Positions 1 through 64,000 of a stretch of 64,000 bases of DNA are shown piece after piece. The stretch lies in contig NZ_JAAMFG010000034.1 of assembly GCF_011064545.1 (NCBI RefSeq), positions 248,001-312,000 on the forward strand. The letters are read 5' to 3'. Source of the DNA: Wenzhouxiangella sp. XN24 (GTDB lineage: Bacteria > Pseudomonadota > Gammaproteobacteria > Steroidobacterales > XN24). The notes under the pieces are model-generated. The model worked only from the letters and a program-made list of their open reading frames with translations. It was not told the origin of the DNA and made no database searches. Made by a program: the position numbers and the translations under genes. Every line of letters starts with the position of its first letter. Position 1 is the stretch's first letter.

Positions 1-1
1 G

Positions 2-1276
2 GAACGCCTGCTCGCGGCCATCGACGAGATCAAGGTGGAACTGCGCGAGCAGTTACAACGATTGCGGGCCGCGGACAAGCTGGTCGAGGCGCAGCGCCTC
101 GAGCAACGCACCATGTTCGACCTGGAGATGATCCAGGAACTCGGCTACTGCCAGGGAATCGAGAATTACTCCCGGTACCTGTCGGGCCGGGAGCCGGGTG
201 AACCGCCGCCCTGCCTGTTCGATTACCTGCCCAAAGACGCGCTGCTGGTCGTGGATGAATCCCATGTGACGATTCCCCAGCTCGGCGGGATGTACAAGGG
301 CGATCGCAGCCGCAAGGAGACGCTGGTCGAGTTCGGCTTCCGCATGCCCTCGGCCCTGGACAACCGGCCGTTGCGCTTCGACGAGTTCGAGGCGCTCTCG
401 CCGCAGACCATCTATGTATCGGCGACGCCACGCGAATACGAGCTCGGTCGTTCGGGACAGGTGGTCGAGCAGGTGGTGCGTCCCACCGGCCTGGTGGATC
501 CGGAGGTCGAGGTACGCCCGGTCACGCACCAGGTCGACGACGTCCTTTCCGAGATCGGCACGCGGGTGGCCGGCAACGAGCGCGTTCTCATCACCACGCT
601 GACGAAGCGCATGGCTGAAGACCTGACCGACTACCTTGCGGAGCACCAGGTGCGCGTGCGGTATCTTCATTCGGATATCGACACGGTCGAGCGTTCGGAG
701 ATCATTCGCGATCTCCGGCGGGGCGAATTCGACGTGCTCGTGGGCATCAACCTGCTGCGGGAAGGCTTGGACATGCCCGAGGTGTCGCTGGTGGCGATCC
801 TCGATGCAGACAAGGAGGGTTTCCTGCGATCCGAAGGGTCCCTGATCCAGACCATCGGCCGCGCCGCGCGCAACGTGCATGGCAAGGCCATTCTCTACGC
901 GGACAAGGAAACGCGATCGATGAGCCGGGCCATCGGGGAAACCGAACGCCGGCGGGCGAAGCAGATCGAGTTCAACCTGGCTCACGGCATCACGCCCCAG
1001 ACGATCATCAAGCGGGTGGCGGACGTCATGGAGGGTGCGCGGGAGGAGGGCGGCAAGACACGTCGGGGCGAGTCGTCAAGACGGAAAGTCGCCGAACCGC
1101 AGCTGGCCTATGAGCGACTCAGTCCGGAAGACGTGATGAAACGGATCCGCAAGCTGGAAAACGAGATGTATCGCCGGGCCCGGGAACTCGAGTTCGAGCG
1201 CGCTGCGGAACTGCGCGACGAGATCGAGCGCTTACGCAAGGAAGGGCTGGGGCTGCCGTCCGATCTCGCCGGATAA
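2..1276 (+). CDS. uvrB: UvrABC system protein B, C-terminal part (5' end outside window)
   Basis: DNA helicase-like damage-verification subunit of nucleotide excision repair, which is loaded by UvrA and recruits UvrC in the cytoplasm. The reading frame is open from the first bases of the window, so about 424 C-terminal residues of a protein usually near 670 residues are present. Visible marks are the helicase segment [17 protein letters not shown] (DESH box), SATPREYE, the C-terminal helicase motifs [19 protein letters not shown] and QTIGRAARN, and a C-terminal UVR motif ([17 protein letters not shown]) that contacts UvrC. It ends with TAA. The hairpin downstream belongs to the converging gene, not to uvrB. 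Identification is very secure; the start lies upstream of the window. Confidence 0.97.
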
Positions 1277-1282
1277 GGAATC

Positions 1283-1313
1283 AAAAAAAGCCCCGGGCAC
1301 ACGTACCCGGGGC
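1283..1313 (-). terminator. Rho-independent terminator of the leftward gene
   Basis: A perfect inverted repeat (GCCCCGGG / CCCGGGGC, arms about 1290-1297 and 1306-1313) is flanked on its left by a run of seven A, which reads as a T tract on the minus strand. The orientation fits termination of the leftward gene ending at 1406. On the plus strand the hairpin is followed by AAACCG, so it would serve uvrB only as a stem without a U tract. Confidence 0.8.
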
Positions 1314-1405
1314 AAACCGTGTGCCGGGTTTTGCATCCGGCTACGGTGGGGGTCTGGTTAATGATCGGGATTCAAAGCACGTCTCATTGGCGATGAGCCC
1401 GGCCC

Positions 1406-2041
1406 TCAGGAGCCCTTGCGGAGCGTGACCACGGTGTCTGCGCTCACGACACGGCCCATCATGAAATCCGCCTCTATCTCGCCGGTCACCCTCACGACAT
1501 CACCTTCACTGATCTGCTGGTACCCCTCGTCGTCCAGCGGGTTGTAGGCCAGATCATCCGTTTCGACGGTGATTTCGCGCGTTCCCGTGTCGATGGAGAA
1601 CTGGTCGAATCCCACGTTCGTCACGGTGCCTTGCACGATCAATTCCGATACGACGATCGGCGTGGTAAATGTGACGAACATGTCCTCTTCATCGACAGCG
1701 CTCGCGAAGAAGTAGGTGTTGAGGTTCTCGACGTACACGCTGCTCGCCTCGATGCTACGGGTTTCGAACAGGTCGTCGTCGATGACGCCGTACACGGTCA
1801 CCTTGTCGCCCTTGAGCAACTTGTAGGCGTCCGCATCCCGGTCGCCGTCGTCCATCTCGACGGTGATCATCCCGTCGCCGTAATCCAGCGTGAATACGTC
1901 GGGGGAAACGGTCTCGACCTCGCCGCTGATGCTGATCCAGCTATCGTCCGGTGCGGCATAAGGATCCTGCGCCGCAAGCGGAAACGAGAGCAGCGCGCCG
2001 GCGAGAAACACCAGGATCGAATAGTTCGTGGGCTTTCTCAT
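1406..2041 (-). CDS. Secreted two-repeat protein, OB-fold-like domains (unknown function)
   Basis: A predicted exported protein of 211 residues. The N-terminus MRKPTNYSILVFLAGALLSF followed by PLAAQ is a typical Sec signal peptide. The mature part contains two similar beta-rich segments, one starting SISGEVETVSPDVFTLDYGD and one starting VQGTVTNVGFDQFSIDTGTR. Each is followed by a GDxVxVxGxI/V strand (GDKVTVYGVI and GDVVRVTGEI). This is the look of duplicated small OB-fold domains such as the bacterial NirD/YgiW/YdeI type; it is inferred from pattern and not proven. The frame is open further upstream, but the ATG at 2041 is preceded at 7-8 nt by GGAGGT and begins the signal peptide, so it is chosen. 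The composition is very acidic. It has its own terminator downstream. Confidence 0.75.
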   Translation of the reverse strand: MRKPTNYSILVFLAGALLSFPLAAQDPYAAPDDSWISISGEVETVSPDVFTLDYGDGMITVEMDDGDRDADAYKLLKGDKVTVYGVIDDDLFETRSIEASSVYVENLNTYFFASAVDEEDMFVTFTTPIVVSELIVQGTVTNVGFDQFSIDTGTREITVETDDLAYNPLDDEGYQQISEGDVVRVTGEIEADFMMGRVVSADTVVTLRKGS

Positions 2042-2325
2042 TGTGAATACCTCCATGGGTTGGTCCGAAGTTGCCGGGTGATCCTTTCGGAGTTGTCCGA
2101 GAGTCCTTTTCCGGCGTGTCGCAGGAGTGGGGTGCAATCTCCGTACCAAACGCGCCAAATCCGTCATCAACGGCAGAACCACGGGGAATATCTCTCGTGC
2201 CAGCGGATGCATGGCCGGAGCGGGCGGAAACTTCTTCCGCAGCCCGGGAGAAATCTTCCATCCCTGCCCGGGCTGCACCCCCGAAGCCGTCTCGACACTC
2301 CCGGCGCCGTCGGTTAGACTTTCGC
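2042..2325. other. Intergenic region between the secreted-protein gene and tRNA-Val
   Basis: No convincing protein gene is seen. The region should hold the leftward promoter of the gene starting at 2041, but no clear -35/-10 pair stands out. A rightward intrinsic terminator follows at 2326-2357, although no rightward gene is visible between uvrB and it. An untranslated small RNA here is therefore possible but unsupported by any other sign. Confidence 0.4.
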
Positions 2326-2343
2326 GCGCCGCGAGCTTAGGGT
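2315..2343 (+). promoter_or_regulatory. Candidate promoter of tRNA-Val overlapping a terminator hairpin
   Basis: TAGACT (2315-2320, four of six matches to TTGACA) and TAGGGT (2338-2343, three of six to TATAAT) are separated by 17 nt and followed by a GC-rich stretch, as is common for stable-RNA promoters. The start point would fall near 2350, about 17 nt before the tRNA. The match is weak and the elements lie inside a hairpin, so this is tentative. Confidence 0.3.
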
Positions 2344-2357
2344 CGCGGCGCTTTTTT
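2326..2357 (+). terminator. Intrinsic terminator just upstream of tRNA-Val
   Basis: A perfect 9-bp GC-rich stem (GCGCCGCGA at 2326-2334 with TCGCGGCGC at 2343-2351), an 8-nt loop and six T directly after make a textbook rightward terminator. It ends only about 10 nt before the 5' end of tRNA-Val. No rightward coding gene precedes it within 1 kb, so it may insulate the translation operon from read-through or end an unrecognised small RNA. Confidence 0.7.
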
Positions 2358-2366
2358 CGCAGTTCC

Positions 2367-2441
2367 AGGCGCGTAGCTCAGTGGTAGAGCACTACGTTGA
2401 CATCGTAGGGGTCGGCGGTTCAAACCCGCCCGCGCCTACCA
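2367..2441 (+). tRNA. tRNA-Val (anticodon GAC), CCA encoded
   Basis: A cloverleaf can be drawn in full. The acceptor stem is AGGCGCG/CGCGCCT, the D arm follows GCTCAGTGGTAGAGC, and the anticodon stem CTACG/CGTAG carries loop TTGACAT with anticodon GAC at 2399-2401. The T arm is GGCGG-TTCAAAC-CCGCC, and ACCA ends the gene at 2441. It lies directly upstream of thrS on the same strand, as in several gammaproteobacterial genomes, and may be cotranscribed with it. Confidence 0.95.
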
Positions 2442-2453
2442 AATCCGAGATTT

Positions 2454-2499
2454 CCACGCACCGGCCGTCCTCGCTCGGCCAGTCCGGTCCGGTGCGTGG
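2454..2499 (+). promoter_or_regulatory. Long hairpin in the thrS leader
   Basis: An 11-bp perfect inverted repeat (CCACGCACCGG at 2454-2464 and CCGGTGCGTGG at 2489-2499) encloses a 24-nt loop and lies between tRNA-Val and the thrS start. No T tract follows, so it is not a standard terminator. In E. coli, thrS is repressed by its own product binding a tRNA-like leader. A similar operator here is only a possibility; alternatively the stem protects the processed tRNA precursor. Confidence 0.45.
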
Positions 2500-2524
2500 A
2501 GTCCGATTCTGAGCACCATTTCAA

Positions 2525-4456
2525 ATGCCAGTAATCACGCTTCCTGACGGCAGTCAGCGCAGCTTCGCCGGGCCTGTCACGGTCGCCGAACTCGCTGCCG
2601 ACATCGGTCCCGGGCTTGCCAAGGCCGCGGTGGCGGCGCGCGTGGGCGACCGCCTGGTCGATACGTCCCATCGTCTCGAGGCGGACGCGGAAGTCGCCAT
2701 CATCACGGCCCGCGACGAAGACGGCCTGGAGATCATCCGCCATTCCACCGCGCACTTGCTCGCGCAGGCCGTGAAACAACTCTTCCCCGGCGCCCAGGTG
2801 ACCATCGGCCCGGTCATCGAGGACGGCTTCTATTACGATTTCGCCTTCGACCGCGCGTTCACGCCGGAAGATCTCGAGGCGATCGAGAAGCGCATGGCGG
2901 AACTCGCGGAGGCCGACCTTCCCGTGCACCGCGAGGTGATGAACCGGGACGCCGCCGTGACCTTCTTCCGCGGCATCGGCGAGGAATATAAGGCGCAGAT
3001 CATCGAGGAAATCCCCGCGGACCAGGAGATCAGTCTCTACGGGCAGGGCGAGTTCAAGGACCTGTGCCGGGGACCGCATGTTCCGCGCACGGGGTTGCTC
3101 AAGGCCTTCAAACTGACCAAGGTCGCCGGCGCCTACTGGCGCGGGGACGCGCGCAACGAGCAGTTACAACGGATTTACGGGACCGCGTGGGCCGACAGTA
3201 AGGCCCTGAAGGCTTATCTGCGGCGTCTCGAGGAGGCCGAGAAGCGGGATCATCGCCGCATTGGCCGCGATCTCGAGCTGTTCAGCATCCAGGAGGACGC
3301 CGGCGGCGGCCTCGTGTTCTGGCACCCCCACGGCGCCCGCATCCGGCGCGTCATGGAGGATTACTGGCGCGAGCAGCACACGCGGGCGGGCTATGAACTG
3401 CTGTTCACGCCGCATATCGCGCTGGAGGACCTCTGGCACACCTCGGGCCACACCGACTTCTATCGCGAGTCGATGTACCGTCCGATGGAAGAGGACGGGC
3501 AGCCGTACCAGCTCAAGCCGATGAACTGCCCGTTCCACGTGCTGGTCTACAAGGACAAGCTGCGCTCTTACCGGGAATTGCCCATGCGCTGGGCCGAGCT
3601 CGGCACGGTGTATCGGCACGAGATGTCGGGTGCGCTGCACGGGCTGATGCGGGTGCGCGGGTTCACCCAGGACGACGCGCACGTGTTCTGCCAGGAAGAG
3701 CAGATCGAGGAGGAGGTCCTCCGGGTCCTCGACCTGACCCTCGAGATGCTCGGGGACTTCGGCTTCACCCAGTTCGAGGTCAATCTTTCGACCCGGCCTG
3801 AAAAAGCCGTGGGATCCGACGAGATCTGGGAGAAGGCGACGAAGGCGCTGCAGGGCGCGCTGGAGCGCAAGGGCCTCGAGTTCATTCTCGACGCCGGCGG
3901 CGGGGCGTTCTACGGACCGAAGATCGACCTGAAGATCGAGGATGCCATCGGTCGCAAGTGGCAGTGTTCTACGATCCAGCTGGATTTCAACCTGCCGGAA
4001 CGCTTCGAGATGGAGTACGTGGCAGCCAGCGGCGAACGGCGCCGGCCGATCATGATCCACCGCGCATTGCTCGGTTCCCTGGAGCGTTTCTTCGGTATTT
4101 TGATCGAGCATTACGAGGGCCGCTTCCCCGCGTGGCTCGCCCCGGTGCAGGCCGTGGCGCTGAATATTACGGACAAACAGGCCGATTACGTCGATTCCGT
4201 AGCGAAAACCTTAAATAATCAGGGGTTTCGAGTGGATGCCGACTTGAGAAATGAGAAGATCGGCTTTAAAATCCGCGAGCATACTATGCAAAAGGTGCCC
4301 TTCCTCTTGGTCGCAGGTGACCGGGAGAAGGAGGCTGGTTCGCTGGCCGTGCGTTCGCGCAGCGGCGAGGATCTCGGGTCGATGAGTATCGACGACCTGG
4401 GGAAATTCCTCGCTCGCCAAGTCGCGATGCGCGGCCGGTCTGTTATGGAGGATTGA
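2525..4456 (+). CDS. thrS: Threonine--tRNA ligase
   Basis: Class II aminoacyl-tRNA synthetase that charges tRNA-Thr in the cytoplasm; 643 residues, equal to the usual length. The N-terminal TGS domain begins [20 protein letters not shown]. The editing domain carries the [15 protein letters not shown] helix with its zinc-type HxxxH. The catalytic core shows [13 protein letters not shown] (zinc-ligand Cys), the class II segment around [19 protein letters not shown], and motif 3 at [21 protein letters not shown]. The C-terminal anticodon-binding domain starts near [11 protein letters not shown]. It is the first protein gene of the translation operon and its stop is 3 nt before the infC start codon. 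The ATG start agrees with the family. Confidence 0.98.
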
Positions 4457-4459
4457 CGC

Positions 4460-4978
4460 ATCACAGCGTCCAAACGAGTTCGGCGCAACGAAGATATCGG
4501 CGCGCCACAATTGAGGATTATCGGCTCGGACGGCGAGCAACTTGGGATCATGAGTCGCGAAGAGGCCCTCAGGCTCGCGGCGGATGAATCACTCGATCTC
4601 GTCGAAGTGGCGCCCACCGCGGAGCCGCCGGTCTGCAAGGTGATGGACTACGGAAAGTTCGTCTTCGAGCAGAACAAGAAGAGCCAGGTCGCGAAGAAGA
4701 AGCAGCGACAGATCCAGGTCAAGGAAGTGAAGTTCCGCCCGGGAACCGAGGAAGGCGACTACCAGGTCAAGCTGAGAAACCTCACGCGATTCTTGACGGC
4801 GGGCGACAAGGCCAAGGTGACCCTGAGGTTCCGCGGCCGGGAGATGGCGCACAGGGACCTGGGCGCCAAGCTCCTCGAGAGAGTGCGGGACGATCTCGTC
4901 GAACTGGCTTCGGTCGAGCAGTTCCCGCAAATGGAAGGGCGCCAGATGACCATGGTGCTGACGCCCAAGAAAAAGTGA
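4460..4978 (+). CDS. infC: Translation initiation factor IF-3 with ATC start codon
   Basis: IF-3 binds the 30S subunit, prevents 50S joining and rejects non-AUG starts. The protein is 172 residues when read from the ATC at 4460: [20 protein letters not shown], then [16 protein letters not shown]. The central signature [12 protein letters not shown] and the C-terminal domain [17 protein letters not shown] are intact. No ATG, GTG or TTG exists in frame before the TTG at 4511, and starting there would remove the conserved N-terminal basic segment. GGAGG at 4447-4451 lies 8 nt before ATC, which fixes the start. Use of a rare AUU/AUC-class start is the known basis of IF-3 autoregulation in E. coli, so the same control is likely here. 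Confidence 0.95.
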
Positions 4979-5065
4979 GCCGCGGACCGAGGGGCCGAAA
5001 CCCCGAAGCCGTGTCTACGCCTGCAGGGCCGTTGAGCCCGACCAGGCCATAAAACGGAGATCGAC

Positions 5066-5263
5066 ATGCCCAAGATGAAAACGAATCGCGGGGCCGCCAA
5101 GCGGTTTCGCGCGACGGGCGGCGGCGGCTTCAAGCGAGGCCAGTCCCACCTGAATCACATCCTTACCAAGAAGAGCACCAAGCGTAAGCGCCATCTGCGG
5201 TCCACCGAGTTGGTGGCCGAGAGTGATGTGAAAGCCGTCCGCAAAATGCTCCCCTACGCGTAA
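5066..5263 (+). CDS. rpmI: 50S ribosomal protein L35
   Basis: Small basic protein of the large ribosomal subunit, 65 residues as usual. The N-terminus [20 protein letters not shown] and the segment [14 protein letters not shown] are typical of the bacterial L35 family. It starts with ATG after a GGAG at about 9 nt. It sits between infC and rplT in the conserved order and is separated from rplT by only 11 nt. In E. coli, L20 represses both rpmI and rplT by binding the leader. The 87 nt between infC and rpmI hold short GC stems such as GGGGCCGAAACCCC that could take part, but this was not tested. Confidence 0.97.
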
Positions 5264-5274
5264 GGAGGTGACCC

Positions 5275-9109
<3,835 letters not shown>

Positions 9110-9110
9110 T

Positions 9111-9410
9111 ATGGCACTCACCAAGGCCGAAATGGCCGAAGCGTTGTTCCAGGATATGGGCCTCAACAAGCGCGAGGCTCGCGAGCTGGTCGAGATGTTC
9201 TTCGAGGAATTGCGTACTGCGCTCGCCAACGGCGAGCAGGTCAAGCTGTCGGGGTTCGGCAATTTCGACCTCAGGGACAAAAACCGGCGCCCGGGACGGA
9301 ATCCCAAGACGGGAGAAGAGATTCCCATCACCGCCCGCCGGGTGGTGACCTTCCGCCCCGGTCAGAAGCTCAAAACGCGAGTGGAAGCCTATGCTGGAAC
9401 CGGGAAATAA
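9111..9410 (+). CDS. ihfA: Integration host factor subunit alpha
   Basis: DNA-bending nucleoid protein, partner of IHF-beta (not in this window), used in recombination, replication and transcription. It has 99 residues, as in E. coli. It carries the HU/IHF signature: [20 protein letters not shown] at the start, [21 protein letters not shown] with the DNA-intercalating Pro arm, and [16 protein letters not shown]. It lies directly behind pheT, the standard location in gammaproteobacteria. Its 3' end overlaps the following MerR-like gene by 20 nt in another frame. Confidence 0.97.
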
Positions 9411-9750
9411 CGACGAGCTTCCGGCAATCCCGGGGAAGCGCTACTTCACCATCGGTGAAGTCAGCGAGCTTTGCGGCGTCAAACCGCATGTCCTGAGGTA
9501 CTGGGAACAGGAATTCCCGCAACTCAAGCCGGTCAAGCGCCGGGGCAATCGCCGTTATTACCAACGCCGCGACGTGCTGCTCATTCGCCAGATCCGCAGC
9601 CTGCTCTACGAAGAGGGTTTCACGATCGGCGGCGCCCGCCAGCGCCTTACCGGGGACGAGGCCAAGGAAGACCTCACCCAGAGCGCCCAGATCGTGCGCC
9701 AGTTGCGCGCCGAGCTCGAGGAAGTCCTGAAGATTCTTCGCAGCAAATAG
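9391..9750 (+). CDS. MerR-family transcriptional regulator downstream of ihfA
   Basis: A 119-residue protein with an N-terminal winged helix-turn-helix of MerR type: [47 protein letters not shown]. It ends in a short coiled coil ([19 protein letters not shown]), expected for dimerisation. There is no C-terminal effector domain and no Cys cluster, so it is not a metal sensor of the MerR/CueR kind. Its position after ihfA is conserved in many gammaproteobacteria, but its target is unknown. It starts inside ihfA, so translational coupling is likely. Confidence 0.9.
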
Positions 9751-9762
9751 CTGTCGTTTTGC

Positions 9763-9791
9763 TTTCTCGGGTCCGCGCCATCAGGTATGAT
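9763..9791 (+). promoter_or_regulatory. Candidate promoter of tRNA-Pro
   Basis: TATGAT at 9786-9791 is a good -10 box. A poor -35 (TTTCTC) lies 17 nt upstream, and GCGACCCC follows, a GC-rich discriminator as in many tRNA promoters. The predicted start near 9798 would give a leader of about 40 nt with a short GC stem. Confidence 0.45.
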
Positions 9792-9836
9792 GCGACCCCT
9801 TCGGACCGGTAGTCGCCGGTTCGTTTTTCTCCCGGT

Positions 9837-9918
<82 letters not shown>

Positions 9919-9942
9919 TAGCTGAAATATAAAGAAAAGAAT

Positions 9943-9966
9943 ACGGGCCCTGCGGGGTCCGTTTTT
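9943..9966 (+). terminator. Terminator of tRNA-Pro
   Basis: ACGGGCCC and GGGTCCGT form an 8-bp stem with one G-T pair and a short loop, followed by TTTTT. It sits 30 nt after the CCA end. Confidence 0.7.
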
Positions 9967-9970
9967 CGTT

Positions 9971-9994
9971 GGGTATACCTTTGGGTATACCTTT
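9971..9994. repeat. Two perfect tandem copies of a 12-bp palindromic motif
   Basis: GGGTATACCTTT occurs twice head to tail; each unit contains the palindrome GGTATACC. It lies just inside the left end of the element. Such spaced short repeats near att sites resemble arm-type binding sites of tyrosine recombinases, but this role is a guess. Confidence 0.6.
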
Positions 9995-10104
9995 CGCGGC
10001 GGACAGCAAATCGGCTGCCCCGGAGGACGTTCGTGTCGGGGAGCAGGCGTGCTTCCGAGTCCAGGCGCTTTAACGAGGATCTGTCCGCACGCCGACGAGT
10101 CTGA

Positions 10105-10129
10105 TATTATCTATTCAGTTTTTATTCAG
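10105..10129 (+). promoter_or_regulatory. Candidate promoter/operator of the two-gene module
   Basis: An AT-rich stretch in an otherwise GC-rich region carries TATTAT (10105-10110, -10-like) and two ATTCAG copies at 10113-10118 and 10124-10129. The copies are exactly 11 bp apart, about one helical turn, and a partial ATTCG follows at 10131. This spacing suits binding of a dimeric repressor such as the winged-helix protein encoded next. No good -35 box was found. Confidence 0.4.
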
Positions 10130-10142
10130 CATTCGTTGTGCA

Positions 10143-10655
10143 ATGACGACCTCGCCCGACCATGATGGCCTGAGAGACGAAATCGTGGCGCTGCTGGCCA
10201 GCGCACCGCACGGGCTGAGCGCGCCGCAGATTCTCGACGGCATTGAGCACCAGATCAGCCAGCCGACGCTGTCCCGGAGGTTGATGGATCTGCGGGCCAG
10301 GGGTCGGATCGCCGCGATCGGCAAGGCGCGCGCGACGCGCTATTTCTTCACAGGAAGCAGAGGGGAACTGGCCGCTCTTCGCAGTCGCATGCTGCACGAG
10401 CGGATCGCGCACCGCATCGCGCGCAATCCGGCATTGATAGATCAAGTCAGGAAAAGACTGGCGAAACTGTCAAAGGTGAATCCTTCGGGCCACGTTTATC
10501 ACCAGCAGTGGGGTGCGTTGCTGGATGGGGACCTGCCCGCCTTGCTGCGGACGATGGTCGCCGAATCAGAACGGTCGGATGTGCTGAGGAAGGAATCACC
10601 GTTTACGATCCTCGCCACGCGTGACGACCGGCAGCGCGTGTTCTCCGGACAATGA
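10143..10655 (+). CDS. Winged helix-turn-helix protein, probable antitoxin/regulator
   Basis: A 170-residue protein of two parts. Residues about 5-75 form a winged helix-turn-helix (HGLSAPQILDGIEHQISQPT, LSRRLMDLRARGRI, a basic wing, then TRYFFTG). The C-terminal part (YHQQWGALLDGDLPALL, then SERSDVLRKESPF) resembles a domain I recall from DNA-binding partners of small toxin-like genes. The stop codon overlaps the next start (ATGA), the usual arrangement for antitoxin before toxin. It lies alone with that gene in the tRNA-Pro element and has candidate operators directly upstream. The regulator role is inferred; neutralisation of the neighbour is not shown by sequence. Confidence 0.7.
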   Translation: MTTSPDHDGLRDEIVALLASAPHGLSAPQILDGIEHQISQPTLSRRLMDLRARGRIAAIGKARATRYFFTGSRGELAALRSRMLHERIAHRIARNPALIDQVRKRLAKLSKVNPSGHVYHQQWGALLDGDLPALLRTMVAESERSDVLRKESPFTILATRDDRQRVFSGQ

Positions 10656-11188
10656 ACCGCGCGCAGCTCGAACTCGTTGTCGCCGAAATCGCCCGCAGGT
10701 TCGACCTGGATTATTTCTACGTCGTCGGGTCTGCCGCCATGTTGGCCTCAATTCCGGATGCCACAGCAGGAATTCTGACTGCGACCCGTGATGTGGACGT
10801 GATTCCACAACCGGTCGACCGTGAACGGCAGTCGCGCGTGATGGACCAGATCGACTTTGTCCTGGGCGAGGCGTCAGACTTTGACGTTGAGCATGGGTTT
10901 TACGCTCAGGCGGTCGACGATTCGACTGTGACGTTTGCGCCGGCGGGATGGAAGGAACGCGCGATTCCTTTGCGCGTTGGCGACAAGACCGCGCTGTGCA
11001 TGGATCTGCACGACTTGATGCTGTCAAAGTACGGTGCGGGACGAGAGAAAGATCTGCTCTTCAATCGGGCGCTGGCGGGAACCGGAGTCGTATCCACGAA
11101 AACACTGCTCTCGCGCCTCGAGGATGTCCGCTGTGACGATCGCCTCCGCGAACTGATTCGTGATCGGATTGGGGCGGATTTCGCATAA
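10652..11188 (+). CDS. Nucleotidyltransferase-like protein (DUF6036 type), probable toxin
   Basis: 178 residues. The N-terminal part shows the minimal nucleotidyltransferase pattern VVGSAAMLASIP followed by ATRDVDVIPQP (Gly-Ser, then Asp-x-Asp). The distal part contains DLMLSKYGAGREKDLLFNRA followed by a short Leu/Val-rich helix. This matches the DUF6036 nucleotidyltransferase family as I remember it, related in layout to the AbiEii class of type IV toxins. Start and preceding stop overlap by 4 nt, so the pair is one translational unit. Which substrate (tRNA, NTP or protein) it modifies is unknown. An alternative is a non-toxic accessory nucleotidyltransferase left behind by a lost island. 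Confidence 0.7.
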   Translation: MNRAQLELVVAEIARRFDLDYFYVVGSAAMLASIPDATAGILTATRDVDVIPQPVDRERQSRVMDQIDFVLGEASDFDVEHGFYAQAVDDSTVTFAPAGWKERAIPLRVGDKTALCMDLHDLMLSKYGAGREKDLLFNRALAGTGVVSTKTLLSRLEDVRCDDRLRELIRDRIGADFA

Positions 11189-11207
11189 TCCCTTCCGCCG
11201 ACACCCC

Positions 11208-11258
11208 CATGGGGTGCAGGGGATCGGAGGTTCAAATCCTCTCGCCCCGACCACTAAA
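11208..11258 (+). repeat. Direct repeat, right copy (attR-like tRNA-Pro 3' fragment)
   Basis: Copy of the tRNA-Pro anticodon loop, T arm, acceptor 3' strand, CCA and CTAAA with one mismatch to 9868-9918. The 5' half of a tRNA is absent upstream, so this is not a functional gene. It begins 19 nt after the stop of the nucleotidyltransferase-like gene and closes the element. Confidence 0.85.
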
Positions 11259-11282
11259 CAACTGCCGATGAAGAGCACCAGG

Positions 11283-11305
11283 CGAGCCCTGCGGGGCTCG
11301 TTGTT
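11283..11305 (+). terminator. Weak terminator-like hairpin after the right repeat
   Basis: CGAGCCC (11283-11289) and GGGCTCG (11294-11300) form a 7-bp stem followed by TTGTTC. The core CCCTGCGGGG and its distance from the tRNA end match the true tRNA-Pro terminator at 9943, so it looks like the diverged second copy of that terminator. Confidence 0.5.
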
Positions 11306-11490
11306 CATTGGGCGCGCCTTTGCCAACCCTTCGCGCATTCGCGATAGCCCCGACACTTTGACGACCGCATACTTTCCCTGCATATTCCCGGACATGCGCC
11401 ATACCGAAGGGAGAGGGCGCCGGCAGCTCGCCGCGGTTCTTCGGGCCGGGTGCAGCCTGATCCGATCATGCGACGCCGACTACCGGGGGA

Positions 11491-12855
11491 ATGATGCTGG
11501 AGTATCTCGGCCTGTTTGCAGGACTGGCGCTGCTGATCGTGCTGGCGCTGCGGGGCGTGAACATCGTGCTCGCATCGCTGCTCGCGGCGCTGGTGGTCGC
11601 GTTGAGCAACGGGCTGGACCCCTTCGGTGCGATGGCGCGGGATTACAGCAGCGGTCCGCTGGGCGCATTCACCTTTGCGGGTCGTTTTTTTCTCCTGTTC
11701 GTGACCGGCGCGATATTCGGTCGCGCCATGGCGGAGAGCCACGCGGCCACGAGCATCGCCGCCGCGCTGGCCGGGTGGCTCGGCGCGCATCGGGCGCTGT
11801 GGATCGTGGTGCTCGCCTGTGGGGTGCTGACCTATGGGGGCGTCGTGCTGTTCGTGGTGCTGTTTGCCGTGCTGCCGCTCGGCTTCAAGCTCATCGAACA
11901 GACGGCCATCCCGCCGCGCCTGCTGGCCGCGGCGATGGCACTCGGGGCCGGCACGTTCACCATGACCGCGCTTCCCGGCACACCGTCCGTGCAGAATGTC
12001 ATCGCCGCGACCGCGCTCGGCACCGACCTGTATGCGGGGGCGTGGCTCGGCGTGATCGGCGGCGTGCTGATGCTCCTGCTCGGCATGTGGTACCTGGAGT
12101 GGCAGCGACTGCGGGCCGGCGCCGGGATGGTCGCGGCGAATCCGCAGGCGCCTGCCATCGAAGAGGCCGCCGGGCCAAGGCCGCACTGGCTGCTGGCGCT
12201 CGTTCCCATCGCCATAGTGCTCGGCACCATCGTCGTGCCCAAACTGATGCTCTCTCTGGCGAGCCCGGACCCTGCATCGCTTGCCGGACGCATCGCCGAG
12301 CTGGCGCGTTCGGAACCGGTGGCCTGGCCGAGTTTTGCGCTCGTCCTGGGCACGCTCAGCTGCCTGTTGCTGTTCGGATCGTTGCGTCGCGCTCCCCTGA
12401 CGCTGCTCGGCAAGGGCGTCGACGACTCGATCATGCCCCTGATCAACACCGCCGCGGTGATCGGTTTCGGCGGTGTCGTCAGCCAGACCCAGGGTTTCGC
12501 CGCCTTCGTCGCCTTCGTGGTGAATGTCGACCTGCCGCCGCTTTTCTCCTTGCTGCTCGCCACGAACTTGCTGGCCGGAATCGTGGGCTCCGCATCGGGC
12601 GGGCTGCAGATATTCATGACGACGCTCGCGCCCGGCTTCGTGGAGCAGGGCATCCCGCTGGAACTCGTCCACCGCATCGGGGCGATGGCGAGCGGTGGCC
12701 TCGACTCGCTTCCTCACAGCGGCGCCGTGGTGGCATTGCTCACGATCATGAAGCTGAGCCACCGCGAGGCCTATCGGGACATCGCCGTCGTCACCGTGGC
12801 GATTCCCGTGCTGGTGACGGTGCTCGTGGTCGCCGGGGTGCATCTGCTGGGATGA
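11491..12855 (+). CDS. GntP-family permease
   Basis: Inner-membrane proton symporter of the gluconate/organic-acid GntP type, 454 residues, almost wholly hydrophobic with about 12 predicted membrane helices. Diagnostic segments are NGLDPFGAMARDYSSGPLGA near the N-terminus, ALPGTPSVQNVIAATALGTD, and the C-terminal block ASGGLQIFMTTLAPGF followed by IGAMASGGLDSLPHSGAVV. Two adjacent ATG codons (11491 and 11494) could start it. It stands alone after the tRNA-Pro element, so the substrate cannot be deduced from neighbours. It was probably the original gene downstream of tRNA-Pro before the insertion. A -10-like TAGAAT just after it may start the next gene. Confidence 0.88.
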   Translation: MMLEYLGLFAGLALLIVLALRGVNIVLASLLAALVVALSNGLDPFGAMARDYSSGPLGAFTFAGRFFLLFVTGAIFGRAMAESHAATSIAAALAGWLGAHRALWIVVLACGVLTYGGVVLFVVLFAVLPLGFKLIEQTAIPPRLLAAAMALGAGTFTMTALPGTPSVQNVIAATALGTDLYAGAWLGVIGGVLMLLLGMWYLEWQRLRAGAGMVAANPQAPAIEEAAGPRPHWLLALVPIAIVLGTIVVPKLMLSLASPDPASLAGRIAELARSEPVAWPSFALVLGTLSCLLLFGSLRRAPLTLLGKGVDDSIMPLINTAAVIGFGGVVSQTQGFAAFVAFVVNVDLPPLFSLLLATNLLAGIVGSASGGLQIFMTTLAPGFVEQGIPLELVHRIGAMASGGLDSLPHSGAVVALLTIMKLSHREAYRDIAVVTVAIPVLVTVLVVAGVHLLG

Positions 12856-12913
12856 GGTCGAGCGGTTAGAATATCCTTCCCGGTCGTCCGCAGAATTCGA
12901 GAGAGTAATCAGC

Positions 12914-13234
12914 ATGAGCTCCACGCCACCGGAGAAGCGCTTCAATTCGTTCGCCGAGTTCTATCCGTATTACCTCGAGGAACACAGTCATCCGGCCTGC
13001 CGCAGGCTGCACTATGTGGGCAGCCTGCTGGTGCTGGCGCTGCTGGCCTACGTACTGGTCACGCAACAGTGGTTGCTGCTGTTGGCCTTACCCCTGATCG
13101 GCTACGGCTTTGCCTGGACCGGTCACCTGGTCTTCGAAAAGAACAAGCCGGCGACCTTCAAGCATCCCTTGTACAGCTTCATGGGCGACTGGGTGATGCT
13201 CAAGGACGGCCTGACCGGAAGGATCCCGTTCTAG
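12914..13234 (+). CDS. DUF962 (Mpo1-like) membrane protein
   Basis: 106 residues with family landmarks: FYPYYLEEHSHPACRRLHYV near the N-terminus, two hydrophobic stretches, then GHLVFEKNKPATFKHPLYSF and GDWVMLKDGLTG. The conserved His residues and the NKPATF motif define the DUF962 family, whose yeast member Mpo1 is an iron-dependent fatty-acid alpha-dioxygenase. Whether bacterial members share that reaction is not settled. The ATG has a GAGAG 7 nt upstream. It is a single gene between GntP and the methyltransferase-like gene. Confidence 0.88.
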   Translation: MSSTPPEKRFNSFAEFYPYYLEEHSHPACRRLHYVGSLLVLALLAYVLVTQQWLLLLALPLIGYGFAWTGHLVFEKNKPATFKHPLYSFMGDWVMLKDGLTGRIPF

Positions 13235-13254
13235 TCCCTCGAGGTCCCTCGAGG
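13235..13254. repeat. Short tandem repeat after the DUF962 gene
   Basis: TCCCTCGAGG occurs twice in tandem and is followed by TCGCTCGCGA, a degenerate third unit. Each unit holds the palindrome CTCGAG. It has no obvious function and is not a terminator because no T run follows. Confidence 0.5.
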
Positions 13255-13333
13255 TCGCTCGCGAATAGCCGTATGCCGCGGCCCGACAGTCCTGATATGC
13301 TTTTCGCGACAATACGAGCAGGTGGGTTCGTCG

Positions 13334-13831
13334 ATGACTGTACTACTTATTGCGACGGGCCTTGGGACCATCGTCGCGATTCTTTTCGGCCTGCATTACC
13401 TCAGCTACCGCATCATCAAGCGAAACATCGTCGCCCGCCGACGCTGGGACCTGAACGTCTGCTGCGGCACGACCGATGCCGGCGGGGTCAATGTGGACAT
13501 CGTGCAGCACGCCGATGTGCCGGGATTCGTGCAGGTGAGCTCGATCTACGAGCTGCCGTTCCGGGATCGCCAGTTCAATATCGCCCTGTGTTCGCACACG
13601 GCGGAACACGTGGATGATCCCGACGCACTGGACCGCGAGCTGCGCCGGGTGGCCCGACGCGTGGTCTATGTGCTGCCGCCGGTGTGGGACCTTGCCGCCA
13701 GCCTGAATTTCCTCGAGCACAAGTGGATCTTTCTCTCGACCCGCAAACTGCACCTGCGCTTGCCGCGCCGGGTGCCGTTGCCCCTGGCGGAGTTCTTCCA
13801 GGCGCGCTGGGGCCAGAAAATCAAGGCGTGA
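13334..13831 (+). CDS. Membrane-anchored small SAM-methyltransferase-like protein
   Basis: 165 residues. An N-terminal hydrophobic segment (MTVLLIATGLGTIVAILFGL) would anchor it to the inner membrane. The rest resembles a short class I methyltransferase fold: DLNVCCGTTDAGGVNVDIV stands where motif I is expected, YELPFRDRQFNIALCSHTAE resembles the methyltransferase-11 core, and RELRRVARRVVYVLPPVW follows. Motif I lacks the usual GxGxG, and the fold is shorter than free methyltransferases, so catalytic activity is uncertain. ATG 13334 is preferred because AGGTGG lies 8 nt upstream; a GTG at 13322 would add four residues. Confidence 0.65.
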   Translation: MTVLLIATGLGTIVAILFGLHYLSYRIIKRNIVARRRWDLNVCCGTTDAGGVNVDIVQHADVPGFVQVSSIYELPFRDRQFNIALCSHTAEHVDDPDALDRELRRVARRVVYVLPPVWDLAASLNFLEHKWIFLSTRKLHLRLPRRVPLPLAEFFQARWGQKIKA

Positions 13832-13922
13832 TCGCCCCGCAGCGTATCCCGGCGCATCCCGTTCCACGCGAGGCGCATTGCACTGGCGCCCCGGCCACGC
13901 CTTTGCTGGCGAGGCCGGCTAG

Positions 13923-15791
13923 CTAGCGCGAAGGATCGCCGTTGGCGGCCTGGCTTATCCAGTCATCCACCACCGCATCCAGCAGGTCCAGGGGCATCGC
14001 GCCGCTGTCCAGGATCAAGCGGTGGAAATCGCGGATGTCGAAAGCCTCGCCAAGCGTTCCGGCGGCGCGCTCGCGCATCGCCTGCATGCGAATCATGCCG
14101 GTCTTGAACGAACAGGCCTGCCCGGGGATAACGAGGTAGCGCTCGATCTCGGACACCACGTCGCTCATCGGCATACCGGTCACGGCATGCATGTAGTCGA
14201 TGCCCTGTTCACGCGACCAGCGCAGCTGGTGCATGCCCGTGTCCACCACGAGCCTCACCGCGCGGAACAATTCAGCCTGGAGGCGGCCGAGATTGTCGTA
14301 CGGGTCCGCATGGAAGCCCATCTCCCACGCCAGGCGCTCGGCGTACAACGCCCAGCCTTCAGCATGCGCGTGCAGTCCGAGGCTGCGCCGGAACTCCGGC
14401 ACGTCGGACATGGCCTGCATGCGGCTGACCTGCAGGTGATGTCCCGGGATGGCCTCGTGATAGGCGAGGGTGCGCAGGCCGAAACGCGGATGTTCGTTCA
14501 CCGCCCGCAGGTTGACGAAAAACATGCCCGGCCGGGAGCCGTCCAGCGCCGGGCGCATGTAATAGGCGCCGAAGGCCGTCGCCTGGCGGTACTCGGGAAC
14601 GCGGCGCACCTCGATATCGGCGGCCGGGCCGTCGTGAAACCAGCCGGCGAGGCCGTCGCCGATCTCCGCGACGATCTCGCGGTAAGCTTCGAGGACCGCC
14701 TCGCGCCCGGCGGCGCTGTCCTCGAACAGGAAGCGCTCCTCGCTGTTGAGCTGCGCCATGCGCGCGCCGACGGTACCCTCGCAGTAGCCCTCGCTGCACA
14801 GGATGGCATCCATCTCGCCTTCGATACGCGCGACCTCGGCCAGTCCGAGTGCATGCAGTTCCGTCGGACCCAGCTCCGTGGTGGTGTGCCCGCGCAGCAC
14901 CCAGCGGTAGTAATCCTCCCCGTCCGGAAGCGCCCAGACGCCGTGGTTCGACGTGGCCGTCGGCAAAAGCTCTTCGAGATAGCTGGCCAGGTGCCGATAG
15001 GCGGGCACCACGTGGAGGCTGACGGCCTCGGCGAGCTCCGCCTCCGCGGTTGCGCGGCGGGCCGGTGTCAGGACGCCGTCGCGGTCGGCCCTGGCAAGAA
15101 TCTCGGTGACCAGCGGGTTGGTTTCCGGCGGCCCCGCGATGAAGCCCTCGGCGTCCCGCAGGGTCTTCTCGATGGCGAAACGCGGTGGGAGGACGCCGCG
15201 CTCCGCGCGATAGGCCACCACCTCCACCGTGCCCGCGAAGGCCGCGGGGAACTGGGCAAGGCGCTGCAGGTAGAAATCGAGGTCCCGGTCGTTCCGGAGC
15301 GGATGCTGTGCCGTCATGAAGCTCGGCAACATGTTGTGAATCGCCATCAGCTGGTTGACCGGGAAGTCGTGCCAGAGGAACGCTTCGCCCGCGAGTTTCT
15401 GATCGAGGGTCCAGGCGAGAATCTCGAGAGACAACCGGTCCTGGGGGGATAGCTCGGCCGACTGGAACTTGGCCAGCTCCGCGCGGTGCCGCCGCGCCAT
15501 CTCGAACTCGGCCTTCGTCCTGGCGACGGACGGAATATCCAGGCGACCAAGATAATCGGCCTCGCGCTCGGTGCCCGCCGTCGCGGCTGCCATGGCCTGG
15601 GGACTCGCGGCACGCCGCTCGTCGTACACGCGGGCAAAAAACGCGTGCAGCGTTTCCTCCGCGGCCACAGGATCCGCGACCACAGGCTCGGCAGCCACGG
15701 GCTCCGCAGCCCCGGCATCGACGCTGCGCGGGCCCGTGGCGCAGCCCGCAAGCAGGCCCAGGGCGGTTAACAGGACGAGGATTCGATGCAT
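13923..15791 (-). CDS. DUF885-family lipoprotein, putative metallopeptidase
   Basis: 622 residues. The N-terminus MHRILVLLTALGLLAGC has a lipobox (LAGC), so it should be exported and lipid-anchored. DUF885 proteins are thought to be zinc carboxypeptidase-like enzymes. The typical LAYHEAIPGHHLQVSRMQ segment and the C-terminal block QLRWSREQGIDYMHAVTGMP, then PGQACSFKTGMIRMQAMRERA, are all present. The mature N-terminus is a low-complexity run of AEPVAAEPVVADPVAAE repeats. The frame is open for 340 nt upstream, but ATG 15791 has GGAGAG at 9 nt and starts the signal peptide. It is monocistronic and divergent from the matrixin gene. Confidence 0.88.
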   Translation of the reverse strand: MHRILVLLTALGLLAGCATGPRSVDAGAAEPVAAEPVVADPVAAEETLHAFFARVYDERRAASPQAMAAATAGTEREADYLGRLDIPSVARTKAEFEMARRHRAELAKFQSAELSPQDRLSLEILAWTLDQKLAGEAFLWHDFPVNQLMAIHNMLPSFMTAQHPLRNDRDLDFYLQRLAQFPAAFAGTVEVVAYRAERGVLPPRFAIEKTLRDAEGFIAGPPETNPLVTEILARADRDGVLTPARRATAEAELAEAVSLHVVPAYRHLASYLEELLPTATSNHGVWALPDGEDYYRWVLRGHTTTELGPTELHALGLAEVARIEGEMDAILCSEGYCEGTVGARMAQLNSEERFLFEDSAAGREAVLEAYREIVAEIGDGLAGWFHDGPAADIEVRRVPEYRQATAFGAYYMRPALDGSRPGMFFVNLRAVNEHPRFGLRTLAYHEAIPGHHLQVSRMQAMSDVPEFRRSLGLHAHAEGWALYAERLAWEMGFHADPYDNLGRLQAELFRAVRLVVDTGMHQLRWSREQGIDYMHAVTGMPMSDVVSEIERYLVIPGQACSFKTGMIRMQAMRERAAGTLGEAFDIRDFHRLILDSGAMPLDLLDAVVDDWISQAANGDPSR

Positions 15792-16114
15792 GGTTGATGC
15801 TCTCCGGCCGCGATTCAGGGCCCGGACGACGCGCGTCGGTTCCGGGGTTTCGCCGGCAGCGCCGGCATTGCGCCGCGCTTGCCGTCGAGAAATGCGCGGC
15901 CACCGTAGCAGAAAATCAACGCCCGGTGCCAGATGAAACCTGCCGCTCCCGGCAGGCCCGCGAAGTATCGATTTTCTCGCGCACACGCGTGCCGGCGGAA
16001 TCATCTCAGCGGAGTGTGTTTTTGTGACCTGGTACCGGAGGGCCGTGCGCGTGGTACTTACAGTACGTCTCCAGAGGCGCGTTACAGGTCGCAACGCCAA
16101 CTGGGGATCCCATC
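15792..16114. other. Divergent intergenic region
   Basis: 323 bases between the DUF885 lipoprotein gene (leftward) and the matrixin-like gene (rightward). It must contain both promoters, but no clear -35/-10 pair, repeat or RNA gene was recognised. Confidence 0.5.
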
Positions 16115-16816
16115 GTGAGAACCACTGCAAGCAGGCTGCTCGCCACGTTTCGGCTGCTCGCGCTTTTCCTGGTCATGAGCGCCGCGGCCGTGGCGACCCC
16201 GCCTGGCGACGCCAGGTTCAGGCTCCTGAAGCTCGACGGGTATCACGTGAAATGGGGCACGGCCGAATTCGGTGCCGGCGCGACGGTCACTTATGCCTTC
16301 GTGAACGTCCCCCGGCGCTTCGACGGTGCGCGCAACTGCGAAGAACTGGTGCCCGTCGATGCATTGGCCCGGCAGCATAGGATCTCCCTGGCCATCCTGC
16401 ACGAGGAGGCGGCGGCGGCATTCCGCATGTGGGAGAGGGTCGCGAACATCAGTTTCCGCAGAGCCGAAAACCCCGACGAGGCGGATATCCTTATCGGTGC
16501 GCAGGGCCGGCCCCGCGGTCGCGCCTATGCGAACGTCATTCCTCGCGGTGACAAGGCAGACGGCATCCAGGGTATCCAGCAAGCTGTCGCCTGCCTGAAT
16601 CCGGAGCACCGGTGGAAGGTCGGCTTCGACGGAAACATCGAGTCTTTCGATATCCGCTATACGCTCGTGCACGAGATCGGACACGCGATCGGCCTGGATC
16701 ATGCCGGCCCCTCAGGCCAGGTCATGTCATTCAGTTATGACGAGGCGCATTACGAGTTGCAGCCCGGCGATATTCGCGGCGCGCAGATGTTGTACGGCAT
16801 ACGCCGCATGAACTAG
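16115..16816 (+). CDS. Secreted matrixin-family zinc metalloprotease
   Basis: 233 residues from GTG 16115, with GGGGA about 8 nt upstream. A signal peptide occupies residues 1 to about 28. The catalytic zinc motif HEIGHAIGLDH lies at residues 186-196 (His186, Glu187, His190, His196). A Met-turn follows in QVMSFSYDE (Met204), as in the M10 matrixin clan. The segment ILHEEAAAAFRMWERVANIS, then EADILIGAQGR, is the usual upstream matrixin strand-helix pattern. No pro-domain cysteine switch and no C-terminal binding domain are visible, so it is a minimal exported protease. Substrate unknown. It is followed by the PRC-barrel gene but separated by 253 bp. Confidence 0.88.
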   Translation: MRTTASRLLATFRLLALFLVMSAAAVATPPGDARFRLLKLDGYHVKWGTAEFGAGATVTYAFVNVPRRFDGARNCEELVPVDALARQHRISLAILHEEAAAAFRMWERVANISFRRAENPDEADILIGAQGRPRGRAYANVIPRGDKADGIQGIQQAVACLNPEHRWKVGFDGNIESFDIRYTLVHEIGHAIGLDHAGPSGQVMSFSYDEAHYELQPGDIRGAQMLYGIRRMN

Positions 16817-17069
16817 GCGCGGCTCGCCCGAGCGGAACTTCTTGCATTGCCAATGTAGTTGTTTCCCCCGTCTCTCCCTTTCCAGGGCCCGGATCCGGCG
16901 CCTGGCGCCCGGCCTGACGGCGATTCCGCCTGGTTGGCACGCAACATGCACGTTTTCCCCTTGCCGGACGAGCAAAATAATCGCCGCCGGGCAGGCGCGA
17001 CCCGCGGTGCGGCAGCACCCCGAATCGACGCCTGCATTGGTTTCGCAACAAAATTCCCAGGAGGAAAAC

Positions 17070-17642
17070 ATGAAACATCTCGTAACAATCAGTGCGCTGG
17101 CACTGACACTGCCGGCCATCGGCATCGCGCAGGCCGGCGACGACGCTCGCTATGACAAGGACAAGAGCAAGCAGCAGACGCAGCAGTCGCGGATGCAACA
17201 GCAAGACCGGACGCATGCCCGCAACCCGGAACACATGCAGCAGCGCCAGGGGGAAAGCGATCAGGCACATATGCAGCGTATGCAGCAAATGGGGCAACGG
17301 ACCAGCCAGAATCGGCTGACGCGCATGGAGCAAAGCCACATCAAGCTCGAGGATCTTGAAGACACGACGATAGTCAATCGACAGGATGAAGAGGTCGGCA
17401 CGATCTCCGATGTCATCCTTGACCAGCAAGGTCGAGTCGCTGCAGTCGTGGTCACGACCGGTGGCGTCATGGGCATTGGCGGCGAGACCAAGGCGCTGGC
17501 CTGGGATGATGTCAAGGTGCGCACCAAGAGCGATGAAGACGACGAATACAAGGTCGTCGTCAACATGAGCGAACAGGAGCTCGAGAACCTGCCGGAGTTC
17601 GAGGCCGAACGTCGCACGGGCGACAAGGACCGCGACCGCTAA
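17070..17642 (+). CDS. Exported PRC-barrel protein with Gln/Met-rich linker
   Basis: 190 residues from ATG 17070, which has AGGAGG 5-6 nt upstream. The signal peptide is MKHLVTISALALTLPAIGIA. Residues about 30-85 are a low-complexity, Gln/Met/Arg-rich segment (KQQTQQSRMQQQDRTHARN, HMQRMQQMGQRTSQ). The C-terminal half is a PRC-barrel: LEDTTIVNRQDEEVGTISDV, then DQQGRVAAVVVTTGGVMGIG, GETKALAWDDV. PRC-barrels in the periplasm often occur in stress-related proteins, but no reaction is known. The frame is open upstream without a ribosome site or signal sequence. It ends in a charged tail. Confidence 0.82.
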   Translation: MKHLVTISALALTLPAIGIAQAGDDARYDKDKSKQQTQQSRMQQQDRTHARNPEHMQQRQGESDQAHMQRMQQMGQRTSQNRLTRMEQSHIKLEDLEDTTIVNRQDEEVGTISDVILDQQGRVAAVVVTTGGVMGIGGETKALAWDDVKVRTKSDEDDEYKVVVNMSEQELENLPEFEAERRTGDKDRDR

Positions 17643-17835
17643 CTCATCACCCCACATGGCCGCAAGGATTGCTGCCATGAGCATTCGACCCGATGCCACG
17701 GAAGCAAGGAAAAAACGGAGGCGGGCTGCCCGGCAAGATCGGCAGTCCGCCGATCCGCGCCCGGGATCGCCTTTACAGCCCGCGGCTGGCCAACCACACT
17801 GGGTATTGTCCTTGAAGCCAGACAGGGGGCGATAC

Positions 17836-19740
17836 ATGGATGTCGAAGTACTCGAGATCCGGCAACACATGGCGCGATTCGCGCCGTTCGAGAGCTTGTC
17901 GGACGACCTGCTGGACAAGGTGGCCGGCAGTGTCGATGTCGCCTATTTCAAGGCCGGCAGCGAGATCCTGCACCGCGACGATACGATCAATGACTTGCAC
18001 TACATCCGCAGCGGCGCGATCGAGATCTATCGGCGTGGCGGTACCCTGCACAACCGCCTGGAAGAAGGCGACATCTACGGGCATTTCAGCCTGCTGCGCA
18101 ACCATCGGGTGCATTTCCCCGCCAAGGCCATCGAGGACACGCTGATCTACCTCATTCCGGGCACGGTGTTCGAAGAACTGTGCGCCGCGGACGAGCAGTT
18201 CGCCGACTTTGTCGAACTCGATCAACCGCGACTGAAAACCACCGTGGAACGTCGCGCCGGCGAGGCCGGCATGATGACGACGCGGGTGCGGAAGCTCATC
18301 ACGCGGCTGCCGGTGGTGGTCGATGCGTCGGTCACGGTACAGGAGGCCGCGCGTCGCATCAGCGAGGAATACGCCACGGCGGTGCTGGTCCTGGCAGACC
18401 CCGACGGCAATCCACGCTTCAACGTGACTGACGAGACCGGCGAGGTCCGGCAGCTGCTCGGCATCCTGACGGACAGTGATTTTCGCAGCCGCGTCGTGGC
18501 GCAGGGTCTGCCGCCGGATACCCCGGTCGGCGAGGTCATCGAGGGCCAGCCGTTCACCGTGCAGTCGGACGAGACGCTGCAGGAAGCGATGCTGTGCATG
18601 CTGCGCAACAACATGCAACACCTGCCGGTGCTCCACCGACGCCGCCTGATGGGCGTGCTGCACATCTCGGACATCATTCGGCACCAGACCCACACCAGCC
18701 TCTACCTCGTCGAGCGCATTTTTACGCAGGACGACGCGAAGGGCCTTGCCCGACTCCTGCCCGACGTCCGCGAATCTTTCGTGCGCATGGTGGAGGAGGG
18801 CGCCAATTCGCAGATGATCGGCAGTGCGCTTTCTACCATCGGCCGGAGCTTCACGCGTCGCCTGCTGGAAATCGGTGAACGGGAGCTGGGGCCACCACCG
18901 GTGCCGTATTCATTGATGGCGCTGGGCTCCATGGCCCGCAACGAACAGAGTATCGTCACCGACCAGGATAACGCGTTGGTGCTCGACGATACGTTCGAGC
19001 CGGACCGGCATGATGAGTACTTCGCCGCATTGGCGAAGATCGTCAGCGATGGGCTGGCTGCATGCGGCTACACCTATTGCACCGGGGGCATCATGGGGAC
19101 GAATCCGCAGTGGCGTCAGCCCCTGCGGGCCTGGAAACGATACTTCAACGACTGGATCGATAATCCGACGCCGGAACGCCTGCTGCACAGCTCTATTTTC
19201 TTCGACCTCGACAGCGTCGCCGGCGAAGGGGCTTACGTCGTCCAGCTACAGGACCTGGTGGCCGAAAAGGCGCCCCAGAGCCCCCTGTTTCTCGCCGCGA
19301 TGGCGCGCAACGCGTCCAATCGGACGCCGCCTCTGGGGTTCTTCCGTAACTTCGTCATGGAGAAAGACGGCAAGCAGAACAATACGATCAATGTGAAGCG
19401 CCGGGGCACCGCACCAATGGTGGACCTGATCCGGGTGCACGCGCTGGCGTCCGGCTCCACTTCGCAGAACTCCTTCGATCGCTTGAACGACATCGCCCAG
19501 ACCGACCTGCTGCCGTCCGGCGTAGCCGATCGGATTCGTTACGCGCTCGAATTCATTTCCATGGTAAGGATTCGTCACCAGGGCATCGCCCTGCAGCGGG
19601 ACCAATTGCCCAGCAACAGCATCGAACCGGAAAACATCTCCAGCGAGGAACGACATAATCTCAAGGACGCTTTCCAGCTGCTCAGCGATGCCCAGAAGTT
19701 CCTGCAGTTCCGCTATCCGATTCCCACCCGACGCAACTGA
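17836..19740 (+). CDS. cNMP-binding/CBS/DUF294 nucleotidyltransferase-like protein
   Basis: 634 residues from ATG 17836. Domains in order: a cyclic-nucleotide-binding-like beta-barrel (about 15-130; FKAGSEILHRDDTINDLHYI), two CBS domains (about 155-295; LGILTDSDFRSRVV, LMGVLHISDIIRH), a DUF294 putative nucleotidyltransferase (GSMARNEQSIVTDQDNALV from residue 364), and a DUF294 C-terminal helical domain (SRIRHQG-like end, VRIRHQGIALQRDQ). The layout matches predicted signal-transduction proteins that sense nucleotides through CBS and modify an unknown target. The gene 11 nt downstream is a DnaQ-like exonuclease, a pairing seen in other proteobacteria near acetate-uptake genes. The upstream frame is open but lacks a ribosome site. 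Confidence 0.9.
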   Translation: MDVEVLEIRQHMARFAPFESLSDDLLDKVAGSVDVAYFKAGSEILHRDDTINDLHYIRSGAIEIYRRGGTLHNRLEEGDIYGHFSLLRNHRVHFPAKAIEDTLIYLIPGTVFEELCAADEQFADFVELDQPRLKTTVERRAGEAGMMTTRVRKLITRLPVVVDASVTVQEAARRISEEYATAVLVLADPDGNPRFNVTDETGEVRQLLGILTDSDFRSRVVAQGLPPDTPVGEVIEGQPFTVQSDETLQEAMLCMLRNNMQHLPVLHRRRLMGVLHISDIIRHQTHTSLYLVERIFTQDDAKGLARLLPDVRESFVRMVEEGANSQMIGSALSTIGRSFTRRLLEIGERELGPPPVPYSLMALGSMARNEQSIVTDQDNALVLDDTFEPDRHDEYFAALAKIVSDGLAACGYTYCTGGIMGTNPQWRQPLRAWKRYFNDWIDNPTPERLLHSSIFFDLDSVAGEGAYVVQLQDLVAEKAPQSPLFLAAMARNASNRTPPLGFFRNFVMEKDGKQNNTINVKRRGTAPMVDLIRVHALASGSTSQNSFDRLNDIAQTDLLPSGVADRIRYALEFISMVRIRHQGIALQRDQLPSNSIEPENISSEERHNLKDAFQLLSDAQKFLQFRYPIPTRRN

Positions 19741-19751
19741 GCCGTTCCCGG

Positions 19752-20474
19752 ATGCCAGCAAAGACACTATCCGGCGCGCCACCGACCGAGTGGGTCGAGT
19801 ACATGGCGCAGTGCGCAGCCGCGGCCAGGGATCCCAGGCTGCAGCGCTTCTTCGCGGCCTGGGAGCTGTTACCCACGCAGCCGCTGGCAGACACGCCGCT
19901 GGTGGCGCTCGACATCGAAACCACGGGCCTCGATCCGCGCCGCCACTCCATCGTCAGCATCGGCGTGGTGCCGTTCACGCTGGATCGCATCCAGTTCTCC
20001 CAACGCCGCCACTGGCTACTGAAGCCGAGATTCCAGCTGCAGGAAAAATCGGTCACCCTGCACCGGATCACGCACTCGGTTCTCCATGGCGCACCCGATC
20101 TGACCGTGGTGCTCGAGGAAGTGCTCGCGTCGATGGCTGGCCGGTTGCCTGTCGTCCACTATCGCAACATAGAGCGCGCGTTCCTGGAGTCCGCCGTGCA
20201 GTTCCGCCTCGGCGAAGGACTCCGGTTCCCGGTGATCGACACTATGGAGCTCGAGGCGCGCGTGTACCGGCAATCCAGGACGGCCCGGCTCCGCCGCTGG
20301 CTCGGTGGCAAACCGGTCTCGATCCGCCTGCATGAGAGTCGCAGCCGCTACGGGCTTCCCGTCTACCAGCCCCATCATGCGGTCATCGACGCCCTGGCCA
20401 CGGCGGAACTGCTCCAGGCCCAGGTCGCTGCGCGCTTCGGTCCGCAGACCCCGATCGGCGAGCTGTGGGGCTAG
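19752..20474 (+). CDS. DnaQ-like 3'-5' exonuclease
   Basis: 240 residues of the DEDD exonuclease superfamily. Exo I is VALDIETTGLDPRRHSIVSI (Asp and Glu ligands), Exo II lies around PVVHYRNIERAFLESAV, and Exo III is HHAVIDALATAELLQAQ with the DEDDh-type His. An N-terminal extension of about 50 residues precedes the fold. It resembles stand-alone epsilon-like exonucleases, not the polymerase III proofreading subunit itself, because it pairs with the DUF294 gene directly upstream. The stop codon ends one base before the end of the converging BCCT gene, so the two 3' ends abut and would share terminator space. Confidence 0.88.
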   Translation: MPAKTLSGAPPTEWVEYMAQCAAAARDPRLQRFFAAWELLPTQPLADTPLVALDIETTGLDPRRHSIVSIGVVPFTLDRIQFSQRRHWLLKPRFQLQEKSVTLHRITHSVLHGAPDLTVVLEEVLASMAGRLPVVHYRNIERAFLESAVQFRLGEGLRFPVIDTMELEARVYRQSRTARLRRWLGGKPVSIRLHESRSRYGLPVYQPHHAVIDALATAELLQAQVAARFGPQTPIGELWG

Positions 20475-22142
20475 TCAGCCCCGAGGCTCGCTCAACAGGC
20501 CCTTCACGATGGCGTAACAACCGACCAGCAACACGACGGTGAACGGCAATCCGGTCGACACCGCCATGGCCTGCAATGCCACCAGTCCGCCGCCGAGCAA
20601 CAGTGCGATGGCGATACCGCCCTCGATGAACGCCCAGAACACCCGCTGGGGCTTGGGTGCATCCACTTTTCCGCCCGCCGTGATGGTGTCGATCACCAGT
20701 GAGCCCGAGTCGGAGGAAGTGACGAAAAACACCACGACCAGCACGATGCCCACGAAGGAAGTGATTTCCGTCAGCGGCAGTTCGCCGAGCATGGCGAAGA
20801 GCTTCAGCTCCAGCGCGGCCTCACGCACACCTTCGAAACCGGTCCCGACGAACTGGTTGATCGCCGTACCGCCGAAAGCCGTCATCCAGAGCACCGAGAC
20901 GAAGGACGGCACCAGCAGCACGGCCACCAGGAATTCGCGCACGGTGCGGCCGCGGCTGACCCGTGCGATGAACATGCCGACGAACGGCGACCAGCTGATC
21001 CACCAGGCCCAGTAGAAGGCCGTCCAGCCCTGGCTGAAGTTCGCATCTTCGCGGAAAAACGGGTTGGACAGGGCAGGGAGATTGACGACATAGGTCCACA
21101 GGTTCTCGAAGAAACCCGTGAAGATCAGCATGGTCGGCCCGACCACGAGGACGAACAGCAACAGCACGAATGCCAGGACCATGTTGATCTCCGACAGGCG
21201 CTTCACGCCCTTGTCGACGCCCGCGACGATGGACACGGTGGCGATGGAGGTGATTCCGAGGATCAGGAGCACCATGGTGACATTCCCTTCGGGAATGCCG
21301 AACAGGTAGGTCAGCCCCGCGGACGCCTGCGACGCCCCCAGCCCGAGCGAAGTGGCCAGGCCGAACAATGTGGCGAACACGGCGAGCATGTCGATGATAT
21401 GTCCCGGCCAGCCCCACACGCGTTCGCCCAGAAGCGGATAGAAGATCGAGCGAATGGTCAGCGGCAGCCCCTTGTTGAAGGAGAACAGGGCGAGCGCGAG
21501 CGCGACGACGGCGTAGATGGCCCAGGGATGCAGGCCCCAGTGGAAGATCGTTGCCGCCATGCCCAGCCGTGCGGCGGCCTCCGTGTCGCCGGCAGCGGCA
21601 CCGAGAGGAGCCCAGTCGGTGCGCACGCCGTTCTCCATCGTCGTCCCGGCCAGCGCGGCATCGAAGTGCGACATGGGCTCGGAAACACCGTAGAACATGA
21701 GGCCGATGCCCATGCCCGCGGCGAACAGCATGGAAAACCAGCCGATATAAGTGAAGTCCGGCTTCGCTTCCGTGCCGCCGATACGGATTTTGCCCAGCGG
21801 GGACAGGATCAGCCCGAAACAGAGCAGCACGAAAATGTTTCCCGCCAGGATGAAGAACCACGCCAGGTTAGACGTCAACCAGTCTCGCATCGCGCCGAAC
21901 AAGGGTTCGACCTCGTTTTGCAGCGCGAGCGTAAGCAACAGAAAAAACAACGTGACTACGGCGGAGATCGCAAAGACCTTGCCGTGGATATCGAGATTGA
22001 TGCCAAGAGGAGAAGCTGTGTAATTGTCCTGGCCGATCACGTAATCCGTATCGATCAGCGAAGCCGCGCCCTCGGGGGCGGGTACGCCTTCGCTGAGCTC
22101 TGTCGGATCCGTGCCTGAGTCATGATTCGTTTTGTTTTCCAC
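20475..22142 (-). CDS. BCCT-family (betaine/carnitine/choline) transporter
   Basis: 555 residues, about 12 membrane helices, inner-membrane uptake of quaternary ammonium or similar solutes. Diagnostic segments are MLFAAGMGIGLMFYGVSEPM, ATIFHWGLHPWAIYAVVALA, and YWAWWISWSPFVGMFIARVS with the Trp-rich substrate box. The start is GTG 22142 with AGGAG 8 nt upstream. The first 50 residues are hydrophilic and acidic (cytoplasmic). A universal-stress-protein gene lies 25 nt upstream on the same strand, suggesting one stress or osmotic unit. The Gly-rich GMGIGL motif resembles the sodium-coupled branch, but the substrate cannot be fixed from sequence alone. Confidence 0.93.
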   Translation of the reverse strand: MENKTNHDSGTDPTELSEGVPAPEGAASLIDTDYVIGQDNYTASPLGINLDIHGKVFAISAVVTLFFLLLTLALQNEVEPLFGAMRDWLTSNLAWFFILAGNIFVLLCFGLILSPLGKIRIGGTEAKPDFTYIGWFSMLFAAGMGIGLMFYGVSEPMSHFDAALAGTTMENGVRTDWAPLGAAAGDTEAAARLGMAATIFHWGLHPWAIYAVVALALALFSFNKGLPLTIRSIFYPLLGERVWGWPGHIIDMLAVFATLFGLATSLGLGASQASAGLTYLFGIPEGNVTMVLLILGITSIATVSIVAGVDKGVKRLSEINMVLAFVLLLFVLVVGPTMLIFTGFFENLWTYVVNLPALSNPFFREDANFSQGWTAFYWAWWISWSPFVGMFIARVSRGRTVREFLVAVLLVPSFVSVLWMTAFGGTAINQFVGTGFEGVREAALELKLFAMLGELPLTEITSFVGIVLVVVFFVTSSDSGSLVIDTITAGGKVDAPKPQRVFWAFIEGGIAIALLLGGGLVALQAMAVSTGLPFTVVLLVGCYAIVKGLLSEPRG

Positions 22143-22167
22143 CCGGTCGCTCCTTTATTCGATGGGG

Positions 22168-22584
22168 TCAGGGACGCACCAGGAACACTGACGCTTTCGT
22201 GTGTTTTGCGAGCTTGTCGCCGTGGGAAGGCATGATGGCATCGACCTTTTGAGGCAGGTGCGTGCCCATCACGACCAGGTCCGCCCCGACTTCCTCGATG
22301 GCGTTCACCAGTAAACGGTCGAGATCAGCCGTGGGATCGTGACTCACGATCACCTTGGAGTCGGTCGGCTGGCCGTGCTGTTGACTCTGCGCTGCGGCGA
22401 AAGCAGTGAGCTTTTTTTCGTATTCAGCCGGTGTGCGCCCCACCGGACCCGGCGTATTCGCCGTGACGCTGACGTAGCAGACTTCCGCCTTGAAATGGCG
22501 TGCCATATCTGCAGCCACCTGGACAGATTTCTCCAGCGCATCGATATGAGCCAGGTCGACGGGGACCATGATTTTCTCGTACAC
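22168..22584 (-). CDS. Universal stress protein (UspA family)
   Basis: 138 residues with the Usp fold: MYEKIMVPVDLAHIDALEKS at the start and VGADLVVMGTHLPQKVDA at the end of the nucleotide-binding part, finishing SVFLVRP. The ATP-binding glycine pattern after the MGTH segment is altered, so nucleotide binding is doubtful. Start GTG 22584 has GGAGGT 9 nt upstream. It directly precedes the BCCT transporter gene in the same direction, an arrangement suggesting it modulates or is co-induced with transport. Confidence 0.9.
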   Translation of the reverse strand: MYEKIMVPVDLAHIDALEKSVQVAADMARHFKAEVCYVSVTANTPGPVGRTPAEYEKKLTAFAAAQSQQHGQPTDSKVIVSHDPTADLDRLLVNAIEEVGADLVVMGTHLPQKVDAIMPSHGDKLAKHTKASVFLVRP

Positions 22585-22766
22585 GCCCGTGCACCTCCCT
22601 ATGGCAGATATTTTGTTGTGGAGCAGACTGGCCTTTAAGTCGCTTTTATTTCATCGGCCCGCTCCGCTATTCAACCTAACATGCGAACAACCTTCGAGGC
22701 CAATTCGCTGCCTCGAGCGGCGGTGGTTCTTTTGCACATGAGGCACGGGCGCCCGCGCGGAAACGT

Positions 22767-23897
22767 TTATTCCCGGTACCAGCTGCCATCGTCGTTCGGG
22801 CGTATCCACAGGTGGCTGTACCAGAAGTAAACACCTGGAATTTCGCTGGAGGGCGCCGTGCAATTGAACTTGCTGCGGCCGGGCCTGAGGGCCCGCTGGG
22901 CGCGGACCAGCGCGATGTCGCCATCCCAAGTCACTTGCGCCGGCGCCTGTCCACTCACGTAGCAACTCAGGCGGCGACGATCATAGCCGCCGGGAGGAAT
23001 TCTCAGCTTCAGGAGGGGCGGACCCGCCCCTGGCGCGAGCACACGACTGTCGGGTGAGACGACCTCGACCGGCAAAGGGCGGCTGCGCAGCTTCTCCGCG
23101 AGTGATTCGAGGTCCGCGTAGCCGGTGGCGACGGGGAATCTCGGCAACGACCGGAAATCCGAGTTGCGTCCCACCGGCCCCGACTGCTGGCCGAAGGCCA
23201 CGTAATCCATTTCGTGGAGCAGGGCTTCGAGCGAGCCATCGAATTCGCCGTAAGGATAGGCGTGCATTTGCAACGGTGCGGCCAGTTCGGCCTCCAGGCG
23301 CGCCTGGGCATGTTCGATATCCGCGGCGATGCGCCTGCGCCAGGCCGCTTCGCTTTCATCCGGCAAGCGCCGAACGAGATGGCGGTGCGATGAGCTGTGG
23401 TTGCCGATCCGCCCGCCGCGCATCTCTATAGCACGCAGCTGCGCCCAGCTCATGTAGCCGCCGTAGGACTTATCGATGTAGTCCGTGCTGACGAACACCG
23501 TAAACGGCCAGCCACGGCGCTCCAGCATCGGTAGCGCATGGGTGAAAACCGAGGAATAGGCATCGTCGAAAGTAATGGACACGGCGTTCGGCGGCAGTGA
23601 TCCACGGCCGCGGAGCCCGGCAACCAGCGTATCGAGCGGGATGACGTTGTAGCCCTGCGCAGCGAGATGGTCCAGGTGGGACGAGAACACGTCCGGCGAG
23701 ACGCTCGTCGCGGGCGGCGTATCGTCGCTGACGTGGTGATACAGCAGGATGACGCCATGTTCCCGCGCACCGTCATCCGTTTCCTCGCTCGCAATCGATT
23801 GCTCCCCGAGGGCCAAGGCAAGCAGGAGCAGCACCAGAAACCTGGCACTGCGAAGGGCATCCGCCGGGCCGTGGCGTTCATGCATCCGTATCGCCAT
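22767..23897 (-). CDS. Polysaccharide deacetylase (NodB-like), secreted
   Basis: 376 residues. A signal peptide near residues 12-37 (FLVLLLLALALGEQ) follows a short basic head. The NodB domain shows VILLYHHVS, the catalytic SITFDDAYSSVF (Asp-Asp) and the zinc-type RIGNHSSSHRHLVRRL (His-x3-His). The C-terminal 110 residues are a beta-rich extension (PPLLKLRIPPGGYD, SCYVSGQAPAQVTWDG) of unknown role. It likely removes N-acetyl groups from a cell-wall or exopolysaccharide. Start ATG 23897 has GAGGAG 4 nt upstream and lies inside the end of the glucosaminidase gene, so the two are translationally coupled. Confidence 0.88.
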   Translation of the reverse strand: MAIRMHERHGPADALRSARFLVLLLLALALGEQSIASEETDDGAREHGVILLYHHVSDDTPPATSVSPDVFSSHLDHLAAQGYNVIPLDTLVAGLRGRGSLPPNAVSITFDDAYSSVFTHALPMLERRGWPFTVFVSTDYIDKSYGGYMSWAQLRAIEMRGGRIGNHSSSHRHLVRRLPDESEAAWRRRIAADIEHAQARLEAELAAPLQMHAYPYGEFDGSLEALLHEMDYVAFGQQSGPVGRNSDFRSLPRFPVATGYADLESLAEKLRSRPLPVEVVSPDSRVLAPGAGPPLLKLRIPPGGYDRRRLSCYVSGQAPAQVTWDGDIALVRAQRALRPGRSKFNCTAPSSEIPGVYFWYSHLWIRPNDDGSWYRE

Positions 23898-24678
23898 CGA
23901 ACTCCTCGAGATCGTTGAATCGGATCAGCTGCTTTATTTCATCGACATAGGCGCTGCCGCGTTCCGAATAGCTCTGCAGTTGTTCCGCGAGCACCAGCCC
24001 TGAAAGCGGCGCCTGGCTCGCGCGCAAGCCGGCTCGCGCCAGGCGAAAATCACGGTAGGCCGGATGCGTGTTGATGTTTTGCAGATAACTTGCCACGGAC
24101 TCGCGCGGTGTGGAAAAGACCTGGACCTCGTGTGTCGCGTGTTCGCCGCGGGCACGCGGCACGATCCCGCATCCCGGTTCGTAACACCACTGGCCGAACA
24201 GGTTCCGTCCTTTCCGGGCGAAACGAGAGGTTCCCCATCCGGACTCCTTGGCCGCCTGCGCCAGCGCCAGCGACATGGGAACCGCATCCACGCGAAGCAA
24301 TAATGTCGCCAGTAATTCGTCGCCCGACAGCGTCTCCGGGTCAAGGCGATAGCTTTCGCCCAGTGCCCGTAACCAGCGACGATCACGCCACCCGGGCTCA
24401 CCGGCGGCAGCGATTGAAACCAGGCGACGACGGTCCCGTAAAACGCGGGCGGTTTCCGCGGCAACAAGTGGTTGCATGAACTCTACGAAACGCGCTTTTC
24501 GCTCCGGCCCGGCCGGCCAGGCCGAAAAATCCGGCAGGGCCTGCGGCCGAGCGAGCAAGACCACCAGGGCCACCGCAGCGAGAAGCATCCCTGCCGCGAG
24601 AAGCCGGATGATGCTTGCATCGCCAAGCGGGCGTCCCGTGGTCCGCCAGCGGCGGCGTAGGTCGTCGTTCGATGACAT
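23878..24678 (-). CDS. Bax-type N-acetylglucosaminidase (peptidoglycan hydrolase)
   Basis: 266 residues from ATG 24678. An N-terminal membrane segment (LLAAGMLLAAVALVVLLA) anchors it in the inner membrane facing the periplasm. The C-terminal glucosaminidase domain shows MSLALAQAAKESGWGTSRFA (catalytic Glu in AKESGWG), GRNLFGQWCYEPGCGIVPRA and VFSTPRESVASYLQNINTHP. This matches the Bax/FlgJ-like branch. The downstream deacetylase gene overlaps by 20 nt, so the pair may tailor peptidoglycan together. The frame continues upstream without a start-like signal. Confidence 0.88.
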   Translation of the reverse strand: MSSNDDLRRRWRTTGRPLGDASIIRLLAAGMLLAAVALVVLLARPQALPDFSAWPAGPERKARFVEFMQPLVAAETARVLRDRRRLVSIAAAGEPGWRDRRWLRALGESYRLDPETLSGDELLATLLLRVDAVPMSLALAQAAKESGWGTSRFARKGRNLFGQWCYEPGCGIVPRARGEHATHEVQVFSTPRESVASYLQNINTHPAYRDFRLARAGLRASQAPLSGLVLAEQLQSYSERGSAYVDEIKQLIRFNDLEEFDGDTDA

Positions 24679-24766
24679 GCCTGGAGATTCTAACATCCAG
24701 GGAAAACCGGGTTGTCCGGCGAGCGATCTTGATCCCGCTACACCGCAGGCTGCAATGGAGGTCTGC

Positions 24767-25204
24767 CTAGAACGCGGAGGCGCGCCCGATACCGAGATTT
24801 CGCAATAGCGAGGAAGAAAAGACCTCCCGGTCGGCAGCGTCGTAGGGCCTCGCCGCATGTATCCCCCAGACCGGACGCGGCCATGCATCATCCGTTTCGA
24901 ACCTGGCGATCACATGCACGTGCAGTTGGGCGACCACGTTGCCGAGTGCCGCGATGTTGAGCTTGTGAGGTCGGACCGTTCGATCCAGCGCGGCGGCGCA
25001 AAGACGGATTTCATCCCAAAGCAGGAGCTGGTCGGGCTCCGCGAGATCCAGGATCTCGACTGCATCCGGTCTGCGTGGCACGAGCACCAGCCACGGATAG
25101 CGCGCATCCTGCATCAGCCTCACCGAGCAAAGCTCGAGGTCCACCAACGGGCTCGAATCCCTCTCGAGGCGGGAGTCCAGCGAGAATCCGGGCGACGATG
25201 TCAT
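24767..25204 (-). CDS. HIT-family protein (nucleotide-binding hydrolase-like)
   Basis: 145 residues, start ATG 25204. The core HKLNIAALGNVVAQLHVHVI followed by ARFETDDAWPRPVWG is the HIT nucleotide-binding region. The usual histidine triad HxHxH reads QLHVH here, so the first His is replaced by Gln while the two central His remain. In related small HIT proteins this variant seems common. The substrate (nucleoside phosphates or dinucleotides) is unknown. It lies 48 nt downstream of the alkaline phosphatase gene and may belong to that operon. Confidence 0.87.
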   Translation of the reverse strand: MTSSPGFSLDSRLERDSSPLVDLELCSVRLMQDARYPWLVLVPRRPDAVEILDLAEPDQLLLWDEIRLCAAALDRTVRPHKLNIAALGNVVAQLHVHVIARFETDDAWPRPVWGIHAARPYDAADREVFSSSLLRNLGIGRASAF

Positions 25205-25252
25205 GGCCTGATTCTAGCGCAATGCCGTGACCGTATCGGAACGAATTTCGCG

Positions 25253-26371
25253 CTACTGCAAAAGACGGAGAACGCGCTCGCGGATATCCGTATTGTCCAA
25301 CCGCTCCCCGAATAACCCGGCGCCAGGGCCGTAAGCGAAAAGGGGTACCGGCTGCGCCGTATGGTCTTCAGAGGCAAATTCAGCTGTGACTTTCCCGGCG
25401 CCCGCCGCCGTAATAGTCAGGCCGCAACACTCGTGGTCGGACGTCACGACCAGCAGCGTCCGCTGGTCTTTCTCTGCGTATTCGCGTGCGGCTGCAACGG
25501 TATCGTCGAGATGGACGACCATTTCCGCGAGCAGGGAAAAATTGTTGTCGTGCCCCCAGGAGTCGATCCAGTCTTCTTCCACCAGCAAGAAAAAACCCTT
25601 CTCGGAAACGCGCGACAGTTGCTGGATCGCGAAGCGCATGGCCTCCGCGAGGTGTGGTGCGCCGGCTTGCAGCACGTTCCGCTCTGCCTGCAGGGACTGC
25701 GCCTCGTCGATATATTCCGAATAACCGATCAGCACCGGCGACTCTCCCGCAGGGATATCGTCGAACGGTACATCGACATGCACGCCCCATCCGGCCGCCT
25801 GGAGCGTCTCGGCCCGAAGTGGTGCGGGTCCCTCCGGATGAAAGAACTCCACGCTGTTGCCGACCATCACGTCGGGTGCGAAACGCACGATGCCGCGACT
25901 GATGGCCTCCTTGTCGCGGCGACTCGGCGCACTGGTGATAAAGGCGGCCGCTGTCGCCCCATTGAGATCTCCGGTGGTCGCAACACCAACGGCATAGCCC
26001 CGCGCGCGCAGGGCTTCGAACAAAGTCTCGAGCGATTCGCCCGCCGGAGTGGTCGCGATTCGCCCGTTCGTGGTCTTCGATCCGGTCGACATGGCCGAGG
26101 CAGAAGCCGCGGAATCCGTGATCCACTCCTCCCCGAGAGATAAAGTCTCGAGTGTGCCGCTGCTGGGGAGTTGCTCCATGACAAGCGGCACGCGCAGATC
26201 CCCGCGGTGGTACCGACCGGCAAGCAGGTGACTGAACCCCAGGCCATCGCCCACGATGAGAATCACGTTGCGCGGCAGCGGCGCCTGGGGCGTCGCAGAC
26301 ACCTCCGCGTATGACGGTCCGGCAGCCAGACACAGGATAAAACCGCGAGCAATACCCGACAAACGCTTCAT
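25253..26371 (-). CDS. Secreted alkaline phosphatase
   Basis: 372 residues from ATG 26371, with a signal peptide ending near SYAEVS. The alkaline-phosphatase superfamily is clear: metal-binding NVILIVGDGLGFSHLLAG, the catalytic-serine segment ITDSAASASAMSTGSKTTNG, the VEEDWIDSWGHDNN metal site and VVTSDHECCGL near the end. It releases phosphate from organic esters outside the inner membrane. It follows a large TonB-dependent receptor gene after 38 nt on the same strand, so the products probably act as one nutrient-scavenging unit. The HIT gene follows. A 14-residue longer start (26413) is possible but lacks a signal sequence at its very N-terminus. Confidence 0.92.
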   Translation of the reverse strand: MKRLSGIARGFILCLAAGPSYAEVSATPQAPLPRNVILIVGDGLGFSHLLAGRYHRGDLRVPLVMEQLPSSGTLETLSLGEEWITDSAASASAMSTGSKTTNGRIATTPAGESLETLFEALRARGYAVGVATTGDLNGATAAAFITSAPSRRDKEAISRGIVRFAPDVMVGNSVEFFHPEGPAPLRAETLQAAGWGVHVDVPFDDIPAGESPVLIGYSEYIDEAQSLQAERNVLQAGAPHLAEAMRFAIQQLSRVSEKGFFLLVEEDWIDSWGHDNNFSLLAEMVVHLDDTVAAAREYAEKDQRTLLVVTSDHECCGLTITAAGAGKVTAEFASEDHTAQPVPLFAYGPGAGLFGERLDNTDIRERVLRLLQ

Positions 26372-26409
26372 GGCGCCCCCAAGGTTGTTGATAATCGGAC
26401 GCGCCGGAG

Positions 26410-29325
26410 TCAAAACAGCACGTTCGCGCCGAAGACGAATGACCGGCCGTTGTAAGTCGCTTCCTGGAGAAGTGGCGAACCCTTGCCGAAACGGAAATCG
26501 TTGATCGGGTCCGAGCCGTCATCAAGCAGGTCGATGGCGTTCAGAAAGACTCTCACTCGCGGGCCGAAATCGTAACTCAGCTGAGCGTCCAGGGAGCCAT
26601 AGGGCTCGGCGACGATGCTCCTGCCGAAGTCCGCGAACTCCAGCACGTACGTATCGCGATAGGAGTAGGCGAGGGTCGCTTCGACCCCGGCGCCCTGGTA
26701 GGTGCCGGCTACGGTGTACAAAAGGTCAGGGGCGTTGAAGAACTCCTCGTCATCCCGTCCCTCGAGCCCTGCATCGGCGGAACTCGTCTGCACCGTCAGG
26801 TTCGCATAGACGCCGAGGCCGCCCCAGGCGCCGGGAAGCTCGGAGAACTGGCGTACGAGATTGAATTCCGCGCCCCAGATCTCGGCCTGGTCGCCATTGA
26901 TGATCGTGACCACTTCGCCGATCTCGAGCCCGGCAAGCCGTGGATCATTGGCGAATCGACCGCTATCGATCTCCGCCTCGGGCGCGTCTTCGTTGAAGAT
27001 GAAATCATCGATCCGCTTGTAAAACAGGTTGATCGAGGCCACGCCGACATTCCCGAAATATTTTTCGATTGCGAAGTCGAGGTTGTAAGCGTAGGAGGGC
27101 TTGATATCGGGGTTGCCGAGGAAAATATCCACGACGCCGTCGTCTTCTTCGATCTCGGTCGTCCCTGAGACATATTCGAAAGCCGGACGTCCGATCGAGG
27201 TAAACGCGGCGGCACGGAAAACGATGTCGTCCGCGTAACGATAGTTCGCCTGGAAACGCGGCAACACGTGCGTGTAATCAGCGCTTCCCCGGATCGGGGT
27301 CAGCACGGGATCCTGGCCCTCGAGTTCGAGCAATTCCAGGTTGTTGCTCTTTATTTTTGTATGGTCGATCCGGGCCCCGCCGATCAGGTCCCACCGCCCG
27401 AGGACCCATTTTCCCATGGCATATGCAGCGTAGGTGTCCTCGGTGGCGTCATAGGTATCCTCGTCCGGAATCGGAGCTCCGTCGAGGCCGTCTTCGACGT
27501 AGGCGTTGACGAAATCCGGATCGTTTTCCACCAGGTTGTTGCCGAAGGTCCGCCAGTTCTTCAGGTTCGCGTCGTCGAGGGTCAGGTACGCAGGATAAGG
27601 CGCGCCGATATCACGGAAGTCGATGCGCGGCCCGACACCGAAGTCCGTCAGGCTCAATGGCCCTTCGACCTCGAGAACATTGGCCTCGAAGAGACGTTTC
27701 TCCGACCGTTCGATCTTGACGCCGCCCTTGATGAACTGGAGCGCACCGGGACTGACGGGCGCAAAGGTCGTGTCGAAACGCGCCGAGTAACGGGTATTTT
27801 CAGACTCGTCCGCGTCGATATCATTGCCGCCCAGGACAAAATTAGCCGGGTCACTGATTTGCTGCAGTTCGGCCGCCGTGAGAGACGGGAAAGGGTATTT
27901 GGCCGAGGAGCCCGAATAATCCAGCAGGCTCGAATCGACATCGGTTTCGAAGCTGACTTCATAATCGTTGGGCTCGTCCTGCCGCGCATAGGAATAACCC
28001 AGGCCATACTCGAACAGGAAGGGACCCGAGTAGGTTTCGCCATGGAACACCAGTGAGTTCTGCTCCCACTCGGTTTCCTCGTACTCGCCATTGAGCACCA
28101 CGGTGCCCCCCTGGTCGAGCAGCAGGTTGCCGGCGGCGTCGTATTCGTCCGAGCCCTCGAATACCAGGCCGCGATTCGTTTCGATATCGATCAGGCGGTT
28201 ATAGCTGCCCTTCAGAGCCAGGTACGTATCCGGAGTGACCTGCCAGTCGAGGGCAGTCTGGAGCGCCAGGTTCTCTCGGTCATTGTCGAAGGTGTTCAGT
28301 TCGAACTCATAGGCCGTGAAACCGCTTGACGGATCGTCCTCCACGAAAGGGATGTAATCCTCTCCGTTACTGAGCACGTAGCCGAAGGTGTCACGCTGGC
28401 TGTAGCTGCCCGCGACCAGGATGCCGAGTTGTTCCCGGGCGCCGAACTTCCGGGCGAGGGTGCCCGCGATCTTCGGTCCGACACTGTCGGCGAAGTCCTG
28501 GTAGTAGCCGCTCACCTCGAACTCGTAGATCGGACTGCTGAAATCGAATGCCGTCGCCGTCTCCAGGATGACCTGGCCACCGATTCCGTCCGATTCGTGG
28601 TCCGGAAGAAGCGTCTTGTTGATGGTGAGTTTCGACAAGGCGGATGTCTGCACGACGTCCAGCGGAGCGCGTCGTGTCTCTTCTTCCGGCTGCGCTACAT
28701 TCATACCGTTGATCTGGAAATTGTTCAGTCCGCTGTCCAGCCCCCGGATCGAGACATAGCGACCTTCGCCGCCTTTCTCCTCACGCTGGATCGAGATGCC
28801 GGGGACGCGCCGCAGGGACTCAGCTACATTTCGATCCGGGAAACGGCCGGCCTGGTCCGCAGACACCACGTTCCGCAGATTGTCGGCGGCGCGTTGTTCG
28901 CTGAGCGCCTGGGCCTGTGCCCCGCGTTGGCCGACGACGACCACGGTCTCGAGCTGCCCCAGCTCGACATCGAGCCTGATATCCGCGCCCGACATGACCT
29001 CGACAGTCTCGATCACGGAGTCGACACCCACGAAAGAAAACTCCAGCGTGTAGGCGCCGGGTTCGAGATTGGTGGCACGGAACTGTCCATTCGTATCGGT
29101 GACAAAGCGGCGTCCGGTTTCGACGATGCGGACGGAGACACCGTTGAGCGGCTGCCCCTTGACGCGGTCGAGTACTCGACCGCTGACCGTGCCAGGCTGG
29201 GTTTGCGCCATGGCCGAGGTCGGCACCAGTAACATGAAGCCTGTCGCGCAGCTGGTGAGGACGGTCGCTGCGAGCGCCGCCCGCAAGCCATCGCGAAGCC
29301 GGGAATTGTTCTTTCTCGTGGACAT
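26410..29325 (-). CDS. TonB-dependent outer-membrane receptor
   Basis: 971 residues. A signal peptide (to about residue 40, ending SAMAQ) is followed by a carboxypeptidase-regulatory-like domain (VSGRVLDRVKGQPLNGVSVR, RATNLEPGAYTLEFSFVGVD). A plug domain with ADNLRNVVSADQAGRFPDRN and YVSIRGLDSGLNNFQINGM comes next, then a 22-strand barrel ending in the aromatic YNGRSFVFGANVLF. The TonB box is likely LETVVVVGQ. This type is abundant in Xanthomonas, Caulobacter and relatives and imports plant- or algal-derived sugars and phosphorylated compounds. Being upstream of a secreted phosphatase points to uptake of products of phosphate-ester cleavage. ATG 29325 has GAGGGA at 7 nt. Confidence 0.94.
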   Translation of the reverse strand: MSTRKNNSRLRDGLRAALAATVLTSCATGFMLLVPTSAMAQTQPGTVSGRVLDRVKGQPLNGVSVRIVETGRRFVTDTNGQFRATNLEPGAYTLEFSFVGVDSVIETVEVMSGADIRLDVELGQLETVVVVGQRGAQAQALSEQRAADNLRNVVSADQAGRFPDRNVAESLRRVPGISIQREEKGGEGRYVSIRGLDSGLNNFQINGMNVAQPEEETRRAPLDVVQTSALSKLTINKTLLPDHESDGIGGQVILETATAFDFSSPIYEFEVSGYYQDFADSVGPKIAGTLARKFGAREQLGILVAGSYSQRDTFGYVLSNGEDYIPFVEDDPSSGFTAYEFELNTFDNDRENLALQTALDWQVTPDTYLALKGSYNRLIDIETNRGLVFEGSDEYDAAGNLLLDQGGTVVLNGEYEETEWEQNSLVFHGETYSGPFLFEYGLGYSYARQDEPNDYEVSFETDVDSSLLDYSGSSAKYPFPSLTAAELQQISDPANFVLGGNDIDADESENTRYSARFDTTFAPVSPGALQFIKGGVKIERSEKRLFEANVLEVEGPLSLTDFGVGPRIDFRDIGAPYPAYLTLDDANLKNWRTFGNNLVENDPDFVNAYVEDGLDGAPIPDEDTYDATEDTYAAYAMGKWVLGRWDLIGGARIDHTKIKSNNLELLELEGQDPVLTPIRGSADYTHVLPRFQANYRYADDIVFRAAAFTSIGRPAFEYVSGTTEIEEDDGVVDIFLGNPDIKPSYAYNLDFAIEKYFGNVGVASINLFYKRIDDFIFNEDAPEAEIDSGRFANDPRLAGLEIGEVVTIINGDQAEIWGAEFNLVRQFSELPGAWGGLGVYANLTVQTSSADAGLEGRDDEEFFNAPDLLYTVAGTYQGAGVEATLAYSYRDTYVLEFADFGRSIVAEPYGSLDAQLSYDFGPRVRVFLNAIDLLDDGSDPINDFRFGKGSPLLQEATYNGRSFVFGANVLF

Positions 29326-29764
29326 GGAAATCCCTCGGATCTGGTTACAGGGGGAGAGGTGGCATCGGCCCGACGGGGAGCCGACGACGCGCAGGGGCGC
29401 AATCGTGTCCGCTAAGCCCTGGCGCAGTGTCGGTCTCGCGACAGTGGATGCGGGGGACGCATCCCTTTGGGCGCAACCGGCGGGGCATGCCGGGTCCCTG
29501 GTGCCCGCAGTCCCCTGTTCCAGGGTCCGGGCGGGTCGCGATCGTCCTGCGAGTTGCCGGTCGAACGGCGCTATTACAACGTCGGAAAGTTCAAGTTGTA
29601 TTACCGTTTTGGGAAGAAGGGTTTACTCGTTCCCGGATTGTTGCAGTGCGTAAAAATTTAAGACTGGGAGCAACACGGCCGACAATAAACCTGTACAACT
29701 CGGTCTGCGTGGCGAAGGATCACGCTGCCCCGTCCGTCGACCGCCCTTGGGACACGATCTGCCG
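29326..29764. other. Divergent intergenic region with AT-rich inverted repeat
   Basis: 439 bases between the receptor gene (leftward) and the response-regulator gene (rightward). The right half is distinctly AT-richer than its surroundings. It contains TACAAC and GTTGTA arms about 17 nt apart near 29574-29603, an operator-like inverted repeat, and AAAAATTTAAG near 29652-29662. No RNA gene or protein gene was recognised, and the exact promoters cannot be placed. Confidence 0.5.
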
Positions 29765-31231
29765 ATGCCTCGAATCCTTGTCGTAGATGACGATGCGCCG
29801 AGCCGGATGCTGCTTGCAGGCATTTTTGATGCGCGCGGCTACCGGGTGACGCAGGCGGCCGACGGCCATGAAGCCCTTGATTCGGCACGGGCGGAGCCGC
29901 CCGATCTCGTGATTTCCGATGTATTCATGCCCGGGATGGACGGCTTCTTGCTATGCCAGGCCTGGATGGGTGACGAACACCTGTGCGGAGTGCCGTTCCT
30001 GTTCTACACGGCGGTCTACACGAGCGAGACCGATCGGGAGTTCGCCCTGTCGCTGGGCGCAGCGGCTTACATGGTCAAGCCGTGCGCGGCAGAGCAGCTG
30101 GTTGCCACAGTCCAGGCCCAGCTCAGCCGAGGCACGCGGTGCCCGCCGGCCAAGCCACCCATGGATGAGGCCGCGTTCCGCAGTGGGCGGGAGAGGATCG
30201 TCGGTCGCAAGCTGGAGACGAAGATCTCCCAGGTGGAGGAACTCAGCCGCGCCTACGAATCCATCCAGCAGGACTATCGACTCCTGTTCACCGCAAACCC
30301 ACAGCCGATGTGGATCTACGACCTCGACTCGCTCCACTTTCTCGATGTGAACGACGCGGCCATCGCACACTACGGTTATGCGCGACCCGAATGGCTCGCG
30401 ATGCGCATCACCGACATCCGCCCGGCGGAAGAAGTCTCGCGACTGATGGAGAACATACAGCTGCATCGCGCCCATCCTTTCTCGCGCAACGAGATCTGGA
30501 CACACATCAAGAAAGACGGCTCACGCATCAAGGTCGAAATCGCGGCGCATTCGATGCGCTTCAGGGGCCGCAACGCCCGCGTGGTGACGGCGCTCGACGT
30601 CACAGGGCGGCTCGAGGCCGAACGCCGCGAGCTGGCGCAGTTGCGCCGTATCGAGGAAGCGATGCAAGGCACCGTCATGGCGATGACCCGTGTCGTGGAG
30701 CTGCGCGACCCCTATACCGCAGGGCACGAGCGACGCGTGGCTGCGTTGTCGGTGGCCATCGCCGACGAGTTCGGCTTCGACGCGGAACGTCGTGAAGGTC
30801 TCATGCTCGGCGCGTCGGTGCATGACATCGGCAAGATCGCTATTCCCGCGGACATGCTCTCCAAGCCCGGCCGGCTCACGGACGTCGAATACGAGTACAT
30901 CAAGTCTCATGCCACGGCGGGTTACGAGCTGCTCAAGGATATCGTCTTCCCCTGGCCACTGGCCGAGATGACGTACCAGCATCATGAGCGCATGGATGGC
31001 AGCGGTTATCCGCGCGGCCTGAAGGGTGACGAGATCCTGCTCGAGGCGCGGATTCTCGCCGTGGCGGACACGGTGGAGGCGATGGCGTCCCACCGACCTT
31101 ACCGTCCGGCACACGAGATCACGACCGCCCTGGAGGAAATCGAGCGTCATGCCGGCACACGTTACGATCCGGACGTGGCCGCCGCATGCTTGCGGCTTTT
31201 CCGGGAACAGGGCTACCAGTTTCCGGATTGA
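29765..31231 (+). CDS. Response regulator with PAS and HD-GYP domains (c-di-GMP phosphodiesterase)
   Basis: 488 residues from ATG 29765. The receiver domain (1-125) has MPRILVVDDDAP and the phosphoacceptor Asp52 in LVISDVFMPGMDG, with a Lys in MVKP. A short coiled coil precedes a PAS domain (about 175-285; YRLLFTANPQPMWIYDLDSL). The HD-GYP domain occupies the C-terminal 190 residues: RDPYTAGHERRVAALSVAIA, GASVHDIGKIAIPADML, and HHERMDGSGYPRGLKGDEIL. It should hydrolyse cyclic di-GMP in response to phosphorylation by an unseen sensor kinase. It is monocistronic; the neighbours give no clue to the signal. Confidence 0.93.
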   Translation: MPRILVVDDDAPSRMLLAGIFDARGYRVTQAADGHEALDSARAEPPDLVISDVFMPGMDGFLLCQAWMGDEHLCGVPFLFYTAVYTSETDREFALSLGAAAYMVKPCAAEQLVATVQAQLSRGTRCPPAKPPMDEAAFRSGRERIVGRKLETKISQVEELSRAYESIQQDYRLLFTANPQPMWIYDLDSLHFLDVNDAAIAHYGYARPEWLAMRITDIRPAEEVSRLMENIQLHRAHPFSRNEIWTHIKKDGSRIKVEIAAHSMRFRGRNARVVTALDVTGRLEAERRELAQLRRIEEAMQGTVMAMTRVVELRDPYTAGHERRVAALSVAIADEFGFDAERREGLMLGASVHDIGKIAIPADMLSKPGRLTDVEYEYIKSHATAGYELLKDIVFPWPLAEMTYQHHERMDGSGYPRGLKGDEILLEARILAVADTVEAMASHRPYRPAHEITTALEEIERHAGTRYDPDVAAACLRLFREQGYQFPD

Positions 31232-31265
31232 GCGGCCGCTACGGCCGGTCAGGCCGTTCCGGCGC

Positions 31266-31892
31266 TCAGGGTATGGCCGTTCCCTTGCCCGATTCCTCGG
31301 CGAGATGCACGGCGAGTTCCCTTGCGAACTCGCCGACCACGGTGCTCAGCGCGCCGACCCGTGCAGCCATTCCTTCATTCTCTGCGCGCGCCCGGTACTC
31401 GGCGGTCTGCGGCGCCATGAGCACTTCCCCACGGCCATTCTTCAGCTGCCACTGGGCTTTCAATACTGCAACTCCGGCGGTGTCCGTATCGAAACGAATG
31501 ATCTGCCCCGTGACACGCAAATCCGCCGCAGCACGACCGGGCGTGGGGTAAGCCAGCACCTGCTCTGAGCCGGTGAGGCGCATGAGGTTGTCCGCGAGGG
31601 TCTGCACCAGCATCTCGTCCAGCGGCGCAGCCCAGCGATCGAGTTCATGCAGCATCAGTTCCCCGTCCGATCGGCGGGTCATGAGCTGCGGCCGGTCGAG
31701 ATAGCCCGCCGCGCGCAGGGGACCGATCAGTACGCGGAGGCCATCGAGCACAGGGGGCGAGGGCGCCTCCGCCTCGATGGGCGTGAGCACGAAAAAACGC
31801 ATCGGCGGTGAGGCCGGAATACATCCCCCGAGCAGGAGTATTCCAAGCAGTGCCAGGGCACCGAAGCGGCCGGGGTGTTTGGGGTGAAACAT
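31266..31892 (-). CDS. PqiC-like auxiliary lipoprotein of an Mla/MCE transport system
   Basis: 208 residues with a lipoprotein signal peptide (LALLGILLLGGC, lipobox LGGC). The mature part (RFFVLTPIEAEAP, LRVLIGPLRAAGYLDRPQLM, HELDRWAAPLDEMLVQTLAD) matches the PqiC/ABC-type-transport-auxiliary family, outer-membrane lipoproteins that cooperate with MCE proteins. It is the last gene of a leftward four-gene unit, 4 nt after the MlaD-like gene, and has the usual length. Confidence 0.88.
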   Translation of the reverse strand: MFHPKHPGRFGALALLGILLLGGCIPASPPMRFFVLTPIEAEAPSPPVLDGLRVLIGPLRAAGYLDRPQLMTRRSDGELMLHELDRWAAPLDEMLVQTLADNLMRLTGSEQVLAYPTPGRAAADLRVTGQIIRFDTDTAGVAVLKAQWQLKNGRGEVLMAPQTAEYRARAENEGMAARVGALSTVVGEFARELAVHLAEESGKGTAIP

Positions 31893-31896
31893 GGTG

Positions 31897-32910
31897 TCAT
31901 TGCTCCCGTGGGGGCGGGCGACCGCGCAACAGGGCTTCCGGATTACGTTCCAGGAACTCGACCAGCTGTCGCAGGCTGCGTGCCGCTGCGCGCGATTCGT
32001 CCAGCGTTTCGCGCAGCTGGTAACTGAGCTCCGAATCGCCGCCGAATTCCGTCGAGAGTGTATCGAGCATCGTACTCACGTCACGCAGCGTGGCACCGAG
32101 TTCCGCGACACTGCTTTCCGCGCCCTGCAACACGGGCTGGAGATTCTGGTCCGTGGTCGCGACCAGGGCCCGGATCTCGTCCAGGGTGCGTTCGACGGAA
32201 TCCAGCGTGTTTGCCACGGCGCCCGGCAGGGCTTGCAACTCCTCGGTGTTGGAGAGGCGATTCAGGCCGCTCAGGGTGCCATGCAGCTGGTCAGATCGCA
32301 CCAGTGCATCGATGCCTTCGAGCACGTTGTCAATACGCGTGACGAGTTCCTCGACATCGACGGTTTCCTGCAGGTCGCTGATGAAATTCTGGATGGCCCG
32401 CAGCGCCCGCTGGATGTTCGAGGGCACGCTGGGAATTTCGGGGAACTCATAGGGGCTGCCGTAAAGCTTGATCGGCGTATCCGGGTAGAAATCGAGCTCG
32501 AGGACGAGCTGCCCGGTGACAAAACTTTCCGTTTCGAGGCGGGTACGAAGTCCGCGCTGGATCAGTTCGTCCAGGCTGGGGGATTCGTTGTCGCGCAGCA
32601 GGAGCCCGTCGTCGGGCCCCACGAGCGCGATGGCCTCGGGGAGAATCTGGAATATCACCGGGACGAGGAACTCGCTGTGGTCTTCATCGACCTGGACCTG
32701 GATGTCGCTGACGAAGCCCACCCGCACCCCGCGAAACAGGACATCGGATCCCACGCGCAGCCCCTGGAGCGAACCTTCGAAATAAGTGACGAAACTTCTT
32801 CTTTCCTCGAGAAACCGTCCGCCACCGAAAATCATCAGGGCCGACGCGAGGAGCACGATGCCGCCCAGCACGAAAGCGCCGACCACGGTCGGGTTCGCCC
32901 TGGCGCTCAA
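31897..32910 (-). CDS. MCE-domain protein (MlaD-like)
   Basis: 337 residues. An N-terminal membrane helix (VVGAFVLGGIVLLASALMIF) is followed by the MCE domain (RSFVTYFEGSLQGLRVGSDV, LFRGVRVGFVSDIQVQVDED) and a long helical C-terminus (residues about 170-330) that would form the coiled-coil stalk. It is longer than E. coli MlaD (about 180 residues) and resembles MCE proteins linked to PqiC-type lipoproteins. It probably forms the periplasmic ring of a lipid transporter with the ATPase and permease upstream. Confidence 0.9.
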   Translation of the reverse strand: MSARANPTVVGAFVLGGIVLLASALMIFGGGRFLEERRSFVTYFEGSLQGLRVGSDVLFRGVRVGFVSDIQVQVDEDHSEFLVPVIFQILPEAIALVGPDDGLLLRDNESPSLDELIQRGLRTRLETESFVTGQLVLELDFYPDTPIKLYGSPYEFPEIPSVPSNIQRALRAIQNFISDLQETVDVEELVTRIDNVLEGIDALVRSDQLHGTLSGLNRLSNTEELQALPGAVANTLDSVERTLDEIRALVATTDQNLQPVLQGAESSVAELGATLRDVSTMLDTLSTEFGGDSELSYQLRETLDESRAAARSLRQLVEFLERNPEALLRGRPPPREQ

Positions 32911-32941
32911 GACGCTTCACCAAGAGCGTGCATCAGCTCGT

Positions 32942-33730
32942 TCATGTGCCGGCTCCATTGGCGACGGCTTCCCGGCGGGGCGCCTCGCGGCGCAAGAAAC
33001 GGCGCACGGTGTCGTGCTCCGCATGGTCGCGCATCTCTTTCGGCGCCCCCACGGCCAGCTGGGTGCGCGCCTCGGTGTCGAGAAACACGGCCGTGTTGCC
33101 GATGGCGAAGATACTGGCGAGCTCGTGGGTGACGACGACGATGGTGGTGCCCAGGCTGTCGCGCAGCTCCAGGATCAGCTCGTCCAGCAGGCGCGCGCTG
33201 ACCGGGTCGAGCCCGGCCGAGGGCTCGTCGAAGAACAGGATCTCCGGATCCATGGCCATTGCGCGAGCGAGCCCGGCACGTTTGCGCATCCCGCCGGACA
33301 GTTCGTTCGGATAGTAGTCTTCGAAGCCGCTGAGCCCGACCAGGGCGAGGTTCCACGCGCAGACCTCGGCGATGCGGGCGGCGCTCAGCCCGGTGCGCTG
33401 CCGCAGCGGGAGAGAGACGTTCTCGGCCAGGGTCATGGAGCTCCACAGGGCGCCTGACTGGAACAGCACGCCCATGTGCCGGGCGAGGCCGCGCCGGGAA
33501 TCCTCGTCGCAGGACCAGAAGGGCCGGCCCCCGTACCAGACGTCGCCGCTGGTCGGCTCCAGCAGACCGATCATGGCCTTCATCAAGCTGCTCTTGCCGC
33601 AGCCGCTGGGGCCCATGATGATGAAAACCTCGCCGCGATCGATGCTGAACTCGAGGTCGCGCTGCACGACGAAATCGCCGTAGGCGATCGTCAGGCCCCG
33701 CACCTCGATCAACTTTTCGCTTTCGCTCAT
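32942..33730 (-). CDS. ABC transporter ATP-binding protein (MlaF-like)
   Basis: 262 residues from ATG 33730. Walker A is MGPSGCGKSSLMKAMIGLLE, the signature is NELSGGMRKRAGLARAMAMD and Walker B is ILFFDEPSAGLDPVS, followed by the switch His in VVTHELAS. The sequence around the Q-loop (GVLFQSGALWSSMTLAENVS) is typical of the MlaF/Ttg2A group. The start overlaps the permease stop by 4 nt (ATGA), and the MlaD-like gene follows after 31 nt. It should energise lipid transfer between the membranes. Confidence 0.92.
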   Translation of the reverse strand: MSESEKLIEVRGLTIAYGDFVVQRDLEFSIDRGEVFIIMGPSGCGKSSLMKAMIGLLEPTSGDVWYGGRPFWSCDEDSRRGLARHMGVLFQSGALWSSMTLAENVSLPLRQRTGLSAARIAEVCAWNLALVGLSGFEDYYPNELSGGMRKRAGLARAMAMDPEILFFDEPSAGLDPVSARLLDELILELRDSLGTTIVVVTHELASIFAIGNTAVFLDTEARTQLAVGAPKEMRDHAEHDTVRRFLRREAPRREAVANGAGT

Positions 33731-34872
33731 ATGCCGTACACCGTATAAATCACGGTCAGGACCGAGGCGGTCACGACGATCAACAGGATCGCCATGACGA
33801 CCGCAGCCGTGGTGGCTTTGCCCACCGCCATCGCGCTGCCGCCGCATGCCATGCCCTGGTAGCAGCCGGACAACGCGATCACCCCGCCGAACACCACGGC
33901 CTTTAGCAGCCCCCCGAGCACACCGTCCAGGTCGATCGCATTGCGCGTCTGTTCGATGTACTGCATCACGTTCACGTCCAGCATCGCCAGCGCCACGAGC
34001 CCCCCGCCGAGTATGCCGAGCAGTCCCGCGTACACGGACAGAAGGGGCATCATCAACACCAGCGCGATCGTGCGCGGCAACACCAGGTAATCCATCGCGG
34101 GTATGCCGAGCGTGGTCAATGCGTCGATTTCCTCGTTCACTTTCATCGTGCCGATCTGTGCGGCAAAGGCGGCGCCCGAGCGTCCGGCCATGATGATCCC
34201 GGTCATGATGGCGGCCATCTCGCGGACCATTGCGACGGCGACCAGGTCGGCGACATAGATGCCCGCGCCGAACTGCTCGAGCTGGCGCACCCCGACGAAA
34301 GCGAGGATCACGCCCACCAGGAAAGCGATCAGGCTGACGATGGGCAGCGCCCTGGCACCGGTCTGTTCGATGTACAGCAGCAGGTCGCGTGGGTCGAATA
34401 CCGCTTTCCCGCGCAACAAGCGTAGCATCGAGAAAACCAGTTCGCCCGTGAAGCGAAGCAGTTCGACGGCCGTGGCACGCAGGCGCAGCGTCGCGCCGCC
34501 GAGTGCCGCGAGCAGGCCGCTCGGGGGCGGCGTCCGGTGCGCATCCTCACGCACGGCGACGGCCCGCGCCAACTGCAGGAGCCGCTGGGCACCATCCGGC
34601 AGTCCCCCGGCATCGACCTCGACGTCCCGCGCCTGGGCGGCACGGGTCAACGCGTCCAGGCCGATCAGCAGCGACGCATCCCAGCGCCCGAGCTGCCTGC
34701 TGTCGAAAACGAGCTTCTGCGTGCCGGGGAACTCGTCGAGCAGGTCCAGGAATGCGCTGCGGCCTGGCGTCTCTTCACCCTGCAAAATCCAGTCGCCACG
34801 CAGCCGGATGCACAGGCGCCCCGTTTCATCGATCTCCGCACGCAGTGCATCAGTGGGGCTCGCATCGTCCAT
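33727..34872 (-). CDS. ABC transporter permease (MlaE-like) with N-terminal STAS domain
   Basis: 381 residues. Residues 1 to about 100 form a STAS-like domain (RLCIRLRGDWILQGEETPGR, TQKLVFDSRQLGRWDASLLI) and the rest the MlaE permease with five to six membrane helices (LPIVSLIAFLVGVILAFVGV, EINALTT-like EIDALTTLGIPAMDYLVLPR). In E. coli the STAS part is a separate protein, MlaB; here it appears fused to the permease. It is the first gene of the operon. The ATPase start overlaps its stop. ATG 34872 is taken as start. Confidence 0.92.
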   Translation of the reverse strand: MDDASPTDALRAEIDETGRLCIRLRGDWILQGEETPGRSAFLDLLDEFPGTQKLVFDSRQLGRWDASLLIGLDALTRAAQARDVEVDAGGLPDGAQRLLQLARAVAVREDAHRTPPPSGLLAALGGATLRLRATAVELLRFTGELVFSMLRLLRGKAVFDPRDLLLYIEQTGARALPIVSLIAFLVGVILAFVGVRQLEQFGAGIYVADLVAVAMVREMAAIMTGIIMAGRSGAAFAAQIGTMKVNEEIDALTTLGIPAMDYLVLPRTIALVLMMPLLSVYAGLLGILGGGLVALAMLDVNVMQYIEQTRNAIDLDGVLGGLLKAVVFGGVIALSGCYQGMACGGSAMAVGKATTAAVVMAILLIVVTASVLTVIYTVYGI

Positions 34873-34900
34873 GGAGATGATTCTAGACGCCTGGGCGGGG

Positions 34901-35584
34901 TCAGCGTCGCAAAATGGCCCACCAACGCGCCACGTTGAGCAGGCTCATCAGCGACGCGGCCACGTAAGTCAGTGCCGCCGCAGTGAGGATGCGGCGCGCA
35001 TGTGGCCGATCACTCTCGATGAGTATGTCGTCCTCGTCGAGCATCGGCAGCGCCCGGCGAAAACTCGCGTCGAGCTCGGTCGGCAGCGTGACGAGATGGA
35101 CGAGCGTGGCAGTGCCGAGGGTCAACAGGCCACCGAAAAACATCAGCAGGCCGAGTGACGGAATGCGTGTGAGTGCGCCGATGAACGGCGACACCATGAG
35201 GATCCCGGCGCCGAGTCGCTGCACCGGATTCAACAGGTTCACGAGGTGATGGCGCAGGCGCAGGGGCACATAGTTGGTATGGTCCTGCACCGCGTGTCCC
35301 ACCTCGTGTGCGGCGACGGTGATGGCCGTGAGCGAGCGGCCTTGATACTTGTCGGGGGTGAGGCGGACGACCTTGTCCACCGGGTCGTAGTGATCGCCTT
35401 GTTCGGTTTCTTCCACGCCCACGGTGTGCAGGCCGTGGCGGTCCAGCAGGTGTCGCGCCAGCTGGGCGCCGCTGCCCCTGTAGCGATCGGCAGGGCTGGA
35501 GTATTTCTCCAGCACCCGCTTCACCCACAGGCCGGGACCGAAGACGACCGCGAGCAGAATGAGGCCGAGGACGAGAAAATGCAT
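34901..35584 (-). CDS. Neutral zinc metallopeptidase, membrane-bound (YugP-like)
   Basis: 227 residues from ATG 35584, which begins the first membrane helix (MHFLVLGLILLAVVFGPGLW). The zinc motif HEVGH lies in ITVAAHEVGHAVQDHTNYVP, followed by further helices (LGAGILMVSPFIGAL, FFGGLLTLGTATLVHLVTLP) and the ELDASFRRALPML segment with the third-ligand Glu pattern. This is the PF04298 type. Substrate unknown. It lies 28 nt upstream of the Mla-like operon in the same direction and could be cotranscribed with it. Confidence 0.88.
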   Translation of the reverse strand: MHFLVLGLILLAVVFGPGLWVKRVLEKYSSPADRYRGSGAQLARHLLDRHGLHTVGVEETEQGDHYDPVDKVVRLTPDKYQGRSLTAITVAAHEVGHAVQDHTNYVPLRLRHHLVNLLNPVQRLGAGILMVSPFIGALTRIPSLGLLMFFGGLLTLGTATLVHLVTLPTELDASFRRALPMLDEDDILIESDRPHARRILTAAALTYVAASLMSLLNVARWWAILRR

Positions 35585-35724
35585 GCCACGATGATATGTG
35601 AATTCATCGCTCGTGCACGACTTTGGCGACATGAGCGCGGGCCTCGGGCCCGCGGTGCTGGATTCGCGCTCTCAACCCGCGCAGAATCGCGCCTGGCACG
35701 GATCAGCCGGGCCGCGATCCGGGA

Positions 35725-36783
35725 ATGCACATGCCTCCGATGACGGCAGTCACATCAACCCGCTGGCCCGGGATGCTCGTCGCCGCGACGATCGCTGCGG
35801 TAGCGACGGCCGTCCCCATGTTGCTCAGCCGTCTCCCGGAGCCCGTCGCAGGCCTGCCCGTCAGCCCGATACTCGTGGCAATCCTGCTCGGACTGCTGTT
35901 CTCGGGTCGGGCACGGATCCATCGCGGATGGCACAGCGGCATGGCGTATGCGGCCGGGCCCATGCTGAAGCTCGCCGTGATGCTGATCGGCTTGCGACTT
36001 TCGCTTGCAGAGGTCGCCGAACTCGGCATCCAGGCGGCGCCGATGGTAATCGGGGCCGTCGCTACCGGCCTGTTCCTGGCCTGGTTGCTGGGTCGTCTGC
36101 TGGGTACCGGCGACCGCCTCACAGCGTTGCTGGCCGTGGGTTCGGCCATCTGCGGCGCTTCGGCCGTCGCTGCGACGGCGCCGGCGCTGAAGGCCCGGCC
36201 GGAGGAGACCGCTTACGCACTGGCCTGCGTGGCATTGTTCGGCCTGGCCGCGACGGTCTTCTATCCGTGGCTGCTGGGGGCCTGGCTCGCGGATCCGGGA
36301 CACGTGGGGCTGGTGCTTGGCGCGGCAATTCACGACACCTCGCAAGTCACCGCCGCGGCGCTGTTGTTCGAGCAGTCGTTCGGCACACCGGAGGTCGTGG
36401 CTGCCGCTACCGTGACGAAACTGCTGCGCAACCTGTCGATGCTGATCGTCATTCCCGCGGTCGTCTGGTGGGCGACCCGTGCCGCCCGGGAAGAACTGCG
36501 CCGACCGGCTTTCCCGATGTTCATCCTCGGGTTTCTCGCCCTGGCGGCATTGCGCACGGCGGGCGACCACTGGTTCGCAGGCCATGAAGCATGGTCTGCC
36601 GCACTGTCCGCTGCCGCCGGGCTCAGCGCCTACCTGTTCGCCGTGGCGATGGCCGCCATCGGCATGGCGATCAGCGTGGCGGCGCTCAGGCAGCTGGGCA
36701 TGCGCCCGGCGCTCGTTGCGCTGTCGACGGCCCTCGGCATGGGTGCCGTGGCGCTGGTCCTGGTGAATTTCGCGGGGGGATGA
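35725..36783 (+). CDS. YeiH-family putative sulfate exporter (UPF0324)
   Basis: 352 residues with about ten hydrophobic helices. Family signatures: VSPILVAILLGLLFSGRARI, YAAGPMLKLAVMLIGLRLSL, GSAICGASAVAATAPALKAR and GAAIHDTSQVTAAALLFEQS. Members are integral membrane proteins annotated as putative sulfate exporters, but direct evidence is thin. ATG 35725 is used; ATG 35731 or 35740 could also start it, and none has a strong ribosome site. It is a single gene between divergent and convergent neighbours. Confidence 0.88.
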   Translation: MHMPPMTAVTSTRWPGMLVAATIAAVATAVPMLLSRLPEPVAGLPVSPILVAILLGLLFSGRARIHRGWHSGMAYAAGPMLKLAVMLIGLRLSLAEVAELGIQAAPMVIGAVATGLFLAWLLGRLLGTGDRLTALLAVGSAICGASAVAATAPALKARPEETAYALACVALFGLAATVFYPWLLGAWLADPGHVGLVLGAAIHDTSQVTAAALLFEQSFGTPEVVAAATVTKLLRNLSMLIVIPAVVWWATRAAREELRRPAFPMFILGFLALAALRTAGDHWFAGHEAWSAALSAAAGLSAYLFAVAMAAIGMAISVAALRQLGMRPALVALSTALGMGAVALVLVNFAGG

Positions 36784-36829
36784 CGCGACGTCGCGGAGCC
36801 GGTTCGCCGACTGCTGCAGCCGGGTTCTC

Positions 36830-37411
36830 TCAGGGTAAAGGACCGAGCCCCGCCTGGCGCTCGAATCGTTCAGGATCGGCACCGTAAACGGCGCTCACAT
36901 AACAGCTGCGCCCGGTCGAGAACCAGCGGGCCACGAGCACCACCGGCCCGGTGCGCGCCATGAATTCCCTTGACACCGGCTTGCGGATCTCCCAGTGCTC
37001 TGTCGCGCTGCCGAAGCGTGCGACGAATGTCTCGGCGAAACGGTCTCGCAATGCCAGGCAGGCGGCCTGGTCCTCAGCCTGCAACGGGGCGTCCAGCCCC
37101 AGCTCGATCTCGACGAGGCGCTCGTCTTCCGCCATGCCCATGGCGCTGACGGGCAATGTGCCGAGCACACCACTGAATCGGACTTCGTCGAGGCCCCCGC
37201 AGCCCGGGCCCGCGAAGGCGCTGTCGGGCGCGGCGCGCTGCGCCGCAGCAACCGCGGTCGCGTAGTCGGCGCCGAGCGCCAGCGGACCGATACCGTCGGC
37301 ATTGATCGCCATCGGCCCGGCGCCTGGCTTGAATGACCGCTCGAGCAGAGCGCCCGCCGCCGCCAAGGCGGCGAGCGCTCCCACGAGAACAACGTGACGG
37401 CGCGCGATCAT
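36830..37411 (-). CDS. Hypothetical exported or membrane-anchored protein, coupled to sodC
   Basis: 193 residues, not recognised. An N-terminal hydrophobic helix (HVVLVGALAALAAAGALLE) suggests a signal anchor. The rest is a small globular domain with four Cys residues (CGGLDE, CLALRDR, SCYVSAVYG), which could form disulfides in the periplasm. The start codon overlaps the sodC stop (ATGA), so it is translated after sodC. A role with periplasmic oxidative-stress defence is suggested by position only. Confidence 0.65.
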   Translation of the reverse strand: MIARRHVVLVGALAALAAAGALLERSFKPGAGPMAINADGIGPLALGADYATAVAAAQRAAPDSAFAGPGCGGLDEVRFSGVLGTLPVSAMGMAEDERLVEIELGLDAPLQAEDQAACLALRDRFAETFVARFGSATEHWEIRKPVSREFMARTGPVVLVARWFSTGRSCYVSAVYGADPERFERQAGLGPLP

Positions 37412-37962
37412 TCCGCCTTGATGACACCGCAGGCGATCCGCGGACCCGCGCCGCCGATCGGTTGGGTGATGTGGTCGTCGCGGTTCTGGTGAATGACGAA
37501 CGCGGCGGTGTCCTCATCGAGGATCTTGGGCCGGCCTTCGGCGCCGGTGAGCGATGCCAGGGTGGTGAAAAACTCGACCTGCACGGTGCCGTCTTCCCGC
37601 ACGATCAGGTTCGGCAGGTCGCCGCCGTCGGGTCCGTCGGGATTCATCAGGCCGTGCTCTTTGCCGTCCGGATTGAGATGCCCCGTGGAGGCGACGAAGC
37701 CTGCCTCGGGATCATCGCAGGTGCCCACGCTGTGAATATGGATGGCCTTGGGCGCGGGCGGCAGGCCCTTGAGGTCCAGGTAGATCAGCACGCCATGGGG
37801 ACTCTCGGTGAGCGTCGCGGTCCCGAGCGCATTGCCCTCGCGGTCGATGAACTCCGCCTTCGCCTGGGTGACGATCTCGATGGCTTCATCTGCGACGGCC
37901 GGAATGGCGAACGTGGCCACGCCGAGCGCGGCGCACAGGGAAAGAGCGGTGGTTTTATTCAT
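37408..37962 (-). CDS. sodC: Superoxide dismutase [Cu-Zn], periplasmic
   Basis: 184 residues from ATG 37962, with a signal peptide (MNKTTALSLCAALGVATFAI) and AGGA 8-9 nt upstream. The fold shows the copper ligands in KAIHIHSVGTC (HxH) and GHLNPDGKEHG, a zinc-loop Asp/His set (EHGLMNPDGPDGGDLPN), the late HQNRDDH histidine and the C-terminal GPRIACGVIKAE with the disulfide Cys. It dismutates superoxide in the periplasm. The long open frame continuing leftward from 39336 is a GC-rich artefact; the coding signal starts with this signal peptide. A small exported protein is coupled downstream. Confidence 0.94.
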   Translation of the reverse strand: MNKTTALSLCAALGVATFAIPAVADEAIEIVTQAKAEFIDREGNALGTATLTESPHGVLIYLDLKGLPPAPKAIHIHSVGTCDDPEAGFVASTGHLNPDGKEHGLMNPDGPDGGDLPNLIVREDGTVQVEFFTTLASLTGAEGRPKILDEDTAAFVIHQNRDDHITQPIGGAGPRIACGVIKAE

Positions 37963-38081
37963 GTTGTTGATCCTCGCGGGTGACGGATTGATTGTTCGGT
38001 GCAGCACTCGTGGCGTGAGCCGGATGAGAGCGGTACGCGCCGAATCATAGCCCAGCGTCGGGAAAAGCGCCGCTTCGGCGG

Positions 38082-38110
38082 CTTCAGCGGCCTGCATCTG
38101 CAGGTATACT
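38082..38110 (+). promoter_or_regulatory. Candidate promoter and palindrome of the first AbgT gene
   Basis: TATACT at 38105-38110 is a strong -10 box, with TTCAGC (38083-38088) as a modest -35 at 16 nt. Directly before the -10 lies CCTGCA-TC-TGCAGG (38091-38104), a perfect 6-bp inverted repeat that could be a repressor site. The gene starts 41 nt downstream. Confidence 0.5.
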
Positions 38111-38151
38111 CCGCCGCTGGCCCGCTCGGGCAAACCGGCGAAGGAGTACGA

Positions 38152-39702
38152 ATGAACCCCGGGGACCAGGACAAGAGCCAGTCTTTCAGCCGCTGGGTGG
38201 AGCGGGTAGGGCACAAGATCCCCGATCCGGTGATCATTTTCATGTCGTTCTACCCGATCGCCTTCATCGCCACGATCCTGCTCGGCGGCCACACGTTCGA
38301 GACCATGGGCGCCGGTGGCGAGACGATCAGCTACCAGATCCTGCCGATGTACGAGTCCGAGCACGTCCGCTGGATCTTCGACAACGCCTTGCTGCGCAAC
38401 TGGCTGGCCTTCGGCAACGGCGTACTCGCGGTCATCCTGGTGGTCATGCTGGCGATCGGCGTGGCGGAGAACTCCGGGCTGTTCGCCGCACTGATCAAGC
38501 GCGTCGGCACCCATATCCCGCAGGCCTGGCTGCCGCTGCTGTTGATGTTTCTCGGCATCACGAGCTCCGTGGCGACCGACGCCGGATACCTGGTGCTGAT
38601 CCCGCTGGCCGGGCTGCTTTACGCCGGGCTCGGGCGCAATCCGTTGATCGGCATGGCCACGGCGTTCGCAGGCGTCTCCGCCGGCTTCAGCGCCAACCTG
38701 ATTCCCGGTACCCCGATCGACGTGATCATCGGCATGAATGCCCAGGTGTTCGCCGAGTCCCAGGGCGTGCCTTTCACCACCGCGGAGGGCGTGCCGCTGC
38801 GCCCGGCTACCATGCATTACTGGTTCATCGCCACGTCCACCGTCGTGCTGGCCTTCACCGGGGCCTGGGTGACCCGGCGCTTCGTCGAGCCGAAGCTCGA
38901 CGGCCAGCCTTTCGAGCTCCCCCCGGAAATCGGACTGAATGAATTCGAAGCCAGTGCCGCCGAGCGCAAGGGATTGCGCGCCGCAGGCTTCGGGCTGCTG
39001 GTGGCGGCGGCGGCGATCGGCGGCCTCGCCCTCGGGCCGCTCGGGGCTTACACGGACGCCGAGGGCACTCGCGTCCTGCCGTTTTTGAACAACATCATCC
39101 TGCTGATCTCGCTGTTCTTCATCATCGAGGGCCTGTTCTTCGGCTACGCCTCGGGCAACTTCCGCCGCGTGGGCGACGTCGTCAAGGCCATGGTGAAGCA
39201 GATGAACACCATGGGATACATCCTGGTGCTGACCTTTTTCAGCTACAACTTCCTCGGGCTGCTCAGCTACAGCGGGCTGGGCTCCTATATCACCTACCTG
39301 GGCGCGGAAGGCCTGGTGGCGCTGGGGCTGCAGCAATTCCCGGTGCTGCTGTTAATCGGCTTCGTGCTGACCACGGCCGTCATCAACCTGTTCATCGGCG
39401 GGTTGACGTCGAAGTGGATGCTGCTGGGACCGATCTTCGTGCCCATGCTGTATTTCGTGAACCCGGCCATGACGCCCGACCTGGTGGCGGCGGCCTTCCG
39501 CGTGGCGGACTCGGCCACCAATATCATCACGCCAATGATGGTCTACTCGGGGGTGATCCTGGCCTTCATGCGCAAGTACCGCCCGGGACTCGGATTCGGC
39601 GACATGCTGCTGATCATGCTGCCGTACTCGATCGTGTTCATGATCGTCTGGACGGCCCTGCTGGTGACGTTTTTCGTGTTCTCGATCCCGCTAGGTTTCT
39701 GA
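38152..39702 (+). CDS. AbgT-family transporter, copy 1
   Basis: 516 residues from ATG 38152, which has AAGGAG 6 nt upstream. About 11-13 membrane helices. AbgT proteins import p-aminobenzoyl-glutamate (a folate breakdown product) or export sulfonamide-like drugs. Typical segments are WVERVGHKIPDPVIIFMSFY, GITSSVATDAGYLVLIPLAG, AFAGVSAGFSANLIPGTPID and RVADSATNIITPMMVYSGVI. A second, clearly related copy lies at 45972. The frame is open upstream, but the ribosome site and the family N-terminus fix the start. Confidence 0.93.
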   Translation: MNPGDQDKSQSFSRWVERVGHKIPDPVIIFMSFYPIAFIATILLGGHTFETMGAGGETISYQILPMYESEHVRWIFDNALLRNWLAFGNGVLAVILVVMLAIGVAENSGLFAALIKRVGTHIPQAWLPLLLMFLGITSSVATDAGYLVLIPLAGLLYAGLGRNPLIGMATAFAGVSAGFSANLIPGTPIDVIIGMNAQVFAESQGVPFTTAEGVPLRPATMHYWFIATSTVVLAFTGAWVTRRFVEPKLDGQPFELPPEIGLNEFEASAAERKGLRAAGFGLLVAAAAIGGLALGPLGAYTDAEGTRVLPFLNNIILLISLFFIIEGLFFGYASGNFRRVGDVVKAMVKQMNTMGYILVLTFFSYNFLGLLSYSGLGSYITYLGAEGLVALGLQQFPVLLLIGFVLTTAVINLFIGGLTSKWMLLGPIFVPMLYFVNPAMTPDLVAAAFRVADSATNIITPMMVYSGVILAFMRKYRPGLGFGDMLLIMLPYSIVFMIVWTALLVTFFVFSIPLGF

Positions 39703-39754
39703 GAGCCGACCGCTCGGAAGCGGCGCACGCAAGGATACGGCGGCAAGACGTCGC

Positions 39755-41719
<1,965 letters not shown>

Positions 41720-41740
41720 CAGGCCGCGAATTGTAAGGCA

Positions 41741-41773
41741 TAAAAAGGGCCGGGGGAGTTGCCTCCCCCGGCC
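41741..41773 (-). terminator. Terminator of the decaheme cytochrome gene
   Basis: A perfect 11-bp stem (GGCCGGGGGAG and CTCCCCCGGCC) with loop TTGC, and AAAAA on its left side, which is a T tract on the minus strand. It lies 32 nt past the stop of the leftward decaheme gene and before the ABC-F start. Confidence 0.85.
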
Positions 41774-41804
41774 AGTTCAAGCGCAGCTTGATGCTGCTTG
41801 TTGG

Positions 41805-44231
41805 TTAGTCGTCGTGTCCCGGAACGATGCGGCCTTCGCCATGACACACGGCACAGGACTCAGCGGCTTCTGTCGTGTTCAGATCGAAGTGAGCCTTGGC
41901 AGCCGGCGTGTTGTGGCAACCGTAGCAGGACGCCGCCGTCGGCGCCATGCGACCGGTCAGACCCGGATTGTGCGGGGCAGCTTCCGTCGCACCCGGGAAG
42001 CCGTCAACCACGCTCCAGAGCGCCTCGTCGACGATCGGCAGCTTGTAGGTGTCGGGCAGATGGCAGGTTTCGCAGTCCGCCAGCGCCGCCGGATAGCCGA
42101 TGTCGCTGAAGTCGTACGGGCCCTGGCCGCGGCCGCCCTCGACCGTGCCGCGAATGAAGGAGAAGGGCACGGTGCGAATCGGATCGCCACCCACCGGCTT
42201 GCCGGCGTGCAGACCGTGAATCAGGTCCTTCATGTTCTGCGGCTTCTCGCCGTCGATATCCATGCCCGCGCCGTTCACACCATCGGGAATAATCCCCGAG
42301 AAGATGTTGCTGCTGGACATTTCCGGGTTGTGACAGGCTGCACACCAGTCCGGACCATTGACACGCGAACCGCCATGGAAGCCCAGCGTCTCGTGGCAGG
42401 CCAGGCAGTTCTCCTCACTGACCACCGTGCGACGCGGCTCGCTGGCGAACCCGATCACGGCAGACGTGTCGATGCTGGTGTCCTGGCTCTGCGGACGACC
42501 CTCGATACCGAAGGCCATCAGCGTCGAATCCGGCGGGAAGGCGAACGGCGCGGTCGGGTCGATGCCTGCGACCGTCGTGAATGCACCGTCCGCCGCCGGC
42601 GTCAGGCTGTCCACGAAGTCGGAGAGATTGCCGATGCTCTGGGGCTGATCCCAGGAACGCACGCCGAGCGACACGTCGAGATTCCACCACAGGCGACCAC
42701 CGCCCGGCGCGACGGGAAGGTCGTTCACCAGGTTGTTGTAGTCCTGCGGTGCACCCTCGAACGGACCCGCAGCGGCGCCGCCCGGATGGGCCACGCTCCA
42801 CGCGGTGTAGAAGCGCATGTTGCCGAGACCGATACCGGCCGGCAGGTTCTGCACGTCCACCGGCTCACCATCGGCCAGCAGGCGGAAGGTGACGATCGGC
42901 TGGTTGGCGTCATTGACCGTGACCGAGTCGATCTCGTACTCGAACTGCACGAAACCGTCAGGCTGCAGCGGGTTGTTCGGCGTGGACGAGTTGCTGATAT
43001 GGAACTTGTCAACACTGGCAAACGCGCCCTCGCCATGGCAGACGAGGCAAGCCGCCGTTTCGCTTCCCGCACTGAAGTGCGAGTCGTAGTCGAATTCGTC
43101 CGTTTCCACATGGCAGGTGCCGCAGGCATCCGCGCTCGGACGTGTCTGGAACGCCACGGCGTCCTCTGCACTGCGTCCTTCGGGCTTCGGCATGCGGTTG
43201 TTGTCATGGCAGGTCAGGCAGTTCGCCACCGACTGCGGGTAATGGACCGTGGAATAGTCCTTGCCCCTGAGCTGATAGCCATTGCCGTCCACGTGAATCT
43301 TGTGGGTCATGGTGGTCATGTCGATGGGCGCCCACTCCGTGTCGCTGGAGTCAAGCGAACTGAACGTGCCCGGGTTATGACAGGTCACGCAGTTTTCCAT
43401 CGTGTACCGGCGGTTGCTATGGACGTTCGGGAAGTACAAGTCCGCCCGGTCCGCTGAGTTGCCGTGACAGGCGCCGCAGGACTCCGTCGTCGCGACCAGA
43501 TTACTGGTCGGCGGCAACAACGTCGGCAGGTCGGCCGGCACGAAGTCGATGTTCGCATTGTAGCGCTGGCCGGAAGTCCGGCTCACGACGGAAATGCGAT
43601 GAAGCGCCGCCGGATCATAGGCGAGATCCAGCGTCGGCAGGATGGCCAGCGCCGCCGGCGAGTCCAGCACGCCGCTATCGCCGACACCCGCTTCGTCACC
43701 CGACACCGGCTCATCGCCGCTGCCGTAATAGATGAAGTCCGCCGCAGCATCGATATCGGTGACGAACGTGTACTGGTACACGCCCGGCTCGATCTCGGTC
43801 GCCGGGTTGCGTTCACCGGCGGCACGCAGCACGGCCGCACCAACGTCCCTCTCGCGCGAACGATTGATGTAGCTCTGCCACTGCGGATAGTCGCCCGCGT
43901 CGCTCACCTTGGCGATGGTGAACTCCCAGCGCTCGAGCCCGGTGACCGGCGTACCGGCACTGTCCTGGACTTCGAACGTCACAGTGACGATCGCGCTCGC
44001 AGAAGTGTCGATCTCGACACTGGTGATGCCGCCGGTCAGGGTGCCTTCACCCGGCTCCACGACGCCCGCGCCCGGAGGGCCTTCAGGTCCCGGGGGGCCT
44101 TCAGGGCCCGGAGGCCCGGCAGGACCCGCAGGGCCAGTGGGGCCCGGATCGCCGTCGTCGCCTTCGCAACCGGCAAGGGCCAGCGCAGCGACGCAAGTCG
44201 CCGTGGCCAGCAGTTTCGTCCAATTTTTCAT
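41805..44231 (-). CDS. OmcA/MtrC-family decaheme c-type cytochrome, surface lipoprotein
   Basis: 808 residues from ATG 44231. Lipoprotein signal: KLLATATCVAALALAGC, with lipobox LAGC. Ten CxxCH heme-binding motifs are counted: CGACH, CVTCH, CLTCH, CGTCH, CLVCH, CLACH, CAACH, CETCH, CYGCH, CAVCH. Right after the lipid-anchored Cys comes a Gly-Pro-rich collagen-like tract (GDPGPTGPAGPAGPPGPEGP and on), likely a rigid stalk. The first part of the mature protein is beta-rich, as in other family members, which pass electrons from the outer membrane to minerals or other extracellular acceptors. No porin (MtrB) or periplasmic decaheme (MtrA) gene lies in the window. The strong terminator downstream suggests a single-gene unit. 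Confidence 0.93.
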   Translation of the reverse strand: MKNWTKLLATATCVAALALAGCEGDDGDPGPTGPAGPAGPPGPEGPPGPEGPPGAGVVEPGEGTLTGGITSVEIDTSASAIVTVTFEVQDSAGTPVTGLERWEFTIAKVSDAGDYPQWQSYINRSRERDVGAAVLRAAGERNPATEIEPGVYQYTFVTDIDAAADFIYYGSGDEPVSGDEAGVGDSGVLDSPAALAILPTLDLAYDPAALHRISVVSRTSGQRYNANIDFVPADLPTLLPPTSNLVATTESCGACHGNSADRADLYFPNVHSNRRYTMENCVTCHNPGTFSSLDSSDTEWAPIDMTTMTHKIHVDGNGYQLRGKDYSTVHYPQSVANCLTCHDNNRMPKPEGRSAEDAVAFQTRPSADACGTCHVETDEFDYDSHFSAGSETAACLVCHGEGAFASVDKFHISNSSTPNNPLQPDGFVQFEYEIDSVTVNDANQPIVTFRLLADGEPVDVQNLPAGIGLGNMRFYTAWSVAHPGGAAAGPFEGAPQDYNNLVNDLPVAPGGGRLWWNLDVSLGVRSWDQPQSIGNLSDFVDSLTPAADGAFTTVAGIDPTAPFAFPPDSTLMAFGIEGRPQSQDTSIDTSAVIGFASEPRRTVVSEENCLACHETLGFHGGSRVNGPDWCAACHNPEMSSSNIFSGIIPDGVNGAGMDIDGEKPQNMKDLIHGLHAGKPVGGDPIRTVPFSFIRGTVEGGRGQGPYDFSDIGYPAALADCETCHLPDTYKLPIVDEALWSVVDGFPGATEAAPHNPGLTGRMAPTAASCYGCHNTPAAKAHFDLNTTEAAESCAVCHGEGRIVPGHDD

Positions 44232-44362
44232 GACTCCCTCCAGAGCACGCATATCAGTCAATCCCTAGAAAACCGATCAGCCCAGGTGCCACCCGTCCTT
44301 TGAGATGGAACCAACGCCTGACATGCAAGGAGCCTAGACGCTCGGAAAAGGGTCTGCCATTA

Positions 44363-44380
44363 GGTATCTTACCGATATCG
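44363..44380. promoter_or_regulatory. Overlapping palindromes upstream of the decaheme gene
   Basis: GGTATCTTACC (44363-44373) is an inverted repeat with 4-bp arms, and the adjoining CGATATCG (44373-44380) is a perfect palindrome. They lie about 130 bp before the decaheme start, in an AT-richer patch. An operator role is possible but unproven. Confidence 0.35.
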
Positions 44381-44453
44381 ATACGAAAGAGACGTATTAA
44401 CAGGCGTTAGCTGGACGCGTTCTAATGCCTGCTTTCCGCCATGGATCCCGGCA

Positions 44454-45833
<1,380 letters not shown>

Positions 45834-45930
45834 GTTGACGAGGCTCCTGCGTCGGTTCAAAGACAGCGGATGCTGCCTCAAGCGAGGCCACGGGGCAATT
45901 CGTCACCTCTACCGGCCCGTATCGTGTTTC

Positions 45931-45950
45931 AGGCGGCTATACTGCCGCCT
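45931..45950 (+). promoter_or_regulatory. Palindrome enclosing a -10 box before the second AbgT gene
   Basis: AGGCGGC-TATACT-GCCGCCT is a perfect 7-bp inverted repeat whose centre is a -10-like TATACT (45938-45943). A protein bound here would block polymerase directly. No convincing -35 exists 16-18 nt upstream, so the promoter could need an activator. The gene starts 22 nt downstream. Confidence 0.5.
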
Positions 45951-45971
45951 TCGCGAACAGGAGGCAGCCGA

Positions 45972-47528
45972 ATGGCCCGACAAGAACCCGCCGCAGAAAC
46001 CTCGAGCCCGAGCCCGCTTATTGCAAGAATCCTCGACTGGATCGAACGGGTGGGGAATAAACTGCCGGATCCCGCGGTCCTCTTTCTGCTCGCCCTGATC
46101 ATCACCTGGGTGGTCTCGGCGCTGCTCGCCCCCATCGACTTCTCCGCCATCGACCCGCGCACCGGCGACCCGGTGGTGATCAAGAACCTGCTGTCGGGCA
46201 CCGAGTTCACCAGCTTCCTGTCGCAGATGGTGCAGGTGTTCGTCAATTTCGCCCCCCTCGGCGTCGTGCTGGTCGCAATGCTGGGGATCGGCGTGGCGGA
46301 GCACACCGGCTTCATCAACGCCGGCCTGCGGGCGTTGCTGGGCTTCACCAAGCGCAGTCTGCTCACGCCGATGGTCATCACCGTCGGCATCGTGAGCCAC
46401 ACGGCCGTCGATGCGGGTTACGTGCTGGTGGTTCCGCTGGGTGGCGTCATCTTCTATGCGGCGGGACGTCATCCGCTGGCGGGCATCGCGGCTGCCTTCG
46501 CCGGTGTCTCCGGCGGCTTTTCGGCCAACTTCGTCCCTTCGAGCATCGACCCGATGCTCGCGGGCATCACGCAGGCCGGCGTGCAGGTGCTCGACACCGC
46601 ATTGCTCATCAACCCGCTCAACAACTATTTCTTCACGGCGAGCTCGTCGCTGCTGATCATCCTGCTGGGCTGGTTCCTGACGGACAAGATCGTCGAGCCC
46701 CGGCTCAAGGCCACACCGCTCGACGGCGACCTCGAGGACCTGCCTTCCATGGCGGCGCTGGAACCTGCGGAGCGCCGCGCCCTGCGCTGGTCGCTCGTGT
46801 CCATGGTCTTGGCCCTCGTCGTGCTGACGCTGACGGCCATCCCGGGCGGCTCGCCCTGGCGCGACCCGCTGGGCGAACTGGCCAGCCCCACGGCGCCGCT
46901 GATGCGCTCCATCGTCCCGCTGATTTTCCTGCTGTTCATCATTCCCGGCATCGTGTACGGCTACGCCGCGGGCACGGTGAAGACGCATCGCGACATCATC
47001 GAGGGCATGTCCAAGGCGATGAGCGGCATGGGCTACTACATCGTCATGGCTTTTTTCGCGGCGCAGTTCATCTTCGCCTTCGCGCAATCGAACCTGGGCG
47101 CGCTGATTGCCATCGAGGGCGCCAACTTCCTGCGCGAGCTGGGGATGCCCGCCCAGGTGACACTCATCGGCATCGTATTCGTGACGGGCCTGGTCAACCT
47201 CCTGGTCGGCTCGGCCTCGGCCAAGTGGGCCCTGCTGGCGCCGATCCTCGTGCCGATGCTGATGAGCCTGGGCATTTCGCCCGACCTGACCCAGGCGGCT
47301 TACCGGGTCGGTGACTCGACTACCAATATCATCACGCCGCTGATGCCCTATTTCCCGTTGATCGTGGTGTTCTGCAAGCGCTACGTCAGCAACGCAGGCA
47401 TCGGCACGCTCGTGGCGATGATGTTGCCGTATTCCGTGGTGTTCCTGGTCGGCTGGTCGGCTTTCCTGCTGCTCTACTGGGCGATCGGGCTGCCGCTGGG
47501 CCTGCAGTCGAGTTATGTCTACCCGTAG
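45972..47528 (+). CDS. AbgT-family transporter, copy 2
   Basis: 518 residues from ATG 45972, with AGGAGG about 8 nt upstream. Same family and similar architecture as the gene at 38152: DWIERVGNKLPDPAVLFLLA, VGIVSHTAVDAGYVLVVPLG, AFAGVSGGFSANFVPSSIDP, and YRVGDSTTNIITPLMPYFPL. The two copies share layout throughout, which suggests an old duplication. The difference in the ANLIPGTPID versus ANFVPSSIDP loop may mean different substrates. It sits divergent to the YfcC permease and converges with the MlaC-like gene. Confidence 0.93.
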   Translation: MARQEPAAETSSPSPLIARILDWIERVGNKLPDPAVLFLLALIITWVVSALLAPIDFSAIDPRTGDPVVIKNLLSGTEFTSFLSQMVQVFVNFAPLGVVLVAMLGIGVAEHTGFINAGLRALLGFTKRSLLTPMVITVGIVSHTAVDAGYVLVVPLGGVIFYAAGRHPLAGIAAAFAGVSGGFSANFVPSSIDPMLAGITQAGVQVLDTALLINPLNNYFFTASSSLLIILLGWFLTDKIVEPRLKATPLDGDLEDLPSMAALEPAERRALRWSLVSMVLALVVLTLTAIPGGSPWRDPLGELASPTAPLMRSIVPLIFLLFIIPGIVYGYAAGTVKTHRDIIEGMSKAMSGMGYYIVMAFFAAQFIFAFAQSNLGALIAIEGANFLRELGMPAQVTLIGIVFVTGLVNLLVGSASAKWALLAPILVPMLMSLGISPDLTQAAYRVGDSTTNIITPLMPYFPLIVVFCKRYVSNAGIGTLVAMMLPYSVVFLVGWSAFLLLYWAIGLPLGLQSSYVYP

Positions 47529-47543
47529 GGGAGCGCGGCTGGT

Positions 47544-48215
47544 TCAGTCCGTCATGGCGGCGCGCAGGCAGCGCCCGGCGAGCGTCTGGCGGGCTTCGGG
47601 CGCGCCAGGCGGCTTTCCTGCCGAAGCTTCCAGCTGGCGGATGACGGTTTCCAGCCCCTCGCGGCGGATCGGATCCGCATAGGCGTCACGCAGGCTCAGC
47701 ACATAGGACTGGTCTTCCCAACGCGCATCGTAGATGCGCCACTGGCCGTTGTTGCGCCGTGCCTGGAGGAACACCGACACCGGTTCCGGGAGCCCGGTGC
47801 GGATCCTGAGTTCGACTTCCGCCAGGGTCTCGTCGCCGCCGGGGCGGCCGCCTGCGCCGGGCCGTGGGACCTGGACGTTGTCCCGTGTGAGCAGCAGCAG
47901 ACCCGACGCGTAGCGGTTCACCAGCGTGCCGTACAGCGCATCGGCGAAACGCCGCCGTTGTTCCGGGGAGGCTTCCCGCCAGTGGCGCCCGAGCACCCGG
48001 CGCGTCGCGAACAGCACATCGGCCCTGGGCCGCAGGCGCTGTTCGATGAGGCCCCGGACGGCGACCGGGTCCGCGGCCAGCTGGAGCCGGCAGGCCGACA
48101 CCAGTTCAGCCAGCTCCGCCACGGTCGAGCGGACCACTTCGTCCGGCGCAGAAACGGGTTCCGCCGATCCGCTGGACGCGAGGAAAAACAGGCAGAATAT
48201 GGCTGGCCAGCGCAT
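47544..48215 (-). CDS. MlaC-family periplasmic lipid-binding protein (Ttg2D-like)
   Basis: 223 residues from ATG 48215 with a signal peptide (MRWPAIFCLFFLASSGSAEP). The fold of MlaC/Ttg2D is indicated by RADVLFATRRVLGRHWREAS, QRRRFADALYGTLVNRYASG and RIYDARWEDQSYVLSLRDAY. MlaC ferries phospholipid between the MlaA and MlaFEDB complexes. In this window it is not next to the Mla-like operon at 31.3-34.9 kb, so it is an orphan copy or serves that operon at a distance. Confidence 0.85.
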   Translation of the reverse strand: MRWPAIFCLFFLASSGSAEPVSAPDEVVRSTVAELAELVSACRLQLAADPVAVRGLIEQRLRPRADVLFATRRVLGRHWREASPEQRRRFADALYGTLVNRYASGLLLLTRDNVQVPRPGAGGRPGGDETLAEVELRIRTGLPEPVSVFLQARRNNGQWRIYDARWEDQSYVLSLRDAYADPIRREGLETVIRQLEASAGKPPGAPEARQTLAGRCLRAAMTD

Positions 48216-48365
48216 GGCCACAACCTTAGCATCGGTCAAGGCGCGCTGCGTCGGGCCGGGTGGTCCGGCCGGCGCTGCTTGCCGCCTGGATCGGACCGTC
48301 TGCTATGCTCCGGCGCCAACCGTACACCGTCCCGGAACCGTAAAGAACTGCAGGATACGCAGCCA

Positions 48366-50840
48366 GTGAATATCCCCGAAAGCACATTGCCCGCGCCGCT
48401 GGGTTTCGACGACACGAGCCTGCGGGACGATACCCTCCGGAAGCTGCTCTACGGGGTCGGCAAGGATATCGACAACGCCACCCTGCACGATCTCTACAGC
48501 GCCGTTGCAATGACCATCCGCGAGCGGCTGGTCGGGCGCTGGCACGAGACCCAGCGGCGCATCCGCGCGCAGCAGCCGAGGAAAGTGTATTACCTGTCGC
48601 TGGAATTCCTCATGGGCCGGACCCTGCTCAACGCCGCGATCAATCTCGAGCTCGAGGACAGCGCGCGGTCGTTGCTGGAAGAGATCGGCGTGCGGCTCGA
48701 GCGCCTGGTGGAAGAAGAGCAGGATGCCGGCCTGGGGAACGGCGGCCTCGGCCGCCTTGCCGCCTGTTTTCTGGATTCGATGGCGACCCTGGACCTGGCC
48801 GGCTTCGGCTACGGGATCCGCTACGACTATGGCCTCTTCGAACAGCAGATCGGCCCTGAGGGCGAGCAGATCGAACGTCCCAACACCTGGTTGCGCCTCA
48901 GGAACCTGTGGGAGATCCAGCGCGAGGACGTGCGTTACGAGGTGCGCATCGGGGGCCAGTGCCGGACCGTCCAGGATGCGGACGGCCAGGTGCGCGTCGA
49001 ATGGCATGGCGGGCAATGCGTCGAGGCCGTGGCCTACGACACGCCGGTGCCGGGCAATAACGGGCGCACGGTCAATCACCTGCGCCTGTGGGGCGCGCGT
49101 TACGCTCCGGCCATCGACCTCGACCTGTTCAACGCGGGGCAGTACGACGCGGCGGTCCGGCCGAAGAACGAAGCGGAGAACATTTCCCGTGTCCTTTACC
49201 CGGACGATTCGACGGAGGAGGGCAAGGAACTGCGCATCAAGCAGGAATACTTCTTCGTCTCAGCGAGCCTGCAGGACATCCTGCGGGAGCACGTCGCGGC
49301 GCGGCTCGAACTGGAAGAGCTGCCGGCCCATGTCGCCATACAGCTCAACGACACGCACCCGGCGCTGGCCGTCCCCGAGCTCATGCGATTGTTGATCGAC
49401 ATCCACGGCATGGACTGGGACACCGCGTGGCGCGTTTGCTGCGGGGTATTCAGCTATACCAATCACACCCTGTTACCGGAGGCCCTGGAGACCTGGCCGG
49501 TGCGCATGCTCGAGAAGATCGTCCCGCGTCATCTCGAGATCATCTACCGCATCAACCGCGAGTTCCTCGATGCGGTCTGGGAACGCTATCCGGGCGATCA
49601 TGATCGCCGCCGGCGCATGTCGATCATCGACGAGTCCGGCCACGACGGCCGCCGGGTGCGCATGGCATGGCTCGCGACGATCGGCTCGCACAAGGTCAAC
49701 GGGGTGGCCGCGCTGCATTCGGAACTCGTGCGCGAGACGCTGTTCCCGGATTTCGATGCGTACTATCCCGGGCGTTTCGTGAACGTCACCAACGGCGTCA
49801 CGCCCCGGCGCTGGATGCGCGCGGCCAATCCGCGTCTTGCGGGACTGCTCGACGAGCAGCTCGGCCGGGACTGGACCAACGACCTCGAGCGGCTGCAGGC
49901 CCTGGCCCCACTCGCCGATGACAGCGCATTCCGCGAACGTTTCCGTGCCATAAAACAACACAACAAGGACCGGCTGGCCGCTCATATCCGCTCGCAGACG
50001 GGTATAGCAGTGCACCCCGGGTCGCTGTTCGATGTGCAGATCAAGCGTATCCACGAATACAAGCGGCAGCTGCTCAACGTGCTGCACGTGATCACGCGCT
50101 ACAACCGCATCCTCCAGGCGCCGGAGCGCGACTGGCAGCCGCGCACGGTGATTTTCGCCGGCAAGGCGGCCCCCGGCTACACCAAGGCGAAGCGCATCAT
50201 CCAGCTGATCAACAACGTCGCGGATGTCGTCAATGCCGACACCACGGTCGGTGACCGCCTCAAGGTCGTATTTCTGCCGAACTACAGCGTCTCCGCCGCG
50301 GAGATCATCATTCCTGCAGCCGACCTGTCCGAGCAGATCTCCACCGCCGGCATGGAAGCGTCCGGCACGGGGAACATGAAACTCGCGATGAACGGCGCCC
50401 TGACGATCGGCACGCTCGACGGCGCGAATATCGAGATCCGCGATGCGGTGGGTGAGGACAATATCTTCATTTTCGGCCTGACGGCCGAGGAGGTCGCCGC
50501 GCGCCGGGCGCATGGCTACTATCCCATCGAACTGGCCCGCAGCAATGCGGAGCTCGCGGAGGTGCTGCGCCAGGTCCGGGACGGCTTCTTCTCGCCTGGC
50601 GACCTGCGGCGCTTCTCCCCCGTGGTCGATGCCGTCCTCGAGGATGGGGAGCATTTTCTCTGCCTGGCGGATTACGAACACTACGTGGATACCCAGTCGC
50701 GTGTCGACGAAGCATACGGCGATACCGTTCAATGGACGCGCATGGCGGTGATCAACACCGTGAGCATGGGCCGCTTCAGCAGCGACCGCGCCATCGCAGA
50801 GTACGCCCAACGCATCTGGGCGCTGGAGCCGATCGGATAG
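48366..50840 (+). CDS. glgP: Glycogen/maltodextrin phosphorylase
   Basis: 824 residues from GTG 48366, close to the normal 800-830. Phosphorolysis of alpha-1,4-glucans to glucose-1-phosphate. Marks: RKVYYLSLEFLMGRTLLNAA, GNGGLGRLAACFLDSMATLD, IQLNDTHPALAVPELMRLL, VQIKRIHEYKRQLLNVLHVI, and the pyridoxal-phosphate Lys in EASGTGNMKLAMNGALTIGT. The frame is open upstream through the mlaC region, but a TATGCT -10 box at 48304-48309 and the family N-terminus support 48366. It is the first gene of a run of six closely packed genes. No glgA or glgC is seen. Confidence 0.95.
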   Translation: MNIPESTLPAPLGFDDTSLRDDTLRKLLYGVGKDIDNATLHDLYSAVAMTIRERLVGRWHETQRRIRAQQPRKVYYLSLEFLMGRTLLNAAINLELEDSARSLLEEIGVRLERLVEEEQDAGLGNGGLGRLAACFLDSMATLDLAGFGYGIRYDYGLFEQQIGPEGEQIERPNTWLRLRNLWEIQREDVRYEVRIGGQCRTVQDADGQVRVEWHGGQCVEAVAYDTPVPGNNGRTVNHLRLWGARYAPAIDLDLFNAGQYDAAVRPKNEAENISRVLYPDDSTEEGKELRIKQEYFFVSASLQDILREHVAARLELEELPAHVAIQLNDTHPALAVPELMRLLIDIHGMDWDTAWRVCCGVFSYTNHTLLPEALETWPVRMLEKIVPRHLEIIYRINREFLDAVWERYPGDHDRRRRMSIIDESGHDGRRVRMAWLATIGSHKVNGVAALHSELVRETLFPDFDAYYPGRFVNVTNGVTPRRWMRAANPRLAGLLDEQLGRDWTNDLERLQALAPLADDSAFRERFRAIKQHNKDRLAAHIRSQTGIAVHPGSLFDVQIKRIHEYKRQLLNVLHVITRYNRILQAPERDWQPRTVIFAGKAAPGYTKAKRIIQLINNVADVVNADTTVGDRLKVVFLPNYSVSAAEIIIPAADLSEQISTAGMEASGTGNMKLAMNGALTIGTLDGANIEIRDAVGEDNIFIFGLTAEEVAARRAHGYYPIELARSNAELAEVLRQVRDGFFSPGDLRRFSPVVDAVLEDGEHFLCLADYEHYVDTQSRVDEAYGDTVQWTRMAVINTVSMGRFSSDRAIAEYAQRIWALEPIG

Positions 50841-50843
50841 GCG

Positions 50844-53042
50844 ATGAGCATAGACGGCGCCGCCCACTGGCTTGATGAGCTGGACTCGGCCCGCTGCGCC
50901 GTGCCTTTCGAGTTCCTCGGCCTGCATCCGGCGCCGGGCGGCACCGGCATGGTGCTGCGCGTATGGCGACCGGGCTGCGACTGGATCGAGGTGATCGATC
51001 TCGACGCGCGGCGCAACCTCGGGAGAATGATGCGGGTCGGGGACAGCGACTTGTTCCTCTGCCGGCTGTCGCGCCGTCGCCAGGGCTTCAATTACCGTCT
51101 TCGACTGGGGCTGGGCAAGCGGGTTGCCGAGGACGACGATCCTTACCAGTTTCGCCGTGCCGTTTTCGCAAACACCCCCGGCGATCGTAACCGCTTGCAC
51201 CAGTGTTACGGGGCCCACCCGGCAACCCTGGCCGGGGAGGGCGGCCGCCAGGTCGCCGGCGTGCGCTTCATGGTTCACGCGCCGGCCGCACGCAGCGTCA
51301 GTGTCGTCGGCGTGTTCAACGGCTGGGACGGGCGGCGCCACCCGATGCATAGTTCCTTCGAAGGTGACTGGCGACTGTTCATTCCCGGTTTGCAGCCAGG
51401 CGCGCTCTACAAGTTCGAGATCAAGGGTCCCGATGGTGCGCTCCTGCCGCTCAAAGCCGACCCCTTCGGCCGGTTTCACGAGCAGCCGCCAGGCAACGCC
51501 TCGATCGTCTGCGCCCCCTCGAGTTACGCCTGGCGGGATGCCGGGTGGATCGAGACCCGCCGCGCGGACGGCTACCGCAACGACCGCCCTATGGCGATCT
51601 ACGAGCTGCATGCAGGCTCCTGGCGCCACCGCGACGGACGCCCGCTGAGCTATCGCGAGCTGGCTGACGTGCTCGTGCCATACCTGCAGGACACCGGCTT
51701 CAGCCACGTCGAATTCATGCCCCTTGCGGAGCATCCCTTCGCGGCCTCCTGGGGCTACCAGCCCACGGGCCTGTTCGCGGCCAGCAGTCGCTTCGGCCCG
51801 CCTGACGATTTCCGCCACCTGGTGGACTGCCTGCACGCCGCCGGGATCGGCGTGATCATGGACTGGGTGCCGGGGCATTTTCCGGCGGATCCGCATGGCC
51901 TCGGCCGCTTCGACGGCACTGCACTCTACGAACACGAAGATCCGCGGCGTGGCTGGCACCCCGACTGGAATACCCACATCTACGATTTCGGCAAGTCCTG
52001 GGTGCGGGATTTCCTCGTCTCGAGCGCGTTGTGCTGGATCGAGGATTTTCACATCGACGGGCTGCGCGTGGACGCCGTGGCTTCGATGCTCTACCTCGAC
52101 TATTCGCGCCAGCCTGGCGAATGGCTGCCCAATCGTTTCGGCGGCAACCAGAACCTCGAGGCCATCGATTTCCTCAAGCGCTTCAACGAGACGGTCCACG
52201 CGGAGCATCCGGGGGTCATGACGATCGCGGAGGAATCGACCGCCTGGCCGGGCGTCTCGCGCCCGACCTACGACGGCGGACTGGGTTTCGGCTTCAAGTG
52301 GAACATGGGCTGGATGCACGACACGCTCGGCTACATGGCGCGCGACCCGGTGCACCGCCGCTTCCATCACGGCGAACTGACGTTCGGTTTCATCTACGCG
52401 TGGGACGAAAACTTCGTCCTCCCGCTGTCCCATGACGAGGTGGTCCATGGCAAGGGCTCGCTGCTCGGCAGGATGCCGGGCGACGAGTGGCAGCGGTTCG
52501 CCAACCTGCGGCTTTACCTCGCCTTCATGTATGCCCACCCCGGCAAGAAGCTGTTGTTCATGGGGGCGGAACTCGCGCAGGCCAGGGAATGGAATCACGA
52601 TACCGAGCTGGACTGGGCGCTGCTCGACCAGCCGGGGCATCGTGGCGTGCACGACCTGCTGCGGGACCTGAACAGGCAGTACCGGGCGACCCCGGCCATG
52701 TGGGAGGCCGACCACACGCCGGACGGTTTCGAGTGGATCGATTACAGCGACGCCGACCACGGGGTGCTGGCCTTCCTGCGACATGATGCGCGCCGCGACG
52801 CGCACCTGCTTTGCGTGCTCAATTTCACCCCGGTCGTGCACCATGACTACCGGCTCGGGGTGCCGCATCGCGGCCGCTACCGCGAGGTCCTCAATACCGA
52901 TGCCGGGCTCTACGGCGGCAGCAACGTCGGCAACCAGGGCGCGGTCGAAACGAGTCCCCAGCCCAGTCACGGGCGCGGCGCCTCGGTGGTCCTGACCCTG
53001 CCGCCGCTCGCGGCGATCTGGCTGATCCCGGAGCCCGGATGA
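50844..53042 (+). CDS. glgB: 1,4-alpha-glucan branching enzyme
   Basis: 732 residues, usual length for the GH13 branching enzyme that makes alpha-1,6 links in glycogen. An N-terminal CBM48-like part (FEFLGLHPAPGGTGMVLRVW) is followed by a second beta-sandwich (VSVVGVFNGWDGRRHPMHSS) and the (beta/alpha)8 barrel. Catalytic segments: GLRVDAVASMLYLDYSR (nucleophile Asp), TIAEESTAWPGVS (acid Glu) and LPLSHDEVVHGKGSLL. It follows glgP after 3 nt and overlaps glgX by 4 nt. Confidence 0.97.
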   Translation: MSIDGAAHWLDELDSARCAVPFEFLGLHPAPGGTGMVLRVWRPGCDWIEVIDLDARRNLGRMMRVGDSDLFLCRLSRRRQGFNYRLRLGLGKRVAEDDDPYQFRRAVFANTPGDRNRLHQCYGAHPATLAGEGGRQVAGVRFMVHAPAARSVSVVGVFNGWDGRRHPMHSSFEGDWRLFIPGLQPGALYKFEIKGPDGALLPLKADPFGRFHEQPPGNASIVCAPSSYAWRDAGWIETRRADGYRNDRPMAIYELHAGSWRHRDGRPLSYRELADVLVPYLQDTGFSHVEFMPLAEHPFAASWGYQPTGLFAASSRFGPPDDFRHLVDCLHAAGIGVIMDWVPGHFPADPHGLGRFDGTALYEHEDPRRGWHPDWNTHIYDFGKSWVRDFLVSSALCWIEDFHIDGLRVDAVASMLYLDYSRQPGEWLPNRFGGNQNLEAIDFLKRFNETVHAEHPGVMTIAEESTAWPGVSRPTYDGGLGFGFKWNMGWMHDTLGYMARDPVHRRFHHGELTFGFIYAWDENFVLPLSHDEVVHGKGSLLGRMPGDEWQRFANLRLYLAFMYAHPGKKLLFMGAELAQAREWNHDTELDWALLDQPGHRGVHDLLRDLNRQYRATPAMWEADHTPDGFEWIDYSDADHGVLAFLRHDARRDAHLLCVLNFTPVVHHDYRLGVPHRGRYREVLNTDAGLYGGSNVGNQGAVETSPQPSHGRGASVVLTLPPLAAIWLIPEPG

Positions 53043-55153
53043 GCGGGGCGGCCATGGCCCTCGGGCGCCCGACGCCGCTCGGCGCACGCTGGACCGGGGA
53101 CGGGGTGAATTTCGCCGTCTTCTCGGCCCACGCCGAGTCCATCGAGTTATGCCTGTTCGATCCCGCGGGCGCGAGAGAACTGGCCCGGATCGCGCTCCCC
53201 GGTCGAAGCGGGGATATCTGGCATGGCTTCCTGCCGGGCGCCGGCCCGGGACTCGTTTACGCCTACCGCGCACACGGCCGGTATGCGCCGCGCCAGGGCC
53301 ATCGATTCAACAAGCACAAGCTGCTGCTCGATCCCTACGCCCGGGCTCTCGTCGGCGAGCTGCGCTACGGGGACGAGATCTACGGTTTCAGTCGCGGGGG
53401 CGCGAAGTCCTGGCGCCAGGACATCAGCGACAGCGCCAGCAGCGTGCCCAAGGCCGTGGTCGTCGATACGCATGCCTTCGACTGGCGCGGCGACCGCCCG
53501 CCCCGCACACCGATGGATCGCACGGTCGTCTACGAACTCCATCCGAAGGGTTTCACCCGCCTGCATCCGGACGTGCCGGCTCACCTGCGGGGCACCTATC
53601 TCGGCCTCGCACAGCCCGCCGTGCTGGACTACCTTGTGAAACTGGGCGTCACCGCGGTGGAGCTGATGCCGGCACAACAGTTCATCACGGAGCCCTGGCT
53701 GCACGAGCGCGGGCTACAGAATTACTGGGGCTACAACACCCTCGCGTTCTTCGCACCCCATGCGGGCTTCGCCCTCGCGGACCCCTTGCGGGAGTTCCGC
53801 GAGATGGTGCGCGCGTTACACGGCGCGGGCCTGGAGGTGATCCTCGACGTCGTGTTCAATCACACGGCGGAGGGCGGCGATGGCGGCCCGACGCTGTCCA
53901 TGCGCGGACTGGACAATCTGAGCTACTACCGCCTCGCGCCCGACGATCTGCGCCGGAACATCAACTGGACCGGTTGCGGCAACACGCTCAACCTGGATCA
54001 CCCGGAAGTGCTGCGGCTGGTGCTCGACTGCCTGCGCTACTGGGCCGCCGAGATGCACGTCGACGGCTTCCGCTTCGATCTCGCCACGACCCTCGGTCGC
54101 GAAGGGCAGGACTTTCACCGGGACGGGCGTTTTTTCAGCGCCATCCACCAGGATCCGGTGCTCAGCAACGTCAAGCTGATCGCCGAACCCTGGGACCTCG
54201 GCCCCAACGGCTACCGGCTTGGCAGTTTCCCGCGGGACTGGGCGGAGTGGAACGACCGTTTCCGCAACACGACGCGCGAGTACTGGCGCGGCGACGCGGG
54301 GGTCGTGCCCCAGCTGGCGGAAAGGCTGGCGGGCTCCAGCGACCTGTTCGCCGCCGCCGGTCGCGGGCCGCCGGAGAGCGTCAACTATGTCGCCTGCCAC
54401 GACGGATTCACGCTCCACGACACCGTCAGTTACAGTCGCAAGCACAACCAGGCCAATGGCGAGGAGAACCGCGACGGGGACGACCATGCCGTGTCCTGGA
54501 ACAGCGGCGCGGAGGGCCATACTGCCGATGCGGAGATCCTGCGGCGCCGGGCGCGACAGCAGCGCAACCTGCTCGCGACGCTGCTGCTGTCGCAGGGCGT
54601 GCCGATGCTGCAGGCCGGCGACGAGTTCGCCCGTACGCAGCGTGGCAACAACAATGCCTATTGCCAGGACAACGAGGTGTCCTGGGTCGACTGGCGCCTC
54701 CGGGAGAGTCACCGGACGCTGGTGGCCTTCGTCGCGCAGCTGCTCAGGATCCGCGCCGAGAACGCGGTGTTCCGCCGCCAGGGCTTTCTTGCGGGCGTGC
54801 GCCGCGAAGCGGGGCGTTTCAAGGATGTTTCCTGGCTGAAAACCGACGGCAGCGAGATCGCCGCCGACGACTGGCGCGACCCGTCGCTCCGGGCGTTCGC
54901 CATGCTTCTCGACAGCACGGGGCTGCCTCCCAGCCAGCAGCAGCCGGAGATCGGCGACAGCTTCCTGGTGCTGTTCAACGCCGGGAGCGAGCCGATCGAG
55001 TTCACCCTGCCGGCGCCGATCGCCAGCGAGGCCTGGGAAGTGACGCTCGACACGAGCGAGGATGAACTGGCAGTTCCCGCGGCCGGCTATCGCCAGGGGC
55101 ACGTCTATCGGCTCGCAGGCCAGTCACTCGCTTTGCTGGCCGATCATGGCTGA
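53039..55153 (+). CDS. glgX: Glycogen debranching enzyme GlgX
   Basis: 704 residues of GH13 subfamily 11, hydrolysing alpha-1,6 branches of phosphorylase-limited glycogen. An N-terminal CBM48-like domain (LGARWTGDGVNFAVFSAHAE) precedes the barrel. The barrel shows NYWGYNTLAFFAPHAGFA, VVFNHTAEGGDGGPTLSMRG, the nucleophile in HVDGFRFDLATTLGREG, the acid in KLIAEPWDLGPNGY, and SVNYVACHDGFTLHDTVSYS. ATG overlaps the glgB stop (ATGA), and its 3' end overlaps malQ by 8 nt. It works after GlgP in glycogen breakdown. Confidence 0.96.
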   Translation: MSGAAMALGRPTPLGARWTGDGVNFAVFSAHAESIELCLFDPAGARELARIALPGRSGDIWHGFLPGAGPGLVYAYRAHGRYAPRQGHRFNKHKLLLDPYARALVGELRYGDEIYGFSRGGAKSWRQDISDSASSVPKAVVVDTHAFDWRGDRPPRTPMDRTVVYELHPKGFTRLHPDVPAHLRGTYLGLAQPAVLDYLVKLGVTAVELMPAQQFITEPWLHERGLQNYWGYNTLAFFAPHAGFALADPLREFREMVRALHGAGLEVILDVVFNHTAEGGDGGPTLSMRGLDNLSYYRLAPDDLRRNINWTGCGNTLNLDHPEVLRLVLDCLRYWAAEMHVDGFRFDLATTLGREGQDFHRDGRFFSAIHQDPVLSNVKLIAEPWDLGPNGYRLGSFPRDWAEWNDRFRNTTREYWRGDAGVVPQLAERLAGSSDLFAAAGRGPPESVNYVACHDGFTLHDTVSYSRKHNQANGEENRDGDDHAVSWNSGAEGHTADAEILRRRARQQRNLLATLLLSQGVPMLQAGDEFARTQRGNNNAYCQDNEVSWVDWRLRESHRTLVAFVAQLLRIRAENAVFRRQGFLAGVRREAGRFKDVSWLKTDGSEIAADDWRDPSLRAFAMLLDSTGLPPSQQQPEIGDSFLVLFNAGSEPIEFTLPAPIASEAWEVTLDTSEDELAVPAAGYRQGHVYRLAGQSLALLADHG

Positions 55154-57296
55154 TCGGGCGGCGCTCCTCGAGAGACTGCGGATGCTGCGCGGCATCGGTC
55201 GCGCGTTCACTGATTTCCGTGGCCATACACGCCCGCTGTCGGACGAGTCGTTGTGCGGATTGCTCGGCGCTTTCGGCCATGATGCGAACGACACGGATTC
55301 ATTGGCACGGGATATCGAGTTTCTCGAGGCGCGCGACTGGATTCGAGTCCTCCCGCCGGTGACCGTCCTGCCGAGCGGGGCGCGGGTACCGTTCACGGTG
55401 CTCGTGCCTTTGCTGCCGTCGATCCGCTGGTGGATCGAGCTGGAGGACGGCGCGGTACTCGAGGGCGAGATCGACCCGGCCGAGCTGCCGCGGGTCGAGG
55501 ATCGTCACCTGCGCGGCCTGTGGTATCGCCGCCTCGCACTCGACGTGCCGGCGTTACCTCCCGGTTATCACGATCTGCGCCTGTCCAAGACCGACGGCAG
55601 CGCGCTCGGCTCGACCCGCCTCGTGATCACTCCGGGCGGCTGCCATGTGCCGCAGGCCATCCGCGAAGGCGCCCGTGTCTGGGGCCCGGCCCTGCAGCTG
55701 TACACCTTGCGCTCCGCGCGGAACTGGGGGATCGGCGACTTCACCGATCTTGCCGGCTTCGCCACCGCGAGCGCTGCGCTGGGGGCCGATGTGCTCGGCC
55801 TCAATCCACTGCACGCCCTGTTCCCGGCTGAGCCCGAGCTGTGCGGCCCCTACAGCCCCTCGAGCCGTTACTTCCTGAACGTGATCTATATCGACCCGGA
55901 AGCCATACCGGAATTTTTCGCCAGCGATGCAGCGCAACGCCTCGTGGCGACCCCCGAGTTCCAGGCCCGGCTCGCCGCATTGCGCGACACCTCGTGGGTG
56001 GACTATCCGGGGGTGACGGCCTGCAAGCTCGAAGTCCTGCGCCAGGTCTACCGGGATTTCGTCCTGCAGGCCGATCGGGAACGCAGACAAGAGTTCCTGC
56101 TGTTTAAGAACAAACATGGGCATCTACTTGAAACATATAGCTTGTTTCATGCACTTCAGGATCATTTCGTCGCGGCGGGCACGATGGGGGGCTGGCCGGC
56201 CTGGCCCGCGGCCTACCATGATCCCGAGGGCCTCGCGGCGGCAGCGTTCGCTTCGGCCGAAGCCGATGAAGTCGAATTCCACGCATGGCTGCAATGGATC
56301 GCCGCCGGCCAGCTCGAGGCCGCAGCGGACGCGGCCCGCGAAGCCGGTATGCGCCTCGGCCTGTATTTCGACCTGGCCGTCGGACCGAACGCGGGTGGGG
56401 CCGAAACCTGGGGGCACTCCGACCTGTATGCCCACGGCGCCACCATCGGTGCGCCGCCCGATCCACTGGCGCTGCAAGGCCAGGACTGGGGCATTCCGCC
56501 GTTCGATCCGGACACCTTGCGTGAGCAGGCCTACGCGCCCTTTACCCGGCTGTTGCGCGCGAACATGGTGCGGGACGGCGTGTTGCGCATCGATCACGTG
56601 ATGATGCTGTTCCGCCTCTGGTGGGTGCCGCAGGGCGCATCGTCGGCGCAGGGCGGATACATCCACTACCGGCTGGACGAACTGATGGGCCTGGTGGCGC
56701 TCGAGAGCACTCGCCAGCGCTGCCTGGTGATCGGCGAGGACCTCGGCACGGTGCCGCCGGAGGTGCGCGATGCGATGGCGGCTGCGGGGGTGTTCAGCTA
56801 CCGGGTGCTGCCGTTCGAGCGCGAAGCAGACGGGCACTTCCGTCGGCCCGCGGACTATCCGCGGGCCGCACTGGTGGCCCTCGCGACACACGACCTGCCG
56901 CCGCTGGCGAGTTTCTGGTCAGGCAGCGACATCGACCTGCGCGAGCGGCTCGGCCTGTTTCCGGAGCCGGACCAGGCGAGCGAGGAGCGTGGGGCGCGCG
57001 AAACGACGCGGGCGAGACTGATGGAGGCACTCCGGCGCGAGGGTATCGAGCCTGCCGGTGACCCGCCACTGGCCGAGTTGCAGCGCTACCTGGGCGCCTC
57101 ACCTTCCGCCGTGCTCATGCTGCAGCCCGAGGACTGGCTCGAAATGGAATCGCCGGTCAATGTGCCCGGGACCCACCTGGAATATCCGAACTGGCGCCGG
57201 AAGCTCGTGGCGGACTGGCCGGAATTCATGACCCGGGATACGGTGCGCCGACTGGCCGCCGGCATCGACCGGGGGCGCGAGCCCGAGGAGGTTTAA
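55146..57296 (+). CDS. malQ: 4-alpha-glucanotransferase (amylomaltase)
   Basis: 716 residues from ATG 55146, which overlaps glgX. GH77 enzyme that transfers maltosyl units so that short oligosaccharides released by GlgX can be re-used by GlgP. Marks: VWGPALQLYTLRSARNWGIG, LGLNPLHALFPAEPELCGPY, RIDHVMMLFRLWWVPQGA (nucleophile Asp), VIGEDLGTVPPEVRDAM (acid Glu) and LATHDLPPLASFWSG. The first 150 residues form the extra N-terminal domain of the bacterial MalQ type. A patch around 56104-56160 is AT-rich for this region (LFKNKHGHLLETYSLFHALQ). It ends TAA, and the next reading frame starts at the following base. Confidence 0.96.
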   Translation: MADRAALLERLRMLRGIGRAFTDFRGHTRPLSDESLCGLLGAFGHDANDTDSLARDIEFLEARDWIRVLPPVTVLPSGARVPFTVLVPLLPSIRWWIELEDGAVLEGEIDPAELPRVEDRHLRGLWYRRLALDVPALPPGYHDLRLSKTDGSALGSTRLVITPGGCHVPQAIREGARVWGPALQLYTLRSARNWGIGDFTDLAGFATASAALGADVLGLNPLHALFPAEPELCGPYSPSSRYFLNVIYIDPEAIPEFFASDAAQRLVATPEFQARLAALRDTSWVDYPGVTACKLEVLRQVYRDFVLQADRERRQEFLLFKNKHGHLLETYSLFHALQDHFVAAGTMGGWPAWPAAYHDPEGLAAAAFASAEADEVEFHAWLQWIAAGQLEAAADAAREAGMRLGLYFDLAVGPNAGGAETWGHSDLYAHGATIGAPPDPLALQGQDWGIPPFDPDTLREQAYAPFTRLLRANMVRDGVLRIDHVMMLFRLWWVPQGASSAQGGYIHYRLDELMGLVALESTRQRCLVIGEDLGTVPPEVRDAMAAAGVFSYRVLPFEREADGHFRRPADYPRAALVALATHDLPPLASFWSGSDIDLRERLGLFPEPDQASEERGARETTRARLMEALRREGIEPAGDPPLAELQRYLGASPSAVLMLQPEDWLEMESPVNVPGTHLEYPNWRRKLVADWPEFMTRDTVRRLAAGIDRGREPEEV

Positions 57297-59993
57297 CTGG
57301 CACCCCGGCCCACCGACCTGCTGACGACAGACGTGCTCGCGGCGCTCGATGCGGGCGCCACGATCGTTACCGCAACCCGCCGGCTGGCGCGGACGCTCCA
57401 GTTCGAAGTCGCTCGCAATCGCGGCGGCGCCAGCTGGGCGACGCCGGAAATAATGCCCTGGTCCGCCTGGGTCGAGGAGCGCTTCGCAAGCCTGCGCGAC
57501 TTCGGGGAACTGGACGATCCGCGCCCGGTCCTGGACGAATGGCAGGCCGCCACGCTCTGGGAAGAGGTGTTCTCGAGAGATCCTGTCGCCGACACGCTGC
57601 TGATGCCTGGTGGTGCCGTGGAAAGCTTCCGGGAAGCGTGGGCGTTGGCCCTCGACTGGCGGCTTTCATGGCCGGAACTCGCCGCCCGCGGCAGCGAGGA
57701 CTGCCAGGTCTTCCTGCGCATGGCCCGGGCCTATCGGCGGCGGCTGGATACGCTGAACGTCATCGATCGTGCGCAATTGCCCGATATGCTGGCCGCTTTG
57801 CTCACGGCGCAAGGTCCGGCCGTGTTTTTCGCGGGATTCGATACCTTCTCGCCCGCGCAGCAGCAGCTGGTGCAGGCGCTGGGCCCGCGCGCCCGCTCGC
57901 TCGGGCCGCCACGTCCGGGATCGACCGCCACGGTGACGTCCTTCGCCGACAGCCGTGCCGAACTCGCGGCCGTCGCAGCCTGGGCACGGGCCCGTCTCGA
58001 TGCTGAGCCGGAGGCCCGCCTCGGCATCGTCGTGCCCGATCTCGACGCCCAGGCGCCCGTGCTCGAGTACCTGCTGGACCAGGCACTGGTTCCGCCCCGG
58101 TTGTGGCCAGGCCAGACCGAGTTGTCCCGGCCGTGGAATCTTTCCCTGGGCCAGCCGCTCGTGGACCTCCCCGTGGTGGCGGCCGCATTCCTGGTCTTCG
58201 AATTGCGTGGCGAAGCGATGGATTCGACCGCGGTAAGCCGCTTGCTCCGCTCGCCGTTCCTTGCCGGCGCGACCGCCGAGGCCGCACAGCGGGCCCGGCT
58301 TGAGCGGTGGCTGCGCCAGCATGGCGGTGATCGCATCAGTCCGGCCAGGCTGCTCGCCTGGCTGAGCGGCGCGAACGGCGCACCTGCCTGCCCGCAGCTC
58401 GCGGCGCGCATGGCCGTTTGTATGGAGGCTTTGCGGACGGGACGCAGTCGCCAGCGCCCGTCGCACTGGTGCGAGGTGTTGACCCGCGTGCTGGAGACCA
58501 TGGGCTGGCCGGGCGACGGGCCGGTGGACAGCAGCACGTGGCAGACGGTGCAGGCCTGGGTCGAATTGCTGCACGTGTTTTCGCGCCTGGACGCCGTGGC
58601 CGTGCCCGCGACGCTGTCCGAGGCACTGGGACGTTTGCGGCGCATCGGAGCGCAACAACGGTTCCAGCCGGAGACACCTGAAGTCCCGGTCCAGGTCCTG
58701 GGTTTGCTCGAGACGGCGGGACTGGCCTTCGACGGGCTCTGGGTGACCGGCCTGCACGATGGCGTCCTGCCTGCGCCGCTGCGCCCGCAGCCCATGTTAC
58801 CGGCGGCGCTGCAACGGGAAAAGGGCATGCCGCGCGCTTGTCCGCAACGCGAACTCGAACTGGCCGACCATCTCGTCACGCGCCTCGCCGGAGCTGCGCC
58901 CGAGGTCCGGTTCAGCCATCCGACGTCGCGGCAGGACGAACCCTTGCGGGCCAGCCCGCTGGTCGCCCGGCTCGCCAGAGCGCCCGACTCCGGCGCCTTT
59001 GCCGTCGCGGACATCGCCGCCGCGACATTTCATGGGCGGCGGCAGGAACGACTCGTAGACGAGCGGGCCCCGGGCGTAAGCGGCGCCGTGCCCGGCGGCA
59101 GCGCGCTGCTGGCCGACCAGTCCGCCTGCCCATTCAAGGCATTCGCCACGCATCGGCTCGACGCCGCACCCATGGAGGCGCCCACCACGGGCGTGGATCC
59201 GTCGAGCCGCGGATCTTTCGTCCATCTCGCGCTCAGCTTCCTGTGGGGCGAATTGCGCGACCGTGCGGGCCTCGCGGCGCTGGACGCTGCGAACCGTGCT
59301 CGCCTCGTGGAAGAGGCCCTGCGCCGCGCGGCCGCCGAGACGCTCGAGGAGGTGCCGTCAGCGCTGGTCCGGATCGAAGTGCAGGACGCAGCGATCCGCA
59401 TCGGCCAGCTGCTCGACATCGAGCTGCTGCGTCCTGATTTCAGCGTCGAACACTGCGAGCGACGTATCGACTTCGAGCTCGGCGCATTGCGGCTCGGCGG
59501 CCGGGTGGACCGGATCGATCGCGTCGCCGAGGGTGTGGTCGTGCTGGACTACAAGACCGGGGCCGCCAGTGCGGCGAAGTGGCGCGGCGAACGACCGGAC
59601 GAACCACAGATGCCGTTGTATGCCTTGGCCTGGCGAGAGGAGCTGGCCGGGCTCGCCTACGCCTCGCTCAAGCCGGGCGACGTCGGCCTGTCCGGCGTCG
59701 TGCGCTCAGCCGACGTCCTCGGCCGGGCGTTGCCGAACTCCAAGCCCCCCGAGGACTGGGCCGAAGAACTCGACGACTGGCGAAATGTGCTGGAAAACCT
59801 CGCAAGTGGCTTCGCCGAGGGCGACGCGCGGGTAGATCCCCTGGATCCGCGGCCACAGGGCACCTGTGAATGGTGCCACCTGGCGACGCTCTGCCGGCGC
59901 GATGAATTGCTGCGGATCGGAGCACTCGGCGGAGACGCCTCCGCGGACGCGAGCCGAGACATCGAGACCGGCGCAGACGAGGGCGAGGCATGA
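57297..59993 (+). CDS. AddB-like PD-(D/E)XK nuclease with iron-sulfur cysteines
   Basis: About 898 residues if started at the CTG 57297, 886 from GTG 57333. GAGGAGGT ends 5 nt before CTG, while the GTG has no ribosome site, so a rare CTG start is preferred. An inactivated helicase-like front (ALDAGATIVTATRRLARTLQ, AVFFAGFDTFSPAQQQLVQA, FDGLWVTGLHDGVLPAPLRP) is followed by a PD-(D/E)XK nuclease (GGRVDRIDRVAEGVVVLDYK, Asp751 and Lys753 by CTG numbering). Four Cys (611, 857, 860, 866) fit an AddB-type [4Fe-4S] site. It pairs with the helicase-nuclease gene downstream (4-nt overlap) to form a double-strand-break resection machine of AddAB type. Confidence 0.88.
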   Translation: MAPRPTDLLTTDVLAALDAGATIVTATRRLARTLQFEVARNRGGASWATPEIMPWSAWVEERFASLRDFGELDDPRPVLDEWQAATLWEEVFSRDPVADTLLMPGGAVESFREAWALALDWRLSWPELAARGSEDCQVFLRMARAYRRRLDTLNVIDRAQLPDMLAALLTAQGPAVFFAGFDTFSPAQQQLVQALGPRARSLGPPRPGSTATVTSFADSRAELAAVAAWARARLDAEPEARLGIVVPDLDAQAPVLEYLLDQALVPPRLWPGQTELSRPWNLSLGQPLVDLPVVAAAFLVFELRGEAMDSTAVSRLLRSPFLAGATAEAAQRARLERWLRQHGGDRISPARLLAWLSGANGAPACPQLAARMAVCMEALRTGRSRQRPSHWCEVLTRVLETMGWPGDGPVDSSTWQTVQAWVELLHVFSRLDAVAVPATLSEALGRLRRIGAQQRFQPETPEVPVQVLGLLETAGLAFDGLWVTGLHDGVLPAPLRPQPMLPAALQREKGMPRACPQRELELADHLVTRLAGAAPEVRFSHPTSRQDEPLRASPLVARLARAPDSGAFAVADIAAATFHGRRQERLVDERAPGVSGAVPGGSALLADQSACPFKAFATHRLDAAPMEAPTTGVDPSSRGSFVHLALSFLWGELRDRAGLAALDAANRARLVEEALRRAAAETLEEVPSALVRIEVQDAAIRIGQLLDIELLRPDFSVEHCERRIDFELGALRLGGRVDRIDRVAEGVVVLDYKTGAASAAKWRGERPDEPQMPLYALAWREELAGLAYASLKPGDVGLSGVVRSADVLGRALPNSKPPEDWAEELDDWRNVLENLASGFAEGDARVDPLDPRPQGTCEWCHLATLCRRDELLRIGALGGDASADASRDIETGADEGEA

Positions 59994-62900
59994 CTGAGCG
60001 CGTTCCAGTCGACCAGCCCGCCCGTGATACGGCGCTGGACCCCGGACGCAGTTTCATCGTCCAGGCGCCGGCCGGTTCCGGCAAGACCGAACTGCTGACG
60101 CAACGCTTCCTGCGCCTGCTGGCAGTGGTGGAGCGGCCGGAGGAGATCATCGCCATCACTTTCACCCGCAAGGCCGCGGGCGAGATGCGGCAACGTATCC
60201 TCGATGCGCTCGCACTCGGCGCGGCGCCCGACGCACCGGATGAAGCCCATCGCCAAAACACGTGGAGGCTGGCCGGAGCGGCCCTGGCCAATGACCGGGA
60301 ACGCGGCTGGCAGCTGCTGGAAAACCCCCGCCGCCTGCGGGTCGAAACCATCGACGCCCTGAATGCGTGGCTGGCGCGGCAGTTGCCCCTGGCCTCGAGG
60401 CTCGGCGCCCCGCCGGTCATCGCAGACGATACGGCCCCCGTTTACCAGGAGGCGGCGCGAAACACCCTGATGGCGGCCACTGGCGCTGACGGAGACGCCG
60501 CGCATGCGCGGGCGTTGCTGGCGCACATGGGCGGACGCTTTTCGCAGGCACAGGATTTGCTGGTCAGTCTTTTGCGCGGCCGGGATCACTGGCTGCACAA
60601 GATCGTGGGGCGCAGGGGCGCGGACGCCGTGGAACTGCGTCGCACGCTCGAAGTCGCGTTGGAGCACTTCGTCGAAGACGAGCTGCGCAGGACCAGCGCA
60701 GAGCTGCCCGCGGAGCTTCTGGAAGAACTGGCCGAACTGGCCGCCGGGGCGGCTGCGCGATCGCCGGAGATCGCGTTCCTGGCACCGTGGGTGGGCGGCA
60801 ACGGCTTCCCGGAACCGGTGGCCGCGGAGCTGCCGCGCTGGCGGGCCCTCGCCAGGCTGCTGCTCACGCAGACAGGCTGGCGCAAGACCGTCAACAAGAA
60901 CACCGGCTTCCCCCCCGCCGCCAAAACAGACAAGGTGCGCCTCGTAGCCCTGTTGGAGGCTCTCGCAGCCGGCACGGATCCGGACGGGATGAGGCGGGTG
61001 CTGAAATTGCCGGTGCCTGCCTACGACGCGACGCGATGGGAGATTCTCGAGCACTTGATCGCGTTGCTGCCGATTGCCGCCGCCCGCCTGGATCTGGCGT
61101 TCGCCGCCCGTGGTGAGAGCGACTACGTGGGGATCGCCCGGGCAGCGCTCGACGCCCTCGGCGGCGAGACGCCGACCGACCTCGCACTCGCGCTGGATTG
61201 CCGCATCAGCCACCTGCTGGTGGACGAGTTCCAGGACACCTCGCAAGCGCAGATCGAGTTGCTGGAGCGCCTGACGGCCGGCTGGAGCCCGGGAGACGGA
61301 CGGACCCTGTTCTGCGTCGGGGACCCCATGCAATCGATCTACCGTTTTCGCGAGGCCGATGTGAGCCGGTTCCTGAAGGCCCGGAAGCACGGCATCGGGG
61401 ATCTTCCGCTGGAACCGTTGCAGCTGCAGGTGAATTTCCGCAGCCAGGCGCGACTGGTGGACTGGGTCTCGAGCCGTTTTCCCGGCATCTTCCCGGCGCG
61501 CGAAGATCTCTCCCTGGGTGCGGTGCCGTTCGAACCCTCGGTTCCCTGGCACCCGGCGCTGCCCGGCGAGCCGGTGAGCTGCATGGCAGCGGCGCCCGGC
61601 GACCGCCTCGACGAGGCGGGACTCGTCGCGGGCCTCGTCGCTGATATCCGCCGCACGGAACCCCACGCGAGCATCGCCATACTGGTCCGCAGCCGGAACC
61701 ATCTCAGTGACATCACGCCCGCCCTCAAGGCCGCCGGCGTCCCCGTGCAGGCCATCGAGATCGAGCGCCTCGCTCGCGTTCCCGCGATTCGCGACCTCGA
61801 GGCCCTGACCCGGGCGCTGTGCCATCGTGCGGATCGCACGGCGTGGCTCGCGGTGTTGCGCGCGCCGTGGTGCGGCATCGAACTCGCCGACCTGCTGGCC
61901 ATCGCCGGCAGCCGGGACGAGGACATCTGGGCGCGAGCGAATGACCCCGACGTGACAGCCTTGCTCAGCGCGGACGGCCGACGGCGTGTCGCACGCGTCG
62001 TCGCGGCGCTGGCCCCGGCACTGGGAGAACGGGGACGCCGGCCCTTGCGGCGGGTCGTGGAGGGCGCGTGGCTGGCGCTCGGCGGCCCGGCGACGCTGGA
62101 GCACGACTCCGAGCTCGCCGATGCGCAGACTTTGCTGGAATTTCTCGACCGACGCTCTCGGCATGGCGACCTCGACGACCCGCCCTCTCTCAACGATCTG
62201 CTCAGTGATCTCTATGCCGCCCCGGAATCCGCAGCGACCGACGCCGTGCAGTTGCTCACCATCCACAAGGCGAAGGGGCTGGAATTCGACCATGTCGTGC
62301 TGCCCGCGCTCGATCGCCCGAGCGGCCGCAACGAAAAGCGGTTGCTGCGCTGGCTGGAGCAGGTCCGGGAGGAGGGCACCGACCTGATCCTGGCCCCGGT
62401 CGAACGATTCGGCGAGGAGAAAGACGACCTGCACGATGCGCTGCGCGCACTCGACGCCCGGCGGGAATTGCTGGAACTCGACCGGGTGCTCTACGTCGCA
62501 GCGACCCGCGCACGTTCCCGACTGCACCTGGTCGCCGGGGTCGGGCCCGACCACGAGGAGACCGGTGCGGCGCCGAAGCCACGCAGCGGGACCTTGTTGT
62601 CGCGCCTGTGGTCACAGCTCGGCGAAGCTTTTTGCGCGGCCCGGGACGCGCGCGACGCGAAACCGAGCGAGGTCCGCCCCCGCCCCGCAGCGATGCTGCG
62701 CCGGCTTGCGTCCGACTGGCGGCCCCCACCCTTGCCGGAAGCGGTTCGGTGGCCTGGCCTGGAGGCCGAGTCGCCGTCCCGGGGGGAACTCCTGGAATAC
62801 GACTGGGCGGGACGCCAGGCGCGCGCGGTCGGCATCGCCGTGCATCGTCTGCTGCAGGTGATATCCCGCGACGGTCCGGAGGGCTGGGATATCGAACGTC

Positions 62901-63343
62901 TGCGAAGTGCGCAGCCCCGGCTCAGCGCCGTACTGCGCGAAGCCGGCCTGGGGGAACCGGAACTGGCAGGCGCCCTTGATCAGTCGCTGGACGCCCTGGA
63001 AAAAACGCTTGCGGACCCGCGTGGCCGCTGGCTGCTCGATGCCGGGAAGCAACAGGCGGCCAGCGAGCGGCGCATCTCCGGCCACCTCGACGGCCGGATC
63101 TTCAATGGCATCGTGGATCGCTGCTTCATCGACGACTCGGGCGTCCTCTGGATCGTCGATTACAAGGCGGGGCGACACACCGGCGGAGCGCTGGAAGCCT
63201 TTCTCGACCGGGAGCAGGAGCGATACAGGCCCCAGCTCGAGCGATATGCGCGGCTGCTGGCCGCTGACCACCCGGGTGCCGTCAGGCTGGGACTCTATTT
63301 CCCGCAACACAGCGGGTGGCGCGAATGGCCGGCCCCGCAATGA
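59990..63343 (+). CDS. AddA-like UvrD-family helicase/nuclease
   Basis: 1117 residues. Superfamily I helicase with Walker A AGSGKT at residues 28-33 (FIVQAPAGSGKTELLTQRFL), motif Ia IIAITFTRKAAGEMRQRIL, Walker B SHLLVDEFQDTSQAQIELLE, motif III FCVGDPMQSIYRFREAD, motif IV LQVNFRSQARLVDW, motif V LLTIHKAKGLEFDHVVLPAL and motif VI LYVAATRARSRLHLV. A C-terminal RecB-type nuclease has GIVDRCFIDDSGVLWIVDYK, followed by AGRH. It overlaps the AddB-like gene by 4 nt (ATGA). Together they would unwind and trim broken DNA ends before RecA loading, replacing RecBCD. Confidence 0.93.
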   Translation: MTERVPVDQPARDTALDPGRSFIVQAPAGSGKTELLTQRFLRLLAVVERPEEIIAITFTRKAAGEMRQRILDALALGAAPDAPDEAHRQNTWRLAGAALANDRERGWQLLENPRRLRVETIDALNAWLARQLPLASRLGAPPVIADDTAPVYQEAARNTLMAATGADGDAAHARALLAHMGGRFSQAQDLLVSLLRGRDHWLHKIVGRRGADAVELRRTLEVALEHFVEDELRRTSAELPAELLEELAELAAGAAARSPEIAFLAPWVGGNGFPEPVAAELPRWRALARLLLTQTGWRKTVNKNTGFPPAAKTDKVRLVALLEALAAGTDPDGMRRVLKLPVPAYDATRWEILEHLIALLPIAAARLDLAFAARGESDYVGIARAALDALGGETPTDLALALDCRISHLLVDEFQDTSQAQIELLERLTAGWSPGDGRTLFCVGDPMQSIYRFREADVSRFLKARKHGIGDLPLEPLQLQVNFRSQARLVDWVSSRFPGIFPAREDLSLGAVPFEPSVPWHPALPGEPVSCMAAAPGDRLDEAGLVAGLVADIRRTEPHASIAILVRSRNHLSDITPALKAAGVPVQAIEIERLARVPAIRDLEALTRALCHRADRTAWLAVLRAPWCGIELADLLAIAGSRDEDIWARANDPDVTALLSADGRRRVARVVAALAPALGERGRRPLRRVVEGAWLALGGPATLEHDSELADAQTLLEFLDRRSRHGDLDDPPSLNDLLSDLYAAPESAATDAVQLLTIHKAKGLEFDHVVLPALDRPSGRNEKRLLRWLEQVREEGTDLILAPVERFGEEKDDLHDALRALDARRELLELDRVLYVAATRARSRLHLVAGVGPDHEETGAAPKPRSGTLLSRLWSQLGEAFCAARDARDAKPSEVRPRPAAMLRRLASDWRPPPLPEAVRWPGLEAESPSRGELLEYDWAGRQARAVGIAVHRLLQVISRDGPEGWDIERLRSAQPRLSAVLREAGLGEPELAGALDQSLDALEKTLADPRGRWLLDAGKQQAASERRISGHLDGRIFNGIVDRCFIDDSGVLWIVDYKAGRHTGGALEAFLDREQERYRPQLERYARLLAADHPGAVRLGLYFPQHSGWREWPAPQ

Positions 63344-63352
63344 CTCCGGGTC

Positions 63353-64000
63353 TCAGGGCTCGCTGGACAGCACGAGCCGGCGACGCCCGTCGCCGAGGTC
63401 CTCGCCGACGAACACCAGCCCCTGGACCAGTTCCGGGGGCGGGTTCTCACCAGGCGCAAGCTCTGCGCTGAAACGCCACTGGTCCCGAGCCGGCAGCTCC
63501 ACCTGCCCGTCCACCGCCAGCGGTCCCCCGGTGGAAACGATCTCTACCGCCGGCGATCCGGGCTCGTCCGGAAAACTGAAACTGAAAGGGCCCAGCGGCA
63601 TGATGACTCCGGGCAGTTCGAGCTGGGCGACTGCGGCTCTGCCGGCGATCTGCATCGGCCAGCCGTCGTCGATCACGAGACGCTGCAACGAAATCCTCAA
63701 CTGTCCCGCGACTCCGGTCGGCAGGAGTGCCGGTACCAGCGTGGCCAGGTCGAGTGCCGCCTCGAGATCGGTGATCCGCTGCCGCCTGCCGTCCGGCGAA
63801 AGTGCGACGCGCGCCTCGGCAAACCCGTCGGGCCGCCGCAGCTCGAAATCCCAGGTCGGCCGCAGCACCAGCATTCCGCCGAGACGCGCATCCCAGGACA
63901 GGGTGCCGAGCGCTTGCCCCGCAACGGCGAGGTCCGCGGCATGGCCGCGCCAGATCGTCCCGCTGACGCCCCAGGCACGGATCTCGGGCGGGGCGAACCA
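63353..64000 (-). CDS. gspN: Type II secretion protein N (GspN-like), 5' part outside window
   Basis: The frame is open to the window edge, so 215 C-terminal codons are visible. The reading WGVSGTIWRGHAADLAVAGQ, then ALGTLSWDARL, fits the GspN/T2SS-N pattern of an inner-membrane protein with a periplasmic domain. The following beta-rich part (PTWDFELRRPDGFAEARVAL, TLVPALLPTGVAGQLRISLQ, ELPGVIMPLGPFSFSF) agrees. T2SS N is a minor, not always essential, component of the type II secretion apparatus. Other gsp genes would be expected beyond the right edge. It converges with the AddA-like gene, with 9 nt between stops. Confidence 0.75.
   Translation of the reverse strand, partial: WFAPPEIRAWGVSGTIWRGHAADLAVAGQALGTLSWDARLGGMLVLRPTWDFELRRPDGFAEARVALSPDGRRQRITDLEAALDLATLVPALLPTGVAGQLRISLQRLVIDDGWPMQIAGRAAVAQLELPGVIMPLGPFSFSFPDEPGSPAVEIVSTGGPLAVDGQVELPARDQWRFSAELAPGENPPPELVQGLVFVGEDLGDGRRRLVLSSEP

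Follow-up and report, generated by a model that had tools for sequence, protein, structure and literature searches.

Where does a decaheme surface cytochrome obtain its electrons when its gene stands apart from those of any partner? This question is raised by a gene at 41805..44231 (minus strand) in a 64,000-nucleotide stretch of the Wenzhouxiangella sp. XN24 genome, which was analyzed as a whole and is here called the window (contig C34, positions 248001-312000). The initial annotation had described its product as an OmcA/MtrC-type lipoprotein carrying a collagen-like stalk, with no porin partners and with an unclear electron donor. We followed up these claims by comparing the protein with known families and structures, by searching the remainder of the genome, and by examining its relatives and their neighborhoods in other genomes.

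A predicted decaheme lipoprotein of the OmcA/MtrC family

The open reading frame extends from an ATG at 44231 to a stop codon at 41805 and encodes 808 amino acids; a ribosome-binding-like stretch, GGAGGGAG (44234..44241, minus strand), was read 2 bases upstream of the ATG. The protein contains ten CxxCH motifs in two sets of five, between residues 252 and 395 and between residues 609 and 793, when 0.018 are expected by composition and no more than one was obtained in any of 2000 shuffles. A first pentaheme domain is delimited by a phmmer match over residues 246-415 (42987..43496, minus strand), with predicted hemes at residues 252, 281, 338, 370, and 395. The second corresponds to the best PF22113 stretch, residues 601-801 (41829..42431, minus strand), with predicted hemes at residues 609, 630, 720, 769, and 793. 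At the N terminus, residues 1-22 (44166..44231, minus strand) read as a signal peptide that ends in the lipobox LALAGC (residues 17-22), in which Cys22, the putative site of lipidation, is invariant in an alignment of 11 family members. The mature protein would start with C-E, followed by eleven uninterrupted Gly-X-Y triplets (residues 24-56; 44064..44162, minus strand). When the 40 residues behind the cysteine were shuffled 20000 times, no run of 11 arose, and the longest was 8. Although the repeat is thus beyond chance, the Pfam Collagen model gave 21.3 bits, under its cut-off of 27.2. The ten heme motifs, the lipobox, and the Gly-Pro-X tract directly behind the lipid anchor, as initially annotated, were all recovered in this analysis.

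The protein scored 302.8 bits against TIGR03507, the model of the OmcA/MtrC decaheme family (cut-off 209.3), and PF22113 matched it in two stretches with 162 bits. On its own, it retrieved a single solved structure at E <= 0.001, namely MtrF (3pmq_A, E 1.5e-14). A profile built from 11 family proteins matched OmcA (4LMH), UndA, which has eleven hemes, MtrF, and several MtrC structures. Based on these matches, we assign the 808-aa protein to the decaheme lipoproteins of the OmcA/MtrC family, and the earlier classification is supported. An AlphaFold model based on a two-row alignment with one distant relative was unusable (mean pLDDT 29.3, pTM 0.19).

Among the solved proteins, the family profile scores Shewanella OmcA (4LMH) highest (E 1.5e-83); it is likewise a decaheme member of the family, and its chain opens with a short Gly-X-Y run, GSDGKDGEDGKPG. 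By comparison, the tract of the 808-aa protein is longer (11 triplets), its gene is not next to mtrCAB, and the OmcA-like N-terminal domain PF22112 was not reported in it at E <= 0.001, whereas this domain is present in the genome's own MtrC (44 bits). We therefore consider the protein OmcA-like in role only and do not file it as OmcA. With MtrC (6R2Q chain C, 4LM8, and the genome's own) it shares the family and the heme count, and a lipobox followed by a Gly-X-Y start is found in 6R2Q chain C (GSDGNDGNPGEPG) as well as in the genome's own MtrC. Unlike MtrC, it falls into a separate branch of the family tree, and its gene lies 46.6 kb from mtrCAB, where the place directly upstream of mtrA-mtrB is occupied by another gene. 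Moreover, the only non-heme cysteine of the mature protein, checked over the whole chain, is Cys22, so that the CX8C disulfide of domain III of Shewanella MtrC is absent; the genome's own MtrC is likewise without CX8C. In Shewanella MtrC, this disulfide is described as controlling flavin use (PMC9973256).

The repeat itself resembles the Gly-X-Y repeats of streptococcal collagen-like surface proteins (Scl), and the NCBIfam SclB model matches residues 19-55 (E 3.8e-4). The score, however, is 19.5 against a cut-off of 325, the tract comprises only 11 triplets, and we see no relation beyond the repeat.

A complete mtrCAB cluster just outside the window

No MtrA- or MtrB-type gene was found in the 64-kb window, as the initial annotation had said: the over-cut-off matches of our genome-wide searches all lie outside it, and no other ORF of the window was listed with more than one CxxCH. 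The further claim that the cytochrome has no porin partners does not extend to the genome. On the same contig, a complete mtrC-mtrA-mtrB cluster is present at C34:237463-243162, with its three genes on one strand and with start positions given as those of the longest ORFs. The cluster comprises an OmcA/MtrC gene, mtrC (C34:237463-239898; TIGR03507, 445.6 bits), a decaheme mtrA (C34:240070-241002; TIGR03508, 291.2 bits), and mtrB (C34:241024-243162; TIGR03509, 454.7 bits), all scoring over the respective cut-offs. In the solved MtrCAB complex 6R2Q, chain A is matched by the encoded MtrA (E 2.3e-82) and chain B by the encoded MtrB (E 3e-82). The end of mtrB is 4.8 kb from the window start and 46.6 kb from the decaheme gene. 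The apparent absence of porin partners therefore results from the position of the window edge. The whole-genome search for MtrA/MtrB that had been proposed as a check thus leads to a complete Mtr conduit elsewhere in the genome, and the electron donor, initially called unclear, is likely to be MtrCAB.

Four matches to PF03264 (NapC/NirT-type) were obtained genome-wide, three of them over the Pfam cut-off and the fourth, below it, being the decaheme gene itself. On contig C36, one of the three over the cut-off, a NapC/NirT-type five-heme gene (L023, 11346-12800), follows an 11-heme gene (L023, 9209-11257), the product of which groups with proteins of genomes G026, G034, G065, G169, and G332 (six-row split, SH-aLRT 100). 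We compared 19 loci chosen for showing mtrA or an mtr-type array, with genes labeled by size and heme count; the set does not include the loci of the third paralogue, L019 and L061, or L059, whose gene is truncated by the end of its contig. In 5 of these loci, the surface cytochrome gene has a gene for 9 to 13 hemes nearby, and 4 of the 5 also contain a five-heme gene of NapC-like size. Because such genes lie near the surface cytochrome gene in relatives, the five-heme NapC-like and 11-heme pair is a fair candidate for the quinol-oxidizing step.

The genome also encodes a third OmcA/MtrC-type decaheme protein (contig C37, L019:9385-11688), which has a lipobox, a Gly-X-Y tract, and one CxxCH near its N terminus, and which reaches 171.9 bits against TIGR03507, under the cut-off of 209.3. 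An octaheme cytochrome of the tetrathionate-reductase family (contig C36, L020:7542-9206; TIGR04315, 412.9 bits against a cut-off of 375) carries a lipobox and a Gly-X-Y tract as well.

Flanking sequences and regulation

A strong terminator had been thought to isolate the decaheme gene. A hairpin scan identified an intrinsic terminator-like hairpin at 41773-41748 (41748..41773, minus strand), which has a long stem of 11 bp and a T-run and is well placed after the stop codon. This part of the claim stands, but the hairpin is one of two terminator-like sites where shuffles average 1.5, so that their count is not in excess.

No sigma-70-like promoter was found in 41600-44700, and no CRP- or FNR-like site was found in the 222 bases separating the decaheme gene from its upstream neighbor. 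A CRP-like palindrome with two mismatches is located at 44469-44484, just past the intergenic stretch and within the end of the neighboring gene; CRP-like sites number 6 in the 64-kb window, fewer than in shuffles (mean 15.2). These scans used consensus patterns for CRP and FNR. The longest word common to the upstream regions of the decaheme gene and of mtrC comprises 8 bases, compared with a shuffle mean of 8.4, and hence there is no shared motif above chance. Regulation shared with mtrC, which the initial annotation would have taken, together with a complete Mtr conduit elsewhere, as the mark of an ordinary member, was not seen in this simple search of common words and of CRP/FNR sites by the decaheme gene.

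Genes near the decaheme gene encode an AbgT-type transporter (PF03806, 37999-39702) and a DcuC-type carrier (PF03606, 44454-45881). Judged by eye, an ORF ending at 47528 resembles a second AbgT-type protein.

A small branch of the family with few known members

Matches to the 808-aa protein are present in all 7 genomes of its own bacterial family, but none except the own genome contains a full-length match in one piece, the best other match being 40% identical over 247 residues. Order-wide, with at most two candidates scored per genome, 91 of 396 genomes match at 1e-10, and besides the own genome only G320 exceeds 120 bits in one piece; its relative is 42% identical over residues 12-807 (568 bits). 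Class-wide, again with at most two candidates per genome, matches at 1e-25 were obtained in 3 of 369 genomes including the own, with 113.5 bits for the best other. In the family of G320, where up to four candidates per genome were scored, 5 of 217 genomes match at 1e-30, and G320 and G789 (45% identity) stand out with more than 560 bits. A pattern scan of contigs gave 14 matches, among which two distant relatives were confirmed, in Candidatus Sulfopaludibacter and in a Phycisphaerales MAG.

We placed the protein in a tree of 72 homologues, namely ORFs of 600-1100 amino acids with at least eight CxxCH, of which 71 came from loci selected as best-scoring matches, not as a random draw, and one was a G320 gene cut by a contig end; G789 is not among these rows. 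The decaheme gene groups with its G320 relative in a separate branch (SH-aLRT 100), and the genome's MtrC and those of its genus mates fall into another. The placing of the branch with the decaheme gene, obtained by a quick tree method, is weakly supported (88 and 90). Taken together, sequence comparisons assign the decaheme gene to a small branch of the family that is found in two other genomes, G320 and G789.

On contig C4 of G320, the relative has another family gene on either side, and the three genes share a strand. One of these flanking genes is cut by the end of C4, and contig C39 begins with the tail of that gene, the two contig ends sharing an exact overlap of 36 bases. Behind the gene tail, C39 continues with an mtrA-like frame and then mtrB (PF11854, 407.4 bits). 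Based on this overlap, the array is most likely a single run into mtrC-mtrA-mtrB, which would read family gene, relative, mtrC, mtrA, mtrB. The mtrA-like gene on C39 (L160:239-1210) has eight CxxCH in one frame and one in the next near the 3' end; it looks frameshifted there, which may be an assembly error.

In G789, the relative is present on two contigs (L171 and L172) with 91% identity; a contamination of 7% is listed for this assembly, and the two copies probably represent two strains in one assembly. No second multiheme gene lies beside the relative on these contigs of 6.6 and 7.9 kb, and its neighbors on the longer contig encode a radical SAM protein, a SnoaL-like protein, a ChuX/HutX protein, and metabolic enzymes. 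Thus, one of the three genomes of the branch has its member next to other mtr-type genes. In the set of 19 loci introduced above, at least two family genes lie side by side in 8. In genome G002, three genes of the third-paralogue type occur together without mtrA (L061).

Gly-X-Y tracts across the family

The initial annotation had given this cytochrome a collagen-like stalk. For a count of such tracts, 11 rows of a separate tree group were dropped from the 72 homologues. Of the remaining 61, 58 have a lipobox and, no more than 70 residues away, four or more Gly-X-Y triplets (median 9). Both the 808-aa protein and the genome's own MtrC, with ten triplets, are among them. The three misses are L024_44 and L131_1450, in which the script recognized no lipobox, and L159_2995, which has two triplets. 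The mean uninterrupted run is 8.7 triplets, compared with 2.4 in shuffles (59 of the 61 rows, two having no cysteine in their first 110 residues). In the alignment of 11 family members, G24, G30, G33, G36, G39, G42, and G45 are invariant, as are the heme ligands. Shorter runs of four to five triplets are found in the PDB chains of OmcA, UndA, MtrF, and MtrC of 6R2Q. In the OmcA/MtrC proteins compared here, the lipobox is almost always followed by a Gly-X-Y tract, which is common to the family rather than special to the decaheme gene. Among the open-access papers inspected by title and start of abstract, none describes such a tract.

The Phycisphaerales relative (L025:7698-9560 in MAG CP070827.1), a distant OmcA/MtrC homologue from another phylum with a partly masked ORF, has GEQGPPGEQGPPGEQGPAGEDG behind a likely lipobox. 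Within the bacterial family of the present organism, Gly-X-Y tracts are also found on 7- or 8-heme lipoproteins (L099, L103, L109, L111, L119, and L115 of the own genome). A lipoprotein of genome G001 without any CxxCH (L113:1306-3177) has at least 16 visible Gly-X-Y triplets, and hence the module is not limited to cytochromes. Behind the tract, lipoproteins of the own genome and of others in its family (L020, L057, L058, L060, L099, L103, L109, and L111) contain a stretch like CWDLNxNGxxD...NGDGxxDxxDC, which resembles a calcium-binding, dockerin-like repeat. The tract is unlikely to have arisen by recent slippage, given that its repeat is written in varied codons. A comparison of the 5' ends of paralogues for gene conversion gave identities of 0.58-0.78 over gapped alignments of only 120-160 bases.

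Tracts of one genome resemble each other. In the genomes with at least two family tracts (24 tracts in 9 genomes, rows with fewer than four triplets and L024 left out), tract length, proline content, and aspartate content vary less within a genome than in 5000 shuffles (p 0.0018, 0.0008, and 0.0002, respectively); numbers are small, relatedness was not removed, and some of the paralogues are recent duplicates. For proteins with cores less than 40% identical, the distance in tract composition, compared descriptively, is 0.376 within a genome (16 pairs), 0.503 between genomes of one family (141 pairs), and 0.555 between families (904 pairs). For different genomes with cores at least 40% identical it is 0.459 (527 pairs). 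The query tract, counted in this analysis as 12 triplets with the glycine just before the lipobox cysteine and elsewhere as 11, is nearest to the tracts of the genome's own third paralogue (0.14), of a G001 gene (0.15), and of its own MtrC (0.20); its distance from the G320 orthologue is 0.45.

Discussion

We consider it probable that the decaheme protein serves the Mtr pathway as an ancillary terminal cytochrome, OmcA-like and fed by MtrCAB. After export and lipidation, the protein would sit on the external side of the outer membrane. There it would take up electrons from MtrC of the MtrCAB complex or from another surface cytochrome, and its ten hemes would relay them to an extracellular acceptor. 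A transfer of this kind, from MtrC to OmcA, is described for Shewanella (PMC12304082). Upstream, electrons would probably pass from quinol to the pair formed by the NapC-like pentaheme and the 11-heme protein, or to a different NapC-type protein, then to MtrA in MtrB and from there to MtrC. The decaheme gene may stand alone because gene order does not link its branch of ancillary cytochromes to mtrAB. There is precedent for this: OmcA and the ancillary surface cytochromes UndA, MtrG, and MtrH are described as arising by duplication without mtrAB of their own, and several species of the Shewanella group as having two nonsyntenic omcA homologues each (PMC8805035). The UndA, MtrG, and MtrH clades named in that paper belong to the Shewanella group, unlike the present gene. 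The decaheme gene is most likely an ordinary extra surface output of an electron-export complex encoded about 47 kb away.

The protein might instead serve an outer-membrane route other than MtrCAB, such as a Geobacter-type porin-cytochrome complex or another conduit. This would fit the 46.6 kb between the decaheme gene and mtrCAB, its own terminator, and the presence of further lipobox-bearing multiheme proteins away from mtrCAB, namely the third family decaheme and the octaheme. We regard such a route as unlikely, given that searches with MtrB/PioB models identified only one porin of this type in the genome (a single genome-wide match to PF11854) and that the sole relative seen beside other cytochromes, that of G320, is most likely part of an mtr array. 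Electrons might also flow inward, the 808-aa protein oxidizing an extracellular donor such as Fe(II) and feeding MtrCAB in reverse. Multiheme chains are reversible, and the MtrB models used here cover PioB too, but NapC/NirT-type proteins are present in the genome and lie near mtrC in relatives, which would fit a quinol-oxidizing, reducing pathway, and we judge inward flow to be very improbable.

For an ancillary cytochrome fed by MtrCAB, the Gly-X-Y tract would act as a tether between the lipid and domain I, and a slack tether fits better than a rigid stalk. The tract might alternatively be an export or sorting signal for type II secretion or for the lipoprotein machinery rather than a mechanical part, consistent with its position directly after the lipobox and with a like start, C-x-G-D-D-G, that further multiheme lipoproteins from this bacterial family share. 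However, a soluble Shewanella MtrF without residues 22-182 is reported to be still secreted, and it is the C terminus that is said to matter for secretion (PMC6929479). The residues removed would include the short Gly-X-Y tract and most of domain I; this result disfavors an export signal, to which we give only a small chance.

The tract had been predicted to lift the protein off the membrane, as would a rigid triple-helical stalk that raises homotrimers of it. This is consistent with the glycine kept at every third place, seven of these residues being invariant, and with the excess in run length over shuffles; in addition, triple helices of bacterial Gly-X-Y proteins can arise in the absence of hydroxyproline (PMC8968730). 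By contrast, the genome's own MtrC has a ten-triplet tract of the same kind, where neither a homotrimer nor a rod about 9 nm long would fit easily, and MtrC associates with MtrAB at 1:1 (PMC8805035). A rigid stalk is thus hard to accept as the general function, and lifting by the tract becomes doubtful. The Shewanella members have only four to five triplets, and the score of the Pfam Collagen model is under its cut-off. Eleven triplets without a trimerization domain are close to the minimum length of a stable helix, and overall we consider such a stalk quite unlikely. A pairing of the Gly-X-Y tracts of one cell's surface multiheme lipoproteins in mixed triple helices, clasping ancillary cytochromes to MtrC, would explain both the glycine at every third place and the likeness of tracts within genomes, but composition drift or module exchange would give the same likeness, and we regard this pairing as a long shot.

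In conclusion, the likely electron donor of the decaheme protein is not missing but lies outside the window. The gene represents a small new branch of ancillary MtrC-family cytochromes, which can stand inside or outside an mtr cluster. The glycine spacing of the tract is kept very strictly. The solved Shewanella proteins have a short version of it, and if such tracts form helices or pair up, this would be relevant to the way in which OmcA and other ancillary cytochromes come into contact with MtrC.
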